A stretch of 64,000 bases of DNA from the NCBI RefSeq assembly GCF_001651855.1, contig NZ_LNQC01000081.1, positions 124,001 to 188,000 of the forward strand, given 5' to 3'. Shown in pieces: positions 1 to 64,000 of the stretch. The notes below the pieces were generated by a model, which was given only the letters and a program-made list of their open reading frames with translations, ran no database searches and was not told where the DNA came from. A program made the translations under genes and the position numbers. Within the stretch, counting starts at the first letter, position 1. Each line of letters begins with the position of its first letter. The stretch is from Sinorhizobium americanum (GTDB lineage Bacteria > Pseudomonadota > Alphaproteobacteria > Rhizobiales > Rhizobiaceae).

Positions 1-1
1 G

Positions 2-1024
2 CTGACCGGCCCGAACGCCGCATTCGGCGCCCAGCTCCAGAAAGGTGCGGAGCAGGCAGCCGCCGACATCAACGCGGCAGGCGGCATCAACGGGGAACAG
101 ATCAAGATCGTGCTCGGCGACGACGTTTCGGATCCGAAGCAGGGCATTTCGGTCGCCAACAAATTTGTCGCTGACGGCGTGAAGTTCGTCGTTGGCCACT
201 TCAACTCCGGTGTGACGATTCCGGCCTCGGAAGTCTATGCCGAGAATGGCATCCTGGTCATCACTCCGTCTGCGACCAACCCGCAACTCACCGAGCGCGG
301 CCTGTGGAACACGTTCCGCACCTGCGGCCGTGACGACCAGCAGGGCGCAGTCGCCGGTGCTTACCTCGCCGCCAACTTCAAGGACGCCAAGATCGCCGTC
401 ATTCACGACAAGACGCCGTACGGCCAGGGTCTCGCCGACGAAACCAAGAAGTCGATGAATGAAGCCGGCCTCACCGAAGCCCTCTACGAAGGCATCAATA
501 TCGGCGACAAGGATTTCTCGGCGCTGATCGCCAAGATGAAGGAAGCCGGTGTTGGGGTCGTTTACTACGGCGGTCTGCACACGGAAGCCGGCCTCATCAT
601 GCGTCAGATGAAGGACCAGGGCCTCAAGGCAACGTTCATGTCGGGCGATGGTATCGTCTCGAACGAACTGGCTTCCATCGCTGGCGACGCCGTCGACGGC
701 ACGCTGATGACCTTCGCGCCGGATCCGCGCAAGAACCCGGCATCCAAGGACCTCGTCGAGAAGTTCCGTGCCGCCGGCTTCGAGCCGGAAGCCTACACCC
801 TTTACTCCTATGCTGCCCTGCAGGTCGTCGCCGACGCTGCCAAGGCAGCCGGCGGCAACGATTCGCAGGCCGTCGCTGAAGCGATCAAGGCCAAGGGTCC
901 GTTCAAGACCGCGATCGGCGAGCTCGGCTATGACGAAAAGGGCGACATCACCCGCCCGGACTACGTCATGTACACCTGGAAGAAGGGTGAAGACGGCAAG
1001 TACAGCTACTTCCAGAACGAATAG
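2..1024 (+). CDS. Branched-chain amino acid ABC transporter substrate-binding protein (5' truncated by window edge)
   Basis: The frame is open from base 2 and ends at the TAG at 1022-1024, so the signal peptide and the first part of the mature protein lie outside the window. The visible 340 residues are a type I periplasmic binding fold of the LivJ/LivK family: an early run [11 protein letters not shown], then the [13 protein letters not shown] stretch common in this family, and the later pattern [20 protein letters not shown]. The family captures leucine, isoleucine, valine or other amino acids in the periplasm for an ABC importer. The permease and ATPase genes are not in the window. The exact substrate cannot be read from sequence. 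A strong terminator follows directly, so this is the last gene of its transcript. Confidence 0.9.
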
Positions 1025-1049
1025 TCTCGTTCTGGCGCTTTAAAAGCGA

Positions 1050-1088
1050 GCAAGGGCCCGGCGTGGAAGCGCCGGGCCCTTGCTTTTT
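1050..1088 (+). terminator. Rho-independent terminator of the amino acid binding protein gene
   Basis: A perfect 14-bp stem (1050-1063 with 1070-1083, GCAAGGGCCCGGCG on the left arm) encloses a 6-base loop and is followed by five T at 1084-1088. It starts 26 bases after the stop codon. Confidence 0.93.
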
Positions 1089-1166
1089 GCGCATGCCTCC
1101 ATCGGATATTTCGCCGCAGTCCGGTCCCGGCGCGGCTGGGCTACGGCATGGAACGATCGATAGGAG

Positions 1167-1218
1167 TTGCATCCCGCTCAACCGGCGAACTATAGATAAA
1201 ATACGATTCTATCTATAT
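1167..1218 (+). promoter_or_regulatory. bioB promoter with two BioR-like operator boxes
   Basis: Two copies of a ten-base motif lie just before bioB: CTATAGATAA at 1190-1199 and CTATCTATAT at 1209-1218. They match, in opposite orientations, the palindromic BioR box of alphaproteobacteria (TTATCTATAA/TTATAGATAA) at nine and eight of ten positions. A plausible promoter is TTGCAT at 1167-1172 with TATAGA at 1191-1196 (18-base spacer), so the first box would overlap the -10 element. Known family: BioR is a GntR-type repressor of biotin genes. The bioR gene is not in this window. Repression here is inferred from the motif only. Confidence 0.75.
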
Positions 1219-1250
1219 CGATGGCCGTGATCAGAGGGGGACAGCCGCGA

Positions 1251-2264
1251 ATGCAGGAAACGATGGGAACGAGCGGAGCGGATTCGATCAGCTCCGGCGC
1301 CGATTTTACGAGATGGGATGTCGCCGAGGCGAAAAAAATCTATAATTTGCCGTTCAACGACCTCCTGTTCCGCGCGCAGTCCATCCATCGCGCGCATTTC
1401 GATCCGAACGCGGTGCAGATGAGCCGACTCCTTTCGATCAAGACTGGGGGGTGTGCCGAGGATTGCGGCTATTGCAGCCAGTCGGCGCACTATCCAACCG
1501 GGCTCAAGGCGTCGAAGCTGATGGAAGTCGAGCGGGTTATCGCGGAGGCGCGCGAGGCCAAGGACGGCGGCGCGACGCGCTATTGCATGGGGGCGGCCTG
1601 GCGCAGCCCGAAGGAACGCGACATGGAGGCGATCGTCGCCATGGTGCGCGGCGTCAAGGCGCTCGGGATGGAAACCTGCATGACCCTCGGGATGCTGTCG
1701 CTTTCGCAGACGGAGCGGCTCGCAGGGGCCGGCCTCGATTACTACAATCACAATGTCGACACCTCCGAGCGCTTTTACAGCGAGATCATCACCACGCGAA
1801 CCTTTGCCGATCGGCTGGAAACGCTTGCCAATGTCCGCGAAGCGGGCATCAAGGTCTGCGCCGGCGGCATCTTGGGCATGGGCGAAACGGTCGACGATCG
1901 CATTTCGATGCTGGTGACGCTCGCCAATCTTCCGGCGGCGCCGGAAAGCGTGCCGATCAACATGCTGATTCCCATGCCCGGGTCGAAGCTTGCGGATGCG
2001 CCGCCAGTCGATCCGATCGACTTCGTCCGGACGATCGGGCTCGCCCGGATCCTGATGCCAAAATCTCATGTCCGCCTTTCGGCCGGCCGGACCGAAATGA
2101 GCGACGAAATGCAGGCGCTCTGTTTCTTCGCCGGGGCGAATTCGATCTTCGTCGGCGAAACGCTGTTGACGGCGGACAATCCCGGCGAGGACCACGATGC
2201 GGCGCTGTTCCGCCGCCTCGGGCTGAAGCCGATGGCACTCGAGCCTATGGAGCCGGCCGAATGA
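1251..2264 (+). CDS. bioB: Biotin synthase BioB
   Basis: Radical-SAM enzyme that inserts sulfur into dethiobiotin, the last step of biotin synthesis. The radical-SAM cluster cysteines are C68, C72 and C75 in [13 protein letters not shown]. The family pattern YNHNVDTS is present, followed by [10 protein letters not shown]. The protein is 337 residues if started at 1251, where AGAGGGGGA sits nine bases upstream. An in-frame ATG at 1221 lies immediately after the second BioR box, has no ribosome-binding site and would leave almost no leader, so it is less likely. First gene of bioBFDAZ; it overlaps bioF by ATGA, which suggests translational coupling. Confidence 0.97.
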
Positions 2265-3403
2265 TCGCCGAGGGTCTCGGCCGCTACGAGAAGATCTTGG
2301 CAGGACTCGAGCGAAAGGGGCGGCGACGCGCTCTGGTCGCTCGAGCGGGCGTTGACTTCACCTCGAACGACTATCTGGGTCTCGCAGGCTCTCCGCGACT
2401 GAAGGAGGCGATCGCCTCCGCCGTCGACCGCGACGTGCCGGTTGGCGCCGGCGGATCCCGCCTATTGCGCGGCAATCATCCGGAGCATGAGGCGCTTGAG
2501 GCGGAGGCGGCCGAGTTCTTCGGCGCGGATCGGGCGCTCTTTTTCAGCAGCGGCTATGCCGCCAATGTCGCGTTGTTTTCGACCCTGCCGCCGCGCGACG
2601 ACATCATCGTCCACGACGCGCTGATCCATGCGAGCGCCCATGAGGGGATCGCCGCAAGCCGGGCGCAGGCGGTCGCGGCCGGCCACAACGATGTCGGGGC
2701 CTTCGCCGACGCCATCCGGAAATGGCGGCGTGCTGGCGGAACGGGATGCCCGTGGATCGCCGTTGAAAGCCTCTATTCGATGGACGGAGACCGGGCGCCG
2801 CTGATCGAGCTTGCGGCGCTCGCCGAAGAGCATGACGGCTTTCTGGTCATCGACGAGGCGCATGCCACGGGCGTTTTCGGTCCCGGCGGCCGCGGCCTAT
2901 CGGCGGCGCTCGAGGGCCGGGAGAATGTCGTTGTCCTGCACACCTGCGGCAAGGCGCTTGGCGTTTCCGGCGCTTTGCTCTGCGCCAACGGAACCCTTTG
3001 CGACTATCTCGTCAACCGCGCCCGTGGCTTCATCTATTCCACTGCTCCGTCGCCCTTGACGGCTGCCGCGGTTCGCGAGGCCTTGCGGATCGCCGCGGAT
3101 GAGCCGCAGCGTCGCGCCGACTTCGACGCGCTCAGCGCCTTTGCCAATGCGGCGCTCGCCGCAACAACCGGGATCGAAGGCAGCGGATCGCAGATCCTGC
3201 CGGTGATGATCGGCGACAATGGCCGCGCCGTGAGAACCGCCGAGCGCCTACGCGAGGAGGGATTCGACATCCGCGCGATCCGTCCGCCGACCGTTCCTGA
3301 GGGCACGGCGCGGCTCCGGATCGCGATCACCCTGAACGTCGACAGGCAGGCGATCGCGCAGATGCTGGCACGGCTGCAGGTGGCGATGGCGGAGGAACGA
3401 TGA
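2261..3403 (+). CDS. bioF: 8-amino-7-oxononanoate synthase BioF
   Basis: PLP enzyme that condenses pimeloyl-ACP (or -CoA) with L-alanine, the first committed step of ring assembly in biotin synthesis. It is 380 residues, typical of the family. Visible signatures are the glycine-rich [19 protein letters not shown], the cofactor-binding [17 protein letters not shown], and the Schiff-base lysine K231 in [11 protein letters not shown]. The start at 2261 overlaps the bioB stop (ATGA). The same frame stays open far upstream inside bioB, but that extension is a high-GC shadow with no family similarity. It overlaps bioD by four bases downstream. Confidence 0.96.
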
Positions 3404-4041
3404 TGACAGCCCGCGTCGTGATCACCGGCACGGATACCGGCATCGGCAAGACCGTCTTTGCCGCCGCACTCACCGATGCGCTTGCCGGCTGCTACTGGAA
3501 GCCGGTTCAGTCCGGGCTCGACGGCGAAACCGACAGCGAAGCGGTCCGGCGGCTTGGCCGCATAGAGGCTCGCCGTATCCTGCCGGAGGCCTACAGGCTC
3601 GCGACACCCGCCTCACCGCATCTCTCTGCCAGGCTCGACGGGGTGACGATCCGGCCGGAAAGCCTCTCGCCACCCCCGGTCGAGGCGCCGCTCGTCATTG
3701 AAGGAGCGGGCGGGCTCCTGGTGCCGCTGACGGAGCGGGCGGTCTTTGCCGATGTCTTTCAGCGCTGGCGGTTTCCCGTCGTCCTTTGCGCCCGCACGGC
3801 GCTCGGCACAATCAATCACACGCTGCTGTCGCTCGAAGCGCTGCGGGCTCGATCGATCCCGGTTCTCGGAGTCGCCTTCATCTGCGACGAGCAGGCGGAT
3901 ACGGAAAGGACGATCGCGGAGTTGGGAGGCGTTCGCATACTCGGCCGCTTGCCACGGCTCGATCCTTTGACGCCCGATGGCTTGCGACTGGCCTTCCGCG
4001 AATGTTTCGAGCTGGACCATTTCCGCGAGGTGCCGGCATGA
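3400..4041 (+). CDS. bioD: Dethiobiotin synthetase BioD
   Basis: ATP-dependent carboxylase that closes the ureido ring of dethiobiotin from diaminopelargonate. It has 213 residues. The P-loop [10 protein letters not shown] lies at residues 9-18 (K17), and [12 protein letters not shown], the second signature of the family, is near the middle. The start is ATGATG at 3400/3403 overlapping the bioF stop; either ATG is possible. The stop overlaps the bioA start. Cytoplasmic, third enzyme encoded in the operon. Confidence 0.95.
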
Positions 4042-5306
4042 CAGGCTCTCCCGTCTGGCATCCCTTCACTCAGCACGCGCTGGAACCGGCGATGAAACAC
4101 ATCGTCCGCACCGAGGGCGCCTATCTCATCGACGAGGATGGCTCGCCCATTGTCGATGCGATCTCGTCCTGGTGGGTGATCACCCACGGCCATCGGCACC
4201 CGACGATCATGGAGGCCATCCGGTCGGCCGCGGAAAGCTACGACCAGGTGATTTTTGCCGAATACACCCATGCGCCGGCGGAAGAACTGGCGACGGGTCT
4301 GATCGAGATCGCGCCCGCCGGCTTGAAGCACGTCTTCTATTCCGACAGCGGCTCGACCGCCGTGGAGGTCGCGCTGAAGATGGCGCTCGGCTACTTCCAC
4401 AATATCGGCGCGTCGCGCAGTCGCATCTCGGTGATGGAACACAGCTACCACGGCGACACGATCGGCACCATGTCGGCGGGCGAGCGCGGCGTCTTCAATG
4501 CAGCCTACGAGCCGCTTCTTTTTGCCGTCGACCGCTTGCCGTTCCCGGAGCCCGGCCGCGAACAGGAGACGCTCGATGCCTTCGAGCGTTTTTGCGCTTC
4601 CGGCCGGGTGGCGGCGCTCATCATCGAGCCGCTGGTTCTCGGCGCCGGCGGGATGAAGATCTACCCGGGCCTCGTACTCGCGGAACTGAAGCGGATCGCC
4701 GAACGGCATGGTACTCTCCTGATTGCCGATGAGGTGATGACCGGCTGGGGCCGCGCCGGCACACTCTTTGCCTGCGAGCAGGCGGGGATCGCGCCGGACA
4801 TCCTGTGCACGTCGAAGGGCTTGACCGGCGGAGCGCTGCCGCTCGCGGCAACCCTTTGCACGGCGGAGATATTCGACGCGCATCTGTCGCGGGACCGGCG
4901 CCGCACATTCTTTCATTCGAGCTCCTATACCGCCAATCCGATCGCCTGCGCCGCGGCTGTCGCCAATCTCGCCGTCTGGAAAGAGGAGCCGGTCGGCGGC
5001 CGCATCGAAGCGCTCGCCGCCAACCAGCGGCGACATCTAAAGCGCTTCGTCGCCGATCCGCGCTTCCGGAATGTACGCCAGGCCGGCACGATCGCCGCGC
5101 TCGACCTTTCCGTGCCGGCGGGGGGCTATCTGGCCGATGTCGGGCCGCGGCTCAGGGCTTTCTTCCGCGAGCGCAAGCTGCTCATCCGGCCGCTCGGGAA
5201 TGTCATTTATCTGATGCCGCCCTATTGCATCGCCGATGCCGATCTCGATCGTGCCTATGACGCGATTGACGAGGCCGCGTCTGCCTTCGCCAGGGGGCGG
5301 CTATGA
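4038..5306 (+). CDS. bioA: Adenosylmethionine-8-amino-7-oxononanoate aminotransferase BioA
   Basis: Class III PLP aminotransferase that converts 8-amino-7-oxononanoate to 7,8-diaminopelargonate with S-adenosylmethionine as amino donor. It has 422 residues. The N-terminal [36 protein letters not shown], the cofactor aspartate in [12 protein letters not shown], and the Schiff-base lysine K260 in CTSKGLTGG are all present. The ATG at 4038 overlaps the bioD stop; the longer open frame upstream runs inside bioD and is not real. It overlaps bioZ by four bases. Confidence 0.96.
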
Positions 5307-6292
5307 GCATCGCCCGGTCATCCCGCCTTGTCGGATTCGGTCATGCCGTGCCGGCGCGATGCGTCGAGAACGCCGAAATCGAAGCGAAACTCGGCCTTGA
5401 ATCCGGCTGGATCGAACGGCGGACGGGCATCCGGGCGCGGCGCTGGGTCGAACCCGGAGATACGCTGACCGGTCTTGCGGCCCGGGCCGGAGAGGCGGCA
5501 CTCGAGGACGCGGCTATCCCACGCGGCGACATCGCCTTGACGCTGCTTGCGACCTCGACGCCCGACCACCTCTTGCCGCCCTCGGCGCCGTTGCTCGCCC
5601 ATCGTCTCGGGCTCGGCAATTCCGGTGCGATTGACCTGGCGGGTGCCTGCTCGGGCTTCCTCTACGCGCTGACGCTTGCCGACGGGTTCGTCCGCGCGCA
5701 GGGCAAGGCGGTCCTCGTCGTTGCCGCCAACATTCTGAGTCGGCGCATCAACCCGGCCGAGAGGGCAAGCGCGGTTCTCTTCGCGGACGCGGCCGGCGCC
5801 GTTGTCGTCGCGCCCTCGGACGATCCGGGGAAGGGCGTGCTCGGCGTCGACCTCGCGGCCGACGGAAGCCGCTACGATCTGATCACGATTCCGGCCGGCG
5901 GCAGCAGCCGGCCCTTCGCACCGGGCATGGCGGCGGAGGACGTGCTGATGACGATGCGCGACGGCCGCGAAGTGTTCGTCCACGCGGTGGAGATGATGAC
6001 GGCGTGCGCAGCTCGCGCGCTCGCCGCTGCGGGCATCGGTCCGTCAGGGGTCAGTCGCTTCGTGCCGCACCAGGCGAATGTCCGGATCTTCGATGCGGTT
6101 TGCGGCAATCTCGGCATCGCCCCGTCCAGAACCGTGCGCACTATCGTGGAGCACGGGAACTCGTCGGCTGCGACCATACCGCTGTCGCTATCACTCGCGC
6201 ACAGGGCGAACGCCTTCCTTCCGGGAGAAAGGCTGCTGCTCACCGCGGCGGGCGCAGGGCTCACCGGAGGGGCAGTGCTCGTCGGTATCTAA
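5303..6292 (+). CDS. bioZ: BioZ, FabH-like ketoacyl-ACP synthase of the biotin operon
   Basis: KAS III-fold protein of 329 residues with a complete Cys-His-Asn triad: C116 in AGACSGFL, H256 in VPHQANVRI and N286 in EHGNSSAA. In rhizobia the fabH-like gene at the end of bioBFDA is bioZ, reported to condense a glutaryl thioester with malonyl-ACP to start pimeloyl-ACP synthesis, replacing the BioC/BioH route. No bioC or bioH is seen here, which fits. The position (ATGA overlap with bioA) rather than sequence alone separates it from the housekeeping FabH. Last gene of the operon. Confidence 0.9.
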
Positions 6293-6328
6293 TAGCAAAG
6301 CTGCCTGCCGCATCCGCTCCAAGCATGC

Positions 6329-6790
6329 CTACCGTAGCAGCGATGCCCGGAGCGCGGCGATTTCCTCTTTTAGCCGCCCGATCTGCGCAGGCTCCATTCC
6401 GGTCGCCTCGATGATGCCGCACGGGACGGTGCCGGCCTTTTCCTTGAGCGCCCTGCCGGTTTCGGTCAGGCGCACGCGAACCTGCCGCTCGTCGGCGCGG
6501 TCGCGGACCCTCGAAATATAACCCATTGCCTCGAGGCGCTTCAGCATGGGCGTGAGGGTGCTTGATTCGAGAAAGAGCTTGTCTCCCAGGCTGCCGACGG
6601 TCTGATCATCTTTTTCCCACAGAACAACCATTACGAGATATTGTGGATAGGTAAGGTCCAGGTCGTCAAGCAGCGGCTTGTACACACGCGTAAACGCGTG
6701 GTTCGCGGAATAGATCGCAAAGCACAGGAAATTATCGATCTTCATCAACTCTTCCGGGGAGGGGATTTCTGCCTTCGCCATCGCCTTCAT
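6329..6790 (-). CDS. MarR-family regulator, OhrR-like
   Basis: Winged-helix MarR protein of 153 residues from the ATG at 6790. The N-terminal stretch NFLCFAIYSANHAF places a cysteine (C23) where OhrR peroxide sensors carry their reactive cysteine. The core DLTYPQYLVMVVLWE and the helix SSTLTPMLKRLEAMG with wing RDRADERQVRVRLTETG are typical of OhrR. A GTG further upstream (6880) is in frame but sits inside a palindrome and would be transcribed only from much further out. An ATG at 6781 is another option. The gene is divergent from a secreted hydrolase, not from an ohr gene, so the inducer is uncertain. Confidence 0.88.
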   Translation of the reverse strand: MKAMAKAEIPSPEELMKIDNFLCFAIYSANHAFTRVYKPLLDDLDLTYPQYLVMVVLWEKDDQTVGSLGDKLFLESSTLTPMLKRLEAMGYISRVRDRADERQVRVRLTETGRALKEKAGTVPCGIIEATGMEPAQIGRLKEEIAALRASLLR

Positions 6791-6817
6791 TCCAAATTCG
6801 CCTAGGAACCACAGTAA

Positions 6818-6829
6818 ATCGTTCGCGAT
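6818..6829. promoter_or_regulatory. Imperfect palindrome, possible second MarR operator
   Basis: ATCG-TTCG-CGAT is an interrupted inverted repeat whose outer bases match the perfect palindrome 54 bases away at 6872-6883. It lies just upstream of the regulator's start, so it could serve autoregulation. Inferred from symmetry only. Confidence 0.4.
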
Positions 6830-6843
6830 ATAATCGCAAGGTA

Positions 6844-6883
6844 TTGACAGTTCTGCCCGGCCAGGATAAATATCGTGCACGAT
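6844..6883 (+). promoter_or_regulatory. Hydrolase promoter with a perfect 12-bp operator palindrome at the start site
   Basis: TTGACA (6844-6849), a 17-base spacer and TAAATA (6867-6872) form a near-consensus sigma-70 promoter reading toward the hydrolase. The perfect palindrome ATCGTGCACGAT occupies 6872-6883, over the end of the -10 and the expected transcription start, where a MarR dimer would block initiation. The pairing with the adjacent regulator is inference. Confidence 0.65.
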
Positions 6884-6980
6884 TTAATCGTTGCATAACT
6901 AAGCGCCTGCTAATGCGCTTTGCTGCAAGGGTTACATCGCAACGATCCGACTTGCCGCCACGAAGCGAAGGAGCGATTCC

Positions 6981-7970
6981 ATGACGAAGGTTCAAGACAG
7001 CGCGACCGCAGTTTCCAGAAGGGAGATGCTGGCGGGAGCACTCGGTGCCGCAAGCGCGGCCGCCGCATTCGCCGCAGCCCCGCCAGCCGCAGCGGCGGGC
7101 ACAGCAGAGCCATCAACCACAGAAGGAGCAAGGACCATGGGAAGCAGGATCACCACGCGCGACGGCGTTGAAATCTATTACAAGGACTGGGGTCCGAAGG
7201 ACGGCCCGGTCGTCATCCTCAGCCACGGCTGGCCGCTCTCATCCGACAGTTGGGAAGCCCAGGCCTTCCATCTGGCCAGCAACGGTTTCCGAGTCGTCAC
7301 CCATGATCGTCGCGGTCACGGCCGGTCCAGCCAGCCCTGGGACGGCAACGACATGGATCACTATGCCGACGACCTTGCCGACCTGATCGAGCAATTGGAT
7401 CTGAAGGACATCTTTCTGGCCGGCTTCTCCACCGGCGGCGGTGAGATCACCCGCTATATCGGTCGCCACGGCACCAGCCGCGTCGCCAAGGCTGGACTGA
7501 TCTCAGCAGTGCCGCCGCTCATGGTCAAGACCGACAAGAACCCAGGCGGCCTGCCGAAAGACGTGTTCGACGGCTTGCAGGCCGCGAGCCTCGCCGACCG
7601 TTCACAGCTCTACAAGGATATCGCCTCGGGTCCCTTCTTCGGCTTCAACCGTCCGGGCGCCAAGCCGTCGCAGGGGATGATCGACAGCTTCTGGCTGCAG
7701 GGTTTGACGGGCGGCCACAAGAACACCTATGATTCGATCGTCGCCTTCTCGCAGACCGACTTCACCGAGGACCTGAAGAAGTTCGACGTGCCGACGCTCA
7801 TCATCCACGGCGACGACGACCAGATCGTGCCGATCGATGCTGCCGCCCGGGCTTCGAAGACGCTCATTCCGCACGCGGAACTCAAAGTCTATCCGGGTGC
7901 GCCGCACGGCATCACGGACACCCACAAAGAGCAGTTGAACAGGGACCTGCTGGAGTTCGCTCGGTCCTAG
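6981..7970 (+). CDS. Tat-exported alpha/beta hydrolase of the non-haem chloroperoxidase/esterase type
   Basis: Protein of 329 residues. The N-terminus has a twin-arginine motif (SRREML) and an Ala-rich hydrophobic stretch ending near AAAAG, so export by Tat is likely. The mature part is an alpha/beta hydrolase: oxyanion segment [11 protein letters not shown], nucleophile S150 in GFSTGGGE, acid about D279 in HGDDDQIVP, and H309 in APHGI. This fold set is shared by cofactor-free haloperoxidases and aryl esterases. An internal ATG (7137) would start the hydrolase core without the signal. It is divergent from the MarR gene, so peroxide- or organic-oxidant-linked control is plausible. The natural substrate is unknown. 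Confidence 0.88.
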
Positions 7971-7996
7971 GATAGGGCGTCTCGAGCGCATTATGG

Positions 7997-8026
7997 GAGG
8001 GTGTCGCAAGCCGGCGCCCTCTTTTT
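7997..8026 (+). terminator. Terminator after the hydrolase gene
   Basis: Stem GAGGGTG (7997-8003) pairs with CGCCCTC (8015-8021), with one G-T pair, and is followed by five T at 8022-8026. Confidence 0.8.
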
Positions 8027-8153
8027 GCAAGCCACAGCCGGTGCCCATTTCAAAGCTGACCGTTCCCGCCTAGCTGCTTTCGGGGCAGATTATGCTTGCG
8101 AAACATAGGCTTGACTTTGATCATGCCATTTCGGACGATGCGCATGACGATGC

Positions 8154-9026
8154 ATGTCGCAGGGGCGTGCCGGCTGGGGATATCTGAGCACCTTGAGTGA
8201 CGCGGCGATCATCGCTCCGCAAAGGGCGTGGGGAAAAGGGCGGCTTGTTGCCAAGTCCGAACGCGGACGCACGCGCATCGCCGAGCTCTATCAGGAAGGC
8301 TGCGCCAAGATCCGTTTGCCGAAGACCTTCGATGCCTCGATGGAAGCGGTGCTCATCAACTCCTCGGGCGGCGTTACCGGCGGCGACCGGCTCGAATGGG
8401 GCTTCGAAGCCGGCGAGGGGACCGACCTCACGCTGACCACGCAGGCCTGCGAGAAGATCTATAAGGCGAGCGCCGGCACGGCCGCGATCGCGACACACAT
8501 CTCCGTCGCCGCCGGAGCGCGGGTCGATTGGCTGCCGCAGGAAACGATCCTCTTCGACCGCGCCTCGCTGTCGCGCTCGCTCGAGGTAGAGCTGGCGCCC
8601 GATGCAAGCTTTCTCGCGGTCGAGGCGGTGCTCCTCGGCCGCAAGGCGATGGGCGAGGCGGTGCATGGCGGGCTGTTTCGCGATCGCTGGCGCGTGCGGA
8701 GCGGTGGCAGGTTGGTGCATGCCGAGGATCTGACACTTGCCGGCGATATTGCAGGGCTTGCTGCAAGGCCGGCGACGCTCGGCGGCGCGGCTGCCTTCGC
8801 CACTTTGCTTTACGTCGCGGCCGATTGTGAAGCCATGCTTTCAAAGCTGCGCACAATACTCGCGCCGGTGGTGCAGGCGGGCGTCAGCCACTACAAGGTC
8901 GGCGGCTGCGACAAGCTCGTCGCCCGTGTCGCCGCGGCCGATGGATTTGCGCTTAGAAAAATCCTGATCCCGCTCATTTCGCACTTGCGTAAGGACGCAT
9001 CTGTGCCGAAAGTCTGGACTCTCTGA
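8154..9026 (+). CDS. ureD: Urease accessory protein UreD (UreH)
   Basis: Scaffold protein of the urease maturation complex UreD-UreF-UreG that delivers nickel to apo-urease. It is 290 residues. Family features are [11 protein letters not shown] near residue 22, then [21 protein letters not shown] and [12 protein letters not shown]. The ATG at 8154 lacks a recognisable ribosome-binding site and sits in a sequence matching one arm of the palindromic element found between ureF and ureG, so the true start could be a nearby in-frame codon such as the TTG at 8193. First gene of the urease cluster; ureA follows after 27 bases. Confidence 0.94.
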
Positions 9027-9053
9027 TCCCGCAATAAATCCGGATAGCGACGC

Positions 9054-9356
9054 ATGAATCTCACTCCGCGCGAAAAGGACAAGCTGTTGATTTCCATGGC
9101 GGCAATGGTCGCGCGCCGACGTCTGGAGCGAGGCGTCAAGCTTAACCATCCGGAGGCCATCGCCCTCATCACCGATTTCGTCGTCGAGGGTGCGCGCGAC
9201 GGCCGGTCCGTCGCTGAGTTGATGGAGGCGGGCGCCCATGTGCTGGCCCGCGACCAGGTCATGGAAGGCATCCCGGAGATGATCCACGACATCCAGATCG
9301 AGGCGACCTTCCCGGATGGGACGAAGCTCGTCACCGTTCACGAGCCCATCCGCTAG
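9054..9356 (+). CDS. ureA: Urease gamma subunit UreA
   Basis: Smallest structural subunit of bacterial urease, 100 residues as expected. [13 protein letters not shown] at the N-terminus, [16 protein letters not shown], the VMEGIPEMI segment and the C-terminal [14 protein letters not shown] are canonical. It forms the (gamma-beta-alpha)3 enzyme with UreB and UreC in the cytoplasm. Unlike the compact ureABC of enterobacteria, a small gene separates it from ureB here. Confidence 0.97.
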
Positions 9357-9365
9357 GAGACAACG

Positions 9366-9620
9366 ATGCTGAGCTTGCGCCCGAACTGCGAATGCTGCGA
9401 TCGCGACCTGCCGCCCGAAAGCCGGGAGGCGATGATCTGCACTTTCGAATGCACTTTTTGCGCCGATTGCGCCGAGGGGAAGCTCGGCGGGATCTGCCCA
9501 AACTGCAGCGGCGAGCTGGTCCGCCGTCCTGTGCGGCCGACGGCAATGCTCAAGAAATATCCGGCCTCGACCGAGCGCGTGCTGAAGCCGCAAGGCTGCG
9601 CGCCGGAAAAGGCCGCGTAA
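9366..9620 (+). CDS. DUF1272 cysteine-rich small protein in the urease operon
   Basis: A protein of 84 residues with a dense set of cysteines in NCECCDRDLP, MICTFECTFCADCAE and GICPNCSGELVRRP. The pattern matches the DUF1272 family, which looks like a zinc-ribbon or other metal-binding fold. It sits nine bases after ureA and twelve before ureB, so it must be co-transcribed and co-regulated with urease. Its role is not known; metal handling is a guess from the cysteines and the setting. Confidence 0.85.
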   Translation: MLSLRPNCECCDRDLPPESREAMICTFECTFCADCAEGKLGGICPNCSGELVRRPVRPTAMLKKYPASTERVLKPQGCAPEKAA

Positions 9621-9632
9621 GGAGAGACGAGC

Positions 9633-9938
9633 ATGATCCCAGGCGAGATCATCGCGTCCGCGGGCGACATCGAACTCAATGTCGGTCTTCCGACGATCAC
9701 CATCGAAGTCTCGAACTCCGGCGACCGGCCGGTCCAGGTCGGCAGCCACTACCATTTCGCGGAAACGAACGCCGGACTGATCTTCGATCGTGACGCGGCG
9801 CGCGGCAAGCGGCTCGATATTCCGGCCGGCACCGCCGTACGCTTCGAGCCCGGGCAGACGCGGCAGGTCACGCTGATCCCGCTTTCCGGCAAGCGCGAGG
9901 TTTTCGGATTCCGCCAGCAGGTCATGGGCAAGCTATGA
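9633..9938 (+). CDS. ureB: Urease beta subunit UreB
   Basis: Structural beta subunit, 101 residues. [16 protein letters not shown] at the start, the conserved [11 protein letters not shown], and [15 protein letters not shown] followed by [14 protein letters not shown] at the end are all typical. The stop overlaps the next gene by ATGA, coupling it to a non-urease protein. Confidence 0.97.
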
Positions 9939-10354
9939 GAGCGGTCGCACCCGCCATCGGGCTGCTGCTCTTTCTTGCGACGTCTAGCTTCGCTCAGGAG
10001 CCTGAGGTGGACTGCCAAAAGGCGGAGACGCAGATGGATTTGAACATTTGCGCTGATCGGGAATACCAGGCCGCGGATGCGGACTTGAACAAAATCTACA
10101 ACCAGGCGATGGCCGTGATGCGGCAAACTGACAAGGAACTCGGTGACATCGACGCGGCTCATGTCGGCGCCATCGAGGCATTGAAAAAGGCGCAGCGGGC
10201 CTGGATCGGCTACCGCGACGGCGAGTGCGAGCTCGCCGGCTTCGAGGCGCGGGGCGGCTCGATGGAGCCCATGCTCGTCTCGGGTTGCCTCGCAGAGCTG
10301 ACCCGAAAGCGCACCGCCGAACTCAAGGAACTTCTTGAGGCGCAGGGGAACTAA
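9935..10354 (+). CDS. LprI/DUF1311-family exported protein
   Basis: 139 residues with a signal peptide ([21 protein letters not shown], cleavage after about residue 20). The mature domain carries the DUF1311/LprI pattern: two N-terminal cysteines in [14 protein letters not shown], the helical [10 protein letters not shown], the signature [12 protein letters not shown], and a final cysteine in [12 protein letters not shown]. LprI of Mycobacterium inhibits lysozyme; most proteobacterial members are uncharacterised. It overlaps the ureB stop and is therefore part of the urease operon, an odd place for a periplasmic protein. Confidence 0.85.
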
Positions 10355-10355
10355 A

Positions 10356-11006
10356 GTGTTGATGGGCCGGCGCGTCATGATCGTGGGCAATGGCGAGGTG
10401 CCGGAGGGTGCTGCCGCCGCGATCGATGCCGCCGACCTGGTGATTCGCTTCAACGATTGCCGCTCGGTCGGCCGGGGCGGCACTCGGACCGACATCGTTG
10501 CCGTCTGCAACACGGGCCGCCCGGCTCTTGCAATGCTCGGCGGTGGCCGCTGGAAGACGAGCGAGCCGGTGCGTCAGGCCCGCGAGATCTGGAGCGTGCG
10601 TTCCGCTGCCAAGTTCGCGGCGATGCGGGCAGATCTTGCCAATACCCATCCGGGCCTCGACGATTTCTGTGACGACTACACCACCGGTTTCGAGAGTTTC
10701 GCGCGGCTGACCGGACGGCGTCACCGGGTCGTGCCGCCAGAGACGCACGAGCGGCTGGAGCAAGATCTCGCCCGTTTCGCGCCGCCGCCTTACGTCGCCC
10801 CCTCGAGTGGCCTGGTGGTGATCGCCGATATTCTGTCCGGCATCGCTTCCGCCGGCGACGAGATCGTGCTCGCCGGTTTTGGTCACACCGGTTGGGAGTG
10901 GCATCCCTTCGCTGCCGAGCGGCGCTATGTCGATGCGCATGCCGCTGCAGGCCGCCTCCGTCGCCTCAATCCATTGCCTTCGTCAGACTTGTCCCAAGGA
11001 GCCTGA
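10356..11006 (+). CDS. Urease operon accessory protein with glycosyltransferase family 29-like N-terminus
   Basis: About 216 residues from the GTG at 10356, which has AGGGG seven bases upstream; an ATG at 10362 is the alternative. The N-terminal [12 protein letters not shown] followed by [13 protein letters not shown] resembles the GT29/sialyltransferase-like pattern in which a glycine loop precedes an IRFN motif. The middle has [10 protein letters not shown] and the end [10 protein letters not shown]. Proteins of this type are annotated in rhizobial urease operons without a known activity. Whether it uses CMP-sugars or has lost catalysis cannot be told. It sits four bases before ureC. Confidence 0.72.
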
Positions 11007-11010
11007 ACCC

Positions 11011-12723
11011 ATGTCCTACAAAATGTCGCGCGCGGCCTATGCCAACATGTTCGGTCCGACCGTGGGCGACAAGGTACGGCTAGCCGATACCGAGCTCTTC
11101 ATCGAGGTCGAGAAGGACTTCACGATCTATGGCGAGGAAGTGAAGTTCGGCGGCGGCAAGGTCATCCGCGACGGCATGGGGCAGAGCCAGGTGACGCGCG
11201 AGGGCGGCGCGGTCGATACGGTCATCACCAATGCGCTGATCGTCGACCACTGGGGCATCGTCAAGGCGGATATCGGCCTGAAGGACGGGCGGGTCGCGGC
11301 AATAGGAAAAGCCGGCAATCCCGACACGCAGTCGGGCGTGAACATCATCGTCGGGCCGGGCACCGAGGCGATCGCCGGCGAGGGCAAGATCGTCACGGCC
11401 GGCGGAATGGACAGCCATATCCACTTCATCTGCCCGCAGCAGATCGAAGAGGCGCTGATGAGCGGGCTCACCTGCATGCTCGGCGGCGGCACGGGGCCGG
11501 CGCACGGCACGCTCGCCACCACCTGCACGCCGGGGCCCTGGCACATCGCGCGGATGATCGAGGCGGCCGATGCGTTCCCGATGAACCTCGCCTTCGCCGG
11601 CAAGGGCAACGCCTCGCTGCCGGGCGCGCTCGTCGAAATGGTGCTCGGCGGTGCCACTTCGCTAAAGCTTCACGAGGACTGGGGTACGACGCCGGGGGCG
11701 ATCGACTGCTGCCTCTCGGTCGCCGACGAATACGACGTGCAGGTGATGATCCACACCGACACGCTGAACGAGAGCGGCTTCGTCGAGGACACGATCGCGG
11801 CGATCAAGGGCCGGACCATCCACGCCTTCCACACGGAAGGGGCGGGTGGCGGCCACGCGCCGGATATCATCAAGATCTGCGGCCAGCCGAACGTCATCCC
11901 GTCGTCGACCAATCCGACGCGGCCATATACTCAGAACACGCTTGCCGAACATCTTGACATGCTGATGGTCTGCCACCACCTGTCCGCGTCCATTCCCGAG
12001 GACATCGCCTTCGCCGAGAGCCGCATCCGCAAGGAGACGATCGCGGCGGAAGACATTCTCCACGATATCGGTGCCTTCTCGATCATCTCCTCCGACAGCC
12101 AGGCCATGGGCCGCGTCGGCGAGGTGGCGATCCGCACCTGGCAGACGGCAGACAAGATGAAGCGCCAGCGCGGCCGGCTGCAGGAGGAGACCGGTGACAA
12201 CGACAATTTCCGCGTCAAGCGCTACGTCGCCAAATACACGATCAACCCGGCGATCGCCCATGGCCTCAGCCATGAGATCGGTTCGCTGGAAGTCGGCAAG
12301 CGCGCCGACCTCGTCATCTGGAACCCGGCCTTTTTCGGCGTGAAGCCGGACATGGTGCTGCTCGGCGGCACGATCGCGGCCGCCCCGATGGGCGACCCGA
12401 ATGCTTCTATCCCGACGCCGCAGCCGGTCCATTACCGGCCGATGTTCGGCGCCTATGGCCGTAGCCGGACGAATTCCTCCGTCACCTTCGTCTCGCAGGC
12501 CTCGCTCGATGCGGGGCTCGCCGGAAGGCTCGGCGTCGCCAAGGAACTCGTCGCCGTCCAGAACACCCGCGGTGGCATCGGCAAGGCGTCGATGATCCAC
12601 AACAGGCTGACGCCGCATATCGAGGTTGATCCGGAAACCTACGAGGTGCGCGCCGACGGCGTGCTGCTGACCTGCGAACCGGCGACGGTGCTGCCGATGG
12701 CGCAGCGGTACTTCCTGTTCTAG
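11011..12723 (+). CDS. ureC: Urease alpha (catalytic) subunit UreC
   Basis: Nickel amidohydrolase that splits urea to ammonia and carbamate. It is 570 residues, the standard length. The nickel-bridging carbamylated lysine is K219 in [10 protein letters not shown]; metal-binding histidines are in SHIHF and in the [10 protein letters not shown] and [13 protein letters not shown] segments; the mobile flap MVCHHLS is present. The ATG at 11011 has AAGGA eleven bases upstream; the longer frame upstream lies in the preceding gene. Central gene of the cluster. Confidence 0.98.
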
Positions 12724-12740
12724 ACATCCCAGAATGGGCT

Positions 12741-12767
12741 GCAGCCATGCGGCATTCACATGGCTGC
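12741..12767 (+). repeat. Hairpin after ureC
   Basis: A perfect 9-bp inverted repeat GCAGCCATG (12741-12749) / CATGGCTGC (12759-12767) with a nine-base loop, 17 bases after the ureC stop. There is no T-run, so it is more likely an mRNA 3'-end stabiliser or partial attenuator than a full terminator. Confidence 0.55.
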
Positions 12768-12900
12768 CATGCGATGCCGTCCCGATCCGCGCTTTGATGC
12801 TGCACTGCAGCGGAAACTCCGATAGAAGGGGCCTTCCCTTTCGCCGGCGGTTGCTTTCTCCCAAGACTTGACGCCGGCTGCCCACTCGAAGGAGATGATG

Positions 12901-13440
12901 ATGCTCGGCAGAAAAGTTCCCGTTGTAACCTTCCGCACCCGCGTCCGCGACGAATCCGTCGGCGGCCCCAATCCGTTCCGCTGGCAGGACGTTTCGTCGA
13001 ACGATTATTTCGCCGGCAAGCGCGTCGTGCTGTTTTCGCTGCCGGGCGCCTTCACCCCGACCTGCTCGACCTATCAGCTGCCGGATTTCGAGAAGCTGAC
13101 GACCGAGTTCCGTGCGCTCGGGATCGACGAGATCTATTGCATCTCGGTCAACGACGCCTTCGTCATGAACGCCTGGGGCAAATCGCAGGGATTGGAAAAC
13201 GTCAAGCTCATTCCGGATGGTTCGGGCGAGTTCACCCGCAAGATGGGCATGCTGGTCGCCAAGGACAATCTCGGCTTCGGCATGCGCTCCTGGCGCTACG
13301 CCGCCGTCGTCAACAATGGTACGGTCGAGCAGTGGTTCGAAGAGGAAGGCTATTCCGACAATTGCGATAGCGACCCCTATGGCGTTTCTTCGCCGCAGAA
13401 GATTCTCGAGGCGCTGAAGTCGCAGAAGATCGCTGCCTGA
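12901..13440 (+). CDS. Type II (Prx5-like) peroxiredoxin
   Basis: Thiol peroxidase of 179 residues. The peroxidatic cysteine is C55 in PGAFTPTCST; the family segment RSWRYAAVVNNG and a further cysteine in SDNCDSDP are present. This class reduces hydrogen peroxide and alkyl hydroperoxides using glutaredoxin or thioredoxin. Three ATGs occur in tandem (12895, 12898, 12901); AAGGAG at 12889-12894 best fits the last one. It sits inside the urease cluster between ureC and ureE and is followed by its own strong hairpin terminator. Confidence 0.92.
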   Translation: MLGRKVPVVTFRTRVRDESVGGPNPFRWQDVSSNDYFAGKRVVLFSLPGAFTPTCSTYQLPDFEKLTTEFRALGIDEIYCISVNDAFVMNAWGKSQGLENVKLIPDGSGEFTRKMGMLVAKDNLGFGMRSWRYAAVVNNGTVEQWFEEEGYSDNCDSDPYGVSSPQKILEALKSQKIAA

Positions 13441-13459
13441 TACGGCATTGTGATTGTAT

Positions 13460-13528
13460 GCCCCGCCGCCGCAAGCAGGTTGGAAAGTCGCTGCGATTTT
13501 CCTCTTGCTGCTGGCGGCGGGGCTTTTT
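13460..13528 (+). terminator. Long hairpin terminator after the peroxiredoxin gene
   Basis: An 11-bp perfect stem GCCCCGCCGCC (13460-13470) pairs with GGCGGCGGGGC (13513-13523) and is followed by TTTTT (13524-13528). The wide loop contains further pairing (AGCAG with CTGCT). It would separate ureDABC-prx from ureEFG transcripts at least partly. Confidence 0.72.
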
Positions 13529-13565
13529 CTTGTTAATGTGAGGCCCGTCGGAGGTACGGAATTCA

Positions 13566-13862
13566 ATGGTTTACGTCATCGCATATCTGAAGGCGCATGC
13601 GGGCAAGGGCGACGACGTCGTGGCCCGTGCCACACCGCTGATCGAGGCCACCTGCAACGAGGAGGGCTGCATCAGCTACGATCTCTATCGAAAGCCCGCC
13701 GAACCGGACGCGCTCGTCTTCGTCGAGACATGGAAGAGCCGGGCGGCCCTCGATGCGCATTTCGCCGAACCGCATCTGAAGGCCTTCCAGGCGGCGATGG
13801 CCGACCTCCTCGTCGAAGCGCGTGTCGAGGTCGTGCATCCGGAAAAGGTCGAGGTCGTCTGA
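13566..13862 (+). CDS. Antibiotic biosynthesis monooxygenase (ABM) domain protein
   Basis: 98 residues forming a single ABM dimeric alpha-beta barrel: [18 protein letters not shown], the central [26 protein letters not shown], and the histidine in [13 protein letters not shown]. Such proteins act as quinol or small-aromatic monooxygenases, or as YgiN-like redox proteins. It is one base from the ureE start, so it is co-transcribed with ureEFG. The substrate is unknown; closeness to a peroxiredoxin suggests a redox role. Confidence 0.85.
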
Positions 13863-13863
13863 C

Positions 13864-14343
13864 GTGCCCTATCGTTCGACGGAAATCCTCTCTCCCGGCG
13901 CCGCCGATAGCGCGCCGCTTCACCGGGTAACGCTCACCCACGACCAGCGGCATCTGCGCCGCAAGCTCCTGCATCTCGAAAACGAGGATGTGGTGATGCT
14001 CGATCTCAAGGAGCCGGTGATGCTCGCCGACGGCGACCTGCTGGTGCTGGAGGGCGGCGGCTATATTGAAGTGAAAGCGGCTGAGGAGGCGCTCTACGAA
14101 ATCCTTCCACGCGACGGGCTGCATCTGATCGAACTGGCCTGGCATCTCGGCAACCGGCACCTGCCGGCCGCGATCGAGCAGCGGCGGATCTTGATTGCCC
14201 GCGATGCCGTCATCCGTGCCATGCTCGAAGGACTCGGAGCGACGGTAAGCGAAGTGGTCGAGCCCTTTCACCCCTTGCGTGGCGCCTATCACGGCACCGG
14301 CCATCACCACCATGGACACGGTCACCACCACGACCATGGCTGA
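13864..14343 (+). CDS. ureE: Urease nickel metallochaperone UreE
   Basis: 159 residues. The N-terminal peptide-binding-like domain runs from PYRSTEIL to about [10 protein letters not shown], and the nickel domain includes [18 protein letters not shown]. The C-terminus is a histidine-rich tail ([13 protein letters not shown]) that stores nickel. The GTG at 13864 comes one base after the preceding stop; a longer frame upstream lies in the previous gene. The end overlaps ureF by eight bases. Confidence 0.95.
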
Positions 14344-15007
14344 CGAGGCCGCCACGCAGGCCCTGCTGCGCCTCGTCACCTGGCTCTCGCCCGCCTTTCC
14401 GGTCGGCGCCTTTTCCTATTCCGGCGGATTGGAGCAGGCGGTTCATGACGGCCTCGTGGCGAGTGCAGGCGATCTGCGGCAGTGGCTGGAAACGCTGATG
14501 AACCGCGGCTCGATCTGGAACGACGCGCTGCTGCTGGCGGAAAGCTATCGCGGCCATGACGATCCGGCACGGCTGCGGGCAGTCGCCGAACTCGCCGAGG
14601 CGCTTGCCGGCTCGCGCGAGCGGCACATGGAAACCATGCTTCTTGGCGAGGCGTTTCTTGCCGCCGCCGGCCACTGGCCGCACCCGGTGCTGGAGACGCT
14701 CGGATCGACGGCAGCCTATCCGGTGGCGGTTGGTGCCGTCGCCGGTGCGCATCGGACCGGATTTGAGCCGACGATCGCGGCATTTCTCAACGCAACGGCA
14801 TCGAATGCCGTATCGGTCGCCATTCGTTGCAGCGTCATCGGCCAGCGCGACGGCGTCGGCCTGTTTGCCGGGCTGGAGGCGGCAATTGCGGCCGTGGCCG
14901 CTCGCGCAACGCGCGGCTCGCTCGACGACCTTGGGTCGGCGGCGATCATGGCCGATATTGCATCGCTCAGACATGAAACCCTGCATTCGCGCCTGTTTCG
15001 TTCATGA
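14336..15007 (+). CDS. ureF: Urease accessory protein UreF
   Basis: Bridge between UreD and UreG in the maturation complex. All-helical protein of 223 residues. [24 protein letters not shown] near the N-terminus is split here as [15 protein letters not shown] plus LEQAV; the C-terminal RLFRS is normal. The ATG at 14336 lies in the sequence ATGGCTGA that overlaps the ureE stop, indicating coupling; an in-frame ATG at 14312 would read through the UreE histidine codons in another frame and is less likely. Confidence 0.94.
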
Positions 15008-15054
15008 TGCATGTCGCCCAAAAGTGGCGACGGTTTTGGGCCAACGACATGCAT
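15007..15054. repeat. Palindromic intergenic element between ureF and ureG
   Basis: Nested inverted repeats: outer arms ATGCATGTCG (15007-15016) and CGACATGCAT (15045-15054), inner arms CCCAAAA (15017-15023) and TTTTGGG (15034-15040). The layout resembles the short palindromic repeats scattered between genes in Sinorhizobium and relatives. One arm (ATGCATGTCG) recurs at 8150-8159, at the start of ureD. It could form an RNA hairpin between ureF and ureG. Confidence 0.75.
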
Positions 15055-15093
15055 GGAAAGCAAAGACTCAGGCGCCCGGAAAGGACATAGAAA

Positions 15094-15705
<612 letters not shown>

Positions 15706-15715
15706 GCTCGGAACC

Positions 15716-16396
15716 TTAAAACTGTTCGAGCGCCTGACGGTCGCGAATTTCGATCACCCGGCCCTTCACCACGACCCCCGACTGACGAAGCGTGGAGAAG
15801 GCGCGCGACAGTGCCTCGGGGGCGAGGCCGAGTTTGCCGGCGAGTACGCTTTTTTGAAACGGCAGACGAAAGGAGAAGCTCTCGGAACCGTTCGGGCAAT
15901 GGCTCAAGATGTAGTTCGCGACACGCTGCGGTGCGGTGAGTAGGCGGTCTTCGGCAAGGCAGTCCTCGGCCAGCTTGCCGTGGTGACAAAGAAGCTCGAG
16001 GAGCGCTTGGGCAACAGCCGTGTCTTCGGCTGCAAGCCGGCGCAGCTTGGCGCCTTCCAGCCGGGCGATGATCGACGGTTCGGCGGCCTGGGCATTGGCG
16101 GTCGCGCGGCGATCCAGGAATATGGCGTTGACGCCGATCAATTCGCCCCTCGGGAAAACTGCGACATCGGCTTCGCGGCCGTCCTTGCCCAGACGATAGA
16201 GGCGGACTAATCCCGAGAGGACGACGAGAACATCGTCGAGCGGGTCGTCCTGGCGGAACAGGGTATCGTGCGTTTCGTGCGTCGATACTGTCGCGCCCTC
16301 GACAATTGCCTCTATCGCGGTTCGCGGCAGCCGCGAGAAGAAGCGCGCATTGAGGAGGATGGCCCGGTCGCTGGAGGTCAATCGCAAGGTCTTCAT
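15716..16396 (-). CDS. Crp/Fnr-family transcriptional regulator
   Basis: 226 residues. The N-terminal cyclic-nucleotide-binding-like beta roll covers about 20-140; the C-terminal winged helix has KLGLAPEALSRAFSTLRQSG, where the E-SR pattern of the recognition helix is that of Fnr/FixK proteins that read TTGAT-N4-ATCAA. There is no N-terminal four-cysteine cluster, so it is not a classical oxygen-sensing Fnr; Dnr/NnrR or FixK-like sensing or downstream roles are possible. An Fnr-type box lies 55 bases upstream of its start. Convergent with ureG. Confidence 0.88.
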   Translation of the reverse strand: MKTLRLTSSDRAILLNARFFSRLPRTAIEAIVEGATVSTHETHDTLFRQDDPLDDVLVVLSGLVRLYRLGKDGREADVAVFPRGELIGVNAIFLDRRATANAQAAEPSIIARLEGAKLRRLAAEDTAVAQALLELLCHHGKLAEDCLAEDRLLTAPQRVANYILSHCPNGSESFSFRLPFQKSVLAGKLGLAPEALSRAFSTLRQSGVVVKGRVIEIRDRQALEQF

Positions 16397-16450
16397 ACCG
16401 CTCGTCCGAAAAGATCGTGACTAAGCTAGCGGTTCCTCGCCGGTCTTAAA

Positions 16451-16464
16451 TTGACCCGTATCAA
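16451..16464. promoter_or_regulatory. Fnr/FixK-type box (anaerobox)
   Basis: TTGAC-CCGT-ATCAA matches TTGAT-N4-ATCAA at nine of ten positions. It lies 55-68 bases before the start of the Crp/Fnr gene on the minus strand, a distance suited to activation or autoregulation. It also lies downstream of the RND pump operon, which ends at 16543. Confidence 0.65.
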
Positions 16465-16474
16465 ACAACTTCGC

Positions 16475-16522
16475 AAAAAGAGGCGCTGCTGCCCGTCCTT
16501 GCTCGGCACGGTGCAGCAGCGC
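16475..16522 (-). terminator. Terminator of the RND efflux operon
   Basis: A perfect 10-bp inverted repeat GCGCTGCTGC (16483-16492) / GCAGCAGCGC (16513-16522) with a 20-base loop. On the minus strand it is followed by CTCTTTTTG (the A-run is at 16475-16479). It begins 21 bases after the RND stop. Confidence 0.8.
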
Positions 16523-16542
16523 TGTTCTGAGAGTGGACGATC

Positions 16543-19500
16543 CTATTCGGCGGCAAGTGCCGGATGGCTGATGACCTTGCGGTCGGACTTGCCGCGCCGC
16601 TCCGCCTCGAGCGCCTTGACGCGCTCCTCCAGGCTTTCGATCGTCGTGCCCTGTTCGGCGGCGAGTTTGCTCAGCGCCTCGCGGTCGAGCGGCAGATCTT
16701 CCTCCTCCTTCTTGCCGACCATACGGCCGAAGACCCAGGCGAGAAGACGCGACAGGTCGTCCATGATCAGGAAGAAGGAGGGGACGACGACGAGGCTGAG
16801 CACCGTCGAGACAATGATGCCGCCGATGACGGCGATCGCCATCGGGGCGCGGAACGATCCGCCTTCACCGACGCCGAGCGCCGACGGTAACATGCCTGCC
16901 GACATGGCGATTGAGGTCATGACGATTGGGCGGGCGCGCTTGCGGCCCGCTTCGACCATCGCCAGCGTCCGGTCCATGCCGTGATGCATCATCTCGATTC
17001 CGAAATCGACGAGCAGGATGGCGTTCTTGGTAACGATGCCCATCAGCATCAGGATGCCGATGAGCACCGGCATTGAAAGCGCGTTCTGCGTCAGGATGAG
17101 CGCCGCCGCAACGCCGCCGATCGCCAGCGGCAGCGAGAACAGGATGGTGAAGGGCTGGATCACATCCTTGAACAGGAGGATGAGCACGACCAGCACCATC
17201 ATCAGGCCCAAGAGCATGGCGTTGCCGAAGCTCTGCTGCATCTCCGCCTGAACTTCGGCGTCACCGCTCTCGAGGAACTCGACAGTCGCCGGCAGATTCG
17301 CATCGGCTGCTGTCGCCTTGAAGCGGGCCGATGCGGTATCGAGTGCAACGCCCACGGGCAGGTCGGCGCCGAGCTTGACGACGCGATAGCGGTCGTAGCG
17401 CTTGATGGAGCTCGGCCCCTCCGCGTAGTTGATGTCGGCGACGCTCGAAAGCGGAACGGTCGCGCCGGATGCCGTCTGGACCTTGAGGTTGCGGATCGCC
17501 GCGAGATCGGTACGGAAATCGCGATTGAGCTGGACCCGGATCGGGATCAGGCGCCCATCGAGCGCAATCTTCGTGAGCAGTGCGTCGATATCGCCGATCG
17601 TCGCGACCCGAATGACTTCGGATATTTGTGCTGTCGTGATGCCGAGACGGGACATCTGTTCGTCACGCGGGCGGATCTGCAGTTCCGGCCGCGGCAGCGC
17701 GCCGTCGGGGCTCACATTGGCAAGCGACGGGTCGCGGCGCAGCTTTGCTTCCAGAATGGCCACGGCCCGGTCCAGATCTGCTTCGTTGCTGGAAAGCAGG
17801 TTGAACGACAGGTCGCGCTCGCCGCGATCGTTGAGTTTCGTAACGCGAAGGTCCGGGATCGATTGCAGCCGAGCGAGAATTTCCTTCTCGATTTGCGACT
17901 GCGGCTTGGTGCGGCCCGCCGGCGGCAACTTTGGCAAATATTCGCCGATTACCGGCGTGCGGCCGATCACGTCGTTGACCACCTTGTTGACGAGCGAATG
18001 GTCGAGCTTCTTCAGGAGCACCGTGACGGCGGCGCGGCGCAGTTCGAGATCGCCCTTCGGCGAGGCGCCGCCGAGCACGAAGACGTTCTCGACGCCGTCA
18101 ATATCCTTGATGCGGTTATAAATCTCCGTCGTCGTCCGCTCGGTATCCGCAAGCATCGCGTCCGGCGGCAATTCGATCGACAGGCTGACACGTGAATTGT
18201 CCTCCGGCGGCAGGAAGCTGCCCGGCACGAAGACGAGCAAGGCGATCACAGAACCGACCGAAAGCGCGATTGCCACAAGCAGTGTCGAATAACGCGTGTA
18301 CCAGCGTTTCGTGGTGAAGCGCACGACGTGCATGTACTGGCGCATCATGAAGCCGTCGTCGTCGTGATGACCGCCGACATCCGTCGGTTTCATCAGATAG
18401 GCGGCCATCACCGGCGTGATGAAACGGGCGACCAGCAGCGAGAAGAAGACGGACACGGCCACCGTCAGGCCGAACTGGATGAAGTACTGGCCTGGAATGC
18501 CCGGCATGAAGGAGACGGGCACGAAGACGGCGATGATGGTGAAGGTGGTGGCGATGACCGCGAGGCCGATCTCGTCCGCCGCTTCGATTGCGGCCTTGTA
18601 GGGCGACTTGCCCATGCGGATGTGACGCTCGATGTTCTCGATCTCGACAATCGCGTCGTCGACGAGGATACCGGTCGCGAGGGTCATCGCCAGGAAGCTG
18701 ACGAGGTTCAGCGAGAAGCCGAGGAGTTCCATAACCCAGAAGGTCGGGATGGCCGAAAGCGGCAGGGCAACGGCCGAGATCAGCGTGGCGCGCCAGTTGC
18801 GCAGGAACAGCATCACGACCACGACGGCAAGCAGCGCGCCCTCGATCAGTGTATGAATAGCCGCCTCGTAGTTGCCGTAGGTGTAGTAAACCGAATCGTC
18901 GACCATCTCGATGGTGACGTCCGGGTGCTTGGCGCGGATTTCGTCGAGTGTCTTGGCAACGGTTTCGGCGACGCTGACCTCGCTCGCGCCCTTGGCGCGG
19001 AACACCGCGAATGTGACGCCGGGATGGCCGTTGAAGCGCGAGAAGGACTTCGGCTCCTCGTAGGTATCGGTAACCTTGCCAAGCTCCGACAGACGAACGA
19101 AACGTCCGTTCGGCAGCGAGACCATTGTATTGGCGAGCTGGGAAACATCGCGGGCGTCGCCGAGCGTGCGGATCGCCTGTTCGCTGCCGCCGACCTGACC
19201 GCGGCCCGAGCCGAGATCCATGTTCATGCGACGGAGCTGGCCGTTGACGTCGGCGGCGGTGATTCCGAAGGAATTCAAACGATCTTCATCGAGTTCGATG
19301 CGGACTTCGCGGTCGGACCCGCCGTAGCGGTCGATGCGGCCGATGCCGCTCTGGCCCTGGATGGCACGCTTGATCGTGTCGTCGACGAACCAGGACAGCT
19401 CCTCGAGCGTCATGCCGGGAGAGGAGACGGAGAAGGTCTGGATCGCCTGACCTTCGACATCGACCTTCGAGACGATTGGTTCCTCAATGGAGGTCGGAAG

Positions 19501-19854
19501 ATCACCGCGGATGCGGTCGATCGCGTCCTTCACATCCTGCACGGCCTGCGCCGTCGGCACTTCCATGCGGAAGATGACAGCGGTGGTTGAACTGCCGTCG
19601 GTGATCGTCGATTCGATGTGGTCGACGCCGGAGACACCGGCGACCGCGTCCTCGATCTCCTTGGTGACCTGGGTCTCGAGCTCGGCAGGCGCGGCGCCGC
19701 TCTGGGCGACGGCGACCGAGACGATCGGCACGTCGATGTTCGGGAAGCGGGTAATCGGCAGCGAATTGAAGGACTGCCAGCCGAGCACGACAAGCACGAA
19801 AAACGCCAGAATCGGTGCGACCGGATTGCGGATGGACCAGGCGGAGAAGTTCAT
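16543..19854 (-). CDS. RND multidrug efflux permease (AcrB/HAE1 type)
   Basis: Inner-membrane proton-driven pump of 1103 residues. The N-terminus NFSAWSIRNPVAPILAFFVLVVLG is the first membrane helix (given here as NFSAWSIRNP plus helix); the proton-relay segment ATGILVDDAIVEIENI in the fourth helix keeps its paired aspartates; the second half has KNAILLVDFGIEMM and GSFRAPMAIAVIGG. Large periplasmic loops follow helices 1 and 7. A coiled C-terminal tail is predicted from the Leu/Glu-rich end. The ATG at 19854 is chosen over an upstream TTG that would overlap the previous stop. It follows the adaptor gene by 14 bases; no outer-membrane channel gene is in the window. Confidence 0.95.
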   Translation of the reverse strand: MNFSAWSIRNPVAPILAFFVLVVLGWQSFNSLPITRFPNIDVPIVSVAVAQSGAAPAELETQVTKEIEDAVAGVSGVDHIESTITDGSSTTAVIFRMEVPTAQAVQDVKDAIDRIRGDLPTSIEEPIVSKVDVEGQAIQTFSVSSPGMTLEELSWFVDDTIKRAIQGQSGIGRIDRYGGSDREVRIELDEDRLNSFGITAADVNGQLRRMNMDLGSGRGQVGGSEQAIRTLGDARDVSQLANTMVSLPNGRFVRLSELGKVTDTYEEPKSFSRFNGHPGVTFAVFRAKGASEVSVAETVAKTLDEIRAKHPDVTIEMVDDSVYYTYGNYEAAIHTLIEGALLAVVVVMLFLRNWRATLISAVALPLSAIPTFWVMELLGFSLNLVSFLAMTLATGILVDDAIVEIENIERHIRMGKSPYKAAIEAADEIGLAVIATTFTIIAVFVPVSFMPGIPGQYFIQFGLTVAVSVFFSLLVARFITPVMAAYLMKPTDVGGHHDDDGFMMRQYMHVVRFTTKRWYTRYSTLLVAIALSVGSVIALLVFVPGSFLPPEDNSRVSLSIELPPDAMLADTERTTTEIYNRIKDIDGVENVFVLGGASPKGDLELRRAAVTVLLKKLDHSLVNKVVNDVIGRTPVIGEYLPKLPPAGRTKPQSQIEKEILARLQSIPDLRVTKLNDRGERDLSFNLLSSNEADLDRAVAILEAKLRRDPSLANVSPDGALPRPELQIRPRDEQMSRLGITTAQISEVIRVATIGDIDALLTKIALDGRLIPIRVQLNRDFRTDLAAIRNLKVQTASGATVPLSSVADINYAEGPSSIKRYDRYRVVKLGADLPVGVALDTASARFKATAADANLPATVEFLESGDAEVQAEMQQSFGNAMLLGLMMVLVVLILLFKDVIQPFTILFSLPLAIGGVAAALILTQNALSMPVLIGILMLMGIVTKNAILLVDFGIEMMHHGMDRTLAMVEAGRKRARPIVMTSIAMSAGMLPSALGVGEGGSFRAPMAIAVIGGIIVSTVLSLVVVPSFFLIMDDLSRLLAWVFGRMVGKKEEEDLPLDREALSKLAAEQGTTIESLEERVKALEAERRGKSDRKVISHPALAAE

Positions 19855-19868
19855 GGTCTCTGTTCCCG

Positions 19869-21056
19869 TCAATTGGTTATCGGCTGGTCGGACTTGACCG
19901 GATTGATCCGGTCGCCGTCACGCACATAGGCGCCGGCCTTGGCCACGGCCTGCTCGCCCGGCTTGAGGCCGGAAAGGATCTCGACGAACTGCCCGTCCTG
20001 AATGCCGGTCTCGACCGGAACCAGGCGCACGATACCGTTTTCGACCTTGCGCACGATGGTCTTGCCGTCTTCCGATGTAACGGCGGTTTGCGGCAAGACG
20101 ACAGTCTGCTTCTCTTCGACCGTGATCACCGCACTCGCATACATCCCGGCGCGCGCCTCGGTCGTGTCGGTCAGGCTGATATGAACCTTGCCGAGGCGCG
20201 TGTCGGCATCGACTGTCGGCGCGATCAGGCGGATCTTGCCCTCGACCGTCGCATTGCTTCCGGCGAGCTTCACCGTTGCCGGCTGCCCGACGGCAAGCTT
20301 GACGATATCGGACTCGGCGACATCGGCCTTCATCTCGATCGCACCGTCGCGGATCATCGCGAAGAGCGGCTCGCCATTGCCGCTGGCGATCGCGCCGACC
20401 TTGGCGTTCTTGGCCGAGATCACGCCGCTGACCGGCGCCTTCACCTCGGTGCGGGCAAGCCTGAGGTCGATATCGTCGATCTGCGTCTGGACAACCTTGA
20501 TGTCCGCTCTCGCAACGCCCACCGATTGCTCAGCCGAGCGAAGGCGGGCGCGCGTGGCGGCGGCGAGTGCCTTCAGGCGGTCCGCTTCGGCGGTCGATAC
20601 AGTGCCGTTCTCCGAAAGCCGTACGGCGCGATCGGCGACGCGCGTCGCCTCTTCGGAATTCGCGGTCGCTTCGGCAAGCTGCGCGTTGAGCTGTGCCAGC
20701 GAGGCTTCCGCCTTGGCGAGATTGGCTTCGAACTGGCTCTTCTGCAGGAGCAGCGCGTCATCGTTGAGAACGATGAGGATGCTACCCGCCTCGACGCGGT
20801 CGCCGACATCGACATTCAACGAGCGGATCGAAAGCCCGTCGACGAGCGGTGCGACATAGGTTTCCTCGACCGCCTCGATCGAGCCGGTGGCAAGGACCCG
20901 GTCGCTGATCTTGCCTTCTGCCGCTTCCGTCACAACGATCGATGGCAGTGCCTGCGGCGGCTGCGGCTTTGCGGCCTCCTCGGCCGATACGCCCGAAAAT
21001 GCGCCCAGCGTGATTGCTACGCATGCACCGAGAAGAGGAAGAAGTTTCTGAGCCAT
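19869..21056 (-). CDS. RND efflux periplasmic adaptor (membrane fusion protein)
   Basis: 395 residues starting at the ATG at 21056, followed by a signal peptide (MAQKLLPLLGACVAITLGAF, cleavage near VSAEE). It has the lipoyl halves (ATGSIEAVEETYVAPLVDG and VKAPVSGVISAKNAKVG), an alpha-hairpin rich in Ala/Leu/Glu between them, and the beta-barrel. It links the pump permease to an outer-membrane channel. Operon with the RND gene. No adjacent TetR regulator is present, unlike many such systems. Confidence 0.93.
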   Translation of the reverse strand: MAQKLLPLLGACVAITLGAFSGVSAEEAAKPQPPQALPSIVVTEAAEGKISDRVLATGSIEAVEETYVAPLVDGLSIRSLNVDVGDRVEAGSILIVLNDDALLLQKSQFEANLAKAEASLAQLNAQLAEATANSEEATRVADRAVRLSENGTVSTAEADRLKALAAATRARLRSAEQSVGVARADIKVVQTQIDDIDLRLARTEVKAPVSGVISAKNAKVGAIASGNGEPLFAMIRDGAIEMKADVAESDIVKLAVGQPATVKLAGSNATVEGKIRLIAPTVDADTRLGKVHISLTDTTEARAGMYASAVITVEEKQTVVLPQTAVTSEDGKTIVRKVENGIVRLVPVETGIQDGQFVEILSGLKPGEQAVAKAGAYVRDGDRINPVKSDQPITN

Positions 21057-21425
21057 CGGCCTATCGTCCTGACAGAAGTAAATCATGCTGCCTCGCCGCT
21101 CATCAAGGGCGAAGCTCCGCCTGCAATCATGCTATTTCCTGCGTGTTCCGCCCGGTATCGCGATCCACGCACTCGCAAATGTCCGACCCAAGGTCTCAAA
21201 CCGCAGGCGCCGGCAGGGAGAGATTTGCTCAAGGAGGTGAGTTCAACGAAAACTGGTTCCTCCCTGCACCCGCTCTCCAGTCAAACGTTCCGGGCTATGT
21301 AAGCGCGGTAGCAAATGCTTACAAGGGCCAAGAAGCGATGGTGCCTCAATATTTTTTGTCCGCCGTCTTTTGCGAGGCTATAGTGGGGCGAGCTAAATGC
21401 AAGCTTAACAACCGGGACGAGTTGT
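21057..21425. other. Intergenic region upstream of the efflux operon
   Basis: About 370 bases with no convincing gene. It must hold the efflux operon promoter, reading left, but no clear -35/-10 pair or palindrome stood out. Open frames across it have no start signals or family features. Confidence 0.5.
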
Positions 21426-21429
21426 CAAA

Positions 21430-21456
21430 AGGCGCGCGGCATACTGCCGCGCGCCT
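21430..21456 (-). terminator. Terminator of the NMT1-type ABC transporter operon
   Basis: A perfect 11-bp stem AGGCGCGCGGC (21430-21440) / GCCGCGCGCCT (21446-21456) with a five-base loop. On the minus strand it runs into TTTTG. It begins 25 bases after the stop of the binding-protein gene. Confidence 0.85.
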
Positions 21457-21480
21457 CTCAATCGGTCCTGCTGCCGCAGT

Positions 21481-22473
21481 TTACTTCAGCGCTGCGTCGG
21501 TGATCTCATGAGTCCAGGCGCCTTCCGGTTCCTTGGAGATCACCGGATCGGAGCCGCCGGAGAGCAGGGACTGGACCGTACGCTTGTAGTCGGCCTCGTC
21601 GAGCGCGCCGTTCGAACCCGCCGTCAGCTTGGCGATTTCGCCCATCATGCGCTTCTGGTGCTTTTCCGTCTGGGCACCGGTGGAGTCGTTTTCGAGCACG
21701 ATGTCCGCCGCTTCGTCCGGATTCTCCTCGGCATATTTCCAGCCCTTCATCGATGCGCGGACGAACTTCACCATCTTTTCCTTGAAGGCCGCATCCTTGA
21801 GCTTGTCCTCGAGGACATAGAGGCCGTCCTCGAGGGTGGCTACGCCCTGGTCTTCGTATTTGAAGGTGACGAGATCCTCCGCCTTGATGCCCGCGTCGAT
21901 GACCTGCCAATATTCATTGTAGGTCATGGTCGAAATGCAGGCCGCCTGCTTCTGGATCAGCGGGTCGACGTTGAAGCCCTGCTTCAGGACGGTCACGCCG
22001 TTCGGGCCGCCATCGGTTGGGATTTTCAGTTGCGCCATCCAGGAGAGGAACGGGTACTCGTTGCCGAAGAACCAGACGCCGAGCGTCTTGCCCTTGAAAT
22101 CCTCGGGAGTCTTCACGCCCGATTCCTTGAGACAGGTGAGCATCATGCCGGATTTCTTGAACGGCTGGGCGATGTTGACGAGCGGCACGCCCTTTTCGCG
22201 GGTGGCGAGAGCGGACGGCATCCAGTCGACAATGACGTCGGCGCCGCCGCCGGCGATCACCTGCGGCGGAGCAATGTCCGGACCGCCGGGCTTGATGTCG
22301 ACGTCGAGGCTCTCTTCCTCGTAAAACCCCTTGTCCTTGGCGACGTAGTAGCCGGCGAACTGGGCCTGCGTCACCCATTTCAATTGCAGCGTGACCTTGT
22401 CGGCGGCATTGGCGTGGAAGGCGGCAAGCGAAAAGACGCCCGCTGCCAGCAGAGATGCAAGTTTTTTGTTCAT
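21481..22473 (-). CDS. NMT1/THI5-like ABC transporter substrate-binding protein, probably for pyrimidines
   Basis: 330 residues with a signal peptide cleaved after about residue 23 (FHANA). The mature start KVTLQLKWVTQAQFAGYYVAKDKGFY is typical of the NMT1/ThiY-like family (first part KVTLQLKWVTQAQFAGYY). The family binds pyrimidine precursors, pyrimidines, riboflavin or sulfonates. Last gene of a five-gene minus-strand operon (ATPase, GNAT, two permeases, binding protein) next to reductive pyrimidine catabolism genes, so uracil, thymine or dihydropyrimidine uptake is the best inference. Confidence 0.88.
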   Translation of the reverse strand: MNKKLASLLAAGVFSLAAFHANAADKVTLQLKWVTQAQFAGYYVAKDKGFYEEESLDVDIKPGGPDIAPPQVIAGGGADVIVDWMPSALATREKGVPLVNIAQPFKKSGMMLTCLKESGVKTPEDFKGKTLGVWFFGNEYPFLSWMAQLKIPTDGGPNGVTVLKQGFNVDPLIQKQAACISTMTYNEYWQVIDAGIKAEDLVTFKYEDQGVATLEDGLYVLEDKLKDAAFKEKMVKFVRASMKGWKYAEENPDEAADIVLENDSTGAQTEKHQKRMMGEIAKLTAGSNGALDEADYKRTVQSLLSGGSDPVISKEPEGAWTHEITDAALK

Positions 22474-22502
22474 GTCAGTTCCCTCTTATCATTGCTTGAT
22501 TG

Positions 22503-23372
22503 TCAGGCTCGGCCACTGCGGATGGACGGATGCCAGAAGGTGACGGCGCGCTCGATGAGCGCGACCACCCCGTAGAAGGCGGAGCCAGCCACCGCCGCAA
22601 CGGCGATTTCGGCCCAGACCATGTCGACGTTCATGCGCCCCACTTCCGTGGAGATCCGGAAACCCATGCCGACAATGGGCGTTCCGAAAAACTCGGCCAC
22701 AATCGCGCCGATCAGCGCCAGCGTCGAGTTAATCTTGAGTGCGTTGAAAATGAATGGCCACGCAGCGGGCAGCCGCAGCTTGATGAGCGTCTGCCACCAG
22801 GTGGCGGCATAGGTGCGCATCAGGTCGCGCTCCATATGGCTCGCGGTGGCAAGGCCCGACACGGTGTTCACCAGCATCGGGAAGAAGGTCATGATGACGA
22901 CCACGGCGACCTTCGACTGCCAGTCGAAGCCGAACCACATGACCATGATCGGCGCGACGCCAATGACGGGGAGGGCGGAAACGAAGTTGCCGAGCGGCAG
23001 CAGACCTTTCTGCAGGAAGGGGGAGCGGTCGATGAGGATCGCCACCAGGAAACCGAGGCCGCAGCCGAGCGCATAGCCGGTCAGCACGGATTTCAGGAAG
23101 GTCTGGCGGAAATCGGCCGCAAGCGTCGGCAGCGAATTGACGAGCCGCTCCCAGATCATCGATGGTGCCGGCAGCAGCACGGAGGGAACCGCAAAGCCGC
23201 GGACGATGCCTTCCCACAGGACCAGGATCGTGACGCCGAAGATGAGCGGCACCGCGAAGCGCGCCGCACTGTTCGCCGCTTCGCTCTCAAAGCGCTGGCG
23301 GACCAGCCATTCGTTGACGGCCCAGGCGATCAGCCAGAAGAAAACAGCGCCGGCGAGAGCGGGAAGATTCAT
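22503..23372 (-). CDS. ABC transporter permease (second of pair)
   Basis: 289 residues with about six membrane helices and a BPD_transp_1 domain. The coupling-helix region HMERDLMRTYAATWWQTL precedes RLPAAWPFIFNALK, the EAA-loop equivalent. The start at 23372 overlaps the previous permease stop by ATGA; an open frame running further upstream is in the neighbouring gene. It pairs with the permease at 23369-24253 to form the membrane channel. Confidence 0.9.
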   Translation of the reverse strand: MNLPALAGAVFFWLIAWAVNEWLVRQRFESEAANSAARFAVPLIFGVTILVLWEGIVRGFAVPSVLLPAPSMIWERLVNSLPTLAADFRQTFLKSVLTGYALGCGLGFLVAILIDRSPFLQKGLLPLGNFVSALPVIGVAPIMVMWFGFDWQSKVAVVVIMTFFPMLVNTVSGLATASHMERDLMRTYAATWWQTLIKLRLPAAWPFIFNALKINSTLALIGAIVAEFFGTPIVGMGFRISTEVGRMNVDMVWAEIAVAAVAGSAFYGVVALIERAVTFWHPSIRSGRA

Positions 23373-24253
23373 GGCTTGGCTCCCATGCGCTTGAGGACGG
23401 CGGTGTGCGCGAAACCGACGACCATGACGAGAACTGCCGCAAGGGCAGCCGCCATGAACAATGCCGCCCAGATCTGCACGGTCTGGCCGTAATAGGAGCC
23501 TGCAAGCAGCCGCGCACCGAGCCCCGCCACGGCCCCGGTCGGCAGTTCGCCGACAATGGCGCCGACGAGCGAGATGGCGACGGCGACCTTTAGCGAGGTG
23601 AAGAGATAGGGCATGGAGGAGGGCCAGCGCAGCTTCCAGAAGGTCTGCGCCGCCGAGGCATTGTAGGTATGCATCAGGTCGAGCTGGATCGTTTCGGGAC
23701 TGCGCAATCCCTTGACCATGCCGACCACCACCGGGAAGAACGACAGATAGGTGGAGATCAACGCCTTCGGCAAGAGGCCGGCGATGCCGATCGCATTCAA
23801 GACGACGATGATCATCGGCGCGATCGCCAGGATCGGGATCGTCTGGCTGGCGATCACCCAGGGCATCAGCGAGCGGTCCATGGCGCGATTGTGAACGATG
23901 CCAACGGCGAGAAGCACGCCGAGTGCGGCGCCGATGCCGAAGCCGAGCAGGGTGGCCGACAGCGTGATCCATGCGTGATAGACGAGGCTGCGCTTCGAGG
24001 TGATCGCCTTGTTGACGGTCGTGTCCCAGATTTCGGCGATGACCTGGTGCGGCGCTGGCAGCACCGGTCTTTCCTGCGCCATTGTGTTCCTGACGAGGTC
24101 GGAATACGCGATCTCGGTGCCGGCGCGCGCCGCCGTGTCGCGCTCGAAGGGCGCGTTGAGGAAGATGACGGCGACGTACCAGACGGCGATCAGAAGCAGG
24201 ACGACGGTGGAGATCGGGACGAGCTTGTCGCGGAGGAAGCTGGGTTTATACAT
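23369..24253 (-). CDS. ABC transporter permease (first of pair)
   Basis: 294 residues. A first membrane helix near VVLLLIAVWYVAVIFL is followed by a periplasmic insert, then the transport domain with WVIASQTIPILAIAPMI and the EAA-like LDLMHTYNASAAQTFWKL. The start at 24253 overlaps the end of the upstream acetyltransferase gene by eight bases, and the stop overlaps the second permease. The inserted segment between helices 1 and 2 is longer than in the partner. Confidence 0.9.
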   Translation of the reverse strand: MYKPSFLRDKLVPISTVVLLLIAVWYVAVIFLNAPFERDTAARAGTEIAYSDLVRNTMAQERPVLPAPHQVIAEIWDTTVNKAITSKRSLVYHAWITLSATLLGFGIGAALGVLLAVGIVHNRAMDRSLMPWVIASQTIPILAIAPMIIVVLNAIGIAGLLPKALISTYLSFFPVVVGMVKGLRSPETIQLDLMHTYNASAAQTFWKLRWPSSMPYLFTSLKVAVAISLVGAIVGELPTGAVAGLGARLLAGSYYGQTVQIWAALFMAAALAAVLVMVVGFAHTAVLKRMGAKP

Positions 24254-24749
24254 CACTGCCTCCGGTCCCAAGTATCGCCTCTTTTGAGGCGAGGGGGCGC
24301 CAAAGATAGAGAATATCCGGCAAGCCTTCCTCGTTGTCGCCGCTCGTTCGGCGTATCGGCACGAAGCCCTGGCGTTGGTAAAAGCGCTGGGCGCGGGCAT
24401 TTTCTGCAAAGGTCCAAAGCTTGAGCTCGCCCTTTGCCCGCCTCTTCGCTTCGCTGAGTAGGGCAGCCCCGATTCCCGCGCCCCTGTGGGATGGATCGAG
24501 ATAGAGCGCCGACACAAATCGCTCCTCGGCGAGCGCGAGAAAGCCTGCAATTTCGCCTTGGGACTCGGCAATGATGACCGTGCCGTTTGCAAAGAGCGTT
24601 TCCCGGTAATGGCGCTCTACATCCTCGGGCGCATGGATCCTCGGCATCCAGACCGTAGCATCCACCCAGCGATTGAAGATGTCGGCGCAGGCTTTCATGT
24701 CCGCCAAGGTTGCATCCCGACAGCGAACTTGGGCGGCACTATTCATCAT
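24246..24749 (-). CDS. GNAT-family N-acetyltransferase inside an ABC transporter operon
   Basis: 167 residues. The acetyl-CoA-binding motif A reads SALYLDPSHRGAGIGAALL, followed by LWTFAENARAQRFYQRQGF, which is the usual motif B. It overlaps the ATPase gene upstream by eleven bases and the permease downstream by eight, so translation is tightly linked to the transporter. Substrate unknown; a small amine made from the imported compound (such as beta-alanine from uracil) is a speculative possibility. Confidence 0.88.
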   Translation of the reverse strand: MMNSAAQVRCRDATLADMKACADIFNRWVDATVWMPRIHAPEDVERHYRETLFANGTVIIAESQGEIAGFLALAEERFVSALYLDPSHRGAGIGAALLSEAKRRAKGELKLWTFAENARAQRFYQRQGFVPIRRTSGDNEEGLPDILYLWRPLASKEAILGTGGSDV

Positions 24750-25530
24750 AGCTGTGCCCCGCCCTGAGTCCCTCGCGCACCCGGTGGGCGATCTCCAGAA
24801 ACTCCGGCGTTTCGCGGATGCCGAGCGGCCGTTCCCTCGGCAGCGTCGATTCGATGATGTCGGTCACCCGGCCGGGGCGCGGGCTCATCACGACGATCTT
24901 GGTCGAGAGGTAGACGGCCTCCGGGATCGAATGGGTGACGAAACAGATCGTCTTGTCGGTGCGCGCCCAGAGCTTCAGGAGCTGTTCGTTCAGGTGGTCG
25001 CGAACGATTTCGTCGAGGGCGCCGAAAGGCTCGTCCATCAGCAGCAGGTCGGCGTCGAAGGCGAGCGCGCGGGCAATCGAGGCGCGCTGCTGCATGCCGC
25101 CGGAAAGCTGCCATGGGTATTTCTTGCCGAAGCCCGTGAGGTTGACGAGCTCCAGCGTCCGTTCGATGCGCGCCTTCTGCTCGTGCCCGGAATGGCCCAT
25201 GATCTCGAGCGGCAGCGCGATGTTCTTCTCGATCGTCCGCCAGGGATAGAGCGCCGCCGCCTGGAACACGTAGCCATAGGCGCGATTGTGGCGGGCCTCT
25301 TCCGGAGTCATCCCGTTGACGGTGATCGCTCCGGCGGTCGGCGTCTCGAGGTCGGCGATGATGCGCAGGAATGTCGTCTTGCCGCACCCCGAAGGGCCGA
25401 TGAAGGAGACGAAGTCGCCCTTGGCGACGTCGAGGTTCACGCCTGTGAGCGCATTGACCGGTCCGTCGCTGGTCTGAAACGTCAGGCCGAGATTTCGGGC
25501 CGAGACCACGGAGGCGGGATTGGATGTCAT
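24739..25530 (-). CDS. ABC transporter ATP-binding protein
   Basis: 263 residues of the NrtD/SsuB/TauB type. Walker A GPSGCGKTT, signature LSGGMQQRASIARA, Walker B ADLLLMDEPFGALD, and the switch histidine in CFVTHSI. The ATG at 25530 is chosen; a longer in-frame extension to 25668 has no family similarity and would run through the cupin gene on the other strand. First gene of the transporter operon, divergent from the cupin gene. Confidence 0.93.
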   Translation of the reverse strand: MTSNPASVVSARNLGLTFQTSDGPVNALTGVNLDVAKGDFVSFIGPSGCGKTTFLRIIADLETPTAGAITVNGMTPEEARHNRAYGYVFQAAALYPWRTIEKNIALPLEIMGHSGHEQKARIERTLELVNLTGFGKKYPWQLSGGMQQRASIARALAFDADLLLMDEPFGALDEIVRDHLNEQLLKLWARTDKTICFVTHSIPEAVYLSTKIVVMSPRPGRVTDIIESTLPRERPLGIRETPEFLEIAHRVREGLRAGHSYDE

Positions 25531-25651
25531 GGATGGATTCTCATTATGTCTTGCCTGTGCCAGACTGCTATCGGGGCCAGCAACTTGCAATCGCGGATTT
25601 GCCGCAGAAGGCTCCTGTTCAAGGTTTTTCAGCGAATTCTGGAGAACGGTC

Positions 25652-26086
25652 ATGTCTCGATCATCCAATCCTGGCTGTCGCGTGGTGCGGCCGGGCAGTG
25701 GCTATGCCGGCAAGCAGGGGCTCAACTATTTCGAAGGCATTGCCGCGGAGACGGTGGGCTCCACCGGCATCTGCATGCATCTCTTGACCATGCCGCCCGG
25801 TGCGCGCGCCAAGGCGCATCTGCACGAGAGCCATGAGACGGCGATCTACGTGCTTGCCGGCGAGGCCCATACCTGGTTCGGCGACCGCCTCGAGGAGCAT
25901 GTGATCGTCAGGGCCGGCGAAATGTTCTACATTCCAGCCGGCGTGCCGCACCTGCCGGCGAACCTCTCGGGCGCACCTTGCACGGCGGTCATTGCCCGGA
26001 CAGATCCGAAGGAGCAGGAAAGCGTCGTGCTGCTGCCGGAACTCGACGGGCTGGTACCGGCCGATCCTCTCACACGTGGCGGGTGA
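25652..26086 (+). CDS. Single-domain cupin protein
   Basis: 144 residues. The first cupin motif is PPGARAKAHLHESHETAIYVLAG (metal ligands HLH, then E or H), the second GEMFYIPAGVPHLPAN with the last histidine ligand. GGAGAA precedes the ATG at 25652. It lies between the transporter operon (divergent) and the catabolic genes (convergent, 22 bases between stops). A role in the pyrimidine pathway, for example handling a pathway aldehyde or acid, is only suggested by position. Confidence 0.82.
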   Translation: MSRSSNPGCRVVRPGSGYAGKQGLNYFEGIAAETVGSTGICMHLLTMPPGARAKAHLHESHETAIYVLAGEAHTWFGDRLEEHVIVRAGEMFYIPAGVPHLPANLSGAPCTAVIARTDPKEQESVVLLPELDGLVPADPLTRGG

Positions 26087-26108
26087 CGAATGCAGCATCT
26101 GAAATCCG

Positions 26109-27563
26109 TCAGACGCCGGTTGCCGGAATGCCGCTGCGCTGCACGGCGCGCGGTGCGGTCACTTCCTTCCAGGTCGACAGCGCCGTGCTGACCGCCGGGA
26201 AGGGATCGCGCCGGACGAATTCGCCGTGGCCTTCCTGCGTCTTCACCGCCCCTTCCTCGATCGCGACGACGCCGCGCGTCAACGTGAAGCGGGGGAGGCC
26301 GGTGACGGTCTTGCCCTCGAAGACGTTGTAGTCGATCGCCGATTGCTGGCTGTTCGCCGCAATCGTCTTCGACCGTTTCGGATCCCAGACGACGAGGTCG
26401 GCATCGGCTCCGACGAGGATCGCGCCCTTCTTCGGATAGATGTTGAGGATCTTGGCGATGTTGGTGGACGTCACCGCGACGAATTCGTTCATGGTGATGC
26501 GGCCGGTATTGACGCCATAGGTCCAGAGCATCGGCATGCGGTCCTCGAGCCCGCCCGTGCCGTTGGGGATCTTGGTGAAATCGCCGACGCCGAAGCGCTT
26601 CTGCGCCGTCGTGAAGGCGCAATGGTCGGTCGCCACCACCTGCAGCGAACCGGAGGCAAGGCCTGCCCAAAGGCTGTCCTGATGCCGCTTGTTGCGGAAG
26701 GGCGGCGACATCACCCGGCGGGCCGCATGATCCCAGTCCTTGCTGAAATATTCCGTCTCGTCGAGCGTCAGATGCTGGATCAAGGGCTCGCCGAAGACGC
26801 GCATGCCCTTGGCGCGGGCCCGCCGGATCGCCTCATGCGCCTGCTCGCAGGAGGTATGGACGACATAGACGGGACAGCCGGCCATGTCGGCGATCATGAT
26901 GGCGCGGTTGGTGGCCTCGCCCTCGACCTCGGCCGGCCGCGAATAGGCGTGCGCCTCCGGGCCGCTATTGCCCTCGGCAAGGAGCTTCGCCTGAAGCTGG
27001 GCGACCACGTCGCCGTTTTCGGCGTGGACCAGCGGCAGGGCACCGAGCGCCGCGCAGCGCTGGAAGGAAGAGAACATCTCGTCGTCGTCCACCATCAGCG
27101 CGCCCTTATAGGCCATGAAGTGCTTGAAGGTGTTGATGCCCTTGTCCTTGACGATCGCCTCCATCTCGTTGAAGACCTGCTCGCTCCACCAGGTGATCGC
27201 CATGTGGAAGGAATAGTCGCAATTGGCGCGGGTCGATTTGTTGTCCCACATGGTCAGCGCCTCGAGCAGCGACTGGCCGGGCGAGGGGAGCGCGAAATCG
27301 ACGACCATGGTCGTGCCGCCGGCAAGCGCCGCCCTGGTGCCGCTTTCGAAATCGTCGGAGGAATAGGTGCCCATGAAGGGCATTTCGAGATGCGTGTGCG
27401 GATCGATGCCGCCCGGCATGATGTAGCAGCCGGTCGCATCCAGCGTCTCGGTGCCGGAGAGATTGGGCCCGATTTCAACGATCTTGCCGCCTTCGACCTT
27501 GACGTCGGCCTTGTAGGTCAGGTCGGCGGTAACGATGGTTCCACCCTTGATGACAGTGCTCAT
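26109..27563 (-). CDS. Dihydropyrimidinase (D-hydantoinase)
   Basis: Zinc amidohydrolase of 484 residues that opens dihydrouracil or dihydrothymine to the N-carbamoyl beta-amino acid. Metal ligands H56 and H58 in DPHTHLEM, the carbamylated lysine in the segment FKHFMAYKGALM, H in VHAENGD, and the aspartate in VVATDHCAF are in place. The ATG at 27563 is preferred to a TTG/GTG extension into the intergenic gap. Second step of the reductive pyrimidine pathway; the gene for step 3 lies just upstream on the same strand. Confidence 0.94.
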   Translation of the reverse strand: MSTVIKGGTIVTADLTYKADVKVEGGKIVEIGPNLSGTETLDATGCYIMPGGIDPHTHLEMPFMGTYSSDDFESGTRAALAGGTTMVVDFALPSPGQSLLEALTMWDNKSTRANCDYSFHMAITWWSEQVFNEMEAIVKDKGINTFKHFMAYKGALMVDDDEMFSSFQRCAALGALPLVHAENGDVVAQLQAKLLAEGNSGPEAHAYSRPAEVEGEATNRAIMIADMAGCPVYVVHTSCEQAHEAIRRARAKGMRVFGEPLIQHLTLDETEYFSKDWDHAARRVMSPPFRNKRHQDSLWAGLASGSLQVVATDHCAFTTAQKRFGVGDFTKIPNGTGGLEDRMPMLWTYGVNTGRITMNEFVAVTSTNIAKILNIYPKKGAILVGADADLVVWDPKRSKTIAANSQQSAIDYNVFEGKTVTGLPRFTLTRGVVAIEEGAVKTQEGHGEFVRRDPFPAVSTALSTWKEVTAPRAVQRSGIPATGV

Positions 27564-27644
27564 TGGATATCTTCCTCTGGATGGTGCTTCGGCGGCCGGA
27601 GCCACCAAGTAAAAAGGGCGGAACTTGTCGTCCCGCCCGCAAAC

Positions 27645-28895
27645 TCACTCGACGATCTCGGCCGTTTCCAGAACAGCGTGGAAAAGAACGTCGGCGCCGG
27701 CGGCGGCCCATTCCTTGGAAATGTCCTCCGCCTCGTTGTGGCTGAGCCCATCGACGCAGGGACACATGATCATCGTCGTCGGCGCGACCTTGGCCGCCCA
27801 GCAGGCATCGTGGCCGGCGCCGGAGATGAGGTTCATGTTGCTATAGCCGAGCTTCTCGGCCGCGCCGCGCACGGTGGCGACCAGCTTCGGATCGAAGGTG
27901 ACCGGGTCGAAATGGCCGACCGCCTCGATCGAACAGCCGACGCCGAGTGCCTCGGCAATCTTCGGCGCCTCGGCCTCGATCCGCGCGCGCATGCCGTCGA
28001 GCTTCGCCTGGTCCGGCGAGCGGATGTCGACGGTGAAGACGACCTTGCCCGGCAATACGTTGCGGGAATTGGGCGAGAAGAACATCTGCCCGACGCCGCC
28101 GACGGCGCCCGGCTGGCTTTCCATCGCGACCGTCTGGACCATTTCGAGGATGCGCGCCATGGCGAGGCCGGCATTGACGCGCATGTTCATCGGTGTCGAG
28201 CCGGTATGGGCCTCCTTGCCGGTGAGCGTGAATTCCAGCCACCAAAGGCCCTGACAGTGGGTGACGACGCCGATCTGCTTGTTCTCGGCCTCGAGGATCG
28301 GCCCCTGCTCGATGTGATATTCAAAATAGGCGTGCATCTTTCGGGCACCGACCTCCTCGTCGCCGACCCAGCCGATGCGCTTCAATTCGTCGCCGAAGCT
28401 TTTTCCTTCCGGATCCTTGCGGGCATAGGCGTAATCGAGCGTGTGAACGCCGGCGAAGACGCCCGAGGCGAGCATCGCCGGCGCGAAGCGGGCGCCTTCC
28501 TCATTGGTCCAGTTGGTGACCACGATCGGGTGCTTCGTCTTGATGCCGAGGTCGTTCAGGGTGCGGATAACTTCGAGGCCGCTCAGGACGCCGAGCACGC
28601 CGTCATATTTGCCGCCGGTCGGCTGCGTGTCGAGATGGGAGCCGATATGGACGGGAAGCGCGTCGGGATCGGTGCCGGGGCGGGTCATGAACATGGTGCC
28701 CATCTTGTCGACGCCCATGGAAAGCCCGGCCTTGTCGCACCAGGATTGGAAGAGCCGGCGGCCCTCGCCGTCGGCGTCCGTCAAGGTCTGGCGATTGTTG
28801 CCGCCGGCAACGCCGGGGCCGATCTTCGCCATTTCCATCAACGAATCCCATAGGCGGTCGGCATTGACGCGCCTATTCTCGCCAGGTGCAGCCAT
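27645..28895 (-). CDS. N-carbamoyl-beta-alanine amidohydrolase (beta-ureidopropionase type, M20 family)
   Basis: 416-residue zinc-dependent amidase. Metal-binding segments are HIGSHLDTQPTGGKYDG, NWTNEEGARFAP and the histidine of EYHIEQGP; ISGAGHDACWAA is near the C-terminus. The family also includes allantoate amidohydrolase and L-carbamoylases; neighbours encoding dihydropyrimidinase and dihydropyrimidine dehydrogenase favour the third step of reductive pyrimidine breakdown, releasing beta-alanine, ammonia and carbon dioxide. Probably co-transcribed with dihydropyrimidinase across an 81-base gap. Confidence 0.9.
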   Translation of the reverse strand: MAAPGENRRVNADRLWDSLMEMAKIGPGVAGGNNRQTLTDADGEGRRLFQSWCDKAGLSMGVDKMGTMFMTRPGTDPDALPVHIGSHLDTQPTGGKYDGVLGVLSGLEVIRTLNDLGIKTKHPIVVTNWTNEEGARFAPAMLASGVFAGVHTLDYAYARKDPEGKSFGDELKRIGWVGDEEVGARKMHAYFEYHIEQGPILEAENKQIGVVTHCQGLWWLEFTLTGKEAHTGSTPMNMRVNAGLAMARILEMVQTVAMESQPGAVGGVGQMFFSPNSRNVLPGKVVFTVDIRSPDQAKLDGMRARIEAEAPKIAEALGVGCSIEAVGHFDPVTFDPKLVATVRGAAEKLGYSNMNLISGAGHDACWAAKVAPTTMIMCPCVDGLSHNEAEDISKEWAAAGADVLFHAVLETAEIVE

Positions 28896-29020
28896 GGCGC
28901 TCTCCTTTTTTGTCGGCTAGACCCACGCCGGGATAGCCATGTTCCCGTCGGTCAAATCGGAGCTTTGTCTTTCATGCCCTTCGATCAGCCGTTGCCTTTG
29001 TCGGCAATCTGACTGATAAT

Positions 29021-29036
29021 TTGACCGGTTGGTAAA
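29021..29036. promoter_or_regulatory. RutR-like operator between the amidase and TetR-type regulator genes
   Basis: TTGACCGGTTGGTAAA matches the E. coli RutR site (TTGACCANNTGGTCAA) at 12 of 14 fixed positions. It lies in the divergent region and could control both the amidase-dihydropyrimidinase genes and the regulator. A related palindrome lies upstream of preT at 34448-34463. A TTGACCG half-site also occurs on the minus strand near 28950. Confidence 0.6.
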
Positions 29037-29157
29037 CATTACAACTTCCGTAGCTGCACTCAAGCCGGAAAACGAAAAAAACGAGGTTGTTGCCCAATGG
29101 ATGGCGCGTCCGAAATTTGGGCAGAACGCGACGGTGCGGTCATCGGCAGGGGGAGAG

Positions 29158-29799
29158 ATGGTACTTCCAAGGGCGGCGAAAACCCAGAGGCGCACTCGTA
29201 TCCAGGAGGAGAAGGAGGAGCGGATCCTCGAAGCGGCGCTGGAGGTCTTTTCGGCGAGCGGCTTCCGCGGCTCGACTATCGACCAGATCGCCGAGGTGGC
29301 GGGGATGTCGAAGCCGAACCTGCTCTATTACTTCCGCACGAAGGAAGCCATGCACCGCGCCTTGATCGACCGCGTCCTCGATACCTGGCTCGATCCACTG
29401 CGCGAATTCAACGCCGAGGGCAATCCGGTCGCCGAGATCCGCAGCTATATCCGGCGCAAGCTCGAGATGGCGCGGGATTTCCCACGGGAAAGCCGTCTGT
29501 TCGCCAATGAAGTGCTGCAGGGCGCTCCCCATATCGAAGACGAGCTGAAGGGGCCGCTGAAGCAATTGGTTGACGAAAAGGCCGAGGTCATCCGGGCCTG
29601 GGCGAAGGCCGGCAAGATCGCCAATTGCGATCCCTATCACCTGATCTTCGCGATCTGGTCGACGACGCAGCACTACGCCGATTTCGACGTCCAGGTGCGG
29701 GCGGTGCTCGGCCAGGAGCACGCGGGCGAGGGGCGCTTCGAGGATGCGGCGCGTTTTCTCGAGCGGCTCTTCGTCGATGGGCTACAGGTGCGCGAGTAG
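29158..29799 (+). CDS. TetR-family regulator, RutR-like (pyrimidine catabolism)
   Basis: 213 residues from the ATG at 29158, which has AGGGGG just upstream. The HTH is EERILEAALEVFSASGF followed by STIDQIAEVAGMSKPNLLYYF (first part STIDQIAEVAGMSK), and the ligand domain has RDFPRESRLFANEVLQGAP, close to RutR. Earlier in-frame starts (29029, 29101) give an extension without similarity and the first would overlap the operator. RutR-type proteins sense uracil or thymine. Divergent from the amidase gene; a 16-bp RutR-like site lies in the shared region. Confidence 0.88.
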   Translation: MVLPRAAKTQRRTRIQEEKEERILEAALEVFSASGFRGSTIDQIAEVAGMSKPNLLYYFRTKEAMHRALIDRVLDTWLDPLREFNAEGNPVAEIRSYIRRKLEMARDFPRESRLFANEVLQGAPHIEDELKGPLKQLVDEKAEVIRAWAKAGKIANCDPYHLIFAIWSTTQHYADFDVQVRAVLGQEHAGEGRFEDAARFLERLFVDGLQVRE

Positions 29800-29805
29800 C
29801 AAGCC

Positions 29806-31539
29806 TCAGTCTTCCGCCGGAATGACCTCCAACAGCCGCGCAGCATCGTCTACGATCCAGGTCTCGAGCGTTGCCTTGCGGCCACGCAGGCTGATATCCA
29901 ATCGCCTGTCGCCCTCGAGGCTGAGGCCGGCACGTTCGACGAGCTCGACAGAGACGGCAAGCTCGGCATCGTGTTCCTTGGCCAGGCCCTCCAGCCGGCT
30001 CGCCGTGTTGATGGTGTCGCCAACCGCCGTCAGCGAGGTCGCCTGACCATAGCCCATCTCGCCGACGATTGCCGGTCCGGCATGCAGACCGATCGCGAGC
30101 CGCAGCGGCTGTTCGAGCTCGTCCCCGAATGTGTGGTTGAGCGCGCGAATGCCCGTCGACAGCCGCGAGGCGGCCGCGAGCGCTTGGCGGCATGCGTCCG
30201 GCAGCGGCGACTTCAGCCCGAAGATCGCCAGCGCCCCATCGCCGATGAATTTGTCGATGACACCGCCGGAACTCTCGACCGCCTCACCGACCATCTCGAA
30301 GTAGCGGTTGAGCAGGAACACCGTGTCGTAGGGCAGCTTGTGCTCGGCAATGCGGGTGAAGTCGCGTAGGTCGCAGAAGAGCACGGCCACCCGCCGCTCG
30401 CGCCCGCCGCCGTTCTGCCGGGCGAGCTGCGTCTTGATCCCGAGGCTGTCGGTGTCGAGGATGGGGACGACGGTGACGTTGTGGGTGGGTCGGAACTGGC
30501 AGGCCAGGCGGACATTATCGGGGGCACCGATCCTGCCGAGTGTGGCTCGTTCCGCGGCTTCCGGCGCGGGCTGGCCGTCAAGACCTTCGATGACGCGTAC
30601 CCGGCAGGTCGAGCACCGCCCGCGACCGCCGCAGACCGAGACATGCGGGAACCCGGCGGCGCGGCTTGCCTCGAGTACGCTGAAGCCGAGGCCGACCGCC
30701 GCCACGCGCCCATCCGGATAGCGCACGCGGATGCGGCCGCGTGCCGGCATGGCACGCAGCGCCAAGGTCCCGCCGATCAGGCCGGCAAAGCCGCCATAGA
30801 AGGCGAGCCGGATGGTCTCGGCGAGGGCCGGATCGAGGCGCGGCCGCTCGCTGACATAGGCCTGGTCGCCATAGCCGCCATGCTCCGCATAGTCGCGCCC
30901 CAGAGAACGGGCGCCGTTGATGAAGCCGAGCAGCGCGAAGATCGGCACGAGCAGGGCAACGGTATAGAGCAGGAATTCGTAGCGCGGAAACCAGTCACGT
31001 CCGCGCATCCAGAACCAGGCACCGAGGCAGGCGTGGCTCCAGACAAAAAGAAGCGCGACTGTCTGTCGGGTCGTGCCGATCGAACTCGACCAGAGGGCGC
31101 GCAGGATGGCCGGATAATCGGCATCGACCCCGGTCAGGAGCGGCTCAACCCGGGTGGCAACCACATGGGGGATGAGCAGGAAGGGCAGGCTCAGGCCGAA
31201 AATGATCTTCAGCGCCTCGCCTACCGGCATGCGAAGCGTCTGTCGGCGATAGAGACTGTCGAGCGCCATTGCGACATGCGCAAGCAAGGCGCCGTAGAGC
31301 AGGATGGTTCCGGGTGCGCTCTGCCAGACGAAGGTAAAGATCCGCCGGCCCGCTTCCATGGCTTCGATGGAGATCAGGCCGAGCGCGTGATTTGTGAAAT
31401 GCGAGAGCACGAAAACGCCGAGCACGGCTCCGGAGATCAGGTGCGTCTTCTTGCGTGCAGTGGCGGAAATGATCGTCAAACAGTCTGCCTGGGTCTGCCG
31501 GCGGCCGCCGGCCGGATCTGAATTCTTTCCCTTATTCAC
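29806..31539 (-). CDS. cyaC: CyaC-type adenylate cyclase with SDHC-like membrane anchor and 2Fe-2S domain
   Basis: 577 residues in three parts. Residues about 35-255 form six membrane helices with histidines in SHFTNHALGL, HVAMAL, PHVVATR and WSHACLG that fit a succinate-dehydrogenase-like dihaem anchor. Residues about 265-360 are a plant-type ferredoxin with CGGRGRCSTC and a fourth cysteine in LACQ. The C-terminal class III cyclase has metal aspartates in FCDLRDFT and DKFIGDGALAIFG. This matches S. meliloti CyaC, described as quinone- and redox-responsive, making cAMP at the inner membrane. Its stop is seven bases from the end of the convergent RutR-like gene. Confidence 0.9.
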   Translation of the reverse strand: MNKGKNSDPAGGRRQTQADCLTIISATARKKTHLISGAVLGVFVLSHFTNHALGLISIEAMEAGRRIFTFVWQSAPGTILLYGALLAHVAMALDSLYRRQTLRMPVGEALKIIFGLSLPFLLIPHVVATRVEPLLTGVDADYPAILRALWSSSIGTTRQTVALLFVWSHACLGAWFWMRGRDWFPRYEFLLYTVALLVPIFALLGFINGARSLGRDYAEHGGYGDQAYVSERPRLDPALAETIRLAFYGGFAGLIGGTLALRAMPARGRIRVRYPDGRVAAVGLGFSVLEASRAAGFPHVSVCGGRGRCSTCRVRVIEGLDGQPAPEAAERATLGRIGAPDNVRLACQFRPTHNVTVVPILDTDSLGIKTQLARQNGGGRERRVAVLFCDLRDFTRIAEHKLPYDTVFLLNRYFEMVGEAVESSGGVIDKFIGDGALAIFGLKSPLPDACRQALAAASRLSTGIRALNHTFGDELEQPLRLAIGLHAGPAIVGEMGYGQATSLTAVGDTINTASRLEGLAKEHDAELAVSVELVERAGLSLEGDRRLDISLRGRKATLETWIVDDAARLLEVIPAED

Positions 31540-31650
31540 CAGATCGCCGGAACGAACAACTTACCGTTTCTACACAATCTGTTTCGTTTTTGTGATCGCA
31601 ACGGAAGCGGGAGCGGCAGTTGCACGTCGTCGCGTGCCGGCATGACGAAG

Positions 31651-31678
31651 AAGGCCGCCGATAGTCGTCGGCGGCCTT
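31651..31678 (-). terminator. Terminator after preA
   Basis: A perfect 11-bp inverted repeat AAGGCCGCCGA (31651-31661) / TCGGCGGCCTT (31668-31678) with a six-base loop, 20 bases after the preA stop. On the minus strand it is followed by CTTCGTC, a weak T-rich tail. Confidence 0.65.
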
Positions 31679-31697
31679 CCTGTTCTCTCGACCTTTC

Positions 31698-33011
31698 TTA
31701 CTCGGCCGCCTGGCGCGCCATCGGGTTGTTCGGGTGGGTCGTCCAGTTGGCGTAGTTGGGGTCGACCGGCTTGCCGGTGCGCTTGTCGAGCGTGCCGGCG
31801 GCGAGCGGCTCCATGGTGATGCAGTTCTCAACCGGACAGACATTGACGCAGAGATTGCAGCCGACGCATTCCTCGTCGATCACTTCGAAGTGACGCACGC
31901 CGTTGACGAACTGGGTGATCGCCTGGTGCGAGGTGTCCTCGCAGGCGATATGACAGCGGCCGCACTTGATGCAGGCGTCCTGATCGATCCTTGCCTTGCT
32001 GACATAGTTGAGGTTGAGATACTGCCAATCGGTGACGTTCGGCACCGCACGGCCGCAGATGTCGTCGAGCGTCCTGTGCCCCTTGGCGTCCATCCAGTCG
32101 GAAAGGCCGGAGATCATTTCCTGGACGATCTTGAAGCCGTAGGTCATCGCCGCCGTGCAGACCTGTACGTTGCCGGCGCCGAGCGCCAGGAATTCGGCCG
32201 CATCGCGCCAGGTGGTGATGCCGCCGATGCCGGAGATCGGCAGGCCGTAGGTCTCCGGATCGCGGGCGATCTCGGCGACCATGTTGAGCGCGATCGGCTT
32301 CACCGCCGGTCCGCAATAGCCGCCATGGCTGCCGCGACCGTCGATCGAGGGCTCCGGCGAGAAGGTGTCGAGATTGACCGAGGTGATCGAGTTGATCGTG
32401 TTGATCAACGACACGGCGTCAGTCCCGCCGGCCTTGGCGGCGCGGGCCGGCTTACGGACATCGGTGATGTTCGGCGTCAACTTGGTGATCACCGGCATGC
32501 GCGTGTACTGTTTGCACCAGCGCACCACCATCTCGATATATTCCGGCACCTGGCCGACCGCGGAACCCATGCCGCGCTCGGACATGCCGTGCGGACAGCC
32601 GAAGTTGAGCTCGATGCCGTCGGCCCCGGTTTCCTCGACCAGCGGCAGGATCGCCTTCCATGCCTGCTCCTCGCAGGGAACCATGATCGAGGCGATTAGC
32701 GCCCGGTCCGGCCAGTTCATCTTCACCTGCTTCATCTCGCGCAGGTTCACGTAAAGATCGCGGTCGGTGATGAGCTCGATATTGTTCAACCCGAGCAGGC
32801 GGCGGTCGGCGCCCCAGATCGCGCCATAGCGCGGGCCATTGACGTTGACCACCGGCGGTCCTTCCTCGCCAAGCGTCTTCCAGACGACGCCGCCCCAGCC
32901 CGCCTTGAAGGCGCGCTCGACATTATAAGCCTTGTCCGTCGGGGGCGCCGAGGCGAGCCAGAACGGGTTCGGGGATTTGATGCCGACAAAATTGTTGCGA
33001 AGATCAGCCAT
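31698..33011 (-). CDS. preA: NAD-dependent dihydropyrimidine dehydrogenase subunit PreA
   Basis: 437 residues. The N-terminal FMN barrel is dihydroorotate-dehydrogenase-like (NPFWLASAPPTDKAYNVERA split as NPFWLASAPPT; ELNFGCPHGMSERGMGSA), with the substrate-reducing cysteine region in GYCGPAVKP. The C-terminus carries two 4Fe-4S motifs: CIKCGRCHIAC and CVGCNLCVNVCP. With PreT it reduces uracil and thymine to the dihydro forms, step 1 of the reductive pathway. It follows preT by 22 bases on the minus strand. Confidence 0.95.
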   Translation of the reverse strand: MADLRNNFVGIKSPNPFWLASAPPTDKAYNVERAFKAGWGGVVWKTLGEEGPPVVNVNGPRYGAIWGADRRLLGLNNIELITDRDLYVNLREMKQVKMNWPDRALIASIMVPCEEQAWKAILPLVEETGADGIELNFGCPHGMSERGMGSAVGQVPEYIEMVVRWCKQYTRMPVITKLTPNITDVRKPARAAKAGGTDAVSLINTINSITSVNLDTFSPEPSIDGRGSHGGYCGPAVKPIALNMVAEIARDPETYGLPISGIGGITTWRDAAEFLALGAGNVQVCTAAMTYGFKIVQEMISGLSDWMDAKGHRTLDDICGRAVPNVTDWQYLNLNYVSKARIDQDACIKCGRCHIACEDTSHQAITQFVNGVRHFEVIDEECVGCNLCVNVCPVENCITMEPLAAGTLDKRTGKPVDPNYANWTTHPNNPMARQAAE

Positions 33012-33033
33012 TGTCTCGTCCTCTCGATCCTGT

Positions 33034-34395
33034 TCAAGCGACGGCGCTCGCCCGCGGCGCGTCCGCGGCGAAAGCCCGGTTGATCGATTCGGCGCTATCG
33101 CGTCCCATCGCCACGGCGGAAACCGTCAGGTCCTCTCCGCCGAGCACGCAGTCGCCGCCCGCCCAGACCTTGGCGAGCGAGGTGTGACCCTCTTCATCGA
33201 CGACGATGCGTCCGCTTTCCATCCGCAAGGCACCGAGGCCGGAGGCCTGGAATGTCTGGCCGATCGCCTTGAAGATCTGCTCGGCTGCAATAATACCCGT
33301 TTCCCCGGTCGTCGTCAGCTTGCCGTTCTCAAGCGTGGTGTATTCGAGCTCGATGCCGGCGACCTTGCCGTCCTTCACGGCAATGCGCTTCGGCTGCAGC
33401 CAGTGGCGGATGGTGACGCCCTTGGATGCCGCCAGATCCTGCTCGAATTCGGAGGCGTTCATGTGCTCCTTGCCGCGGCGATAGCAGATCGTCACTTCCT
33501 CTGCGCCAAGCAGCTTCGCCTGGACGGCGGCGTCGATCGCTGTCATGCCGCCGCCGAGCACCACGACCCGCCGGCCGACGGGAATGTCGGCCTTGGTCTT
33601 CGACTGGCGAAGTGCCGCGATGAAATCGACTGCATCGTCGACGCCTTCAGCGTTCTCGCCGTCGATCCGCAGTGCGTTGACGCCGGCGAGGCCGAGGCCG
33701 AGGAAGACGGCGTCATATTGCTCCGTGAGGTCGGCGAGCGAGAAATCGCGTCCAAGGGCCTCGCCGTGGCGCACCTCGATGCCGCCGATCGACAGAACGT
33801 AGTCGACTTCCTTCTGGGCGAAATCGTCCACAGTCTTGTAGGCGGCGATGCCGTATTCGTTGAGGCCACCGGATTTCTCGCGCGCATCGTAGATCACCAC
33901 GTCGTGGCCCTTGACGGCAAGCCGGTGGGCGCAGGCCAGGCCCGCCGGCCCGGCGCCGACGACGGCGATGCGGCGACCCGTTGCGGCGGCGCGCGCATAG
34001 AATTGCTTGTTCTCCATCACCGCGACGTCGGTCGCGTAGCGCTGCAGACGGCCGATCTCGACCGGCCGCTCCTCCGCCGTGTTGCGCACGCAGGCCTGCT
34101 CGCAGAGCGTTTCGGTGGGACAGACGCGGGCGCACATGCCGCCGAGGATGTTCTGATCGAAGATCGTCTTGGCCGAGCCGACCGGGTTGCCTGTCGATAT
34201 CTGCCGGATGAACAGCGGGATATCGATGGAGGTGGGACAGGCCGTCATGCACGGCGCGTCATGACAGAAGTAACAGCGGTCAGAAGCAACCAGCGCCTCG
34301 TGCCTGTCGAGCGGCGGATGCAGATCGGAGAAATTGGTTTCGTACTCCGCGAGCGGCAACCGCCCGTAGAGAATCCCAGATTGCGTCGTTCCCAT
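33034..34395 (-). CDS. preT: NAD-dependent dihydropyrimidine dehydrogenase subunit PreT
   Basis: 453 residues, a GltD-like flavoprotein. N-terminal cysteine clusters for Fe-S centres are in CYFCHDAPCMTACP and GGMCARVCPTETLCEQAC; the FAD Rossmann motif is VVGAGPAGLACAHRLA; the NAD motif is VVLGGGMTAIDAA; the C-terminal VWAGGDCVLGGEDL binds FAD. The ATG at 34395 has GGGAG nearby; a longer frame to 34437 lacks similarity. It passes electrons from NADH to PreA. First gene of preT-preA, with a RutR-like palindrome 53 bases upstream. Confidence 0.95.
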   Translation of the reverse strand: MGTTQSGILYGRLPLAEYETNFSDLHPPLDRHEALVASDRCYFCHDAPCMTACPTSIDIPLFIRQISTGNPVGSAKTIFDQNILGGMCARVCPTETLCEQACVRNTAEERPVEIGRLQRYATDVAVMENKQFYARAAATGRRIAVVGAGPAGLACAHRLAVKGHDVVIYDAREKSGGLNEYGIAAYKTVDDFAQKEVDYVLSIGGIEVRHGEALGRDFSLADLTEQYDAVFLGLGLAGVNALRIDGENAEGVDDAVDFIAALRQSKTKADIPVGRRVVVLGGGMTAIDAAVQAKLLGAEEVTICYRRGKEHMNASEFEQDLAASKGVTIRHWLQPKRIAVKDGKVAGIELEYTTLENGKLTTTGETGIIAAEQIFKAIGQTFQASGLGALRMESGRIVVDEEGHTSLAKVWAGGDCVLGGEDLTVSAVAMGRDSAESINRAFAADAPRASAVA

Positions 34396-34447
34396 TTTTG
34401 GCTCCCAATGTATTCTCAGGATAGGGAACGGTAACACGCTTTATTTT

Positions 34448-34463
34448 TTTATCAAACGGTAAA
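34448..34463. promoter_or_regulatory. Candidate RutR-like operator upstream of preT
   Basis: TTTATCAAACGGTAAA is a near-perfect inverted repeat (TTTATC / GGTAAA around four bases). It shares the pattern TTkAyC-N4-GGTAAA with the site at 29021-29036, 5.4 kb away, so both catabolic units may answer to one regulator. It also lies between preT and the divergent SorC-type gene. Confidence 0.55.
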
Positions 34464-34591
34464 ATTTTGGTCGCGCTTTCCGCGAATTCCTGGTGCTGCG
34501 GGCGTTTTTGCCAGCACCGACGCGTTACGCCTTTGTTTGACAGTGGACGGCAAATAATGGCAGCAAATCGGGGGAAGGAGACTCGCTGGCG

Positions 34592-35545
34592 ATGGCGCGC
34601 AGGGCGGAAAGCAACAACAGGCTGGACGACGCGGCCCGGGCGGGCTGGCTCTATTACGTGGCCGGCCGGACGCAGGACGAGATCGCGGCGATCATGGGGA
34701 TTTCGCGCCAGTCGGCGCAGCGCCTCGTGTCACTCGCCATGGCAGAACGGCTGATCAAGGTGCGGCTCGATCATCCGATAGCCGCCTGCCTGCAAGCGGC
34801 GGCGCGGCTCAAGGAAAAGTACGAGTTGCGGCATGTCGATGTCGTACCGAGCGATCCCGGATCCAGTTCGACGACCGTGGGCATCGCGGAAGCCGGGGCG
34901 GCAGAAATCGAGCGCTGGCTGAAGTCGACCGATCCGGTTGTGCTTGCCATCGGCACCGGCCGGACGCTGAAGGCGACGATCGATCAACTGCCATCGATGG
35001 AATGTCCGCAGCACCGCATTGTCTCTCTCACCGGCAACATCCGCCTCGACGGTTCGGCCGCTTATTACAACGTCATCTTCAGCATGGCCGACACAATCAA
35101 TGCACGGCATTTCCCGATGCCCTTGCCGGTGCTCGTCTCGTCGGCCGAGGAGCGAGAAGTGCTGCACAAACAGAGTCTCGTCAGAATGGCTCTGGAGCTT
35201 GGCGCGGAAGCCGATGCCGCCTTTGTCGGCGTCGGCGAGCTCGGGCCAAATGCCCCCCTTTGCGAGGATGGCTTTCTGGCGCGCGACGAGATGGAACGGC
35301 TGACGGCGGCGGGCGCGGCCGGCGAGATCTGCGGCTGGATGTTCGATCATGACGGCGCACTGCTCACCGGCAGCATCAACGAGCGCGTGGCCTCCGTGCC
35401 GCTGCCGCCGCGCGAGCGGGCCGCGGTGATCGGCATCGCCAAGGGCAAGCGAAAATACGCAGCCCTGAAAGCGGCGCTCAAGGGACGGATCATAAACGGC
35501 CTCATCACCGATGAGACAACTGCTGAGTACCTGCTCGGCGCTTGA
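34592..35545 (+). CDS. SorC/DeoR-type sugar-binding transcriptional regulator of the polyol operon
   Basis: 317 residues. The N-terminal HTH is WLYYVAGRTQDEIAAIMGISRQSAQRLV (recognition part GISRQSAQRLVSLA), and the C-terminal domain from about residue 65 is the SorC sugar-phosphate-sensing fold with VLAIGTGRTLKATI and AAFVGVGELG. It is followed after 209 bases by smoE on the same strand and is the likely regulator of the smo-mtlK operon (smoC-like by position). Confidence 0.9.
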   Translation: MARRAESNNRLDDAARAGWLYYVAGRTQDEIAAIMGISRQSAQRLVSLAMAERLIKVRLDHPIAACLQAAARLKEKYELRHVDVVPSDPGSSSTTVGIAEAGAAEIERWLKSTDPVVLAIGTGRTLKATIDQLPSMECPQHRIVSLTGNIRLDGSAAYYNVIFSMADTINARHFPMPLPVLVSSAEEREVLHKQSLVRMALELGAEADAAFVGVGELGPNAPLCEDGFLARDEMERLTAAGAAGEICGWMFDHDGALLTGSINERVASVPLPPRERAAVIGIAKGKRKYAALKAALKGRIINGLITDETTAEYLLGA

Positions 35546-35679
35546 GTCTACCTCTGGGGAGCAGTCCGGCAGCGGCGATTGGCCGGATGTGATGCGCCCT
35601 CCCAGTCTGTCGGAATAAAATATTCTTCAACAAAAATGAACCCTTAGCGCGTTCGCGGTCTGGCGGCGACGAATGCGCA

Positions 35680-35732
35680 TTGACTTTTTCCGCCAACAGG
35701 CGAGTAATTGCCCACGAGCAAGGCAAATGCTC
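35680..35732 (+). promoter_or_regulatory. Putative smoE promoter with inverted repeat at the start site
   Basis: TTGACT (35680-35685) and AGTAAT (35703-35708) are 17 bases apart. Just downstream, GAGCA-N7-TGCTC (35716-35732) is a perfect 5-bp inverted repeat placed near +1, where a SorC-type repressor could bind. Overlapping this, TTGCC-N9-GGCAA is a second symmetry. All inferred. Confidence 0.45.
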
Positions 35733-35754
35733 ATTTTCTTCTGGGAGGAAGTCG

Positions 35755-37065
35755 ATGAATTTGAGAACTTTCCTGCTGGGCACGTGCTCGGCAGTCGCTT
35801 TGGCAGGCCTGGCCCAAGCAGAGACCCTGACCATCGCGACCGTGAACAACGGCGACATGATCCGGATGCAGAAGCTGACGGACGCATTCACCTCGAAAAA
35901 CCCGGACATTCAGCTCGAGTGGGTGACGCTCGAGGAAAACGTGCTGCGCCAGCGTGTGACGACCGACATCGCCACGAAGGGTGGCCAGTACGACATCATG
36001 ACGATCGGCACCTATGAAGTGCCGATCTGGGCCAAGCAGGGCTGGCTCTTGCCGCTCGACAATCTCGGTGCCGACTACGACGTCGATGACCTCTTGCCGG
36101 CGATCCGCAGCGGCCTGACCATCGACGGCAAGCTCTATGCCGCGCCGTTCTACGGCGAGAGCTCGATGGTCATGTATCGCAAGGACCTGTTCGAAAAGGC
36201 CGGCCTCACCATGCCGGAGGCGCCGACCTGGGAGTTCATCGCGGATGCGGCCCGCAAGATCACCGACAAGAACAATGAGATCTACGGCATCTGCCTGCGC
36301 GGCAAGGCCGGCTGGGGCGAGAACATGGCCTTCCTCACGGCGACGGCCAACGCCTTCGGGGCGCGCTGGTTCGACGAGAACTGGAAGCCGCAGTTCGACC
36401 AGCCGGAGTGGAAGAACGCGCTCGATTTCTATGTCAAGCTGATGAACGATGCCGGCCCGCCCGGCGCCTCCTCCAACGGCTTCAACGAAAACCTGTCGCT
36501 GTTCCAGACCGGCAAATGCGGCATGTGGATCGACGCCACGGTGGCGGCCTCCTTCGTAACCAACCCGCATGAATCGACGGTTGCCGACAAGGTCGGCTTC
36601 GCGCTCGCCCCGGATACCGGTCTCGGTAAGCGCGGCAACTGGCTCTGGGCCTGGAACCTCGCCATCCCGGCGGGTTCGCAGAAGGCGGAAGCGGCCCAGA
36701 AGTTCATCGCCTGGGCAACAGGCAAGGACTATCTGAAGCTTGTTGCCGAGAAGGAAGGCTGGGCGAACGTGCCTCCCGGCACCCGCACCTCGCTCTATGA
36801 GAACCCGGAATACCAGAAGGCGGCGCCATTTGCGAAAATGACGCTCGACTCGATCAACGCCGCCGACCCGAAGAACCCGGCGGTGAAGCCGGTGCCCTAT
36901 GTCGGCGTGCAGTTCGTGGCGATCCCGGAATTCCAGGGTCTTGGCACGGCGGTCGGCCAGGTGTTCTCGGCCGCGCTCGCCGGTCAGATGAGTGTCGATC
37001 AGGCGCTCGCCAGCGCGCAGCAGCTGACCACACGCGAGATGACCAAGGCCGGCTACATCAAGTGA
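35755..37065 (+). CDS. smoE: Sorbitol/mannitol ABC transporter substrate-binding protein SmoE
   Basis: 436 residues of the extracellular binding protein family 1. Signal peptide MNLRTFLLGTCSAVALAGL with cleavage after AQA. The mature core has DIMTIGTYEVPIWAKQGWL, FYGESSMVMYRKDLFEKAG and GKCGMWIDATVAAS, as in polyol-binding proteins. The ATG at 35755 has GGGAGGAA upstream; an earlier start would break the signal peptide. First gene of smoEFGK-smoS-mtlK. Confidence 0.93.
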   Translation: MNLRTFLLGTCSAVALAGLAQAETLTIATVNNGDMIRMQKLTDAFTSKNPDIQLEWVTLEENVLRQRVTTDIATKGGQYDIMTIGTYEVPIWAKQGWLLPLDNLGADYDVDDLLPAIRSGLTIDGKLYAAPFYGESSMVMYRKDLFEKAGLTMPEAPTWEFIADAARKITDKNNEIYGICLRGKAGWGENMAFLTATANAFGARWFDENWKPQFDQPEWKNALDFYVKLMNDAGPPGASSNGFNENLSLFQTGKCGMWIDATVAASFVTNPHESTVADKVGFALAPDTGLGKRGNWLWAWNLAIPAGSQKAEAAQKFIAWATGKDYLKLVAEKEGWANVPPGTRTSLYENPEYQKAAPFAKMTLDSINAADPKNPAVKPVPYVGVQFVAIPEFQGLGTAVGQVFSAALAGQMSVDQALASAQQLTTREMTKAGYIK

Positions 37066-37076
37066 GGCTCCCAAGG

Positions 37077-37114
37077 GGCCGGGGCGCCGTCCGGAAACGG
37101 CCGGCGCCCCGGCC
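37077..37114 (+). repeat. GC-rich hairpin after smoE
   Basis: A perfect 13-bp stem GGCCGGGGCGCCG (37077-37089) / CGGCGCCCCGGCC (37102-37114) with a 12-base loop and no T-run, twelve bases after the smoE stop. Such hairpins often protect the binding-protein part of the mRNA. Confidence 0.75.
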
Positions 37115-37120
37115 ACCTCC

Positions 37121-37179
37121 AGAGCGGGACGAGGGAGGGGCGAACCCCGCCCTCACCCGCGTCCCGCTCTGTCTTTTTT
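37121..37179 (+). terminator. Partial terminator between smoE and smoF
   Basis: Stem AGAGCGGGACG (37121-37131) pairs perfectly with CGTCCCGCTCT (37160-37170); the loop can pair further (AGGG with CCCT). TTTTTT follows at 37174-37179. Placed inside the operon, it would lower permease expression relative to the binding protein. Confidence 0.8.
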
Positions 37180-37255
37180 GCCAATGGGGCGCGTTCGGCA
37201 GGCACGATGCGCACGCCTCTTCTTGGAACACCTTTGAGAACACATGGGGGACGCC

Positions 37256-38128
37256 ATGGCGACCTTGCATACCCGCTCCGCCGCGCGGCTGATGATCGCC
37301 CCGTCGGTGCTTCTGCTTCTGGCCTGGATGATCGTGCCGCTGGCGCTGACGATCTATTTCTCGCTCCTGCGTTACAACCTGCTGATGCCAGGGATGGAGG
37401 AGTTCGCCGGCCTCACCAACTACACCTATTTTCTGACCGACCCCGCCTTTTTCCAGGCCGTCTTCAACACGCTCGCGATCGTGCTCGGCGTGCTCTTCAT
37501 CACGGTCGTCGGCGGCATCGGACTGGCGTTGCTGCTCGACCAGCCGATGTTCGGGCAGGGGATCGTGCGGATCCTGGTGATCGCGCCTTTCCTGATCATG
37601 CCGACGGTCGCGGCGCTCGTCTGGAAGAACATGTTCATGAACCCGGTCAACGGGCTCTTCGCCTGGCTCGCCAAGCTCGTCGGCCTGCAGCCCTTCGACT
37701 TCCTCGCCAATGCGCCGCTCTTCTCGATCATCCTGATCGTCGCCTGGCAATGGCTGCCCTTTGCGACGCTCATTCTGCTGACGGCGCTGCAGTCGCTCGA
37801 CGAGGAGCAGAAGGAGGCGGCGCAGATGGACGGCGCCGGCGCCTTGAGCCGCTTCATCTATCTTGTCCTGCCGCATCTTTCGCGCGCGATCACCGTCGTC
37901 ATCCTGATCCAGACGATCTTTCTGCTTTCGGTCTTTGCGGAAATTCTCGTCACGACCAATGGCGGCCCCGGCACGCAGAGCACGACTCTCACCTTCCTGG
38001 TCTATGCCCAGGCGCTGCTGCAGTTCGACGTGGGCGGCGCGTCCGCCGGCGGCATCATCGCGGTCATTCTCGCCAATATCGTCGCATTCTTCCTGATGCG
38101 CATGATCGGCAAGACGCTGGAGGCTTGA
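37256..38128 (+). CDS. smoF: Polyol ABC transporter permease SmoF
   Basis: 290 residues, six membrane helices, MalF-type. The EAA loop is EAAQMDGAGALSRFIYLVLPHL. The ATG at 37256 has GGGGGA seven bases upstream; the in-frame ATG at 37244 has a weaker site. It pairs with SmoG to form the channel. The gap of 190 bases to smoE holds two strong hairpins. Confidence 0.93.
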   Translation: MATLHTRSAARLMIAPSVLLLLAWMIVPLALTIYFSLLRYNLLMPGMEEFAGLTNYTYFLTDPAFFQAVFNTLAIVLGVLFITVVGGIGLALLLDQPMFGQGIVRILVIAPFLIMPTVAALVWKNMFMNPVNGLFAWLAKLVGLQPFDFLANAPLFSIILIVAWQWLPFATLILLTALQSLDEEQKEAAQMDGAGALSRFIYLVLPHLSRAITVVILIQTIFLLSVFAEILVTTNGGPGTQSTTLTFLVYAQALLQFDVGGASAGGIIAVILANIVAFFLMRMIGKTLEA

Positions 38129-38133
38129 TACCC

Positions 38134-38964
38134 ATGGCACGCAACGTCTCGACCCAGCGCAAACTGGTCACCACCGTTCTGGCCTGGACGATCGGCATCC
38201 TGATCTTCTTCCCGATCCTCTGGACCTTCCTGACGAGCTTCAAGACGGAGGCGCAGGCGATTGCATCGCCGCCGGCATTCCTGTTCTTCGACTGGACCAC
38301 GGAGAATTATTTCGAGGTGCAAAGCCGCTCGGACTATTTCAAGCACTTCATGAATTCGGTCGTCGTATCCTTCGGCTCGACGCTGCTCGGCCTCCTAATC
38401 GCCATCCCGTCCGCCTGGGCGATGGCCTTCTCGCCGACCAAGCGCACCAAGGACGTCCTGATGTGGATGCTCTCCACCAAGATGATGCCGCCGGTCGGCG
38501 TCCTCGTGCCGATGTATCTGATCTTCCGCAACACCGGGCTGCTCGATACGCGCAGCGGGCTGGTGATGGTGCTGACCCTCATCAACCTGCCGATCATCAT
38601 CTGGATGCTCTACACCTATTTCAAGGAAATACCGGGCGAGATCCTCGAGGCGGCTCGCATGGACGGCGCCTCGCTCGCCAAGGAGATCATCTATGTGCTG
38701 ACGCCGATGGCGATCCCCGGCATTGCCTCGACGCTGCTCCTGAACATCATCCTCGCCTGGAATGAGGCGTTCTGGACCTTGAATCTCAGTGCCGCCAAAG
38801 CGGCGCCGCTCACCGCCTTCATCGCCTCATATTCGAGCCCTGAAGGCCTCTTCTACGCGAAGCTGTCGGCGGCCTCGACGATGGCGATCGCCCCCATCCT
38901 CATTCTCGGCTGGTTCTCGCAGAAGCAGCTCGTGCGCGGCCTCACCTTCGGCGCGGTCAAATAA
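38134..38964 (+). CDS. smoG: Polyol ABC transporter permease SmoG
   Basis: 276 residues, MalG-type permease. The EAA loop is [20 protein letters not shown], and the first helix is [18 protein letters not shown]. Starts five bases after smoF. A longer open frame reading through smoF in another phase is not real. Second membrane subunit of the sorbitol/mannitol importer. Confidence 0.93.
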
Positions 38965-38975
38965 GGGTCAGACTC

Positions 38976-39973
<998 letters not shown>

Positions 39974-39977
<4 letters not shown>

Positions 39978-40747
39978 AACGTCTTGAAGGAAAGAGCGCG
40001 CTGATCACCGGATCGGCGCGGGGAATCGGCCGCGCCTTCGCGGAAGCCTATGTGCGCGAAGGCGCCACCGTGGCGATCGCCGATATCAATATCGAGCGGG
40101 CAAGGCAGACGGCGGCGGAGATCGGATCGGCGGCCTTCGCGGTCGAGATCGACGTCACCCGGCAGGACTCCATCGATGCGGCGATCGCCGCGGTGGTTCG
40201 CCAGGCCGGCGGTCTCGACATCCTCGTCAACAATGCCGCCCTCTTCGACCTTGCGCCGATCGTCGAGATCACGCGCGGAAGCTATGAGCGGCTGTTCTCG
40301 ATCAACGTCGCCGGAACGCTCTTCACGCTGCAGGCGGCGGCAAAGCAGATGATCGGGCAGGGGCGGGGCGGCAAGATCATCAATATGGCAAGCCAGGCTG
40401 GGCGGCGGGGTGAGGCCCTGGTCGCGGTCTACTGCGCGACGAAGGCGGCGGTCATCAGCCTCACCCAATCCGCGGGCCTAGATCTCATCAAGCACCGCAT
40501 CAATGTGAACGCCATCGCTCCGGGCGTCGTCGAGGGCGAGCACTGGGACGGCGTCGATGCGCTCTTCGCCAAATACGAAAATAGGCCTCTTGGCGAAAAG
40601 AAGCGTCTGGTGGGCGAGGCGGTTCCCTACGGGCGCATGGGTACGGCCGAAGATTTGACCGGCATGGCGATCTTTCTCGCTTCCTCCGAAAGCGACTACG
40701 TGGTGGCGCAGACCTACAACGTCGACGGCGGCCAATGGATGAGCTGA
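39974..40747 (+). CDS. smoS: Sorbitol (glucitol) dehydrogenase SmoS
   Basis: Short-chain dehydrogenase of 257 residues that oxidises D-sorbitol (and related polyols) to the ketose with NAD. The cofactor motif GSARGIG begins at residue 13, NNAA is near 90, and the catalytic pair is Y153 and K157 in YCATKAA. C-terminal [19 protein letters not shown] is typical. The start at 39974 overlaps the smoK stop; the longer frame upstream lies within smoK. Confidence 0.93.
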
Positions 40748-40787
40748 GGCTTCGTCCAACGGACGGGTTCTCGAAAGGAACGATAGC

Positions 40788-42272
40788 ATGACGACCAAAC
40801 TCTCGCTTGCCGCACTCGACGTCATCAGGGCCAGGGCCGGCGTCCCGAACTATGACCGGCACGACCTGCGCGCCGGGATCGTCCATTTCGGCGTCGGCAA
40901 CTTTCATCGCGCCCATCAGGCCGTCTATCTCGATGACCTCTTCAATCTGGGGCGCGACCACGACTGGGCGATCATTGGTGCCGGCGTCCTGGCATCGGAC
41001 GAGGTCATGCGCGCCAAACTCGAGGCGCAGGATTTTCTGACGACGGTGGTCGAGCAGGACAACAACCGCACCGGCGCGCATGTCACCGGCGCGATGATCG
41101 CCTATTTGAAGCCGGGCGATATTCCGGCGATCGTCGCGCAACTGGCGAGTCCGCACATTCGCATCGTTTCGCTGACGATCACCGAGGGCGGCTACTTCAT
41201 CGACCCGGCCTCGGGCGAGTTCAACCCTGCTCACCCGGCGATCGCCGAGGACGCTCGCAACCCGGCATCGCCGAAGACGGTGTTCGGGCTCATCCTGGCT
41301 GGCCTTGCCGAGCGCAGGGCGCGCGGCGTTCCACCGTTCACCGTCATGTCCTGCGACAATATTCCCGGCAATGGCGAAGTTACCCATGCGGCGGTGTCGG
41401 GCCTCGCACGCCTGTCGGATCCGGCCTTCGCCGACTGGATCGATGCCAATGTCGCCTTCCCGAACGGCATGGTCGACCGGATCACGCCGGCGACGGGGCC
41501 GCGCGAGATCGGCATCGTCGCTTCGGACTACGGCATCGACGACGCCTGGCCGGTCTTTTGCGAAGAGTTCAAGCAATGGGTGCTGGAGGACAATTTCCCG
41601 CAAGGCCGCCCGGCGCTCGAAGAGGTCGGGGTGCAGTTCGTCCCGGACGTTTCACCCTATGAGCACATGAAGATCCGCATCCTCAACGGCGGCCATGCGG
41701 CGATCGCCTATCCGGCGGCACTGCTCGACGTTCATTTCGTCCATGAGGCGATGGAGGAGCCGCTGATCCGTGCTTTCCTGGCGAAGCTGGAACACGAGGA
41801 GATCATCCCGGTCATTCCGCCTGTACCGGATACGGACTTGAGAGACTATTACACGCTGATCGAAACACGGTTCGCCAATCCGAAGATCGGCGACACGGTC
41901 GCCCGACTGGCGCAGGACGGCTCGAACCGGCAGCCGAAATTCATCCTGCCGTCGACGGCCGATCGCCTGCGGCGCGGCGAGGACGTGGTCGGCCTGTCTC
42001 TCGTCTCCGCACTCTGGTGCCGTTATTTCGCCGGCACATCCGACAGCGGCAAGGAGATCGTCTTCAACGACGCCAACGCCGATCGATTGCAGGCAGCAGC
42101 CCTTGCGGCGAAAGACGATCCGATGGCCTTCCTCGCGCTTTCCGATATTTTCGGCGAGGTCGCTCAGTCCGATCTTTTCCGCCGCCGCTTTGCCCATGCC
42201 TTGAAAACACTTTGGAAAAAGGGTACGCGCGCCACGCTGCAACTTTATCTGGACGATAAACTCGGAGAATAG
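40788..42272 (+). CDS. mtlK: Mannitol 2-dehydrogenase MtlK
   Basis: 494 residues of the polyol-specific long-chain dehydrogenase family: N-terminal Rossmann domain with VHFGVGNFHRAHQAVYLDDL split as HFGVGNFHRAHQ, the central SCDNIPGNG and VTHAAVSG, and the C-terminal catalytic segment with KIRILNGGHAAIAY (catalytic lysine region). Oxidises D-mannitol to fructose and often D-arabitol to xylulose. Forty bases after smoS in the same operon. Confidence 0.95.
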   Translation: MTTKLSLAALDVIRARAGVPNYDRHDLRAGIVHFGVGNFHRAHQAVYLDDLFNLGRDHDWAIIGAGVLASDEVMRAKLEAQDFLTTVVEQDNNRTGAHVTGAMIAYLKPGDIPAIVAQLASPHIRIVSLTITEGGYFIDPASGEFNPAHPAIAEDARNPASPKTVFGLILAGLAERRARGVPPFTVMSCDNIPGNGEVTHAAVSGLARLSDPAFADWIDANVAFPNGMVDRITPATGPREIGIVASDYGIDDAWPVFCEEFKQWVLEDNFPQGRPALEEVGVQFVPDVSPYEHMKIRILNGGHAAIAYPAALLDVHFVHEAMEEPLIRAFLAKLEHEEIIPVIPPVPDTDLRDYYTLIETRFANPKIGDTVARLAQDGSNRQPKFILPSTADRLRRGEDVVGLSLVSALWCRYFAGTSDSGKEIVFNDANADRLQAAALAAKDDPMAFLALSDIFGEVAQSDLFRRRFAHALKTLWKKGTRATLQLYLDDKLGE

Positions 42273-42276
42273 CGCG

Positions 42277-42945
42277 ATGGCGGGGCACGCCTCCAGACTG
42301 GTCATCTTCGACTGCGACGGCGTGCTTGTGGACAGCGAACCGATCTCGCTCAGCGTGCTGGTGGAATCATTGCAGGCGGCCGGCGTTTCGATGTCGACGG
42401 AGGAGGCGAGCGAGCGCTTCCTCGGCCGCAGCCTTCAGAGCATGTCGGCAATCCTGCATGACGAATACGGACTTGCGACGGACCATGCATTTCTCGAAGC
42501 GATGCGGACGCGGCTCTATGCGCGCTTCCGCCAAGAGTTGAAGCCGGTTCCTGGCATACGTGAGGCCGTGGAGCAGCTTGACGCTGTCTGCTGCGTCGCG
42601 TCCTCGAGCCAGCCGGAGCGCATTCGTCTGTCGCTGAGCGTCACCGGCCTCATCGATCTTTTCGAGCCGCATATCTTCAGCGCCACCATGGTGTCGCATG
42701 GCAAGCCAGCACCGGACCTGTTCCTGCATGCGAGTGCTGAAATGGGCTACGCGCCAGCCGACTGCATCGTCGTCGAGGACAGTCCGGCCGGCATCGAGGC
42801 GGCCAAGGCGGCGGGCATGCGGGTCTTTGCCTTTGCGGGCGCCAGCCACGCCCGCAGCGAGCGGCATCGGCAGACGCTCGCCGGTCTCGGGCCCGACCTC
42901 CTGTTTGACGACATGGGCGAATTGGTACAGTTTGTCCGTCAATAG
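42277..42945 (+). CDS. HAD-superfamily phosphatase/phosphomutase-like hydrolase
   Basis: 222 residues, HAD subfamily IA. Motif I FDCDGVLVDSEPISL has the nucleophile and acid/base aspartates; motif II is CVASSSQPERI; motif III lysine is in SHGKPAPDLFL; motif IV is CIVVEDSPAGIEAA. Similar to sugar-phosphate phosphatases and beta-phosphoglucomutases. It starts four bases after mtlK, so a role in polyol or pentulose phosphate metabolism is likely, for instance removing a wrong phosphate. Confidence 0.88.
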   Translation: MAGHASRLVIFDCDGVLVDSEPISLSVLVESLQAAGVSMSTEEASERFLGRSLQSMSAILHDEYGLATDHAFLEAMRTRLYARFRQELKPVPGIREAVEQLDAVCCVASSSQPERIRLSLSVTGLIDLFEPHIFSATMVSHGKPAPDLFLHASAEMGYAPADCIVVEDSPAGIEAAKAAGMRVFAFAGASHARSERHRQTLAGLGPDLLFDDMGELVQFVRQ

Positions 42946-43026
42946 GCAGGGCAGGGTGGAGCGGCCCGGCGCTCTCCTCGGGCACACTGAAAATCCATCA
43001 TTATCTCGGGACGGGGTCATCCATTG

Positions 43027-44610
43027 ATGCGCGAATATGTCGTGGCGGTCGATATAGGAACCGGCAGTGCGCGCGCTGGCATCTTCGACCGGAAGGGTGC
43101 GCTTCTTGCGCGTGCCGACCGGGCCATTGCCATGAACCGCCCCGAGGAGAACCATGCCGAGCACGATTCCGAAGATATCTGGGCTGCCGTCTGCGAAGTC
43201 GTGCGGGTGGCGCGCGAGAGGGCAGCAATAGGCGCCGATGGCGTTGCGGCAATCGGCTTCGACGCCACCTGTTCGCTGGTCGTGCGCGACCATGACGGCG
43301 CGCCGCTTTCGGTCAACCGCCGCGGCGAGCCGCGCTGGGACACGATCGTCTGGCTCGACCACCGGGCGCTCGCGGAGGCGGATTTCTGTACGGCGACGGC
43401 CCATCCGGTCCTCGATCATTCGGGTCGGGTGATGTCGCCGGAGATGGAGATGCCGAAGCTGATGTGGCTGAAGAAAAACCTGCCGCATCAGTGGGAGAGG
43501 GCAGGCTATTTCTTCGATCTCGCGGACTACATGTCCTGGCGGGCGACGGGGAGCGCGGCGCGGTCGCGTTGCACGCTGACGGCGAAATGGAACTATCTCG
43601 CGCACAAGGACCGCGGCTGGCAACAGGACTATCTCGAGCGGATCGGTCTCGAAGACCTTCTGACGCGCGGCGGCTTGCCCGAGGAGACGCTGCCGGTTGA
43701 GCGCGCTGTCGGGAAGCTGACGGCGACCGCGGCAGCCGACCTCGGACTCGATACCGAATGCCGGGTCGCGCCGGGCTTGATCGACGCCTATGCCGGCGCG
43801 CTCGGTGTGCTCGGGGGATTCGCCGGCGATACGGCGAAGCTCGAACGTCAACTGGCGCTGATCGCCGGCACGTCGAGCTGCATCGTCGCTTTTTCGAAGG
43901 AGATGAAGCCGGGTTACGGCATGTGGGGACCCTATTTCGAGGCGGTGCTGCCCGGCCTCTGGCTGATCGAGGGCGGCCAATCGGCGACGGGCGCGCTGCT
44001 CGATCATGTCGTGCGGCTGCATGGCGGCGGGCTGGAGCCGACGGCCGAGACCCACAGGAAGATCATCGAGCGCGTCCAGGAATTGCGCGCCGAGCATGGC
44101 GACGGCTTCGCCGACCGGCTGCACGTCCTTCCTGATTTCCACGGCAATCGCTCGCCGCTTGCCGATCCGCATGCGCTCGGCGTGATCAGCGGACTGGCGC
44201 TCGATTCCTCTTTCGACGCGCTTTGCCGCCTCTATTGGCGGACCTGCGTCGCCATCGCGCTCGGCATCCGCCACATCCTCGAGATGATGAAGGAGGCGGG
44301 CTACGACCTCGATACGCTGCATGTGACCGGCGGCCACGTGCGCAATCCCCTATTGATGGAGCTTTACTCCGACGCGACCGGCTGCCGGGTGGTCGTGCCC
44401 GAGGCGCCGGATGCCGTTCTGCTTGGAACGGCCATGGCCGCCGCCGTGGCTGGAAACCTCTATCCGGACCTTGCGCATGCGGGCGGCGCCATGGCCTCGG
44501 CCGGGCAGGAGAGGCGACCGAACCCGGCAAGGCGCGATCTCTACGACCGCGACTATCGGCGCTTGCTGGCGCTCTATCGCCACCGCGCCGAACTGGAATC
44601 GATCGAATAG
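43027..44610 (+). CDS. FGGY-family carbohydrate kinase, probable D-ribulokinase
   Basis: 527 residues. ATPase-fold motifs are VVAVDIGTGSARAGIFD at the N-terminus, the GTSSC segment in the middle and VTGGHVRNPLLMELYSD near the C-terminus. The motif TCSLV in GFDATCSLVVRD is the one reported for the FGGY/YDR109C D-ribulose kinases. D-ribulose could arise from ribitol or D-arabitol through the operon's dehydrogenases; xylulose is the alternative. The ATG at 43027 is preferred to a TTG one codon earlier. A stress-type promoter begins 20 bases after its stop. Confidence 0.88.
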   Translation: MREYVVAVDIGTGSARAGIFDRKGALLARADRAIAMNRPEENHAEHDSEDIWAAVCEVVRVARERAAIGADGVAAIGFDATCSLVVRDHDGAPLSVNRRGEPRWDTIVWLDHRALAEADFCTATAHPVLDHSGRVMSPEMEMPKLMWLKKNLPHQWERAGYFFDLADYMSWRATGSAARSRCTLTAKWNYLAHKDRGWQQDYLERIGLEDLLTRGGLPEETLPVERAVGKLTATAAADLGLDTECRVAPGLIDAYAGALGVLGGFAGDTAKLERQLALIAGTSSCIVAFSKEMKPGYGMWGPYFEAVLPGLWLIEGGQSATGALLDHVVRLHGGGLEPTAETHRKIIERVQELRAEHGDGFADRLHVLPDFHGNRSPLADPHALGVISGLALDSSFDALCRLYWRTCVAIALGIRHILEMMKEAGYDLDTLHVTGGHVRNPLLMELYSDATGCRVVVPEAPDAVLLGTAMAAAVAGNLYPDLAHAGGAMASAGQERRPNPARRDLYDRDYRRLLALYRHRAELESIE

Positions 44611-44630
44611 CTGAAACTTCGCTATTTCGC

Positions 44631-44655
44631 GGAACCTTTTTCTCGCTTGCGCATT
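44631..44655 (+). promoter_or_regulatory. EcfG/RpoE2-type promoter for a candidate small RNA
   Basis: GGAAC (44631-44635), a 16-base T-rich spacer and CATT (44652-44655) fit the rhizobial general-stress consensus GGAAC-N16/17-CGTT except for one base. The GGAACCTTTTT start is the same as in the phyR promoter 1.1 kb away. No protein gene lies downstream on this strand before the terminator at 44757-44794. Confidence 0.6.
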
Positions 44656-44661
44656 ATTGCG

Positions 44662-44794
44662 GATAGCCGAGCGGTGACGCACATCGCCCCCAATGTGACG
44701 TCGGAGGCATACCGCCGGTTGCCAACTCACATCCCCCTCAGTGAGTTGCATAACCTCAGCCAGTGCCCGTCCCTCGGCACTGGCTGTTTTATTT
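44662..44794 (+). ncRNA. Candidate general-stress small RNA with C-rich loops
   Basis: The 5' end is estimated from the EcfG-type promoter. About 133 nt with three hairpins: CACAT/ATGTG (44680-44684 and 44693-44697) with loop CGCCCCCA; CAACTCAC/GTGAGTTG (44723-44730 and 44741-44748), perfect, with loop ATCCCCCTCA; and an 11-bp perfect terminator stem CAGCCAGTGCC/GGCACTGGCTG (44757-44767 and 44776-44786) followed by TTTTATTT. Exposed C-rich loops are typical of trans-acting RNAs that pair with ribosome-binding sites. The plan recalls Caulobacter GsrN, a stress-sigma-dependent RNA with a C-rich loop, but homology is not claimed. Confidence 0.65.
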
Positions 44795-44862
44795 GCAGCG
44801 CCAGGTTCGCGACTGCCAGGATTGAATGGATTGCCTCGGTTCTTCGCCCGCGCACGAGAAAC

Positions 44863-44890
44863 GCCCCGCCAAACTTTGCTTCGGCGGAGC
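44863..44890 (-). terminator. Possible terminator after phyR
   Basis: GCCCCGCC (44863-44870) pairs with GGCGGAGC (44883-44890) with one mismatch; on the minus strand it is followed by GTTTCTC. It begins 20 bases after the phyR stop. Confidence 0.45.
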
Positions 44891-44910
44891 GATTCTCTGA
44901 TCTTTTCTCG

Positions 44911-45705
44911 TCAGGCCGCGGCCTTCGTCGATTCATTGAAGAACAATGCCTGGCTGATCAGCGCCTTGACCATCTCGGGGTTGAAGGGTTTCGTCACCAG
45001 AAATGTCGGCTCGGGCCTCTCGCCGGTCAGCAGCCGCTCGGGGAAAGCCGTGATGAATATGACCGGTACGGTGCTGGTCTTGAGGATTTCGTTGACCGCG
45101 TCGATGCCCGAACTGCCATCGGCGAGCTGAATATCGGCAAGCACCATCCCCGGCTCGGCCGTCTTGTAGAGCGCGATCGCCTCGTCCTTGGTGCGCGCGA
45201 TTCCCGTCACCCGGTGGCCGAGACTTTCCACCATCTGCTCGATGTCGATGGCAATCAGCGGCTCGTCCTCAATGATCATGATGTCGGTCGCCACTTGACG
45301 GGAAATCTCCTGCGAAGCGCGGTCGAGCAACGAGGTGAGCTTGGCGGTGTCGACGTCGAGAACTTCGGCGGCCTCCTGGGGCGTAAAGCCCTCCACGGAG
45401 ACGAGCAGGAAAGCCTGGCGTGCGACCGGGGACACGGCCGCCAGATTGACGGAAGCGCGCTGCTCCCAGGCAAATGGCGAGACCGGTTCGGGGACGAGGA
45501 CAGACGAGGAACCGAACAGCGAGGTGAAGAGACGAAATAGGGCGACCCTGTCGCTGCTGGCCTCGGGGAAAATGGAAGTATCGGCGATCAGCGCTTCAAG
45601 CACCGCCGCGACATAGGCGTCACCGGAGGTCTGAGATCCAGTCAAAGCGCGCGAATAGCGGCGTAGATAGGGAAGAAATGGCGCGATGCGGGTGGACAAT
45701 GTCAT
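44911..45705 (-). CDS. phyR: Anti-anti-sigma response regulator PhyR (RsiB1)
   Basis: 264 residues. The N-terminal sigma-like domain (about 1-135, RIAPFLPYLRRYSRALTGSQ onward, EGFTPQEAAEVLDVD as the region-4-like helix) is fused to a receiver (about 140-255) with MIIEDEPLIAIDIEQM, the phosphorylated aspartate in MVLADIQLADG and the lysine in LVTKPFNP. When phosphorylated, PhyR captures NepR and frees RpoE2. The ATG at 45705 has GAGGGAG upstream; a longer frame to 45792 would run through its own promoter. Divergent from nepR. Confidence 0.96.
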   Translation of the reverse strand: MTLSTRIAPFLPYLRRYSRALTGSQTSGDAYVAAVLEALIADTSIFPEASSDRVALFRLFTSLFGSSSVLVPEPVSPFAWEQRASVNLAAVSPVARQAFLLVSVEGFTPQEAAEVLDVDTAKLTSLLDRASQEISRQVATDIMIIEDEPLIAIDIEQMVESLGHRVTGIARTKDEAIALYKTAEPGMVLADIQLADGSSGIDAVNEILKTSTVPVIFITAFPERLLTGERPEPTFLVTKPFNPEMVKALISQALFFNESTKAAA

Positions 45706-45750
45706 GCAGGACTCCCTCAATCGTGTCTTTTGATCTTGTTCCGCTGCGGA

Positions 45751-45806
45751 AACGTGCCGTGGAAAAAAAGGTTCCGGAATGGAACATTTCATTTTTTTGT
45801 CGCGTT
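45751..45806. promoter_or_regulatory. Back-to-back EcfG promoters between phyR and nepR-rpoE2
   Basis: On the plus strand GGAAC (45781-45785), 17 bases, CGTT (45803-45806). On the minus strand GGAAC (45775-45771), 16 bases, CGTT (45754-45751). The two -35 elements are only five bases apart (GTTCC-GGAAT-GGAAC), so one 15-base stretch serves both directions. Both fit the RpoE2 consensus and indicate autoregulation of the whole module. Confidence 0.88.
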
Positions 45807-45843
45807 ATGTGGCAGGCGAAGTTTCTAGGGCGGCAGTCATACG

Positions 45844-46038
45844 ATGAGATATAATTCAGGGGCAGGGCGGACGGTCAGCATGCGTCCGAAGTCTGACGAT
45901 CCGAATGCGCAGATCGCGGCGAAGCTCAAAGCGCTTTATCTTTCGGTGCAGGAGGAGGGAATTCCGGCTCGCTTCCTTGATCTTCTGGAAAAACTCGAGG
46001 CCGTGGAACAACGATCCGTGCTGGATGGCAAGGAGTGA
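45844..46038 (+). CDS. nepR: Anti-sigma factor NepR (RsiA1)
   Basis: 64 residues. The NepR core IAAKLKALYLSVQEEGIPARFLDLLEKLEAV is present (key part EGIPARFLDLLEKLE). It holds RpoE2 inactive until phosphorylated PhyR takes it away. The ATG at 45844 is given; a second in-frame ATG at 45880 would yield a 52-residue protein that still has the core. The stop is eight bases before the rpoE2 ATG. Confidence 0.93.
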   Translation: MRYNSGAGRTVSMRPKSDDPNAQIAAKLKALYLSVQEEGIPARFLDLLEKLEAVEQRSVLDGKE

Positions 46039-46046
46039 ACGCCGGA

Positions 46047-46598
46047 ATGTCCGAAAATCAAGAGTTCAAGCGTGAGATGCTTGCGGCGTTGCCGAGCCTC
46101 CGCGCTTTTGCAATGTCGCTGATCGGCCGCCACGACCGGGCCGACGATCTGGTGCAGGACACCATCATGAAGGCTTGGGCCAAGCAGGACCACTTCGAGA
46201 TGGGCACCAATATGAAAGCCTGGCTCTTCACGATCCTGCGCAACGAACTCTATAGCCAAATGCGCAAGCGCGGCCGCGAGATCCAGGACAGCGACGGTCA
46301 TTTCACGGAAACGCTGGCGCACCATCCGGAGCAATACGGATCGCTCGACCTGCAGGACTTCCGCCGTGCCCTCGATCAGTTGCCGCCGGATCAGCGCGAA
46401 GCGATTATTCTCGTCGGCGCTTCGGGCTTCTCTTACGAAGAGGCTGCGACGATCTGCGGTTGCGCGCTCGGCACGATCAAGAGCCGCGTCAACCGCGCAC
46501 GCCAGCGCCTCCAGGAGATTCTCCAGATCAAGGGCGAGAACGACTATGGGCCGGATGAAACCTCGGCGCCCATCACCTCGCGCGCTTTCGTGTCCTGA
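46047..46598 (+). CDS. rpoE2: ECF sigma factor RpoE2 (EcfG, general stress response)
   Basis: 183 residues. Region 2 spans DRADDLVQDTIMKAWAKQDHF with MKAWLFTILRNELYSQMRK; region 4 has LPPDQREAIILVGASGFSYEEAA and CALGTIKSRVNRARQRL. EcfG-type sigma factors switch on the alphaproteobacterial general stress regulon. The ATG at 46047 has AAGGAG eleven bases upstream; a GTG at 46035 overlaps that site and is unlikely. Co-transcribed with nepR. Confidence 0.95.
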   Translation: MSENQEFKREMLAALPSLRAFAMSLIGRHDRADDLVQDTIMKAWAKQDHFEMGTNMKAWLFTILRNELYSQMRKRGREIQDSDGHFTETLAHHPEQYGSLDLQDFRRALDQLPPDQREAIILVGASGFSYEEAATICGCALGTIKSRVNRARQRLQEILQIKGENDYGPDETSAPITSRAFVS

Positions 46599-46745
46599 CA
46601 AATCCTCATCGCCTTCGACCCTTCCTTCCTTATTTCTGCTTTGCTATGCGCGTTTACTCGGAGCAAGGATTGCGGCAGTCTCTTGAATTGCCGCATAATT
46701 CCCAATCGGTCTTGCCGGCGGGAGCGGGATTGGAGTTCGGGCCGA

Positions 46746-48245
46746 ATGCACGAGAGGGCAGAAGCAATGCTTCCCGCAGTGGCTGAGACACTTGGTTCGC
46801 GTGAGCGCCTCAGTGTCCTGCATGCGGCCGCACCGGACATGACGGTCGCCGACAGCGACTTCGAACCGCTGGCCAGGCTCGCCGCCAGCCTGTTCGACGC
46901 GCCGATCGCCCTCGTCACCCTCGTCGATCACGAATGGGAATGGTTCAAGGCGGCTGTCGGGACGACGGAGACGCGGACACGAACCGAGGAGTCCTTCTGC
47001 GCCCACGCGATCGGCGATCGCGGCCCGTTTCTCGTGCTCGATGCGTCGGCGCACCCGGTCTTGCGGCACAACCGAAAGGTCGCGCAAGCGCCATTCCTGC
47101 GTTTCTATGCGGGGGCACCGATCGTTCTCGGAGGGCAGGCGGTGGGCACCGTCTGCGTGCTGGATGGAACACCCCGCGCCGAAATTGCGGCGAAACAGCT
47201 CGATGCCTTGCAGGAGATCGCGGATGCCGCCGCCTCGCTCCTCAAGCTGAAGGACGAGGCGCGTCGGCGTGCGCTGAAGGAGGCGGCGCTGTCGCGCGAG
47301 GAACAACGGCTCGGCATGGCGCTCGACGCCGCCAATGTCGGTAGCTGGCTCTGGGATATTCGCTCCGGTACCGTTGCGGGCAACGGCGCGATGATGCGCA
47401 TGTTCGGGCTGCCGCCGGAACGGACCCTGAGCGCCAAGGCCGTCTTCGGCGCGATCCATCCGGACGACCGAGGTGCAACCTTCGCGAAGCTCAGGCAGGC
47501 GATGGCCGCCAACGAGGAATATGACGGCATGTTCCGGATTCGGGCGAACGGGCGCTGGCTGCTCGGCCGCGGCCGGGTGCACGATCGCGACAGTAGAGGT
47601 CTGGCGCTGACCTTTCTCGGCATGACCATCGACGTCTCCGAACAGCAGGCGTCCGTGCAGCGGACGAGGCTGCTGCTGAAGGAATTGAACCACCGGGTCA
47701 AGAACACTTTGGCAATGCTGCAATCGCTGGCGCGCCAGACCCTTCGCCAGACGAGCGACCCGGCCGAGTTCATGACCGCCTTCGCGGGTCGGCTACAGGC
47801 GATCTCCGAGGCGCATGGGCTGCTTTCGGACTATGAATGGGGGACGATCCGCCTTGCGGAGCTGATTTCCAAGCAGCTGAAACCCTATGTCAGCGACTAT
47901 GCCGAGCAGGTGGAAATCCACAAGGACGAAGTCCTGCTCGGACCGGACCAGGCGGTTGGTCTCGGCCTGGTGCTGCACGAGTTGGCGACCAATGCCGTGA
48001 AATACGGGTCGCTCTCCGTACCGAAAGGCAAGATCGTGCTGACGGCGCGCAGCGTCGTCGAGGAAGGCAGTGCCGTGCTGCATTTGACCTGGACGGAAGT
48101 CGGCGGACCGCCGGTCCGGGAACCGCGCCGGCGCGGCTTCGGCTCGCTGCTGATCGAGCGGAGCCTCGACAAGATCATCGGCAGTTCCGTAAAGGTCGAG
48201 TATCTGCCCGCCGGCGTTACCGCGCTGATCCGCCTGCCGCTCTGA
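46746..48245 (+). CDS. HWE-family sensor histidine kinase with GAF and PAS domains
   Basis: About 499 residues. A GAF-like domain covers about 25-155 (FDAPIALVTLVDHEWEWFKA then SFCAHAI), a PAS domain about 185-300 (LDAANVGSWLWDIRSGTVAGN onward), then the HWE kinase core with H316 in LKELNHRVKNTLAML and N-box LVLHELATNAVKYGSL, and a C-terminal RGFGSLLIERSL. No membrane helix, so cytosolic. HWE/HisKA2 kinases phosphorylate PhyR in other alphaproteobacteria, and its place next to rpoE2 supports that. A 7-bp hairpin (46671-46695) separates it from rpoE2; an ATG at 46767 is another possible start. Confidence 0.88.
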   Translation: MHERAEAMLPAVAETLGSRERLSVLHAAAPDMTVADSDFEPLARLAASLFDAPIALVTLVDHEWEWFKAAVGTTETRTRTEESFCAHAIGDRGPFLVLDASAHPVLRHNRKVAQAPFLRFYAGAPIVLGGQAVGTVCVLDGTPRAEIAAKQLDALQEIADAAASLLKLKDEARRRALKEAALSREEQRLGMALDAANVGSWLWDIRSGTVAGNGAMMRMFGLPPERTLSAKAVFGAIHPDDRGATFAKLRQAMAANEEYDGMFRIRANGRWLLGRGRVHDRDSRGLALTFLGMTIDVSEQQASVQRTRLLLKELNHRVKNTLAMLQSLARQTLRQTSDPAEFMTAFAGRLQAISEAHGLLSDYEWGTIRLAELISKQLKPYVSDYAEQVEIHKDEVLLGPDQAVGLGLVLHELATNAVKYGSLSVPKGKIVLTARSVVEEGSAVLHLTWTEVGGPPVREPRRRGFGSLLIERSLDKIIGSSVKVEYLPAGVTALIRLPL

Positions 48246-48269
48246 GATAACCGTTGAGCGCGCCGGAAA

Positions 48270-48701
48270 TCAACGGCGGTCGCTGCGGCGCCGCCGTTTG
48301 CCGAGCCCCAGCAGGAGTCCTACGGCGATCGCCGTCCCGACGCCGATCAGCGGCTGCTTGCGCAGGATGCTGGTCGCCGCGGCAAGTGCCAGGTTCGTCT
48401 GAAGCAAGGAGCGGCGACGCCGTTCGTCGACGAGACGCCGGTCGCGTGCGTTTCGTACAGCCATGAGCGCGACAATCATCAGGGCGACTGCCAGAAGCGC
48501 CACGGCGATCGCCACAGAGGCGATGATTGGCGAATAATACTCGGCGAGAACGAGTGCGATCGCCACGAGGGCGAAAACATAAGCGGTGATGAGAAGCACC
48601 GCGACGATCCCCCATAGAGCCGCATTGCGTTTGAGGCGCGAGGCCGCGGCACCGAAATCGACTGCAAGCAAGGCGGTGAGAACGGCGCCTAGGGACTGCA
48701 T
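48270..48701 (-). CDS. YqjE-like membrane protein (phage holin family/DUF1469)
   Basis: 143 residues. Two adjacent membrane helices (about 31-52, IVAVLLITAYVFALVAIALVL, and 61-82, ASVAIAVALLAVALMIVALMAV, each shown in part) and a third near the C-terminus (VGTAIAVGLLLGLG) precede a basic tail KRRRRSDRR. It is encoded after a DUF883 gene, the same order as yqjD-yqjE in enterobacteria. Possibly a stress-related envelope protein; the neighbourhood of rpoE2 fits but no EcfG promoter was found in front of the pair. Confidence 0.78.
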   Translation of the reverse strand: MQSLGAVLTALLAVDFGAAASRLKRNAALWGIVAVLLITAYVFALVAIALVLAEYYSPIIASVAIAVALLAVALMIVALMAVRNARDRRLVDERRRRSLLQTNLALAAATSILRKQPLIGVGTAIAVGLLLGLGKRRRRSDRR

Positions 48702-48745
48702 GCCATTGTCTCCCCTTCACAACAGGCCGAAAGCGCCGAGGCCCG

Positions 48746-49108
48746 CTAGCGGCGCAGAAGGGCTGCAGCGATCAGACCGATTGCCGCTGCGGCGCCGAGC
48801 GTGGCGAGCGGATGTTCGCGCATCGCGCGGCGGACCTGTTTTTCCGTGTCCGCATAGCGGCCGCGCAGATCCGACAGCAGCTCCTCACCGCTCTCCAGCA
48901 GGTCCTGCAACTCCGATTCGGCTTGCTTGCGGGTGCTGCGCGCTTTAGCTTTGGCTTCTCGCGAGGCCGCCACACCCCGATCCGCGATCAGCGCCATCAG
49001 TTGCGCAACGTCTTCCCGAAGATCATGAAGCTGGTCCTCGATCGATGCGTCGACCGCACCGCCGTTGCGCTTCCTGCTGCCTGAACCTGAAAAGAGACCC
49101 GTCGCCAT
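48746..49108 (-). CDS. DUF883/YqjD-ElaB-type protein
   Basis: 120 residues. An N-terminal helical region with IEDQLHDLREDVAQLMALI, a long charged coiled-coil part (KAKARSTRKQAESELQDLLESGEELL, in part), then the family motif VRRAMREHPLATLGAAAAIGLIAAALLRR at the C-terminus, a single membrane anchor. E. coli YqjD tethers ribosomes to the membrane in stationary phase. ATG at 49108 with GGGAG upstream; a longer frame upstream is not supported. Paired with the YqjE-like gene. Confidence 0.85.
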   Translation of the reverse strand: MATGLFSGSGSRKRNGGAVDASIEDQLHDLREDVAQLMALIADRGVAASREAKAKARSTRKQAESELQDLLESGEELLSDLRGRYADTEKQVRRAMREHPLATLGAAAAIGLIAAALLRR

Positions 49109-49251
49109 CCTGTCGCTCCCTTCGCTTCGCTGCGATGCCGGCTGAAGGCCGGCGCATTCTCGGCGGCGCACCGGACGTGGCACGCCGGGGATCAACGCAT
49201 GAGGGAGGAATTTTGTTTCGATAAATCTTGACGTTGCTCTCAGCGCCGAGG

Positions 49252-50040
49252 TCAAAGCGACGCGGTTTGCGGCAGAACGAAGGGGACATCGCGTGCCGGC
49301 GCGATGCCGACCCGCATCCGGCATCCGAAGACCGCTTCCATCGTCTCGTCGGTGAGGACCTCCTTCGGGGCGCCGAGGGCGCGGATGCGGCCGACCTTCA
49401 TCATCACCATCTGGTCGGCAAACATTGCGGTCAGGTTGAGGTCGTGCATCACCGCGATGACGCCGCCGCCGCCTTCGCAGAATTGGCGCGCCAGCTGCAT
49501 GATGGTCAGCTGGTGGCGGATGTCGAGGCTCGAGACCGGCTCGTCGAGCAGGAGGTAACGAGGCTCGCCGTCGCCGACCGGCGCGGCGATCTGGCAAAGC
49601 ACGCGGGCAAGCTGGACGCGCTGCTGCTCGCCGCCCGACAGTTCCTGGTAAAAGCGGCCGGAAAAGCCGGCGAGATCGACGGCTTCGAGCGCCTCATCGA
49701 CGGTGCGGCCATTTCCGCCGCCATCGGCACCGCCTGTTGAAAGCCCAAGACCGACAATCTCCCGGACCGTGAACGGAAAGGAGATGATCGTCGACTGCGG
49801 CAGGACGCCTCTTTTCAGGGCGAGTTCAAAGGGCTTCAGCCGGGCGATGTCATCACCGTTGATGGTCACCTTGCCCTTGGACAGCTGAAGCTCGCCGGAG
49901 ATCGCCTTCAAGGTCGTCGTCTTGCCGGAGCCGTTCGGACCGACGATCGCCGTCATTGTGCCCGGAGCCGCTTCGAACGAGACGCCGTGGAGCACAGGCC
50001 GGCCGGCGAGGCGGACGGAGATGTCGGAGGCGCGGATCAT
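49252..50040 (-). CDS. hmuV: Haemin ABC transporter ATP-binding protein HmuV
   Basis: 262 residues of the FecE/BtuD type. Walker A GPNGSGKTT, signature LSGGEQQRVQLARVL, Walker B RYLLLDEPVSSLD, H-loop VMHDLNL. Last gene of hmuPSTUV, starting six bases after hmuU. Energises haem import across the inner membrane. A GCCGGC hairpin (49137-49153) without a T-run follows its stop by about 100 bases. Confidence 0.95.
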   Translation of the reverse strand: MIRASDISVRLAGRPVLHGVSFEAAPGTMTAIVGPNGSGKTTTLKAISGELQLSKGKVTINGDDIARLKPFELALKRGVLPQSTIISFPFTVREIVGLGLSTGGADGGGNGRTVDEALEAVDLAGFSGRFYQELSGGEQQRVQLARVLCQIAAPVGDGEPRYLLLDEPVSSLDIRHQLTIMQLARQFCEGGGGVIAVMHDLNLTAMFADQMVMMKVGRIRALGAPKEVLTDETMEAVFGCRMRVGIAPARDVPFVLPQTASL

Positions 50041-50046
50041 CTTAGG

Positions 50047-51168
50047 TCAAAGTCCCATGTTCGAGCGCCCGCGGAGCAGAACCCACAGGAAGAACGGCGC
50101 CCCGACGAAGGCGGTGATGATGCCGATCGGCAGCTCGGCGGGGGAAACGATCGTGCGGGCCAGCATGTCGGCAAAGATCAGCATGGTGCCGCCGAGCAGC
50201 GCCGAAGCTGGCAGAAGGTAGCGGTGATCCGGGCCGATGACGAGCCGCAGGAGATGCGGCACGACGATGCCGACAAAGCCGATGCCGCCGCTGACGGCGA
50301 CGGATGCGCCGGTTGCCGCGGCGACGCTGAACACGGCGATGTTCTTCAGGCGCTGCACCGGCACGCCCATGTGGAAGGCGGCCGCCTCGCCGAGGGTGAT
50401 TGCGTTGAGGCCCCTCGCCAGGAAAGGGACGACGCAGAGCGACAGGAGGATGATTGGCCCGGCGGTGAGGATTTTCGTCCAATTGGCGCCGGCCAGCGAA
50501 CCGAGCCCCCAGAAGGTGAGATCGCGAAGTTGCTTGTCGTCGGCGACGAAGACGAGCACGCCCGTTACCGCGCTGGCGAGTGCGCCGAGCGCAATCCCGG
50601 CAAGCAGCATCGTCGCCACGGAGGTCTCACCGCTGCGGGTGGCGATGCGATAGAGGAGCATGGTCGTCGCAAGGCCGCCGCAGAAGGCGCCAAGCGGCAG
50701 CGCATAAAAGCCGAAGAGCGCAAAGACTGGCCCGAAGGTGGTGCTGCCGAGGACGATCAGCAGGACGGCGCCGAGGCTCGCCCCGGAAGACACACCGACC
50801 AGACCGGGGTCGGCCAATGGATTGCGGAACAGTCCCTGCATGACGACGCCGGAAACGGCGAGCGCGGCGCCGACCAGCATGCCGAGTACGGCGCGCGGCA
50901 GGCGGATATCGAGGATGATGATGCGATCGCGCATGCTCAGGGCCTGGTCGCCGGACGCGTCACCGGCGAGCCATCGCAGGACATTGCCCACCGAAGCGTC
51001 GGCGGCTCCCGTCATGATCGACGTCGCGAAGGTCGCGGCAGCAAGCACTGCGAGGATGGCAATAAGCGTGCGCGCCAGACCGGAGCGGTCGCCCTTCCAC
51101 CACGCATGCACGATCCTTGCAGCCAAGGCAGGCCCCCGCGCGCCATCCATCGCCTCACTGCGAGGCAT
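50047..51168 (-). CDS. hmuU: Haemin ABC transporter permease HmuU
   Basis: 373 residues of the FecCD (BtuC-like) family with about ten membrane helices: LAFSMRDRIIILDIRLPRAVLGMLVGAALAVSG is represented by RDRIIILDIRLPRAVLGML, then MQGLFRNPLADPGLVGVSSG, and GGIGFVGIVVPHLLRLVIG. The start at 51168 has GGAAAGAAG upstream and overlaps hmuT by fourteen bases; the ATG at 51150 is an alternative. Confidence 0.93.
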   Translation of the reverse strand: MPRSEAMDGARGPALAARIVHAWWKGDRSGLARTLIAILAVLAAATFATSIMTGAADASVGNVLRWLAGDASGDQALSMRDRIIILDIRLPRAVLGMLVGAALAVSGVVMQGLFRNPLADPGLVGVSSGASLGAVLLIVLGSTTFGPVFALFGFYALPLGAFCGGLATTMLLYRIATRSGETSVATMLLAGIALGALASAVTGVLVFVADDKQLRDLTFWGLGSLAGANWTKILTAGPIILLSLCVVPFLARGLNAITLGEAAAFHMGVPVQRLKNIAVFSVAAATGASVAVSGGIGFVGIVVPHLLRLVIGPDHRYLLPASALLGGTMLIFADMLARTIVSPAELPIGIITAFVGAPFFLWVLLRGRSNMGL

Positions 51169-52102
51169 TGGTCTTCTTTCCATAGATTGCCGTGTTCAGT
51201 TCCCGGATCGCGCTTGCGGTGCGCGGGCCGAAACCGAGCAGATGCAATCCATCCATGCGGACGAGTGCCTTGCTTTTCGCCGCTGGCGTCAGGCTGAGGG
51301 CGGGAAGGGCGAAGAGTTGGTCGGCACTCATCCCATGGGCGCCGCCCCGATCCATCATCAGAATGACGTCGGGCTTCGCCTCGACGATCGCCTCGTCGGT
51401 CAGTGGCTTGTAGCCGGGGAACTTCCCGGCGGCATTGACGGCGCCGGCAAGCTCGATGATGCCGCTTGCGGCCGTGCCGGTGCCCGATGCCATGATCTTG
51501 CCGTCCTGGGTGCTGAGGATGAAGAGAACCCGCTTGCGCTCGCTTTCCCGGCGTGCGGCGCTGTCGGCGAGCGCCGTGTCCAGATCCTGCTCGACGGATT
51601 TCACGAGCGCTTCGGCCTTGTCAGGCACCCCGAGAAAGGCGCCGACGGCGCGTATCTTGGCAAGAATGCCCGCCTCGTCATAGGTCTCGCCAATCGTCGT
51701 GAAGGGAATGTTCGCCTGCTTCAGCACGGAAAGCGCCTCGGGCGGGCCACTGCCTTCGATGGCGACGATCGCCGCCGGGTTGACGGCGATTATGCCTTCC
51801 GGCGCCAGCTGCCGCATGTAGCCGACATTGGGGAGCTTCGCCGCCGCCTCTGGATAGGTGCTGGTCGAGTCGCGGCCGACGAGCCGGTTTTCCTCGCCCA
51901 GCGCATAGATGATCTCGGTGACCGCTCCGCCGATCGAAACGATCCGGGACGTGTCCGGCTTCTCGACCGTCTCGGCCATTGCGGGGCTCACAAGGGACGA
52001 GGAGACGGGGGCGAGCGCCGGCAGCAGGAAGGGTGTCGAGAGCGCAAAGGCGGCGAGCGCCAATTCCCAGCGGCGAAGGCGGCGGAAGTCGAAGCGGTGC
52101 AT
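51155..52102 (-). CDS. hmuT: Periplasmic haemin-binding protein HmuT
   Basis: 315 residues of the class III (BtuF/FhuD-like) binding proteins. A long signal peptide runs through ALAAFALSTPFLLPALAPV to about AMAE. The mature domain has SIGGAVTEIIYALGEENRLVG (in part), DSTSTYPEAAAKLPNVGYMR and PDVILMMDRGG. Tyrosine in the STYPEAA loop is a typical haem ligand. It delivers haem to HmuUV. The start at 52102 follows hmuS by eleven bases. Confidence 0.93.
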   Translation of the reverse strand: MHRFDFRRLRRWELALAAFALSTPFLLPALAPVSSSLVSPAMAETVEKPDTSRIVSIGGAVTEIIYALGEENRLVGRDSTSTYPEAAAKLPNVGYMRQLAPEGIIAVNPAAIVAIEGSGPPEALSVLKQANIPFTTIGETYDEAGILAKIRAVGAFLGVPDKAEALVKSVEQDLDTALADSAARRESERKRVLFILSTQDGKIMASGTGTAASGIIELAGAVNAAGKFPGYKPLTDEAIVEAKPDVILMMDRGGAHGMSADQLFALPALSLTPAAKSKALVRMDGLHLLGFGPRTASAIRELNTAIYGKKTNASQ

Positions 52103-52113
52103 GCCTTGTCTCC

Positions 52114-53172
52114 TCAGGCTGCGACGATGCTGTCGAGGCGCGGCAGGTTCTCGACCAGGCTGCGCCATTCCGGTCTTTCGCCAAAGCCTTCCTTCCGCTT
52201 GCCGAAGAACTGAATGACCATTTCGCCCTTGGCATCGAGGGCTTCGAGCGAGGTTACATGGCCGTCCGACGTCGGCTTGCGCACCGCCCAAAGCTCGGCG
52301 ATGTGATCCGCGCGCAGATGCAGGTGGAAGGTCGGATCCATGACGTTGAGCCACGGACCCATGGAGGCGATATTCTTGACCGGGCCGGAGTGGATCTGGA
52401 TGACGCCGCGATTGCCGACGAAGCACATGATGGGCAGCTCGGTCTCGGCACTGCCCCGCATCATCGTCTCGATGCCCCGCGCGTCGAGCTGCCAGGCCAG
52501 ATCGTCGCCGACCGCATGCAAGGCTTGGCGCCGGCCGATTTTCAGATTGCGCAATATGCCGTGGAACTGATGGGTGTCGGTCAGCTTCGTCCAGTGCTCA
52601 CGCAGCGCCTGGGTGTCGACGGTGGCGGACGCGTCGTCGCCCGCCGCGGCGCCGGATTCGGCAACAAATTGCTGCGACTGATCTTCGAGGCGGAAGTCCG
52701 CGACGATCCTGTCATAGGCTTCAAGATCAGACGTCGGGCGCAGGTGAACCTTGTGAACCGCATTCCCCCTTTTGTCGAAGAACTGCAGGCTGCGGCGGAT
52801 CTCGCCCTTGGCATCGGTCTTCGTGACGGCGAAGCCGTGCGCCCAGGCGGACGGGAAGACCCGCAGATCGATTTCCGATCCGAGAACCAGGCTCGCAGAC
52901 GGACCTGTCTTGACGTTCTCGTAGATGCCGATTTTCTCGTGGACAGCGGATTCGTTGCGGGTGAGCGCCATGACCTCGCCCAGCTCCCCGGCGCGGCCCA
53001 GGAAACGATTGGCGTCGGCATCGATGCGGCTTGCCGTCAGGCCGCATTCCGCGGCGACGAGGGCGGCTTCGGAAATGCCGAGCTGGGCGGCTATGTCGCG
53101 CTCGCGCATCGTCGGGTTCGCCGCGCGGTAGGCGCGAATCTCGGAGGGAGTGGGGCGCGTGCTGTCGATCAT
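52114..53172 (-). CDS. hmuS: Haemin-degrading/transfer protein HmuS
   Basis: 352 residues, HmuS/ChuS/PhuS family: two tandem repeats, the first with RERDIAAQLGISEAALVAA and the second beginning around LREHWTKLTDTHQFHGILR. A conserved haem-ligand histidine region VIQIHSGPVKNI is seen. Members store haem in the cytoplasm, hand it to a haem oxygenase or break it down. Between hmuP and hmuT on the minus strand. Confidence 0.93.
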   Translation of the reverse strand: MIDSTRPTPSEIRAYRAANPTMRERDIAAQLGISEAALVAAECGLTASRIDADANRFLGRAGELGEVMALTRNESAVHEKIGIYENVKTGPSASLVLGSEIDLRVFPSAWAHGFAVTKTDAKGEIRRSLQFFDKRGNAVHKVHLRPTSDLEAYDRIVADFRLEDQSQQFVAESGAAAGDDASATVDTQALREHWTKLTDTHQFHGILRNLKIGRRQALHAVGDDLAWQLDARGIETMMRGSAETELPIMCFVGNRGVIQIHSGPVKNIASMGPWLNVMDPTFHLHLRADHIAELWAVRKPTSDGHVTSLEALDAKGEMVIQFFGKRKEGFGERPEWRSLVENLPRLDSIVAA

Positions 53173-53182
53173 CGTTGTCTCG

Positions 53183-53365
53183 CTATTTATTCAGAATCAG
53201 CTTGCCCTGCCGGGTGATCCGCATTCGGTAGATCGCGCCGTCATGGGAAATCAGGATCTCGCTGGTGCCGCGGAAGAGCTCGTGGCTTTCCACAATCGGC
53301 TGCGAGCGGGTGGTCGCGCTCGGCGCCGGCGAGGAGAGGGGGGTATCGGTGTCGTTCGGTGTCAC
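53183..53365 (-). CDS. hmuP: Haemin uptake regulator HmuP
   Basis: 60 residues from a GTG at 53365. The C-terminal GAIYRMRITRQGKLILNK is the hallmark of the HmuP/HemP family, a small activator that works with Irr in Bradyrhizobium and is needed for haem receptor gene expression. The N-terminal half is Ser/Thr/Pro-rich and probably disordered. No clear ribosome-binding site was seen, so the exact start is uncertain. First gene of hmuPSTUV, 73 bases from an iron-responsive operator. Confidence 0.88.
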   Translation of the reverse strand: MTPNDTDTPLSSPAPSATTRSQPIVESHELFRGTSEILISHDGAIYRMRITRQGKLILNK

Positions 53366-53437
53366 AGTTTCGCCAGTTCACGAGGGTGGAAGCGGGTCGA
53401 TGTCCCCTGTTCGCTCGTGCATTTCCAATTAGTATCT

Positions 53438-53452
53438 TGACTGCATTACTCA
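53438..53452. promoter_or_regulatory. Iron-responsive operator (TGA-N9-TCA) in the hmuP-tonB region
   Basis: TGACTGCATTACTCA fits the rhizobial IRO-box TGA-N9-TCA bound by RirA. It lies between hmuP (minus) and the small exported protein/tonB genes (plus) and differs by one base from the site at 55011-55025. A partial mirrored copy (CTTGCAGTCAAG) is near 53481-53495. Confidence 0.72.
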
Positions 53453-53558
53453 TATTTCATTAAGGACGCAATACCGGAGACTTGCAGTCAAGTTTAGTTT
53501 ATCGCCTCCGTCGCTGGCTCAAGGCGGGCGGCTCGGATGCGGAGCATGGGTGGTGTTA

Positions 53559-53999
53559 ATGATGGTCTGTCTTTCCCGTTTCGCTTCCTCGACCGCAGCG
53601 ATGATCCTGTCGATCGCCGGGACGGCCGTGGCACAGGAGCCAACGGCCGTCGGCGGGCTGACGGTCGAGCTCAACGAGGTCGCGCCTTCCGAGAAGGGGT
53701 GCAAGCTGACCTTCGTCGCCGGCAACGGCCTGCAGCAATCGCTTTCCAAGGTCTCGTTCGAGTTCGTCCTCTTCGATCAGAAAGGCCTGGTCGAACGCAT
53801 GGCCATTCTCGATTTTCGCGACCTGCCTGCCGGCAAGACGAAGGTCCGTCAGTTCGACCTGCCGGGGACGAAATGCGAGGCGGTGAAGAGCCTGCTGATC
53901 AACGATGCACCGGCCTGTGTCGGTGAGGGCATCGACAAGGGCGCCTGCATGACGGGGCTCCAGACCGGCTCGAAGTCGGCAGTCGAACTCAAGGGCTGA
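53559..53999 (+). CDS. Small exported protein of unknown function upstream of tonB
   Basis: 146 residues. A signal peptide (SRFASSTAAMILSIAGTAVA, cleavage before QEP) leads to a mature protein of about 120 residues with four cysteines (GCKLTF, TKCEAV, PACVGE, GACMTG) that could form two disulfides, and a beta-rich look (VSFEFVLFDQKGLVERMAIL, in part). GTG codons at 53550 and 53553 are alternative starts nearer to GGAG. No family name is recognised with confidence. It sits 39 bases before tonB and behind an iron-responsive operator, so a part in TonB-dependent iron or haem uptake is plausible. Confidence 0.72.
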   Translation: MMVCLSRFASSTAAMILSIAGTAVAQEPTAVGGLTVELNEVAPSEKGCKLTFVAGNGLQQSLSKVSFEFVLFDQKGLVERMAILDFRDLPAGKTKVRQFDLPGTKCEAVKSLLINDAPACVGEGIDKGACMTGLQTGSKSAVELKG

Positions 54000-54038
54000 T
54001 TGCCCGATCACTGAGGTGCCGTTGGAAGGCAGACTTGG

Positions 54039-54959
54039 ATGAAGCACATCGTGAAATGGACGGGCGCGGTCGGCCTCTCTCTGTTGGCGCATGCCGGCGG
54101 AGCGATGCTGCTGGAGCCTAGCAAAGACGACTTCCAGATGGCCGGCGGGGCGGCGACCGAAGTTACGCTGCTCGGCAACGCCTTCGAGGAGACGCTGCAA
54201 GCCGGCGACCTCTCGGACGTCGTAGAACCCACCGAAGACACGCCCGAGGAGGTGCAGCCGAGCGAAGTCCAGCCGACGGAGGAGATGGCGGAAGAGATCC
54301 CGGCGGCAATGCCAGAGAGCGTCTCCGAGCAGCCGACCGACATTGCGCCGACGGAGGCGGACGTCATCCTACCGGCAGATCAAATGCCGGTGACCGAGGT
54401 CGCCGAGGCGCCGGTCACGGCCACTGTCGCGCCTGTGGAAACCGTGGTTCCGGAACAGAAGCCGGAGCCGGAAAAAATCGAAGAGAAGGTCGAGAAGCCG
54501 GAACCGAAGAAGGAGCCGGTGAAGAAGAAAAAAATCGTGCGCAAGAAGGCCGGCGAGCGCGGGGAGCAGGCGAATTCGCAGAGCAAGGGCCAGGCGGACG
54601 GCGTGGAGAATGCAAATGCGACCGCGGCCACCGGCGCGAGACAGAGTTCAGTGGCCCGGGAAGCGGGCAATGCCGCAGTCGACAACTACAAGGGGAAGGT
54701 CCAGCGCAAGCTGAACAGGGCCATGCGCTATCCGGCCGAAGCCAAGCGCCAAGGGCTGCGCGGCGTCGCGCAGGTGCGCTTTACCGTCACGTCCAGTGGC
54801 GGGCTCGCCGGCGTCAGTCTGGCAAGAAGCACGGGGTCGCCGATTCTCGACCAAGCTGCACTTGACACCGTGCGACGCGCCGCACCCTTTCCGGCTATTC
54901 CTGCCGCGGCCCGACGTGACAGCTGGCAGTTCACCGTCCCCGTTGAATTCAAACGTTAA
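54039..54959 (+). CDS. tonB: TonB energy-transducing protein
   Basis: 306 residues. One N-terminal membrane helix (VKWTGAVGLSLLAHAGGAML), a long Pro/Glu/Lys-rich periplasmic spacer (about 60-180, with EKVEKPEPKKEPVKKKKIV in part), and the C-terminal TonB domain (about 215-306) with YPAEAKRQGLRGVAQVRFTV. It transmits proton-motive force to outer-membrane receptors. No exbB/exbD genes are in the window. Confidence 0.92.
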   Translation: MKHIVKWTGAVGLSLLAHAGGAMLLEPSKDDFQMAGGAATEVTLLGNAFEETLQAGDLSDVVEPTEDTPEEVQPSEVQPTEEMAEEIPAAMPESVSEQPTDIAPTEADVILPADQMPVTEVAEAPVTATVAPVETVVPEQKPEPEKIEEKVEKPEPKKEPVKKKKIVRKKAGERGEQANSQSKGQADGVENANATAATGARQSSVAREAGNAAVDNYKGKVQRKLNRAMRYPAEAKRQGLRGVAQVRFTVTSSGGLAGVSLARSTGSPILDQAALDTVRRAAPFPAIPAAARRDSWQFTVPVEFKR

Positions 54960-55010
54960 TTTCCCCTGGGCACCACGCCGCAGAGGCCTTCGGCGAGCCG
55001 ATATTTAATA

Positions 55011-55025
55011 TGACTGCAATACTCA
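55011..55025. promoter_or_regulatory. Second iron-responsive operator, before the DUF2325 operon
   Basis: TGACTGCAATACTCA, TGA-N9-TCA type, one base different from the site at 53438-53452. Downstream, CAATCAAGTTTTATAAG offers a likely -10 region (TATAAG). The flanks of the two operators also share CAAGTTT and GCCGTCGC-like parts, which suggests a duplicated promoter region. Confidence 0.7.
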
Positions 55026-55154
55026 TGTTTATACTTTACTCGGACAATCAAGTTTTATAAGTTGCCGCCGTCGCACAACCGAGCGGTGTGCCGAACGAAT
55101 ATTGATGGCGGTCAGCGGAAGGTCCGCACGTCGCCCACAGAACGGAGAAAACCG

Positions 55155-55565
55155 ATGCGCGGCAAGCGGCACCAGAATGCAGGCAAGGGCGGCAAGGGAA
55201 AGGCGAGGGAGGAAACGCCTGCGGTGCAGCCGAACGGCGGCAAGGCAACGCTGGAGGGGCGGAGCTTCCTCTATGTCGGCGGCCGCGATTGCCAGGTCGC
55301 CCATTTGCGCGAGATCGCCAGCTCCTATGGCGCGGAACTCATCCATCACGATGGCGGTTTACGAGAGGCGGTATCGCGCATCGACCGGGTCCTTCCCTCG
55401 GTCGACTGCGTCTTCTGCCCCATCGACTGCATCAGCCACGATGCGTGTCTGCGGGTGAAGACCGGCTGCAAGAAGTGGGGCAAGGCCTTCGTGCCGCTGC
55501 GCAACGGCTCGAAATCGAGCCTGGAGCGGGCCCTTCAGGACCTGTCCGCGAGCGGCGACAACTAA
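55155..55565 (+). CDS. DUF2325 cysteine-rich protein under an iron operator
   Basis: 136 residues. A basic, Gly/Lys-rich N-terminus (GKRHQNAGKGGKGKARE) precedes a DUF2325 domain with SFLYVGGRDCQVAHLREIA and the cysteine-rich DCVFCPIDCISHDAC, then GCKKWGKAFVPL. The cysteines suggest metal or Fe-S binding. The ATG at 55155 has GGAG eleven bases upstream; a longer frame upstream would pass through the promoter. First of three genes ending in a haem monooxygenase. Function unknown. Confidence 0.8.
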   Translation: MRGKRHQNAGKGGKGKAREETPAVQPNGGKATLEGRSFLYVGGRDCQVAHLREIASSYGAELIHHDGGLREAVSRIDRVLPSVDCVFCPIDCISHDACLRVKTGCKKWGKAFVPLRNGSKSSLERALQDLSASGDN

Positions 55566-55621
55566 ACCTTTGATGAAGCGACGGCGCATTTGACAGTCTG
55601 ATGTCGTCGCCCGGAGTATCG

Positions 55622-55891
55622 ATGATGAACGAAGATCGTCCCGATCAAATGATGATGATCGGTCTTCACAAGCTTGCCTCACAGCTCGGCGATGGTCTGG
55701 TGCCGGAGCTCTATGAAGTCCTGAAGCGCCGCTCACGCATGCTGGAGGACAACCCCAATGTGGCGGAATTTCCGGCCCGGCAGGCCCGCCCTCCGGTCCG
55801 CGAACCGTTCGGGCTTGAACCATCGTCGAGCGCCGTTATCCTGCCGTTCCCGCGGGAGCGAAGGCGGAGTTCCGGAAAAGAAGGCACGTGA
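55622..55891 (+). CDS. Hypothetical 89-residue protein
   Basis: GGAG at 55612-55615 precedes ATGATG at 55622/55625. The N-terminal half is helical (MIGLHKLASQLGDGLVPELY EVLKRRSRMLED, read without the space), the C-terminal half is Pro/Arg-rich and probably disordered. No family is recognised. It overlaps the GTG-started frame of the next gene by four bases and follows DUF2325 by 56 bases, so it belongs to the same iron-controlled transcript. Could be a partner of its neighbours. Confidence 0.6.
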   Translation: MMNEDRPDQMMMIGLHKLASQLGDGLVPELYEVLKRRSRMLEDNPNVAEFPARQARPPVREPFGLEPSSSAVILPFPRERRRSSGKEGT

Positions 55892-55902
55892 AAGGTAACC
55901 CC

Positions 55903-56217
55903 ATGTTTGTCGCCATGAACCGTTTCCACGTCGCTATCGGTCAGGAAGAGGCGTTCGAGGGCGTCTGGAAGGCAAGGGATTCAAGCCTTTCGGACATGCC
56001 TGGCTTCATCGACTTCCATCTGCTGCGCGGCGAGAGCGTGCCGGAAGAGGGCTACACGCCGTTCATTTCGAAATCGAATTGGGAAAGCAGGGACGCCTTC
56101 GTCGCCTGGACGAAATCCGAAAACTTCCGGGCCGCGCACCGCAACGCCGCCGACAATCGGGCCATGTATCTAGGGCCGCCGAAGTTCGAAGGCTATACGA
56201 TTGTCGAGGGCGCCTGA
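55903..56217 (+). CDS. hmuQ: IsdG/HmuQ-type haem-degrading monooxygenase
   Basis: 104 residues, ABM fold. The catalytic Asn-Trp-His set of IsdG-like enzymes appears as N in MNRFHV, W in NWESRDAFVAW and H in FRAAHR, with PGFIDFHLLRG between. Breaks down haem to release iron, as HmuQ and HmuD do in Bradyrhizobium. A GTG at 55888 is an alternative start. Last gene of the DUF2325 operon behind an iron-responsive operator. Symbol assigned by similarity and context. Confidence 0.8.
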   Translation: MFVAMNRFHVAIGQEEAFEGVWKARDSSLSDMPGFIDFHLLRGESVPEEGYTPFISKSNWESRDAFVAWTKSENFRAAHRNAADNRAMYLGPPKFEGYTIVEGA

Positions 56218-56223
56218 GCGTCT

Positions 56224-56592
56224 CTAGTCGGCTTTGCGAGGCAACAGCGCCCCGAGCGCCACCGCGAGCCATCCGGCGATCATCGTCACGCCGCCGAGCG
56301 GCGCCGACATCGGGAAGAGGCCGTGGCCGGTGAAATGGCGCATGGTGAGATCGGCGGCAAAGAGGGCTGTGCCGAGCGCGAGCAACAGCGCGGCGATTGT
56401 TGCTGTTCGGAAGTGTGACCATCCGGCATGGAGCGCGACGAGCGCCGGCGCATGGGCGAGGCACATGGCAGAGGCGCCGCCGAGGAGCCGCGGATCCGTT
56501 CCGTGCGAGGCGGCTGCAGCGGCGGCGACCCCGAAGACGCCCATCAAGCCGGCGATGAAAAGCACGCTCCCACGCATTCCGCGGTTCGGCAT
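56224..56592 (-). CDS. DUF423 small membrane protein
   Basis: 122 residues with four predicted membrane helices: LFIAGLMGVFGVAAAAAASHG at the N-terminus, then the HAPALVALHAGW segment, TATIAALLLALGTALFAADL, and GGVTMIAGWLAVALGAL. Matches the DUF423/YwdK-like family, function unknown. Starts eight bases after the truncated haemoglobin stop with AAGGA upstream, so the two are co-transcribed. Its end is six bases from the end of the haem monooxygenase gene. Confidence 0.85.
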   Translation of the reverse strand: MPNRGMRGSVLFIAGLMGVFGVAAAAAASHGTDPRLLGGASAMCLAHAPALVALHAGWSHFRTATIAALLLALGTALFAADLTMRHFTGHGLFPMSAPLGGVTMIAGWLAVALGALLPRKAD

Positions 56593-56599
56593 TTGACGC

Positions 56600-56992
56600 T
56601 CATTCCTTGTTCTGCATGTGATGGGCGAGCCGGGTGATCGGTTCGAGGATGATGTCCCGGAGCTGCGGGTGCGGCACCGTTTCCTCGAGGGCGCGGGTGA
56701 AGCAGAGCAGCCACTCGTCGCGTTCGGCCGGACCGATTTCGGCGACGAAATGCCGCCGGCGCAGCATCGGATGGCCGCGCTTCTCGACATAGATCGGCGG
56801 CCCGCCGAGCCAGCCGGTCAGATACTCGTAAAACTTTTCCTCGCTGCCGGAGAGGTCCGGCGGATGCACAGCGCGGCAGCGAGCCGCCTCCGGCAGGCTA
56901 TCCATCAGCGCGTAGAACCGACGCGTCAGGGCGCGAACCGCGGCATCGCCGCCGATCGCCTCATAGAGCGTTGTGGTTTTTGTTTCCGTCAT
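56600..56992 (-). CDS. Group II truncated haemoglobin (TrHbO-like)
   Basis: 130 residues with a 2/2 globin fold. TLYEAIGGDAAVRALTRRFY begins helix A/B, FYEYLTGWLGGPPIYVEKRG carries the tryptophan and tyrosine region of group II, and the proximal histidine is in MLRRRHFVAEIG. Such proteins bind oxygen or NO and help with nitrosative or oxidative stress. The ATG at 56992 is preferred to an upstream GTG-type extension. Co-transcribed with the DUF423 gene. Confidence 0.9.
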   Translation of the reverse strand: MTETKTTTLYEAIGGDAAVRALTRRFYALMDSLPEAARCRAVHPPDLSGSEEKFYEYLTGWLGGPPIYVEKRGHPMLRRRHFVAEIGPAERDEWLLCFTRALEETVPHPQLRDIILEPITRLAHHMQNKE

Positions 56993-57093
56993 GTGCTTGT
57001 CCTTGATCGACTTCGTATCGCGGCGTCGCGCCGGGGACAACGTCCACCCGTGTGTTGCGGCGTTTCATCGCGCGTCGCCTCCGCTCCTTGGAC

Positions 57094-57120
57094 TTGACAA
57101 AACCGTCCAGACGGTATCTT
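57094..57120 (+). promoter_or_regulatory. Promoter and operator palindrome of the tetR-smr genes
   Basis: TTGACA (57094-57099) and TATCTT (57115-57120) flank a perfect palindrome ACCGTC-CA-GACGGT (57102-57115) that fills the 15-base spacer. A TetR dimer there would block RNA polymerase, giving autorepression. The start codon follows nine bases after the -10, so the leader is very short. Confidence 0.7.
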
Positions 57121-57128
57121 TTTGAAGC

Positions 57129-57689
57129 ATGACGAACGCCTATCAGAGAAAAAAGCAGCCGGAGCGGGTTCGCCAGCAATTGTTGGATGTCGCCGCGCGG
57201 CTGTCGTTTGAGCAGGGGATCGCCGCCGTGACGCTCGATAAAGTGTCTCAGGCGGCAGGCGTCAGCAAGGGCGGGCTGCTGCACCACTTCCCCAACAAAC
57301 TCGCCTTGCTGGACGGCCTGTTCGACGAGCTGGTGGCGCGTTTCGACCGGGCGATCGCGGCGGCCATGGCCGATGATCCGGTGGAACGGGGCCGCTTTAC
57401 CCGCGCCTACCTCACCGTCTGTTTTGCGTTGGATGCGGAGGAGGAAGGCAAGGGCTGGCAGGTGCTGACGATCGCGCTGCTGGCGGAGCCGCATCTCAAG
57501 GCGCGCTGGCGGGAATGGGTGGAGAGACGGTCGGCCGAGTTCGACGCGACGGACGGCTCGCCGGATTGTCTTCTTGCCCGCTTCGCCGCTGACGGCGTCT
57601 GGCTGGCGGACCTCCTGGAGAACCATGCCATCGATGCATCCACGCGCGCCGTGCTGCTCCAGAAGCTCAAGGCGCTTTCGTTGCAGTGA
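57129..57689 (+). CDS. TetR-family regulator of an SMR transporter
   Basis: 186 residues. HTH segment QQLLDVAARLSFEQGIAAV then LDKVSQAAGVSKGGLLHHF with the recognition helix in VSKGGLLHHFPNK; the C-terminal ligand domain resembles TetR_C_37-like. A perfect palindrome overlaps its promoter. Followed after 53 bases by a small multidrug resistance gene on the same strand, so it probably represses both. Confidence 0.9.
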   Translation: MTNAYQRKKQPERVRQQLLDVAARLSFEQGIAAVTLDKVSQAAGVSKGGLLHHFPNKLALLDGLFDELVARFDRAIAAAMADDPVERGRFTRAYLTVCFALDAEEEGKGWQVLTIALLAEPHLKARWREWVERRSAEFDATDGSPDCLLARFAADGVWLADLLENHAIDASTRAVLLQKLKALSLQ

Positions 57690-57742
57690 GGCCGCCCGCA
57701 ACGGGCCAACCATATTTTGCGCCAATCGATCGGAGACGTGCC

Positions 57743-58084
57743 GTGAACCCCGCAATGCTCTACACCGTCCTGGTGATCGCCATTATCTTCGAAGTGCTCG
57801 GCACTTCAGCCATGCAGGCGGCGCAGCATTTCACGCGGCTGGCGCCGACCGTGCTGATGGTGGTCTGCTATGCCGTCGCCTTCTTCTTCCTGTCCTATAC
57901 GCTGCGCTATATTCCCGTCGGGATCGCCTATGCGCTGTGGAGCGGCCTCGGCATCGTGCTGATTTCGGCGGTCGGCTACGTCACCTTTGGCCAGAAGCTC
58001 GATCCGGCGGCGATTCTCGGCCTGGCGCTGATTATCGCCGGCGTGCTGGTGCTCAATCTCTTCTCGAAGTCGACCTTTCACTGA
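57743..58084 (+). CDS. Small multidrug resistance (SMR/EmrE-type) transporter
   Basis: 113 residues, four membrane helices. The essential membrane glutamate is in IIFEVLGTSAM; the motif PVGIAYALWSGLGIVLIS is characteristic. The GTG at 57743 has GGAG seven bases upstream; the ATG at 57755 is another choice. EmrE-type dimers export quaternary cations by proton antiport. Regulated with the tetR gene in front. Confidence 0.92.
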   Translation: MNPAMLYTVLVIAIIFEVLGTSAMQAAQHFTRLAPTVLMVVCYAVAFFFLSYTLRYIPVGIAYALWSGLGIVLISAVGYVTFGQKLDPAAILGLALIIAGVLVLNLFSKSTFH

Positions 58085-58120
58085 GGCCGTTGCCGTCGCT
58101 TCGGGGTAGCGCTTCGCGTC

Positions 58121-59344
58121 TTACGGCGTGACAGTCGAACCAACGGTGTTCCCCACCGATTGACCGAAACGGCGGAGCTGCGCGTCATAATTTCGACGAG
58201 TGCGCGGATCGAAGATCATGATCGGCGTCGAGACGGCGACGCTTGCCGCGCTGCCGACGGTCTGGGCAGTGCCGAGGGCAACTGCGCCCATCCGTTCGCC
58301 GAGACCGACATCCGAATCCGTCACGGTCTGCCCGGCGATCAAGCGGTTGCCGAGCAGCTGCACGACCTCGGGGCTCTCGGCGAACTTGCCGTGGTTGAGC
58401 TTGTCGCCGCCTTTGAGCGCCGTCAGGTCGATCACCGTGATCCCCGCCCGCTCGAGTTGGCTGCGATAGGGTTCCGCCGCAGGATCGATCTGCCCGAGCC
58501 GGTCGATATTGCCGGAAATCCGCCGCGAGATGGTCAGTGCCCGGTCGTCACGGGAGACGAAGAGCGTGAATTTCGGCCGCGACTTGCCCATGGCCTGCAT
58601 CTGCTTTTTGAAGACATCGACGTCGAGATCGGGCGAGGCGAGGATGACGTCGGTGATCTTCGAGGGCACGCGGCCGTCGCGGATTGCCATCTGCCGGAGT
58701 GCCTCGACAGTGAGCCACGATCCCATGGAATGGGCCATCACCGTGATCTCGCCAACGGACGGATTCTGCACGGCGCGATGCAGCAGCTCTTCGAGCGCAT
58801 CGCGCGAATAGTTGGTGCTTTCCTTGTCGTAATTGTAGTCGAAGATGCTGGCGCGCGACGGCCAGGTGAAGATGACCGGCGCGACATCGGCGCCGGAATC
58901 GTGGACGATCTGGGCGTAGCGGTAGACGGCGTCCTCGAAGCGGTTGTTGAAGCCGTGGACGAAGATCAGCACACGTCGGTTTTTTGGTAGATGCCCGTGG
59001 AGCCAGGCCTGCGTCTCCTGCCCGGCCTCCAGCGGTTTGACGCTGACGGTGGAGAAATCGCGGGTCGGATCGGCCGGCAATCTCTTCGGCCATTGGACCT
59101 GGCCAACCTTGCGGTTCTTCTCCGGGGGAACCGAGACGACGATTTCGGTCAGCGAAAGCTCCGGGGCGCGTTCGCCGGTGAAGAGGATGCCCGGATCATC
59201 CGACTGGGCGCGGGTGGTTGCCACGAGCAGGTCCACTTGCGAGGCCCCGGCTGCGGTGCCGGAGGGAGCAAGAACGCCGACCGGGCGCCCGCCACAGCCG
59301 GCAAGGCAGAGCATCAGCCCCAGGAAGAGCAGGACGCGGTTCAT
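58121..59344 (-). CDS. DUF900 alpha/beta hydrolase lipoprotein
   Basis: 407 residues. Lipoprotein signal peptide MNRVLLFLGLMLCLAGC with the lipobox LAGC. The hydrolase domain has VLIFVHGFNNRFEDAVYR (in DUF900), the nucleophile serine in MAHSMGSWL, an aspartate in ASPDLDVDVF and a histidine in KLNHGKFAES. The C-terminal 70 residues are Gly/Val/Ser-rich with GAVALGTAQTVGSAASVAVS. Upstream in-frame ATG/GTG codons (59395, 59410) would lengthen the signal region and are less likely. Substrate unknown; envelope-located esterase or lipase is likely. Confidence 0.85.
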   Translation of the reverse strand: MNRVLLFLGLMLCLAGCGGRPVGVLAPSGTAAGASQVDLLVATTRAQSDDPGILFTGERAPELSLTEIVVSVPPEKNRKVGQVQWPKRLPADPTRDFSTVSVKPLEAGQETQAWLHGHLPKNRRVLIFVHGFNNRFEDAVYRYAQIVHDSGADVAPVIFTWPSRASIFDYNYDKESTNYSRDALEELLHRAVQNPSVGEITVMAHSMGSWLTVEALRQMAIRDGRVPSKITDVILASPDLDVDVFKKQMQAMGKSRPKFTLFVSRDDRALTISRRISGNIDRLGQIDPAAEPYRSQLERAGITVIDLTALKGGDKLNHGKFAESPEVVQLLGNRLIAGQTVTDSDVGLGERMGAVALGTAQTVGSAASVAVSTPIMIFDPRTRRNYDAQLRRFGQSVGNTVGSTVTP

Positions 59345-59703
59345 CCGCGCAGCCAGGTTTGCATCAGCGATCGACGGCACCCTGAGCCCCCTCATGAGCA
59401 CAACTCGCACCGGCCGTCATGACCGGCGACTATCGGACAGCGTCCCCTTCTTCATCGAACCAATGGCAGATTTTTGTTTGTCGCGACACCCCGCCCGACA
59501 TTTTTCTGATCGCCCCGACTTGCCACCGCTCGGTTCCATTGCGGCGTTCATGCAAGTTTTCGCTACAAAGCGCGGGCAGGAAATCCCCCGGATATTCATT
59601 GAAATGGCGGATGTCTTTCAATAGCATCGAGCCTATCCTGACCGGGTGCGGCGATAGCGGATGATCCATCCGATCTCCCTGAAATACCAAAGGAATAGAG
59701 GGA
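59345..59703. other. Intergenic region between the lipoprotein and dipeptidase genes
   Basis: About 360 bases between divergent genes. It must contain both promoters, but no convincing -35/-10 pair, palindrome or small gene was recognised. Short open frames here lack start signals. Confidence 0.5.
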
Positions 59704-60759
59704 ATGCAGGCGGTTTTCGACGGCCATAACGATGTGCTTTTGCGCCTCTGGCAGCACGCGCGCGGCGGGAGCGACCCGGTAGCCGAATTCATCGAAGGAA
59801 CCGACAAGGGCCACATCGACGTGCCGCGTGCCCGGGCCGGGGGCCTCGCCGGCGGCCTATGCGCCATCTACATTCCATCGGGCGATCTGGTGCTCAGAAC
59901 CCCCGACAGGAACGGCCACTATGTGACGCCGATGTCCGTGCCGCTCGACCGAATGCCGTCGCTCGCAACGGCGATCGAGCTTGCCGACGTCGCCATGAGA
60001 CTCGACCGCGCGGGCGCCTGGCGGCTCTGCCGCTCGACCGCCGAGATCCGCAAGGCAATGGCAGACGGCATCTTTGCGGCCGTCCTGCATATGGAAGGCT
60101 GCGAGGCGATCGGGCCGGATCTCGCCGCACTCGAGACCTTCCATGCGGCCGGCTTGCGGTCGCTCGGACCGGTCTGGAGCCGCCACAATGTCTTCGGCCA
60201 TGGCGTGCCCTTCGCCTATCCCTCGTCGCCGGACACGGGGCCGGGTCTCACGGAGGCTGGGTTTGAGCTCATACGGTCCTGCAACCGGCTCGGCATCCTG
60301 GTCGATCTCGCCCATATCACCGAGAAAGGTTTCTGGGACGTGGCGGAGACCACCGATCAGCCGCTCGTCGCCAGCCATTCCAATGCCCACGCGCTGACGC
60401 CGGTCGCCCGCAACCTGACCGATAGGCAGTTGGATGCCATCCGCGAGAGCCGCGGCCTGGTCGGCCTCAACTATGCGACGACCATGCTGCGCGCCGACGG
60501 GCAGGAAAATGCGGCCACGCCGCTTTCCGACATGGTGCGCCACATCGACTATATGGTGGAGCGTGTCGGTATCGATTGCGTCGCGCTCGGATCGGACTTC
60601 GACGGCGCGACGATACCCGAGGAAATCGCCGATGCTGCAGGCAATCAGAAGCTCGTTGCCGCGCTCAAGAGCGCCGGATATGGTGACCGCGAGCTCGAAA
60701 AAATATGCCGCGAGAACTGGCTGAGAGTTCTGGGGCAGGCGTGGCACGAGGCTGCCTGA
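59704..60759 (+). CDS. Membrane dipeptidase (renal dipeptidase family, M19)
   Basis: 351 residues. The zinc-binding start FDGHNDVLLRLW (HxD), the bridging glutamate in LHMEGCEAIG, and histidines in DLAHITEKG and ASHSNAHAL are all found; C-terminal GSDFDGATIP is typical. It splits dipeptides, including those with a D-residue. No signal peptide is seen, so it may be cytosolic. Fits with the dipeptide ABC transporter genes that follow 47 bases later. Confidence 0.93.
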   Translation: MQAVFDGHNDVLLRLWQHARGGSDPVAEFIEGTDKGHIDVPRARAGGLAGGLCAIYIPSGDLVLRTPDRNGHYVTPMSVPLDRMPSLATAIELADVAMRLDRAGAWRLCRSTAEIRKAMADGIFAAVLHMEGCEAIGPDLAALETFHAAGLRSLGPVWSRHNVFGHGVPFAYPSSPDTGPGLTEAGFELIRSCNRLGILVDLAHITEKGFWDVAETTDQPLVASHSNAHALTPVARNLTDRQLDAIRESRGLVGLNYATTMLRADGQENAATPLSDMVRHIDYMVERVGIDCVALGSDFDGATIPEEIADAAGNQKLVAALKSAGYGDRELEKICRENWLRVLGQAWHEAA

Positions 60760-60806
60760 ACCCATGAAGAAGAGCCCGCAAAGGGCTAGATAGAGGGAAG
60801 CGCAAA

Positions 60807-62447
60807 ATGATGCATAAGCTCAATGGACGTCTTCGACTTCTGACTGCTTCCGCGGCGCTCGCGCTCGCGCTGGGTGCCGCCCTGCCGGCATTTGCCGAAA
60901 CGCCGAAGGACACGCTGGTCGAGGGCTTCGCCTTCGATGACATTATCACCATGGATCCGGGCGAAGCCTTCGAGCTTTCGACCGCGGAAGTGACCAGCAA
61001 CACCTACAGCCTGCTCGTCCGTCTCGACCTCAACGATACGTCCAAGGTCGTCGGCGACCTCGCAGAAAGCTGGACCGTTTCCGATGACGGCCTCACTTAC
61101 ACGTTCAAGCTGAAGCAGGGCATGAAGTTTGCTTCGGGGAATCCGATCACCGCCGAGGATGTCGCCTATTCCTTCGAGCGGGCCGTCAAGCTCGACAAGA
61201 GCCCGGCCTTCATCCTCACCCAGTTCGGCCTCAGCGGAGACAACGTCACGGAAAAGGCCAAGGCGGCGGATGAGCATACCTTCGTCTTCACCGTCGACCA
61301 GCCCTACGCACCGAGCTTCGTCTTGAACTGCCTGACTGCGACCGTCGCCTCGGTCGTCGACAAGAAGCTGGTGCTCGAACACGTCAAGTCCGTCGAACCG
61401 ACCAAGGACTACAAATACGACAACGATTTCGGCAATGAATGGCTGAAAACCGGCTACGGGGGCTCGGGCCCCTTCAAACTGCGCGAATGGCGGGCCAACG
61501 AAGTGGTCGTGCTGGAGCGTAACGACAATTACTACGGCGAGCCGGCCAAGCTCGCCCGGGTCATCTACCGGCACATGAAGGAAAGCTCCGGCCAGCGGCT
61601 GGCGCTCGAGGCCGGCGATATCGACGTTGCCCGCAACCTGGAGCCGGGCGACTACGAGGCGGTCGGGAAGAATGCCGATTTGGCGACGACCAGCGCGCCA
61701 AAGGGCACGGTCTGGTACATCAGCCTCAACCAGAAGAACGAGAATCTCGCAAAGCCCGAGGTCCGGGAGGCTTTCAAATATCTGGTCGACTACGATGCGA
61801 TCGGCGCCACGCTGATCAAGGGGATCGGCGAGATCCACCAGAGCTTCCTGCCGAAGGACGTGCTCGGTGCGCTGAACGAGAATCCCTACACGTTCGACGT
61901 CGCCAAAGCGAAGGAACTGCTGGCCAAAGCCGGCTATACGGACGGCTTCACCGTCACTATGGACGTGCGCAACACTCAGCCGGCGACCGGCATTGCCGAA
62001 TCCTTCCAGCAGACGCTGGGGCAGGCCGGCGTGAAGCTCGAAATCATCCCGGGCGACGGTAAGCAGACGTTGACGAAATACCGCGCCCGCAATCACGACA
62101 TGTATATCGGCCAGTGGGGCATGGATTATTTCGACCCGCATTCGAATGCCGATACGTTCACCAACAATCCGGACAATTCCGACGCGGGTACGAACAAGAC
62201 GCTCGCTTGGCGCAATGCCTGGGACGTTCCGGAACTGAGCAAGAAGACCAAGGAAGCACTCCTCGAGCGCGACAGCGCCAAGCGTGCGGAGATCTACAAG
62301 GAACTGCAGAAGAGCGTTCTCGACGACAGCCCCTTCGTAATCATCTTCCAGCAGACGGAGGTCGCCGGTCTTCGGGGTAACTTGAAGGGCTTCAAGCTCG
62401 GTCCGAGCTTCGACACCAACTACGTCTGGAACGTCTCCAAGGAATAG
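60807..62447 (+). CDS. Dipeptide/oligopeptide ABC transporter substrate-binding protein
   Basis: 546 residues of solute-binding protein family 5. The signal peptide LLTASAALALALGAALPAFA is cleaved before ETP. The mature protein has LVRLDLNDTSKVVGDLAESW and the family signature segment YTFKLKQGMKFASGNPITAEDVAYSF (in part KFASGNPITAEDVAYSF). Upstream GGGAAG gives a ribosome-binding site. With the dipeptidase gene before it and two permease genes after it, dipeptide uptake is the likely role. Confidence 0.92.
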   Translation: MMHKLNGRLRLLTASAALALALGAALPAFAETPKDTLVEGFAFDDIITMDPGEAFELSTAEVTSNTYSLLVRLDLNDTSKVVGDLAESWTVSDDGLTYTFKLKQGMKFASGNPITAEDVAYSFERAVKLDKSPAFILTQFGLSGDNVTEKAKAADEHTFVFTVDQPYAPSFVLNCLTATVASVVDKKLVLEHVKSVEPTKDYKYDNDFGNEWLKTGYGGSGPFKLREWRANEVVVLERNDNYYGEPAKLARVIYRHMKESSGQRLALEAGDIDVARNLEPGDYEAVGKNADLATTSAPKGTVWYISLNQKNENLAKPEVREAFKYLVDYDAIGATLIKGIGEIHQSFLPKDVLGALNENPYTFDVAKAKELLAKAGYTDGFTVTMDVRNTQPATGIAESFQQTLGQAGVKLEIIPGDGKQTLTKYRARNHDMYIGQWGMDYFDPHSNADTFTNNPDNSDAGTNKTLAWRNAWDVPELSKKTKEALLERDSAKRAEIYKELQKSVLDDSPFVIIFQQTEVAGLRGNLKGFKLGPSFDTNYVWNVSKE

Positions 62448-62464
62448 TCGAGAGGACCATTCCC

Positions 62465-63532
62465 TTGAGCATGAGCGATACAGTGCGAATGAGCGGGCGC
62501 CGGCGCGCCCGTTCCCGCAAGGCCGTTGCCACGGTGCTGCAGTTTCTCGTCGTCGTGGCGACCACCTATCTCGGTCTTCTTGCCGTCACCTTCTTCATCG
62601 GCCGCGTCATCCCGATCGACCCGGCTCTGGCTGTTCTCGGCGACCGGGCGCCGCAGCACCTGGTCGAACGGACCCGCGAGGCGATGGGGCTCAACCTGCC
62701 CCTCTACCAGCAGTTCCTTCTTTACTGCCGACAGGCGCTTTCGGGCGATTTCGGCGTGTCGGTGCTGACGACCAACCCGGTGATGACTGACATCCGCCGC
62801 GTCTTCCCGGCGACGATCGAGCTTGCGACGCTTGGGACGCTGATCGGCGCTCTAATCGGTGTTCCTCTTGGTGTCCTTGCCGCGGTCAAGCGCGGCAGCA
62901 TTGCCGACCAGATCGTCCGCGTCATCGGCCTTGTTGGCTATTCCGTGCCAATCTTCTGGCTGGCGCTGCTCGCACTCCTCGTCTTTTACGCGCGGCTGAA
63001 ATGGGTCGCCTATCCCGGCCGTATCGACGTCGTCTACGAATATACGTTCTCGCCGATCACCGGCCTCTATCTCGTCGATGCGCTCTGGCAGCGGCAATGG
63101 GATGTGCTGCGCGACGTCTTCCGGCACATCATCCTGCCGGCCTCGCTGCTCGGCTATTTCTCGCTCGCTTATATCAGCCGGATGACCCGCAGCTTTATGC
63201 TGAACGAGCTGCAGCAGGAGTACATTGTCGCGGCTCGGGCCAAGGGGCTTTCCGAGGCACGGATCATCTGGGGCCATGCGCTGCGCAATGCCGCCGTGCC
63301 CCTCGTCACGGTGATCGCGCTTTCCTATGCCAGCCTGCTCGAGGGGTCGGTGCTGACCGAGACCGTCTTCGCCTGGCCGGGGCTCGGCCTCTACATCACC
63401 AATTCGCTGCAGAATGCCGACATGAACGCCGTTCTCGGCGGAACGATCATCATCGGTTCGGTCTTCATCGGCATCAATCTCCTGTCCGATCTGCTTTACC
63501 GGACGCTTGACCCGAGGACGCGCGCCCGATGA
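62465..63532 (+). CDS. Dipeptide ABC transporter permease, DppB type
   Basis: 355 residues with about six helices. The first helix is TVLQFLVVVATTYLGLLAVT; DppB-typical TREAMGLNLPLYQQFL follows; the EAA loop is ARAKGLSEARIIWGHALRNA. AGAGGA (62451-62456) is eight bases before the TTG at 62465; the ATG at 62471 has a worse distance, so a TTG start is plausible. ATGA overlap with the next gene. Confidence 0.92.
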   Translation: MSMSDTVRMSGRRRARSRKAVATVLQFLVVVATTYLGLLAVTFFIGRVIPIDPALAVLGDRAPQHLVERTREAMGLNLPLYQQFLLYCRQALSGDFGVSVLTTNPVMTDIRRVFPATIELATLGTLIGALIGVPLGVLAAVKRGSIADQIVRVIGLVGYSVPIFWLALLALLVFYARLKWVAYPGRIDVVYEYTFSPITGLYLVDALWQRQWDVLRDVFRHIILPASLLGYFSLAYISRMTRSFMLNELQQEYIVAARAKGLSEARIIWGHALRNAAVPLVTVIALSYASLLEGSVLTETVFAWPGLGLYITNSLQNADMNAVLGGTIIIGSVFIGINLLSDLLYRTLDPRTRAR

Positions 63533-64000
63533 GCCTTGCCACGCAAACTCGCCCGTTGACGCGCCGCGAATGGCTGCTTTCCGATCGGCCGCAGTCGCGG
63601 CTGCAGGCGCGCCTCGGCCGTGCCTACATGACCTGGCGCCGGTTTTCGGCGAACCGTCTCGCGGTGGTCGGCCTGCTCATTCTCCTGGGCCTCTGCATCG
63701 TCGCCGCCTTCGCCGATCTTCTCGCGCCGCATTCGCCGGTCATCGGCAATCTCGCCGGCGCGCGGCTGCTGCCGCCCGGCAGCGAGGGCTATCTGCTCGG
63801 CACCGACGACCAGGGCAGGGACATCCTGTCGCGGCTGATCTACGGTTCGCGGCTGACGCTCGCCGTCGTCGTGCTCGTCGCGATCATCGCCGCACCGGTC
63901 GGCCTGGTCGTCGGCGCCGCGGCCGGCTATGCCGGCGGCTGGATCGATGCGGTGCTGATGCGCATCACCGACATCTTCCTCGCCTTTCCGAAGCTCGTCC
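63529..64000 (+). CDS. Dipeptide ABC transporter permease, DppC type (3' truncated by window edge)
   Basis: The ATG at 63529 overlaps the dppB-type stop. The visible 157 residues have the DppC N-terminus with the helix LAVVGLLILLGLCIVAAFAD, the motif YLLGTDDQGRDILSRLIYGSR (in part GTDDQGRDILSRLIYG), and the next helices. The rest lies beyond the window, presumably followed by ATPase genes. Confidence 0.92.
   Translation, partial: MSLATQTRPLTRREWLLSDRPQSRLQARLGRAYMTWRRFSANRLAVVGLLILLGLCIVAAFADLLAPHSPVIGNLAGARLLPPGSEGYLLGTDDQGRDILSRLIYGSRLTLAVVVLVAIIAAPVGLVVGAAAGYAGGWIDAVLMRITDIFLAFPKLV

Follow-up and report, generated by a model that had tools for sequence, protein, structure and literature searches.

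The PhyR-NepR-EcfG Locus

The window analyzed here is a 64,000-nucleotide stretch of Sinorhizobium americanum DNA in which the genes of the general stress response adjoin a mannitol dehydrogenase/HAD hydrolase/FGGY kinase cluster. The last gene of that cluster encodes an FGGY-family carbohydrate kinase (43024-44610, plus strand), and the gap of 300 bases between it and the convergent phyR gene (rsiB1; 44911-45792, minus strand) houses a promoter and a predicted small RNA that is likewise convergent with phyR. On the far side of phyR lie nepR (rsiA1; 45844-46038, plus strand), encoding the anti-sigma factor, ecfG (rpoE2; 46035-46598, plus strand), encoding the ECF sigma factor, and a gene for an HWE histidine kinase with GAF and PAS domains (46641-48245, plus strand). 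EcfG-type promoters precede both phyR (45751-45775, minus strand) and nepR-ecfG (45781-45806, plus strand); because the former falls within the longest phyR frame, the true start of phyR is probably downstream of it. These divergent promoters are 5 bases apart (45751-45806) and are arranged around an GTTCCGGAATGGAAC inverted repeat. A strong terminator-like hairpin belonging to phyR is present at 44862-44891 on the minus strand.

Promoter and Predicted Fold

The putative promoter of the small RNA (44631-44655, plus strand) is of the EcfG/RpoE2 type, GGAAC-N16-CATT, and is kept in homologues. Its GGAAC occupies 44631-44635 and its CATT 44652-44655, with 20 bases from the kinase stop to the box, exactly as an earlier sequence-only reading of this DNA had placed it (the kinase frame ends at 44610). 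The box alone constitutes weak evidence: five GGAAC-N16/17-CRTT sites occur in the window against 1.68 expected, and 3 of 100 shuffles also reach five. Three of the five sites are those of the small RNA, phyR, and nepR-ecfG. A search for a sigma-70-like promoter in 44500-46100 found none.

The RNA itself is predicted to span 44662-44790 on the plus strand (approximately 127-130 nt), with the 5' end set by promoter spacing and the 3' end by the terminator; expression of this copy and its exact 5' end are thus deduced from the sequence. Hairpin 1 (44664-44721), consisting of an outer and an apical stem, presents C-rich loop 1, CGCCCCCA (44685-44692), and has undergone compensatory change in relatives; its loop is nearly invariant in the main alignment (A1, below). 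Hairpin 2 (44723-44748) presents C-rich loop 2, ATCCCCCTCA (44731-44740); in Shinella-like genera its stem has been rewritten and a C-rich loop retained. A putative intrinsic terminator (44757-44794) completes the fold, with an 11-pair stem (44757-44786), a further C-rich loop, and a T tract, TTTTATTT. In the predicted ensemble CGCCCCCA and ATCCCCCTCA are mostly to fully unpaired, and the minimum free energy of -56.4 kcal/mol compares with -36.2 +/- 3.8 for shuffled sequences (z -5.4; none of 200 shuffles as good), and the three hairpins, two C-rich loops, and 11-bp terminator described earlier are borne out by the analysis. The accompanying statement that the region has no coding frame needs amendment, since one frame is free of stops across the RNA; coding is nevertheless very unlikely because single-base indels separate the homologues. 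No Rfam 15 family matches the site at gathering score, lax settings yielding only E >= 0.25, and annotation pipelines based on Rfam will therefore miss the RNA. The sole Rfam family in the window at gathering score is RF02514, the 5' ureB small RNA, at 11163-11452 on the minus strand (107.2 bits).

Distribution and Synteny

Of the 33 genomes of the genus, 32 yield a BLASTN homologue, and the remaining genome is 70% complete. Across a family-wide sample of 297 genomes, 19 from six genera have one. A pattern built on hairpin 2 recovered 51 stretches from species genomes, 48 of them rhizobial (Sinorhizobium, Ensifer, Rhizobium, Xaviernesmea, Ferranicluibacter, and further Rhizobiales isolates); the other three have none of the neighbor genes and were taken as chance. 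PhyR is found within the fetched stretch for 42 of the 48 rhizobial matches, while in the other six the stretch ends before PhyR but holds the FGGY kinase and/or the histidine kinase. The gene order is kinase, RNA, phyR in Sinorhizobium and Ensifer, and kinase, RNA, histidine kinase, phyR in Rhizobium-like genomes.

Of 95 homologous loci, assembled from two collections that share some genomes, 94 fit the hairpin-2 pattern and 93 of those carry GGAAC upstream; the other, L085, runs off the end of its stretch. The -10 element of the 93 GGAAC-bearing loci is CGTT in 43, CATT in 39, GATT in one, and neither form in 10; the CATT of the window, which had been flagged as one base off consensus, is present as described but is a common form for this RNA. 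Nine syntenic loci (L148-L151, L177-L180, and L184) have no FGGY match in the fetched 12 kb and yet keep both the RNA and its GGAAC promoter beside the histidine kinase and phyR, indicating that the RNA is not the 3' untranslated region (UTR) of a kinase operon.

For covariance analysis, 48 distinct RNAs were gathered with a pattern requiring GGAAC (5 of the 95 loci failed it), and 36 of them, picked for spread, formed alignment A1. The model built from it, R1, comprises 129 positions and 24 pairs and leaves the promoter outside. The sequence-only reading had suggested such a search over the Rhizobiales. When run over 394 family genomes, R1 gave a match at E <= 0.001 in 67, not all of which are true. 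Among 40 stretches fetched from family and order matches, chiefly the weaker ones, 21 matches adjoin phyR and 19 do not. Since the scores overlap (32.2 to 110.2 bits for syntenic matches, up to 33.9 bits for non-syntenic ones), it is synteny and not score that decides below about 35 bits. Although R1 contains no promoter, GGAAC lies upstream of all 21 syntenic matches, and of none of the 12 non-syntenic matches whose upstream sequence was examined. At the level of the order, 13 of 297 genomes matched at E <= 0.01, four of them Rhizobiaceae; the nine outside the family were rejected, their stretches being without PhyR, NepR, or EcfG matches (for L167 only a 7-kb contig).

Two further sets of R1 matches merit description. 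One class of 82-92 nt, seen in several genomes, was judged by eye to be coding on account of a shared ...HAFSWHWLF... frame, and has neither stress genes nor GGAAC (six examined upstream). The other, at about 5970-6131 in L168, L169, and L170 (family f2), is a candidate hairpin RNA of 29-32 bits with C-rich loops and a strong terminator hairpin; its stretch gave no match to phyR, and the upstream sequence examined lacks GGAAC.

Taken by sequence, homologues are present in 14 Rhizobiaceae genera (g1, g4, g10, g12, g30, g31, g54, g57, g71, g75, g92, g94, g103, and g106), in the slot at the tail of either phyR or the histidine kinase gene that comes after it. This count rests on the covariance model or BLASTN together with synteny, the synteny for g4, g10, g71, and g103 being taken from named genomes with an identical RNA sequence.

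Compensatory Change and Rewritten Stems

Compensatory base changes in the hairpins of related species had been named at the outset as a check on the proposed structure, and they are seen in two groups, a Rhizobium-like set (A3, 14 sequences) and a Shinella-like set (A4, 10 sequences, three trimmed on the 5' side). In A3, 93.5% of cells pair and both sides have changed in 7 of 35 pairs, against 3.0 +/- 0.9 in shuffles (0 of 500 as high); in A4 the corresponding values are 90.5% and 7 of 35, against 3.3 +/- 1.1 (1 of 500). Sliding the partners lowers pairing to 27-38% in both sets, a control that is flattered because the structures came from the members' own folds. The number of further pair types is not above that of shuffles (163 of 500 as high in A3, 495 of 500 in A4), and pairing is uneven, reaching only 78.6% of cells in the outer stem of A3 and 83% in hairpin 2 of A4. 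Variation within A1 is largely confined to the apical stem of hairpin 1, with very little in hairpin 2 or the terminator, and both-side changes occur in 2 of 24 pairs (105 of 500 shuffles have as many), in 13 cells versus 3.7.

Between groups, hairpin 2 differs outright: CAACTCAC/GTGAGTTG in one is replaced in the other by a CCACG...CGTGG stem with inner ACCG/CGGT, and despite this rewriting the C-run and the UC that follows it are retained. Across the homologues it is the C-rich loops and the GGAAC box that persist, while the stems change by compensatory mutation or rewriting.

Relationship to Published RNAs

In S. meliloti 1021, the trans-acting small RNA SmelC601 (SMc06778) is catalogued as a transcript at 2625313-2625439 on the minus strand, 127 nt long and with an RpoE2 promoter (PMC7143759), and is described as largely syntenic within Sinorhizobium (PMC7143759; PMC3927594). 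RcsR1, the trpE leader RNA, lies at 2575832-2575947 on the same strand (PMC7143759), so that the published 5' ends are 49,492 bases apart. The distance from the trpL start to the small RNA in five genomes of the genus, including S. meliloti Ak57, is 45,606, 45,615, 45,986, 47,821, or 51,943 bases, with the same order and strand; the stretches of L033 (G032) and L191 (G010) are without trpL, and a near-equal coordinate in G032 was set aside as a possible coincidence. The Ak57 homologue (L002; 91% identity over 72% of the query) is flanked by the FGGY kinase and rsiB1, shares the strand of SmelC601, and has an RpoE2-type promoter; the only other GGAAC-N16/17-CRTT site on the RNA strand of that 10-kb stretch is the nepR-ecfG promoter. 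Its R1 score is not independent evidence, since the Ak57 sequence is itself a row of the model alignment. Minus strand, length of 127 nt, RpoE2 promoter, and order and rough distance to RcsR1/trpL all agree, and on these coordinates the small RNA is very probably the orthologue of SmelC601. The family as published comprises S. meliloti, S. medicae, and S. fredii, whereas here it spans 14 genera. A study of rpoE2 overexpression lists eight intergenic small RNA regions with array support for dependence on rpoE2 (PMC3616915); SmelC601 is not named in the available text of that report and may be present there under another name. The impact of RpoE2-activated small RNAs in S. meliloti was described as unknown in 2018 (PMC6180224), and the literature searched, which leaves most subscription journals outside its coverage, yielded no functional study of SmelC601 or the phyR-tail RNA.

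The second published counterpart is ReC64 of R. etli, which lies behind tcrY, has a mapped 5' end and an EcfG consensus promoter, and loses reporter expression in ecfG1 mutants (PMC3892343); it is raised by salt (PMC4167512). It shares with the Rhizobium-like loci described above a tail slot behind phyR and the histidine kinase, equipped with an EcfG promoter, in contrast to Sinorhizobium, where no histidine kinase gene separates the RNA from phyR. ReC64 measures 88 nt by Northern blot, with an unexplained larger band also reported, as opposed to the 120-125 nt or so predicted for relatives with that gene order, and one paper predicts SigA and RpoH boxes for it and not EcfG. By its slot, ReC64 may be the R. 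etli counterpart of the phyR-tail RNA.

Tien et al. (2018) used expression, place, and promoter to predict GsrN-like RNAs in S. meliloti, R. etli, and Brucella, and BLASTN from R. etli to predict one in Agrobacterium (PMC5869019); to judge by the locus, their S. meliloti prediction appears to be the phyR-tail RNA, which does show an EcfG-type promoter, proximity to phyR and ecfG, and a C-rich loop in a 5' hairpin. GsrN itself acts through pairing of its C-loop to katG mRNA, and its BLASTN matches are reported in Caulobacteraceae only (PMC5869019). Both RNAs depend, or are predicted to depend, on the stress sigma factor and end in a terminator hairpin, and in other Caulobacteraceae GsrN too lies near the stress locus. 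The RNA described here differs in having two C-rich hairpins before the terminator, and R1, run on 20 phyR loci of the class outside the Rhizobiaceae, gave a single match in the slot, a weak one (L232, 19.7 bits, E 0.0009) that does not establish homology to GsrN. Bsr6 of Brucella abortus requires the general-stress sigma factor RpoE1 and has an RpoE1 box in its promoter (PMC12772402); on these points, and by description only, it can be likened to the phyR-tail RNA. No phyR-linked RNA was found in two Bradyrhizobium papers, as far as their available text extends.

This is a real small RNA of an ordinary mechanism class, whose orthologues are already known or predicted. New here are the covariation, the rewriting of stems around kept loops, the breadth of occurrence in the Rhizobiaceae, and a link joining SmelC601 and ReC64 to the GsrN proposal; the alignments supply a usable covariance model for annotation.

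Targets and Mode of Action

The original proposal of a stress-sigma-dependent small RNA encoded beside its own sigma-factor genes has stood up well: the promoter is conserved, the stems show compensatory change, ReC64 depends on EcfG1, and SmelC601 is credited with an RpoE2 promoter. We put the probability that it is a small regulatory RNA acting in trans within the general stress response, its loops pairing with G-rich mRNA stretches, at about 80%. PhyR would free EcfG (RpoE2) from NepR, and EcfG would transcribe the RNA from the promoter at 44631, transcription stopping at the 44757-44786 hairpin; two stable hairpins would then offer their C-rich loops as ready-made pairing seeds, and base pairing to G-rich mRNA stretches, probably with Hfq, would alter translation or stability. 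The composition of loop 1 (GCCCCCA) suggests a resemblance to the GsrN seed, and loop 2 (CCCCCUC) may face G-rich Shine-Dalgarno sequences.

Candidate targets were sought in the genome of origin. The 10-mer antisense to loop 1 has 19 sites, one being the RNA itself, against 4 for the reversed control, and most of them fall inside mechanical frames; that antisense to loop 2 has 7 sites, again including the RNA, against 3. Exact 10-base complements stand at three plausible gene starts. In L253 (about 1500, minus strand), an 11-base complement to loop 1 directly precedes the ATG of an MFS transporter gene (Pfam PF07690), a site that is not conserved: the gene region is found in 4 of the 33 genomes of the genus, only the genome of origin has the complete site, and the nearest relative differs by one base. 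The second, L272, lies at the start of a 428-codon frame. The third, L273 (about 1500, minus strand), is the ribosome-binding site TGAGGGGGAT, a perfect complement of loop 2, ahead of a gene that we take from its protein start to be rplO. TGAGGGGGAT is kept in 28 of 29 readable loci (30 genus loci) whatever loop 2 their RNA has, and there is thus no coevolution between the two. The leaders of katG, phyR, nepR, ecfG, and the kinase gave only chance-level matches to the loops; that of katG has no G4 run, and its best match of 7 bases is reached by 55 of 200 shuffles, though pairing may occur even where no match is computed. The earlier suggestion that the loops pair with G-rich ribosome-binding sites is therefore unsupported so far, the rplO site showing no coevolution, the MFS site not being kept, and the leaders remaining at chance level.

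The search for conserved mRNA targets having found none, the C-rich loops might be supposed to bind a protein or another small RNA in place of mRNAs, the RNA acting as a sponge or titrator; the retention of two or three loops that share a similar C-run, while the stems are rewritten, would suit such a role. We regard this as improbable, given that GsrN, the most similar characterized RNA, pairs with katG mRNA by its C-loop and that nothing here points to a C-binding protein. We would give no greater weight to a purely cis-acting element at the tail of phyR, limiting read-through or acting as antisense to the phyR 3' UTR with no trans targets. In the loci examined, the RNA does lie tail-to-tail with either phyR or the histidine kinase gene behind it, but the tail neighbor varies by lineage, the RNA is clear of the phyR frame, phyR owns a terminator-like hairpin (44862-44891), and the unpaired C-rich loops are highly conserved, which fits trans pairing. 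Least likely of all is a reading without an independent RNA, in which the FGGY-kinase operon ends in these hairpins as its 3' UTR and terminator and any promoter is incidental. The RNA does lie 20-180 bases past the kinase stop on the same strand with a strong terminator, and the kinase gene is found ahead of it in Sinorhizobium and in many loci of the Rhizobium-like type, but RNA and GGAAC remain in the nine syntenic loci without an FGGY match in the fetched stretch, and ReC64, which occupies that slot, starts from a mapped site of its own.

phyR Loci Beyond the Range of the Model

PhyR is found at E <= 1e-60 in 91 of 111 family genomes, and 40 phyR loci without an accepted R1 match were fetched and scanned with a caller that demands a promoter, a terminator, and a C4 loop. 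The caller fires in eight of the 40, 1.3-1.9 kb behind the end of phyR and on the strand opposite to it (one of the eight, L195, is weak by eye and scores 24.8 bits with R1). By eye, L193, L196, and L201 were added, L196 having no clear terminator; in most others of the 40, neither caller nor eye saw anything of the kind. On control stretches, fetched for other reasons and not as a designed sample, the same caller gave one match in 677 kb of strand-sequence (25 stretches).

In the rest of the class, PhyR is found at E <= 1e-45 in 30 of 192 genomes, the genome of origin included. A laxer caller (CCC loop) applied to 20 loci from the other 29 genomes gave six matches in 417 kb, as against one in controls; the six represent four families, and two pairs share a genus. 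Among phyR loci outside the family, L236, L238, L243, L247, L245, and L248 have short hairpin RNAs with C-rich loops and GGAAC-type boxes upstream, L236 being similar by eye and not called by the laxer caller, and the pairs L243/L247 and L245/L248 each sharing much the same element. The architecture and place of the small RNA thus recur beyond the range of R1, which matches only L195 and, weakly, L232 among these C-loop RNAs.

Accounts of the alphaproteobacterial stress response usually depict three proteins. It is conceivable, though we consider it doubtful, that a C-loop small RNA is a fourth and ancient core part of the PhyR-NepR-EcfG switch, whether as one lineage bound to the locus or by repeated reinvention in that slot, and that it serves as a general brake or tuner for mRNAs with G-rich leaders; were that true, the stems would be freely rewritten while the stress promoter, the C-rich loops, and the terminator alone are held. 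If many rhizobial stress loci carry a C-loop small RNA of their own, post-transcriptional control would be an integral part of the switch, and the phenotypes recorded for rpoE2, phyR, or ecfG mutants may in part be RNA phenotypes.

A different arrangement is seen in L194, L199, L203, and L204, where a GGAAC-type box behind phyR precedes a small gene starting MNWNQIEGNW or alike, which is presumably CsbD-like.
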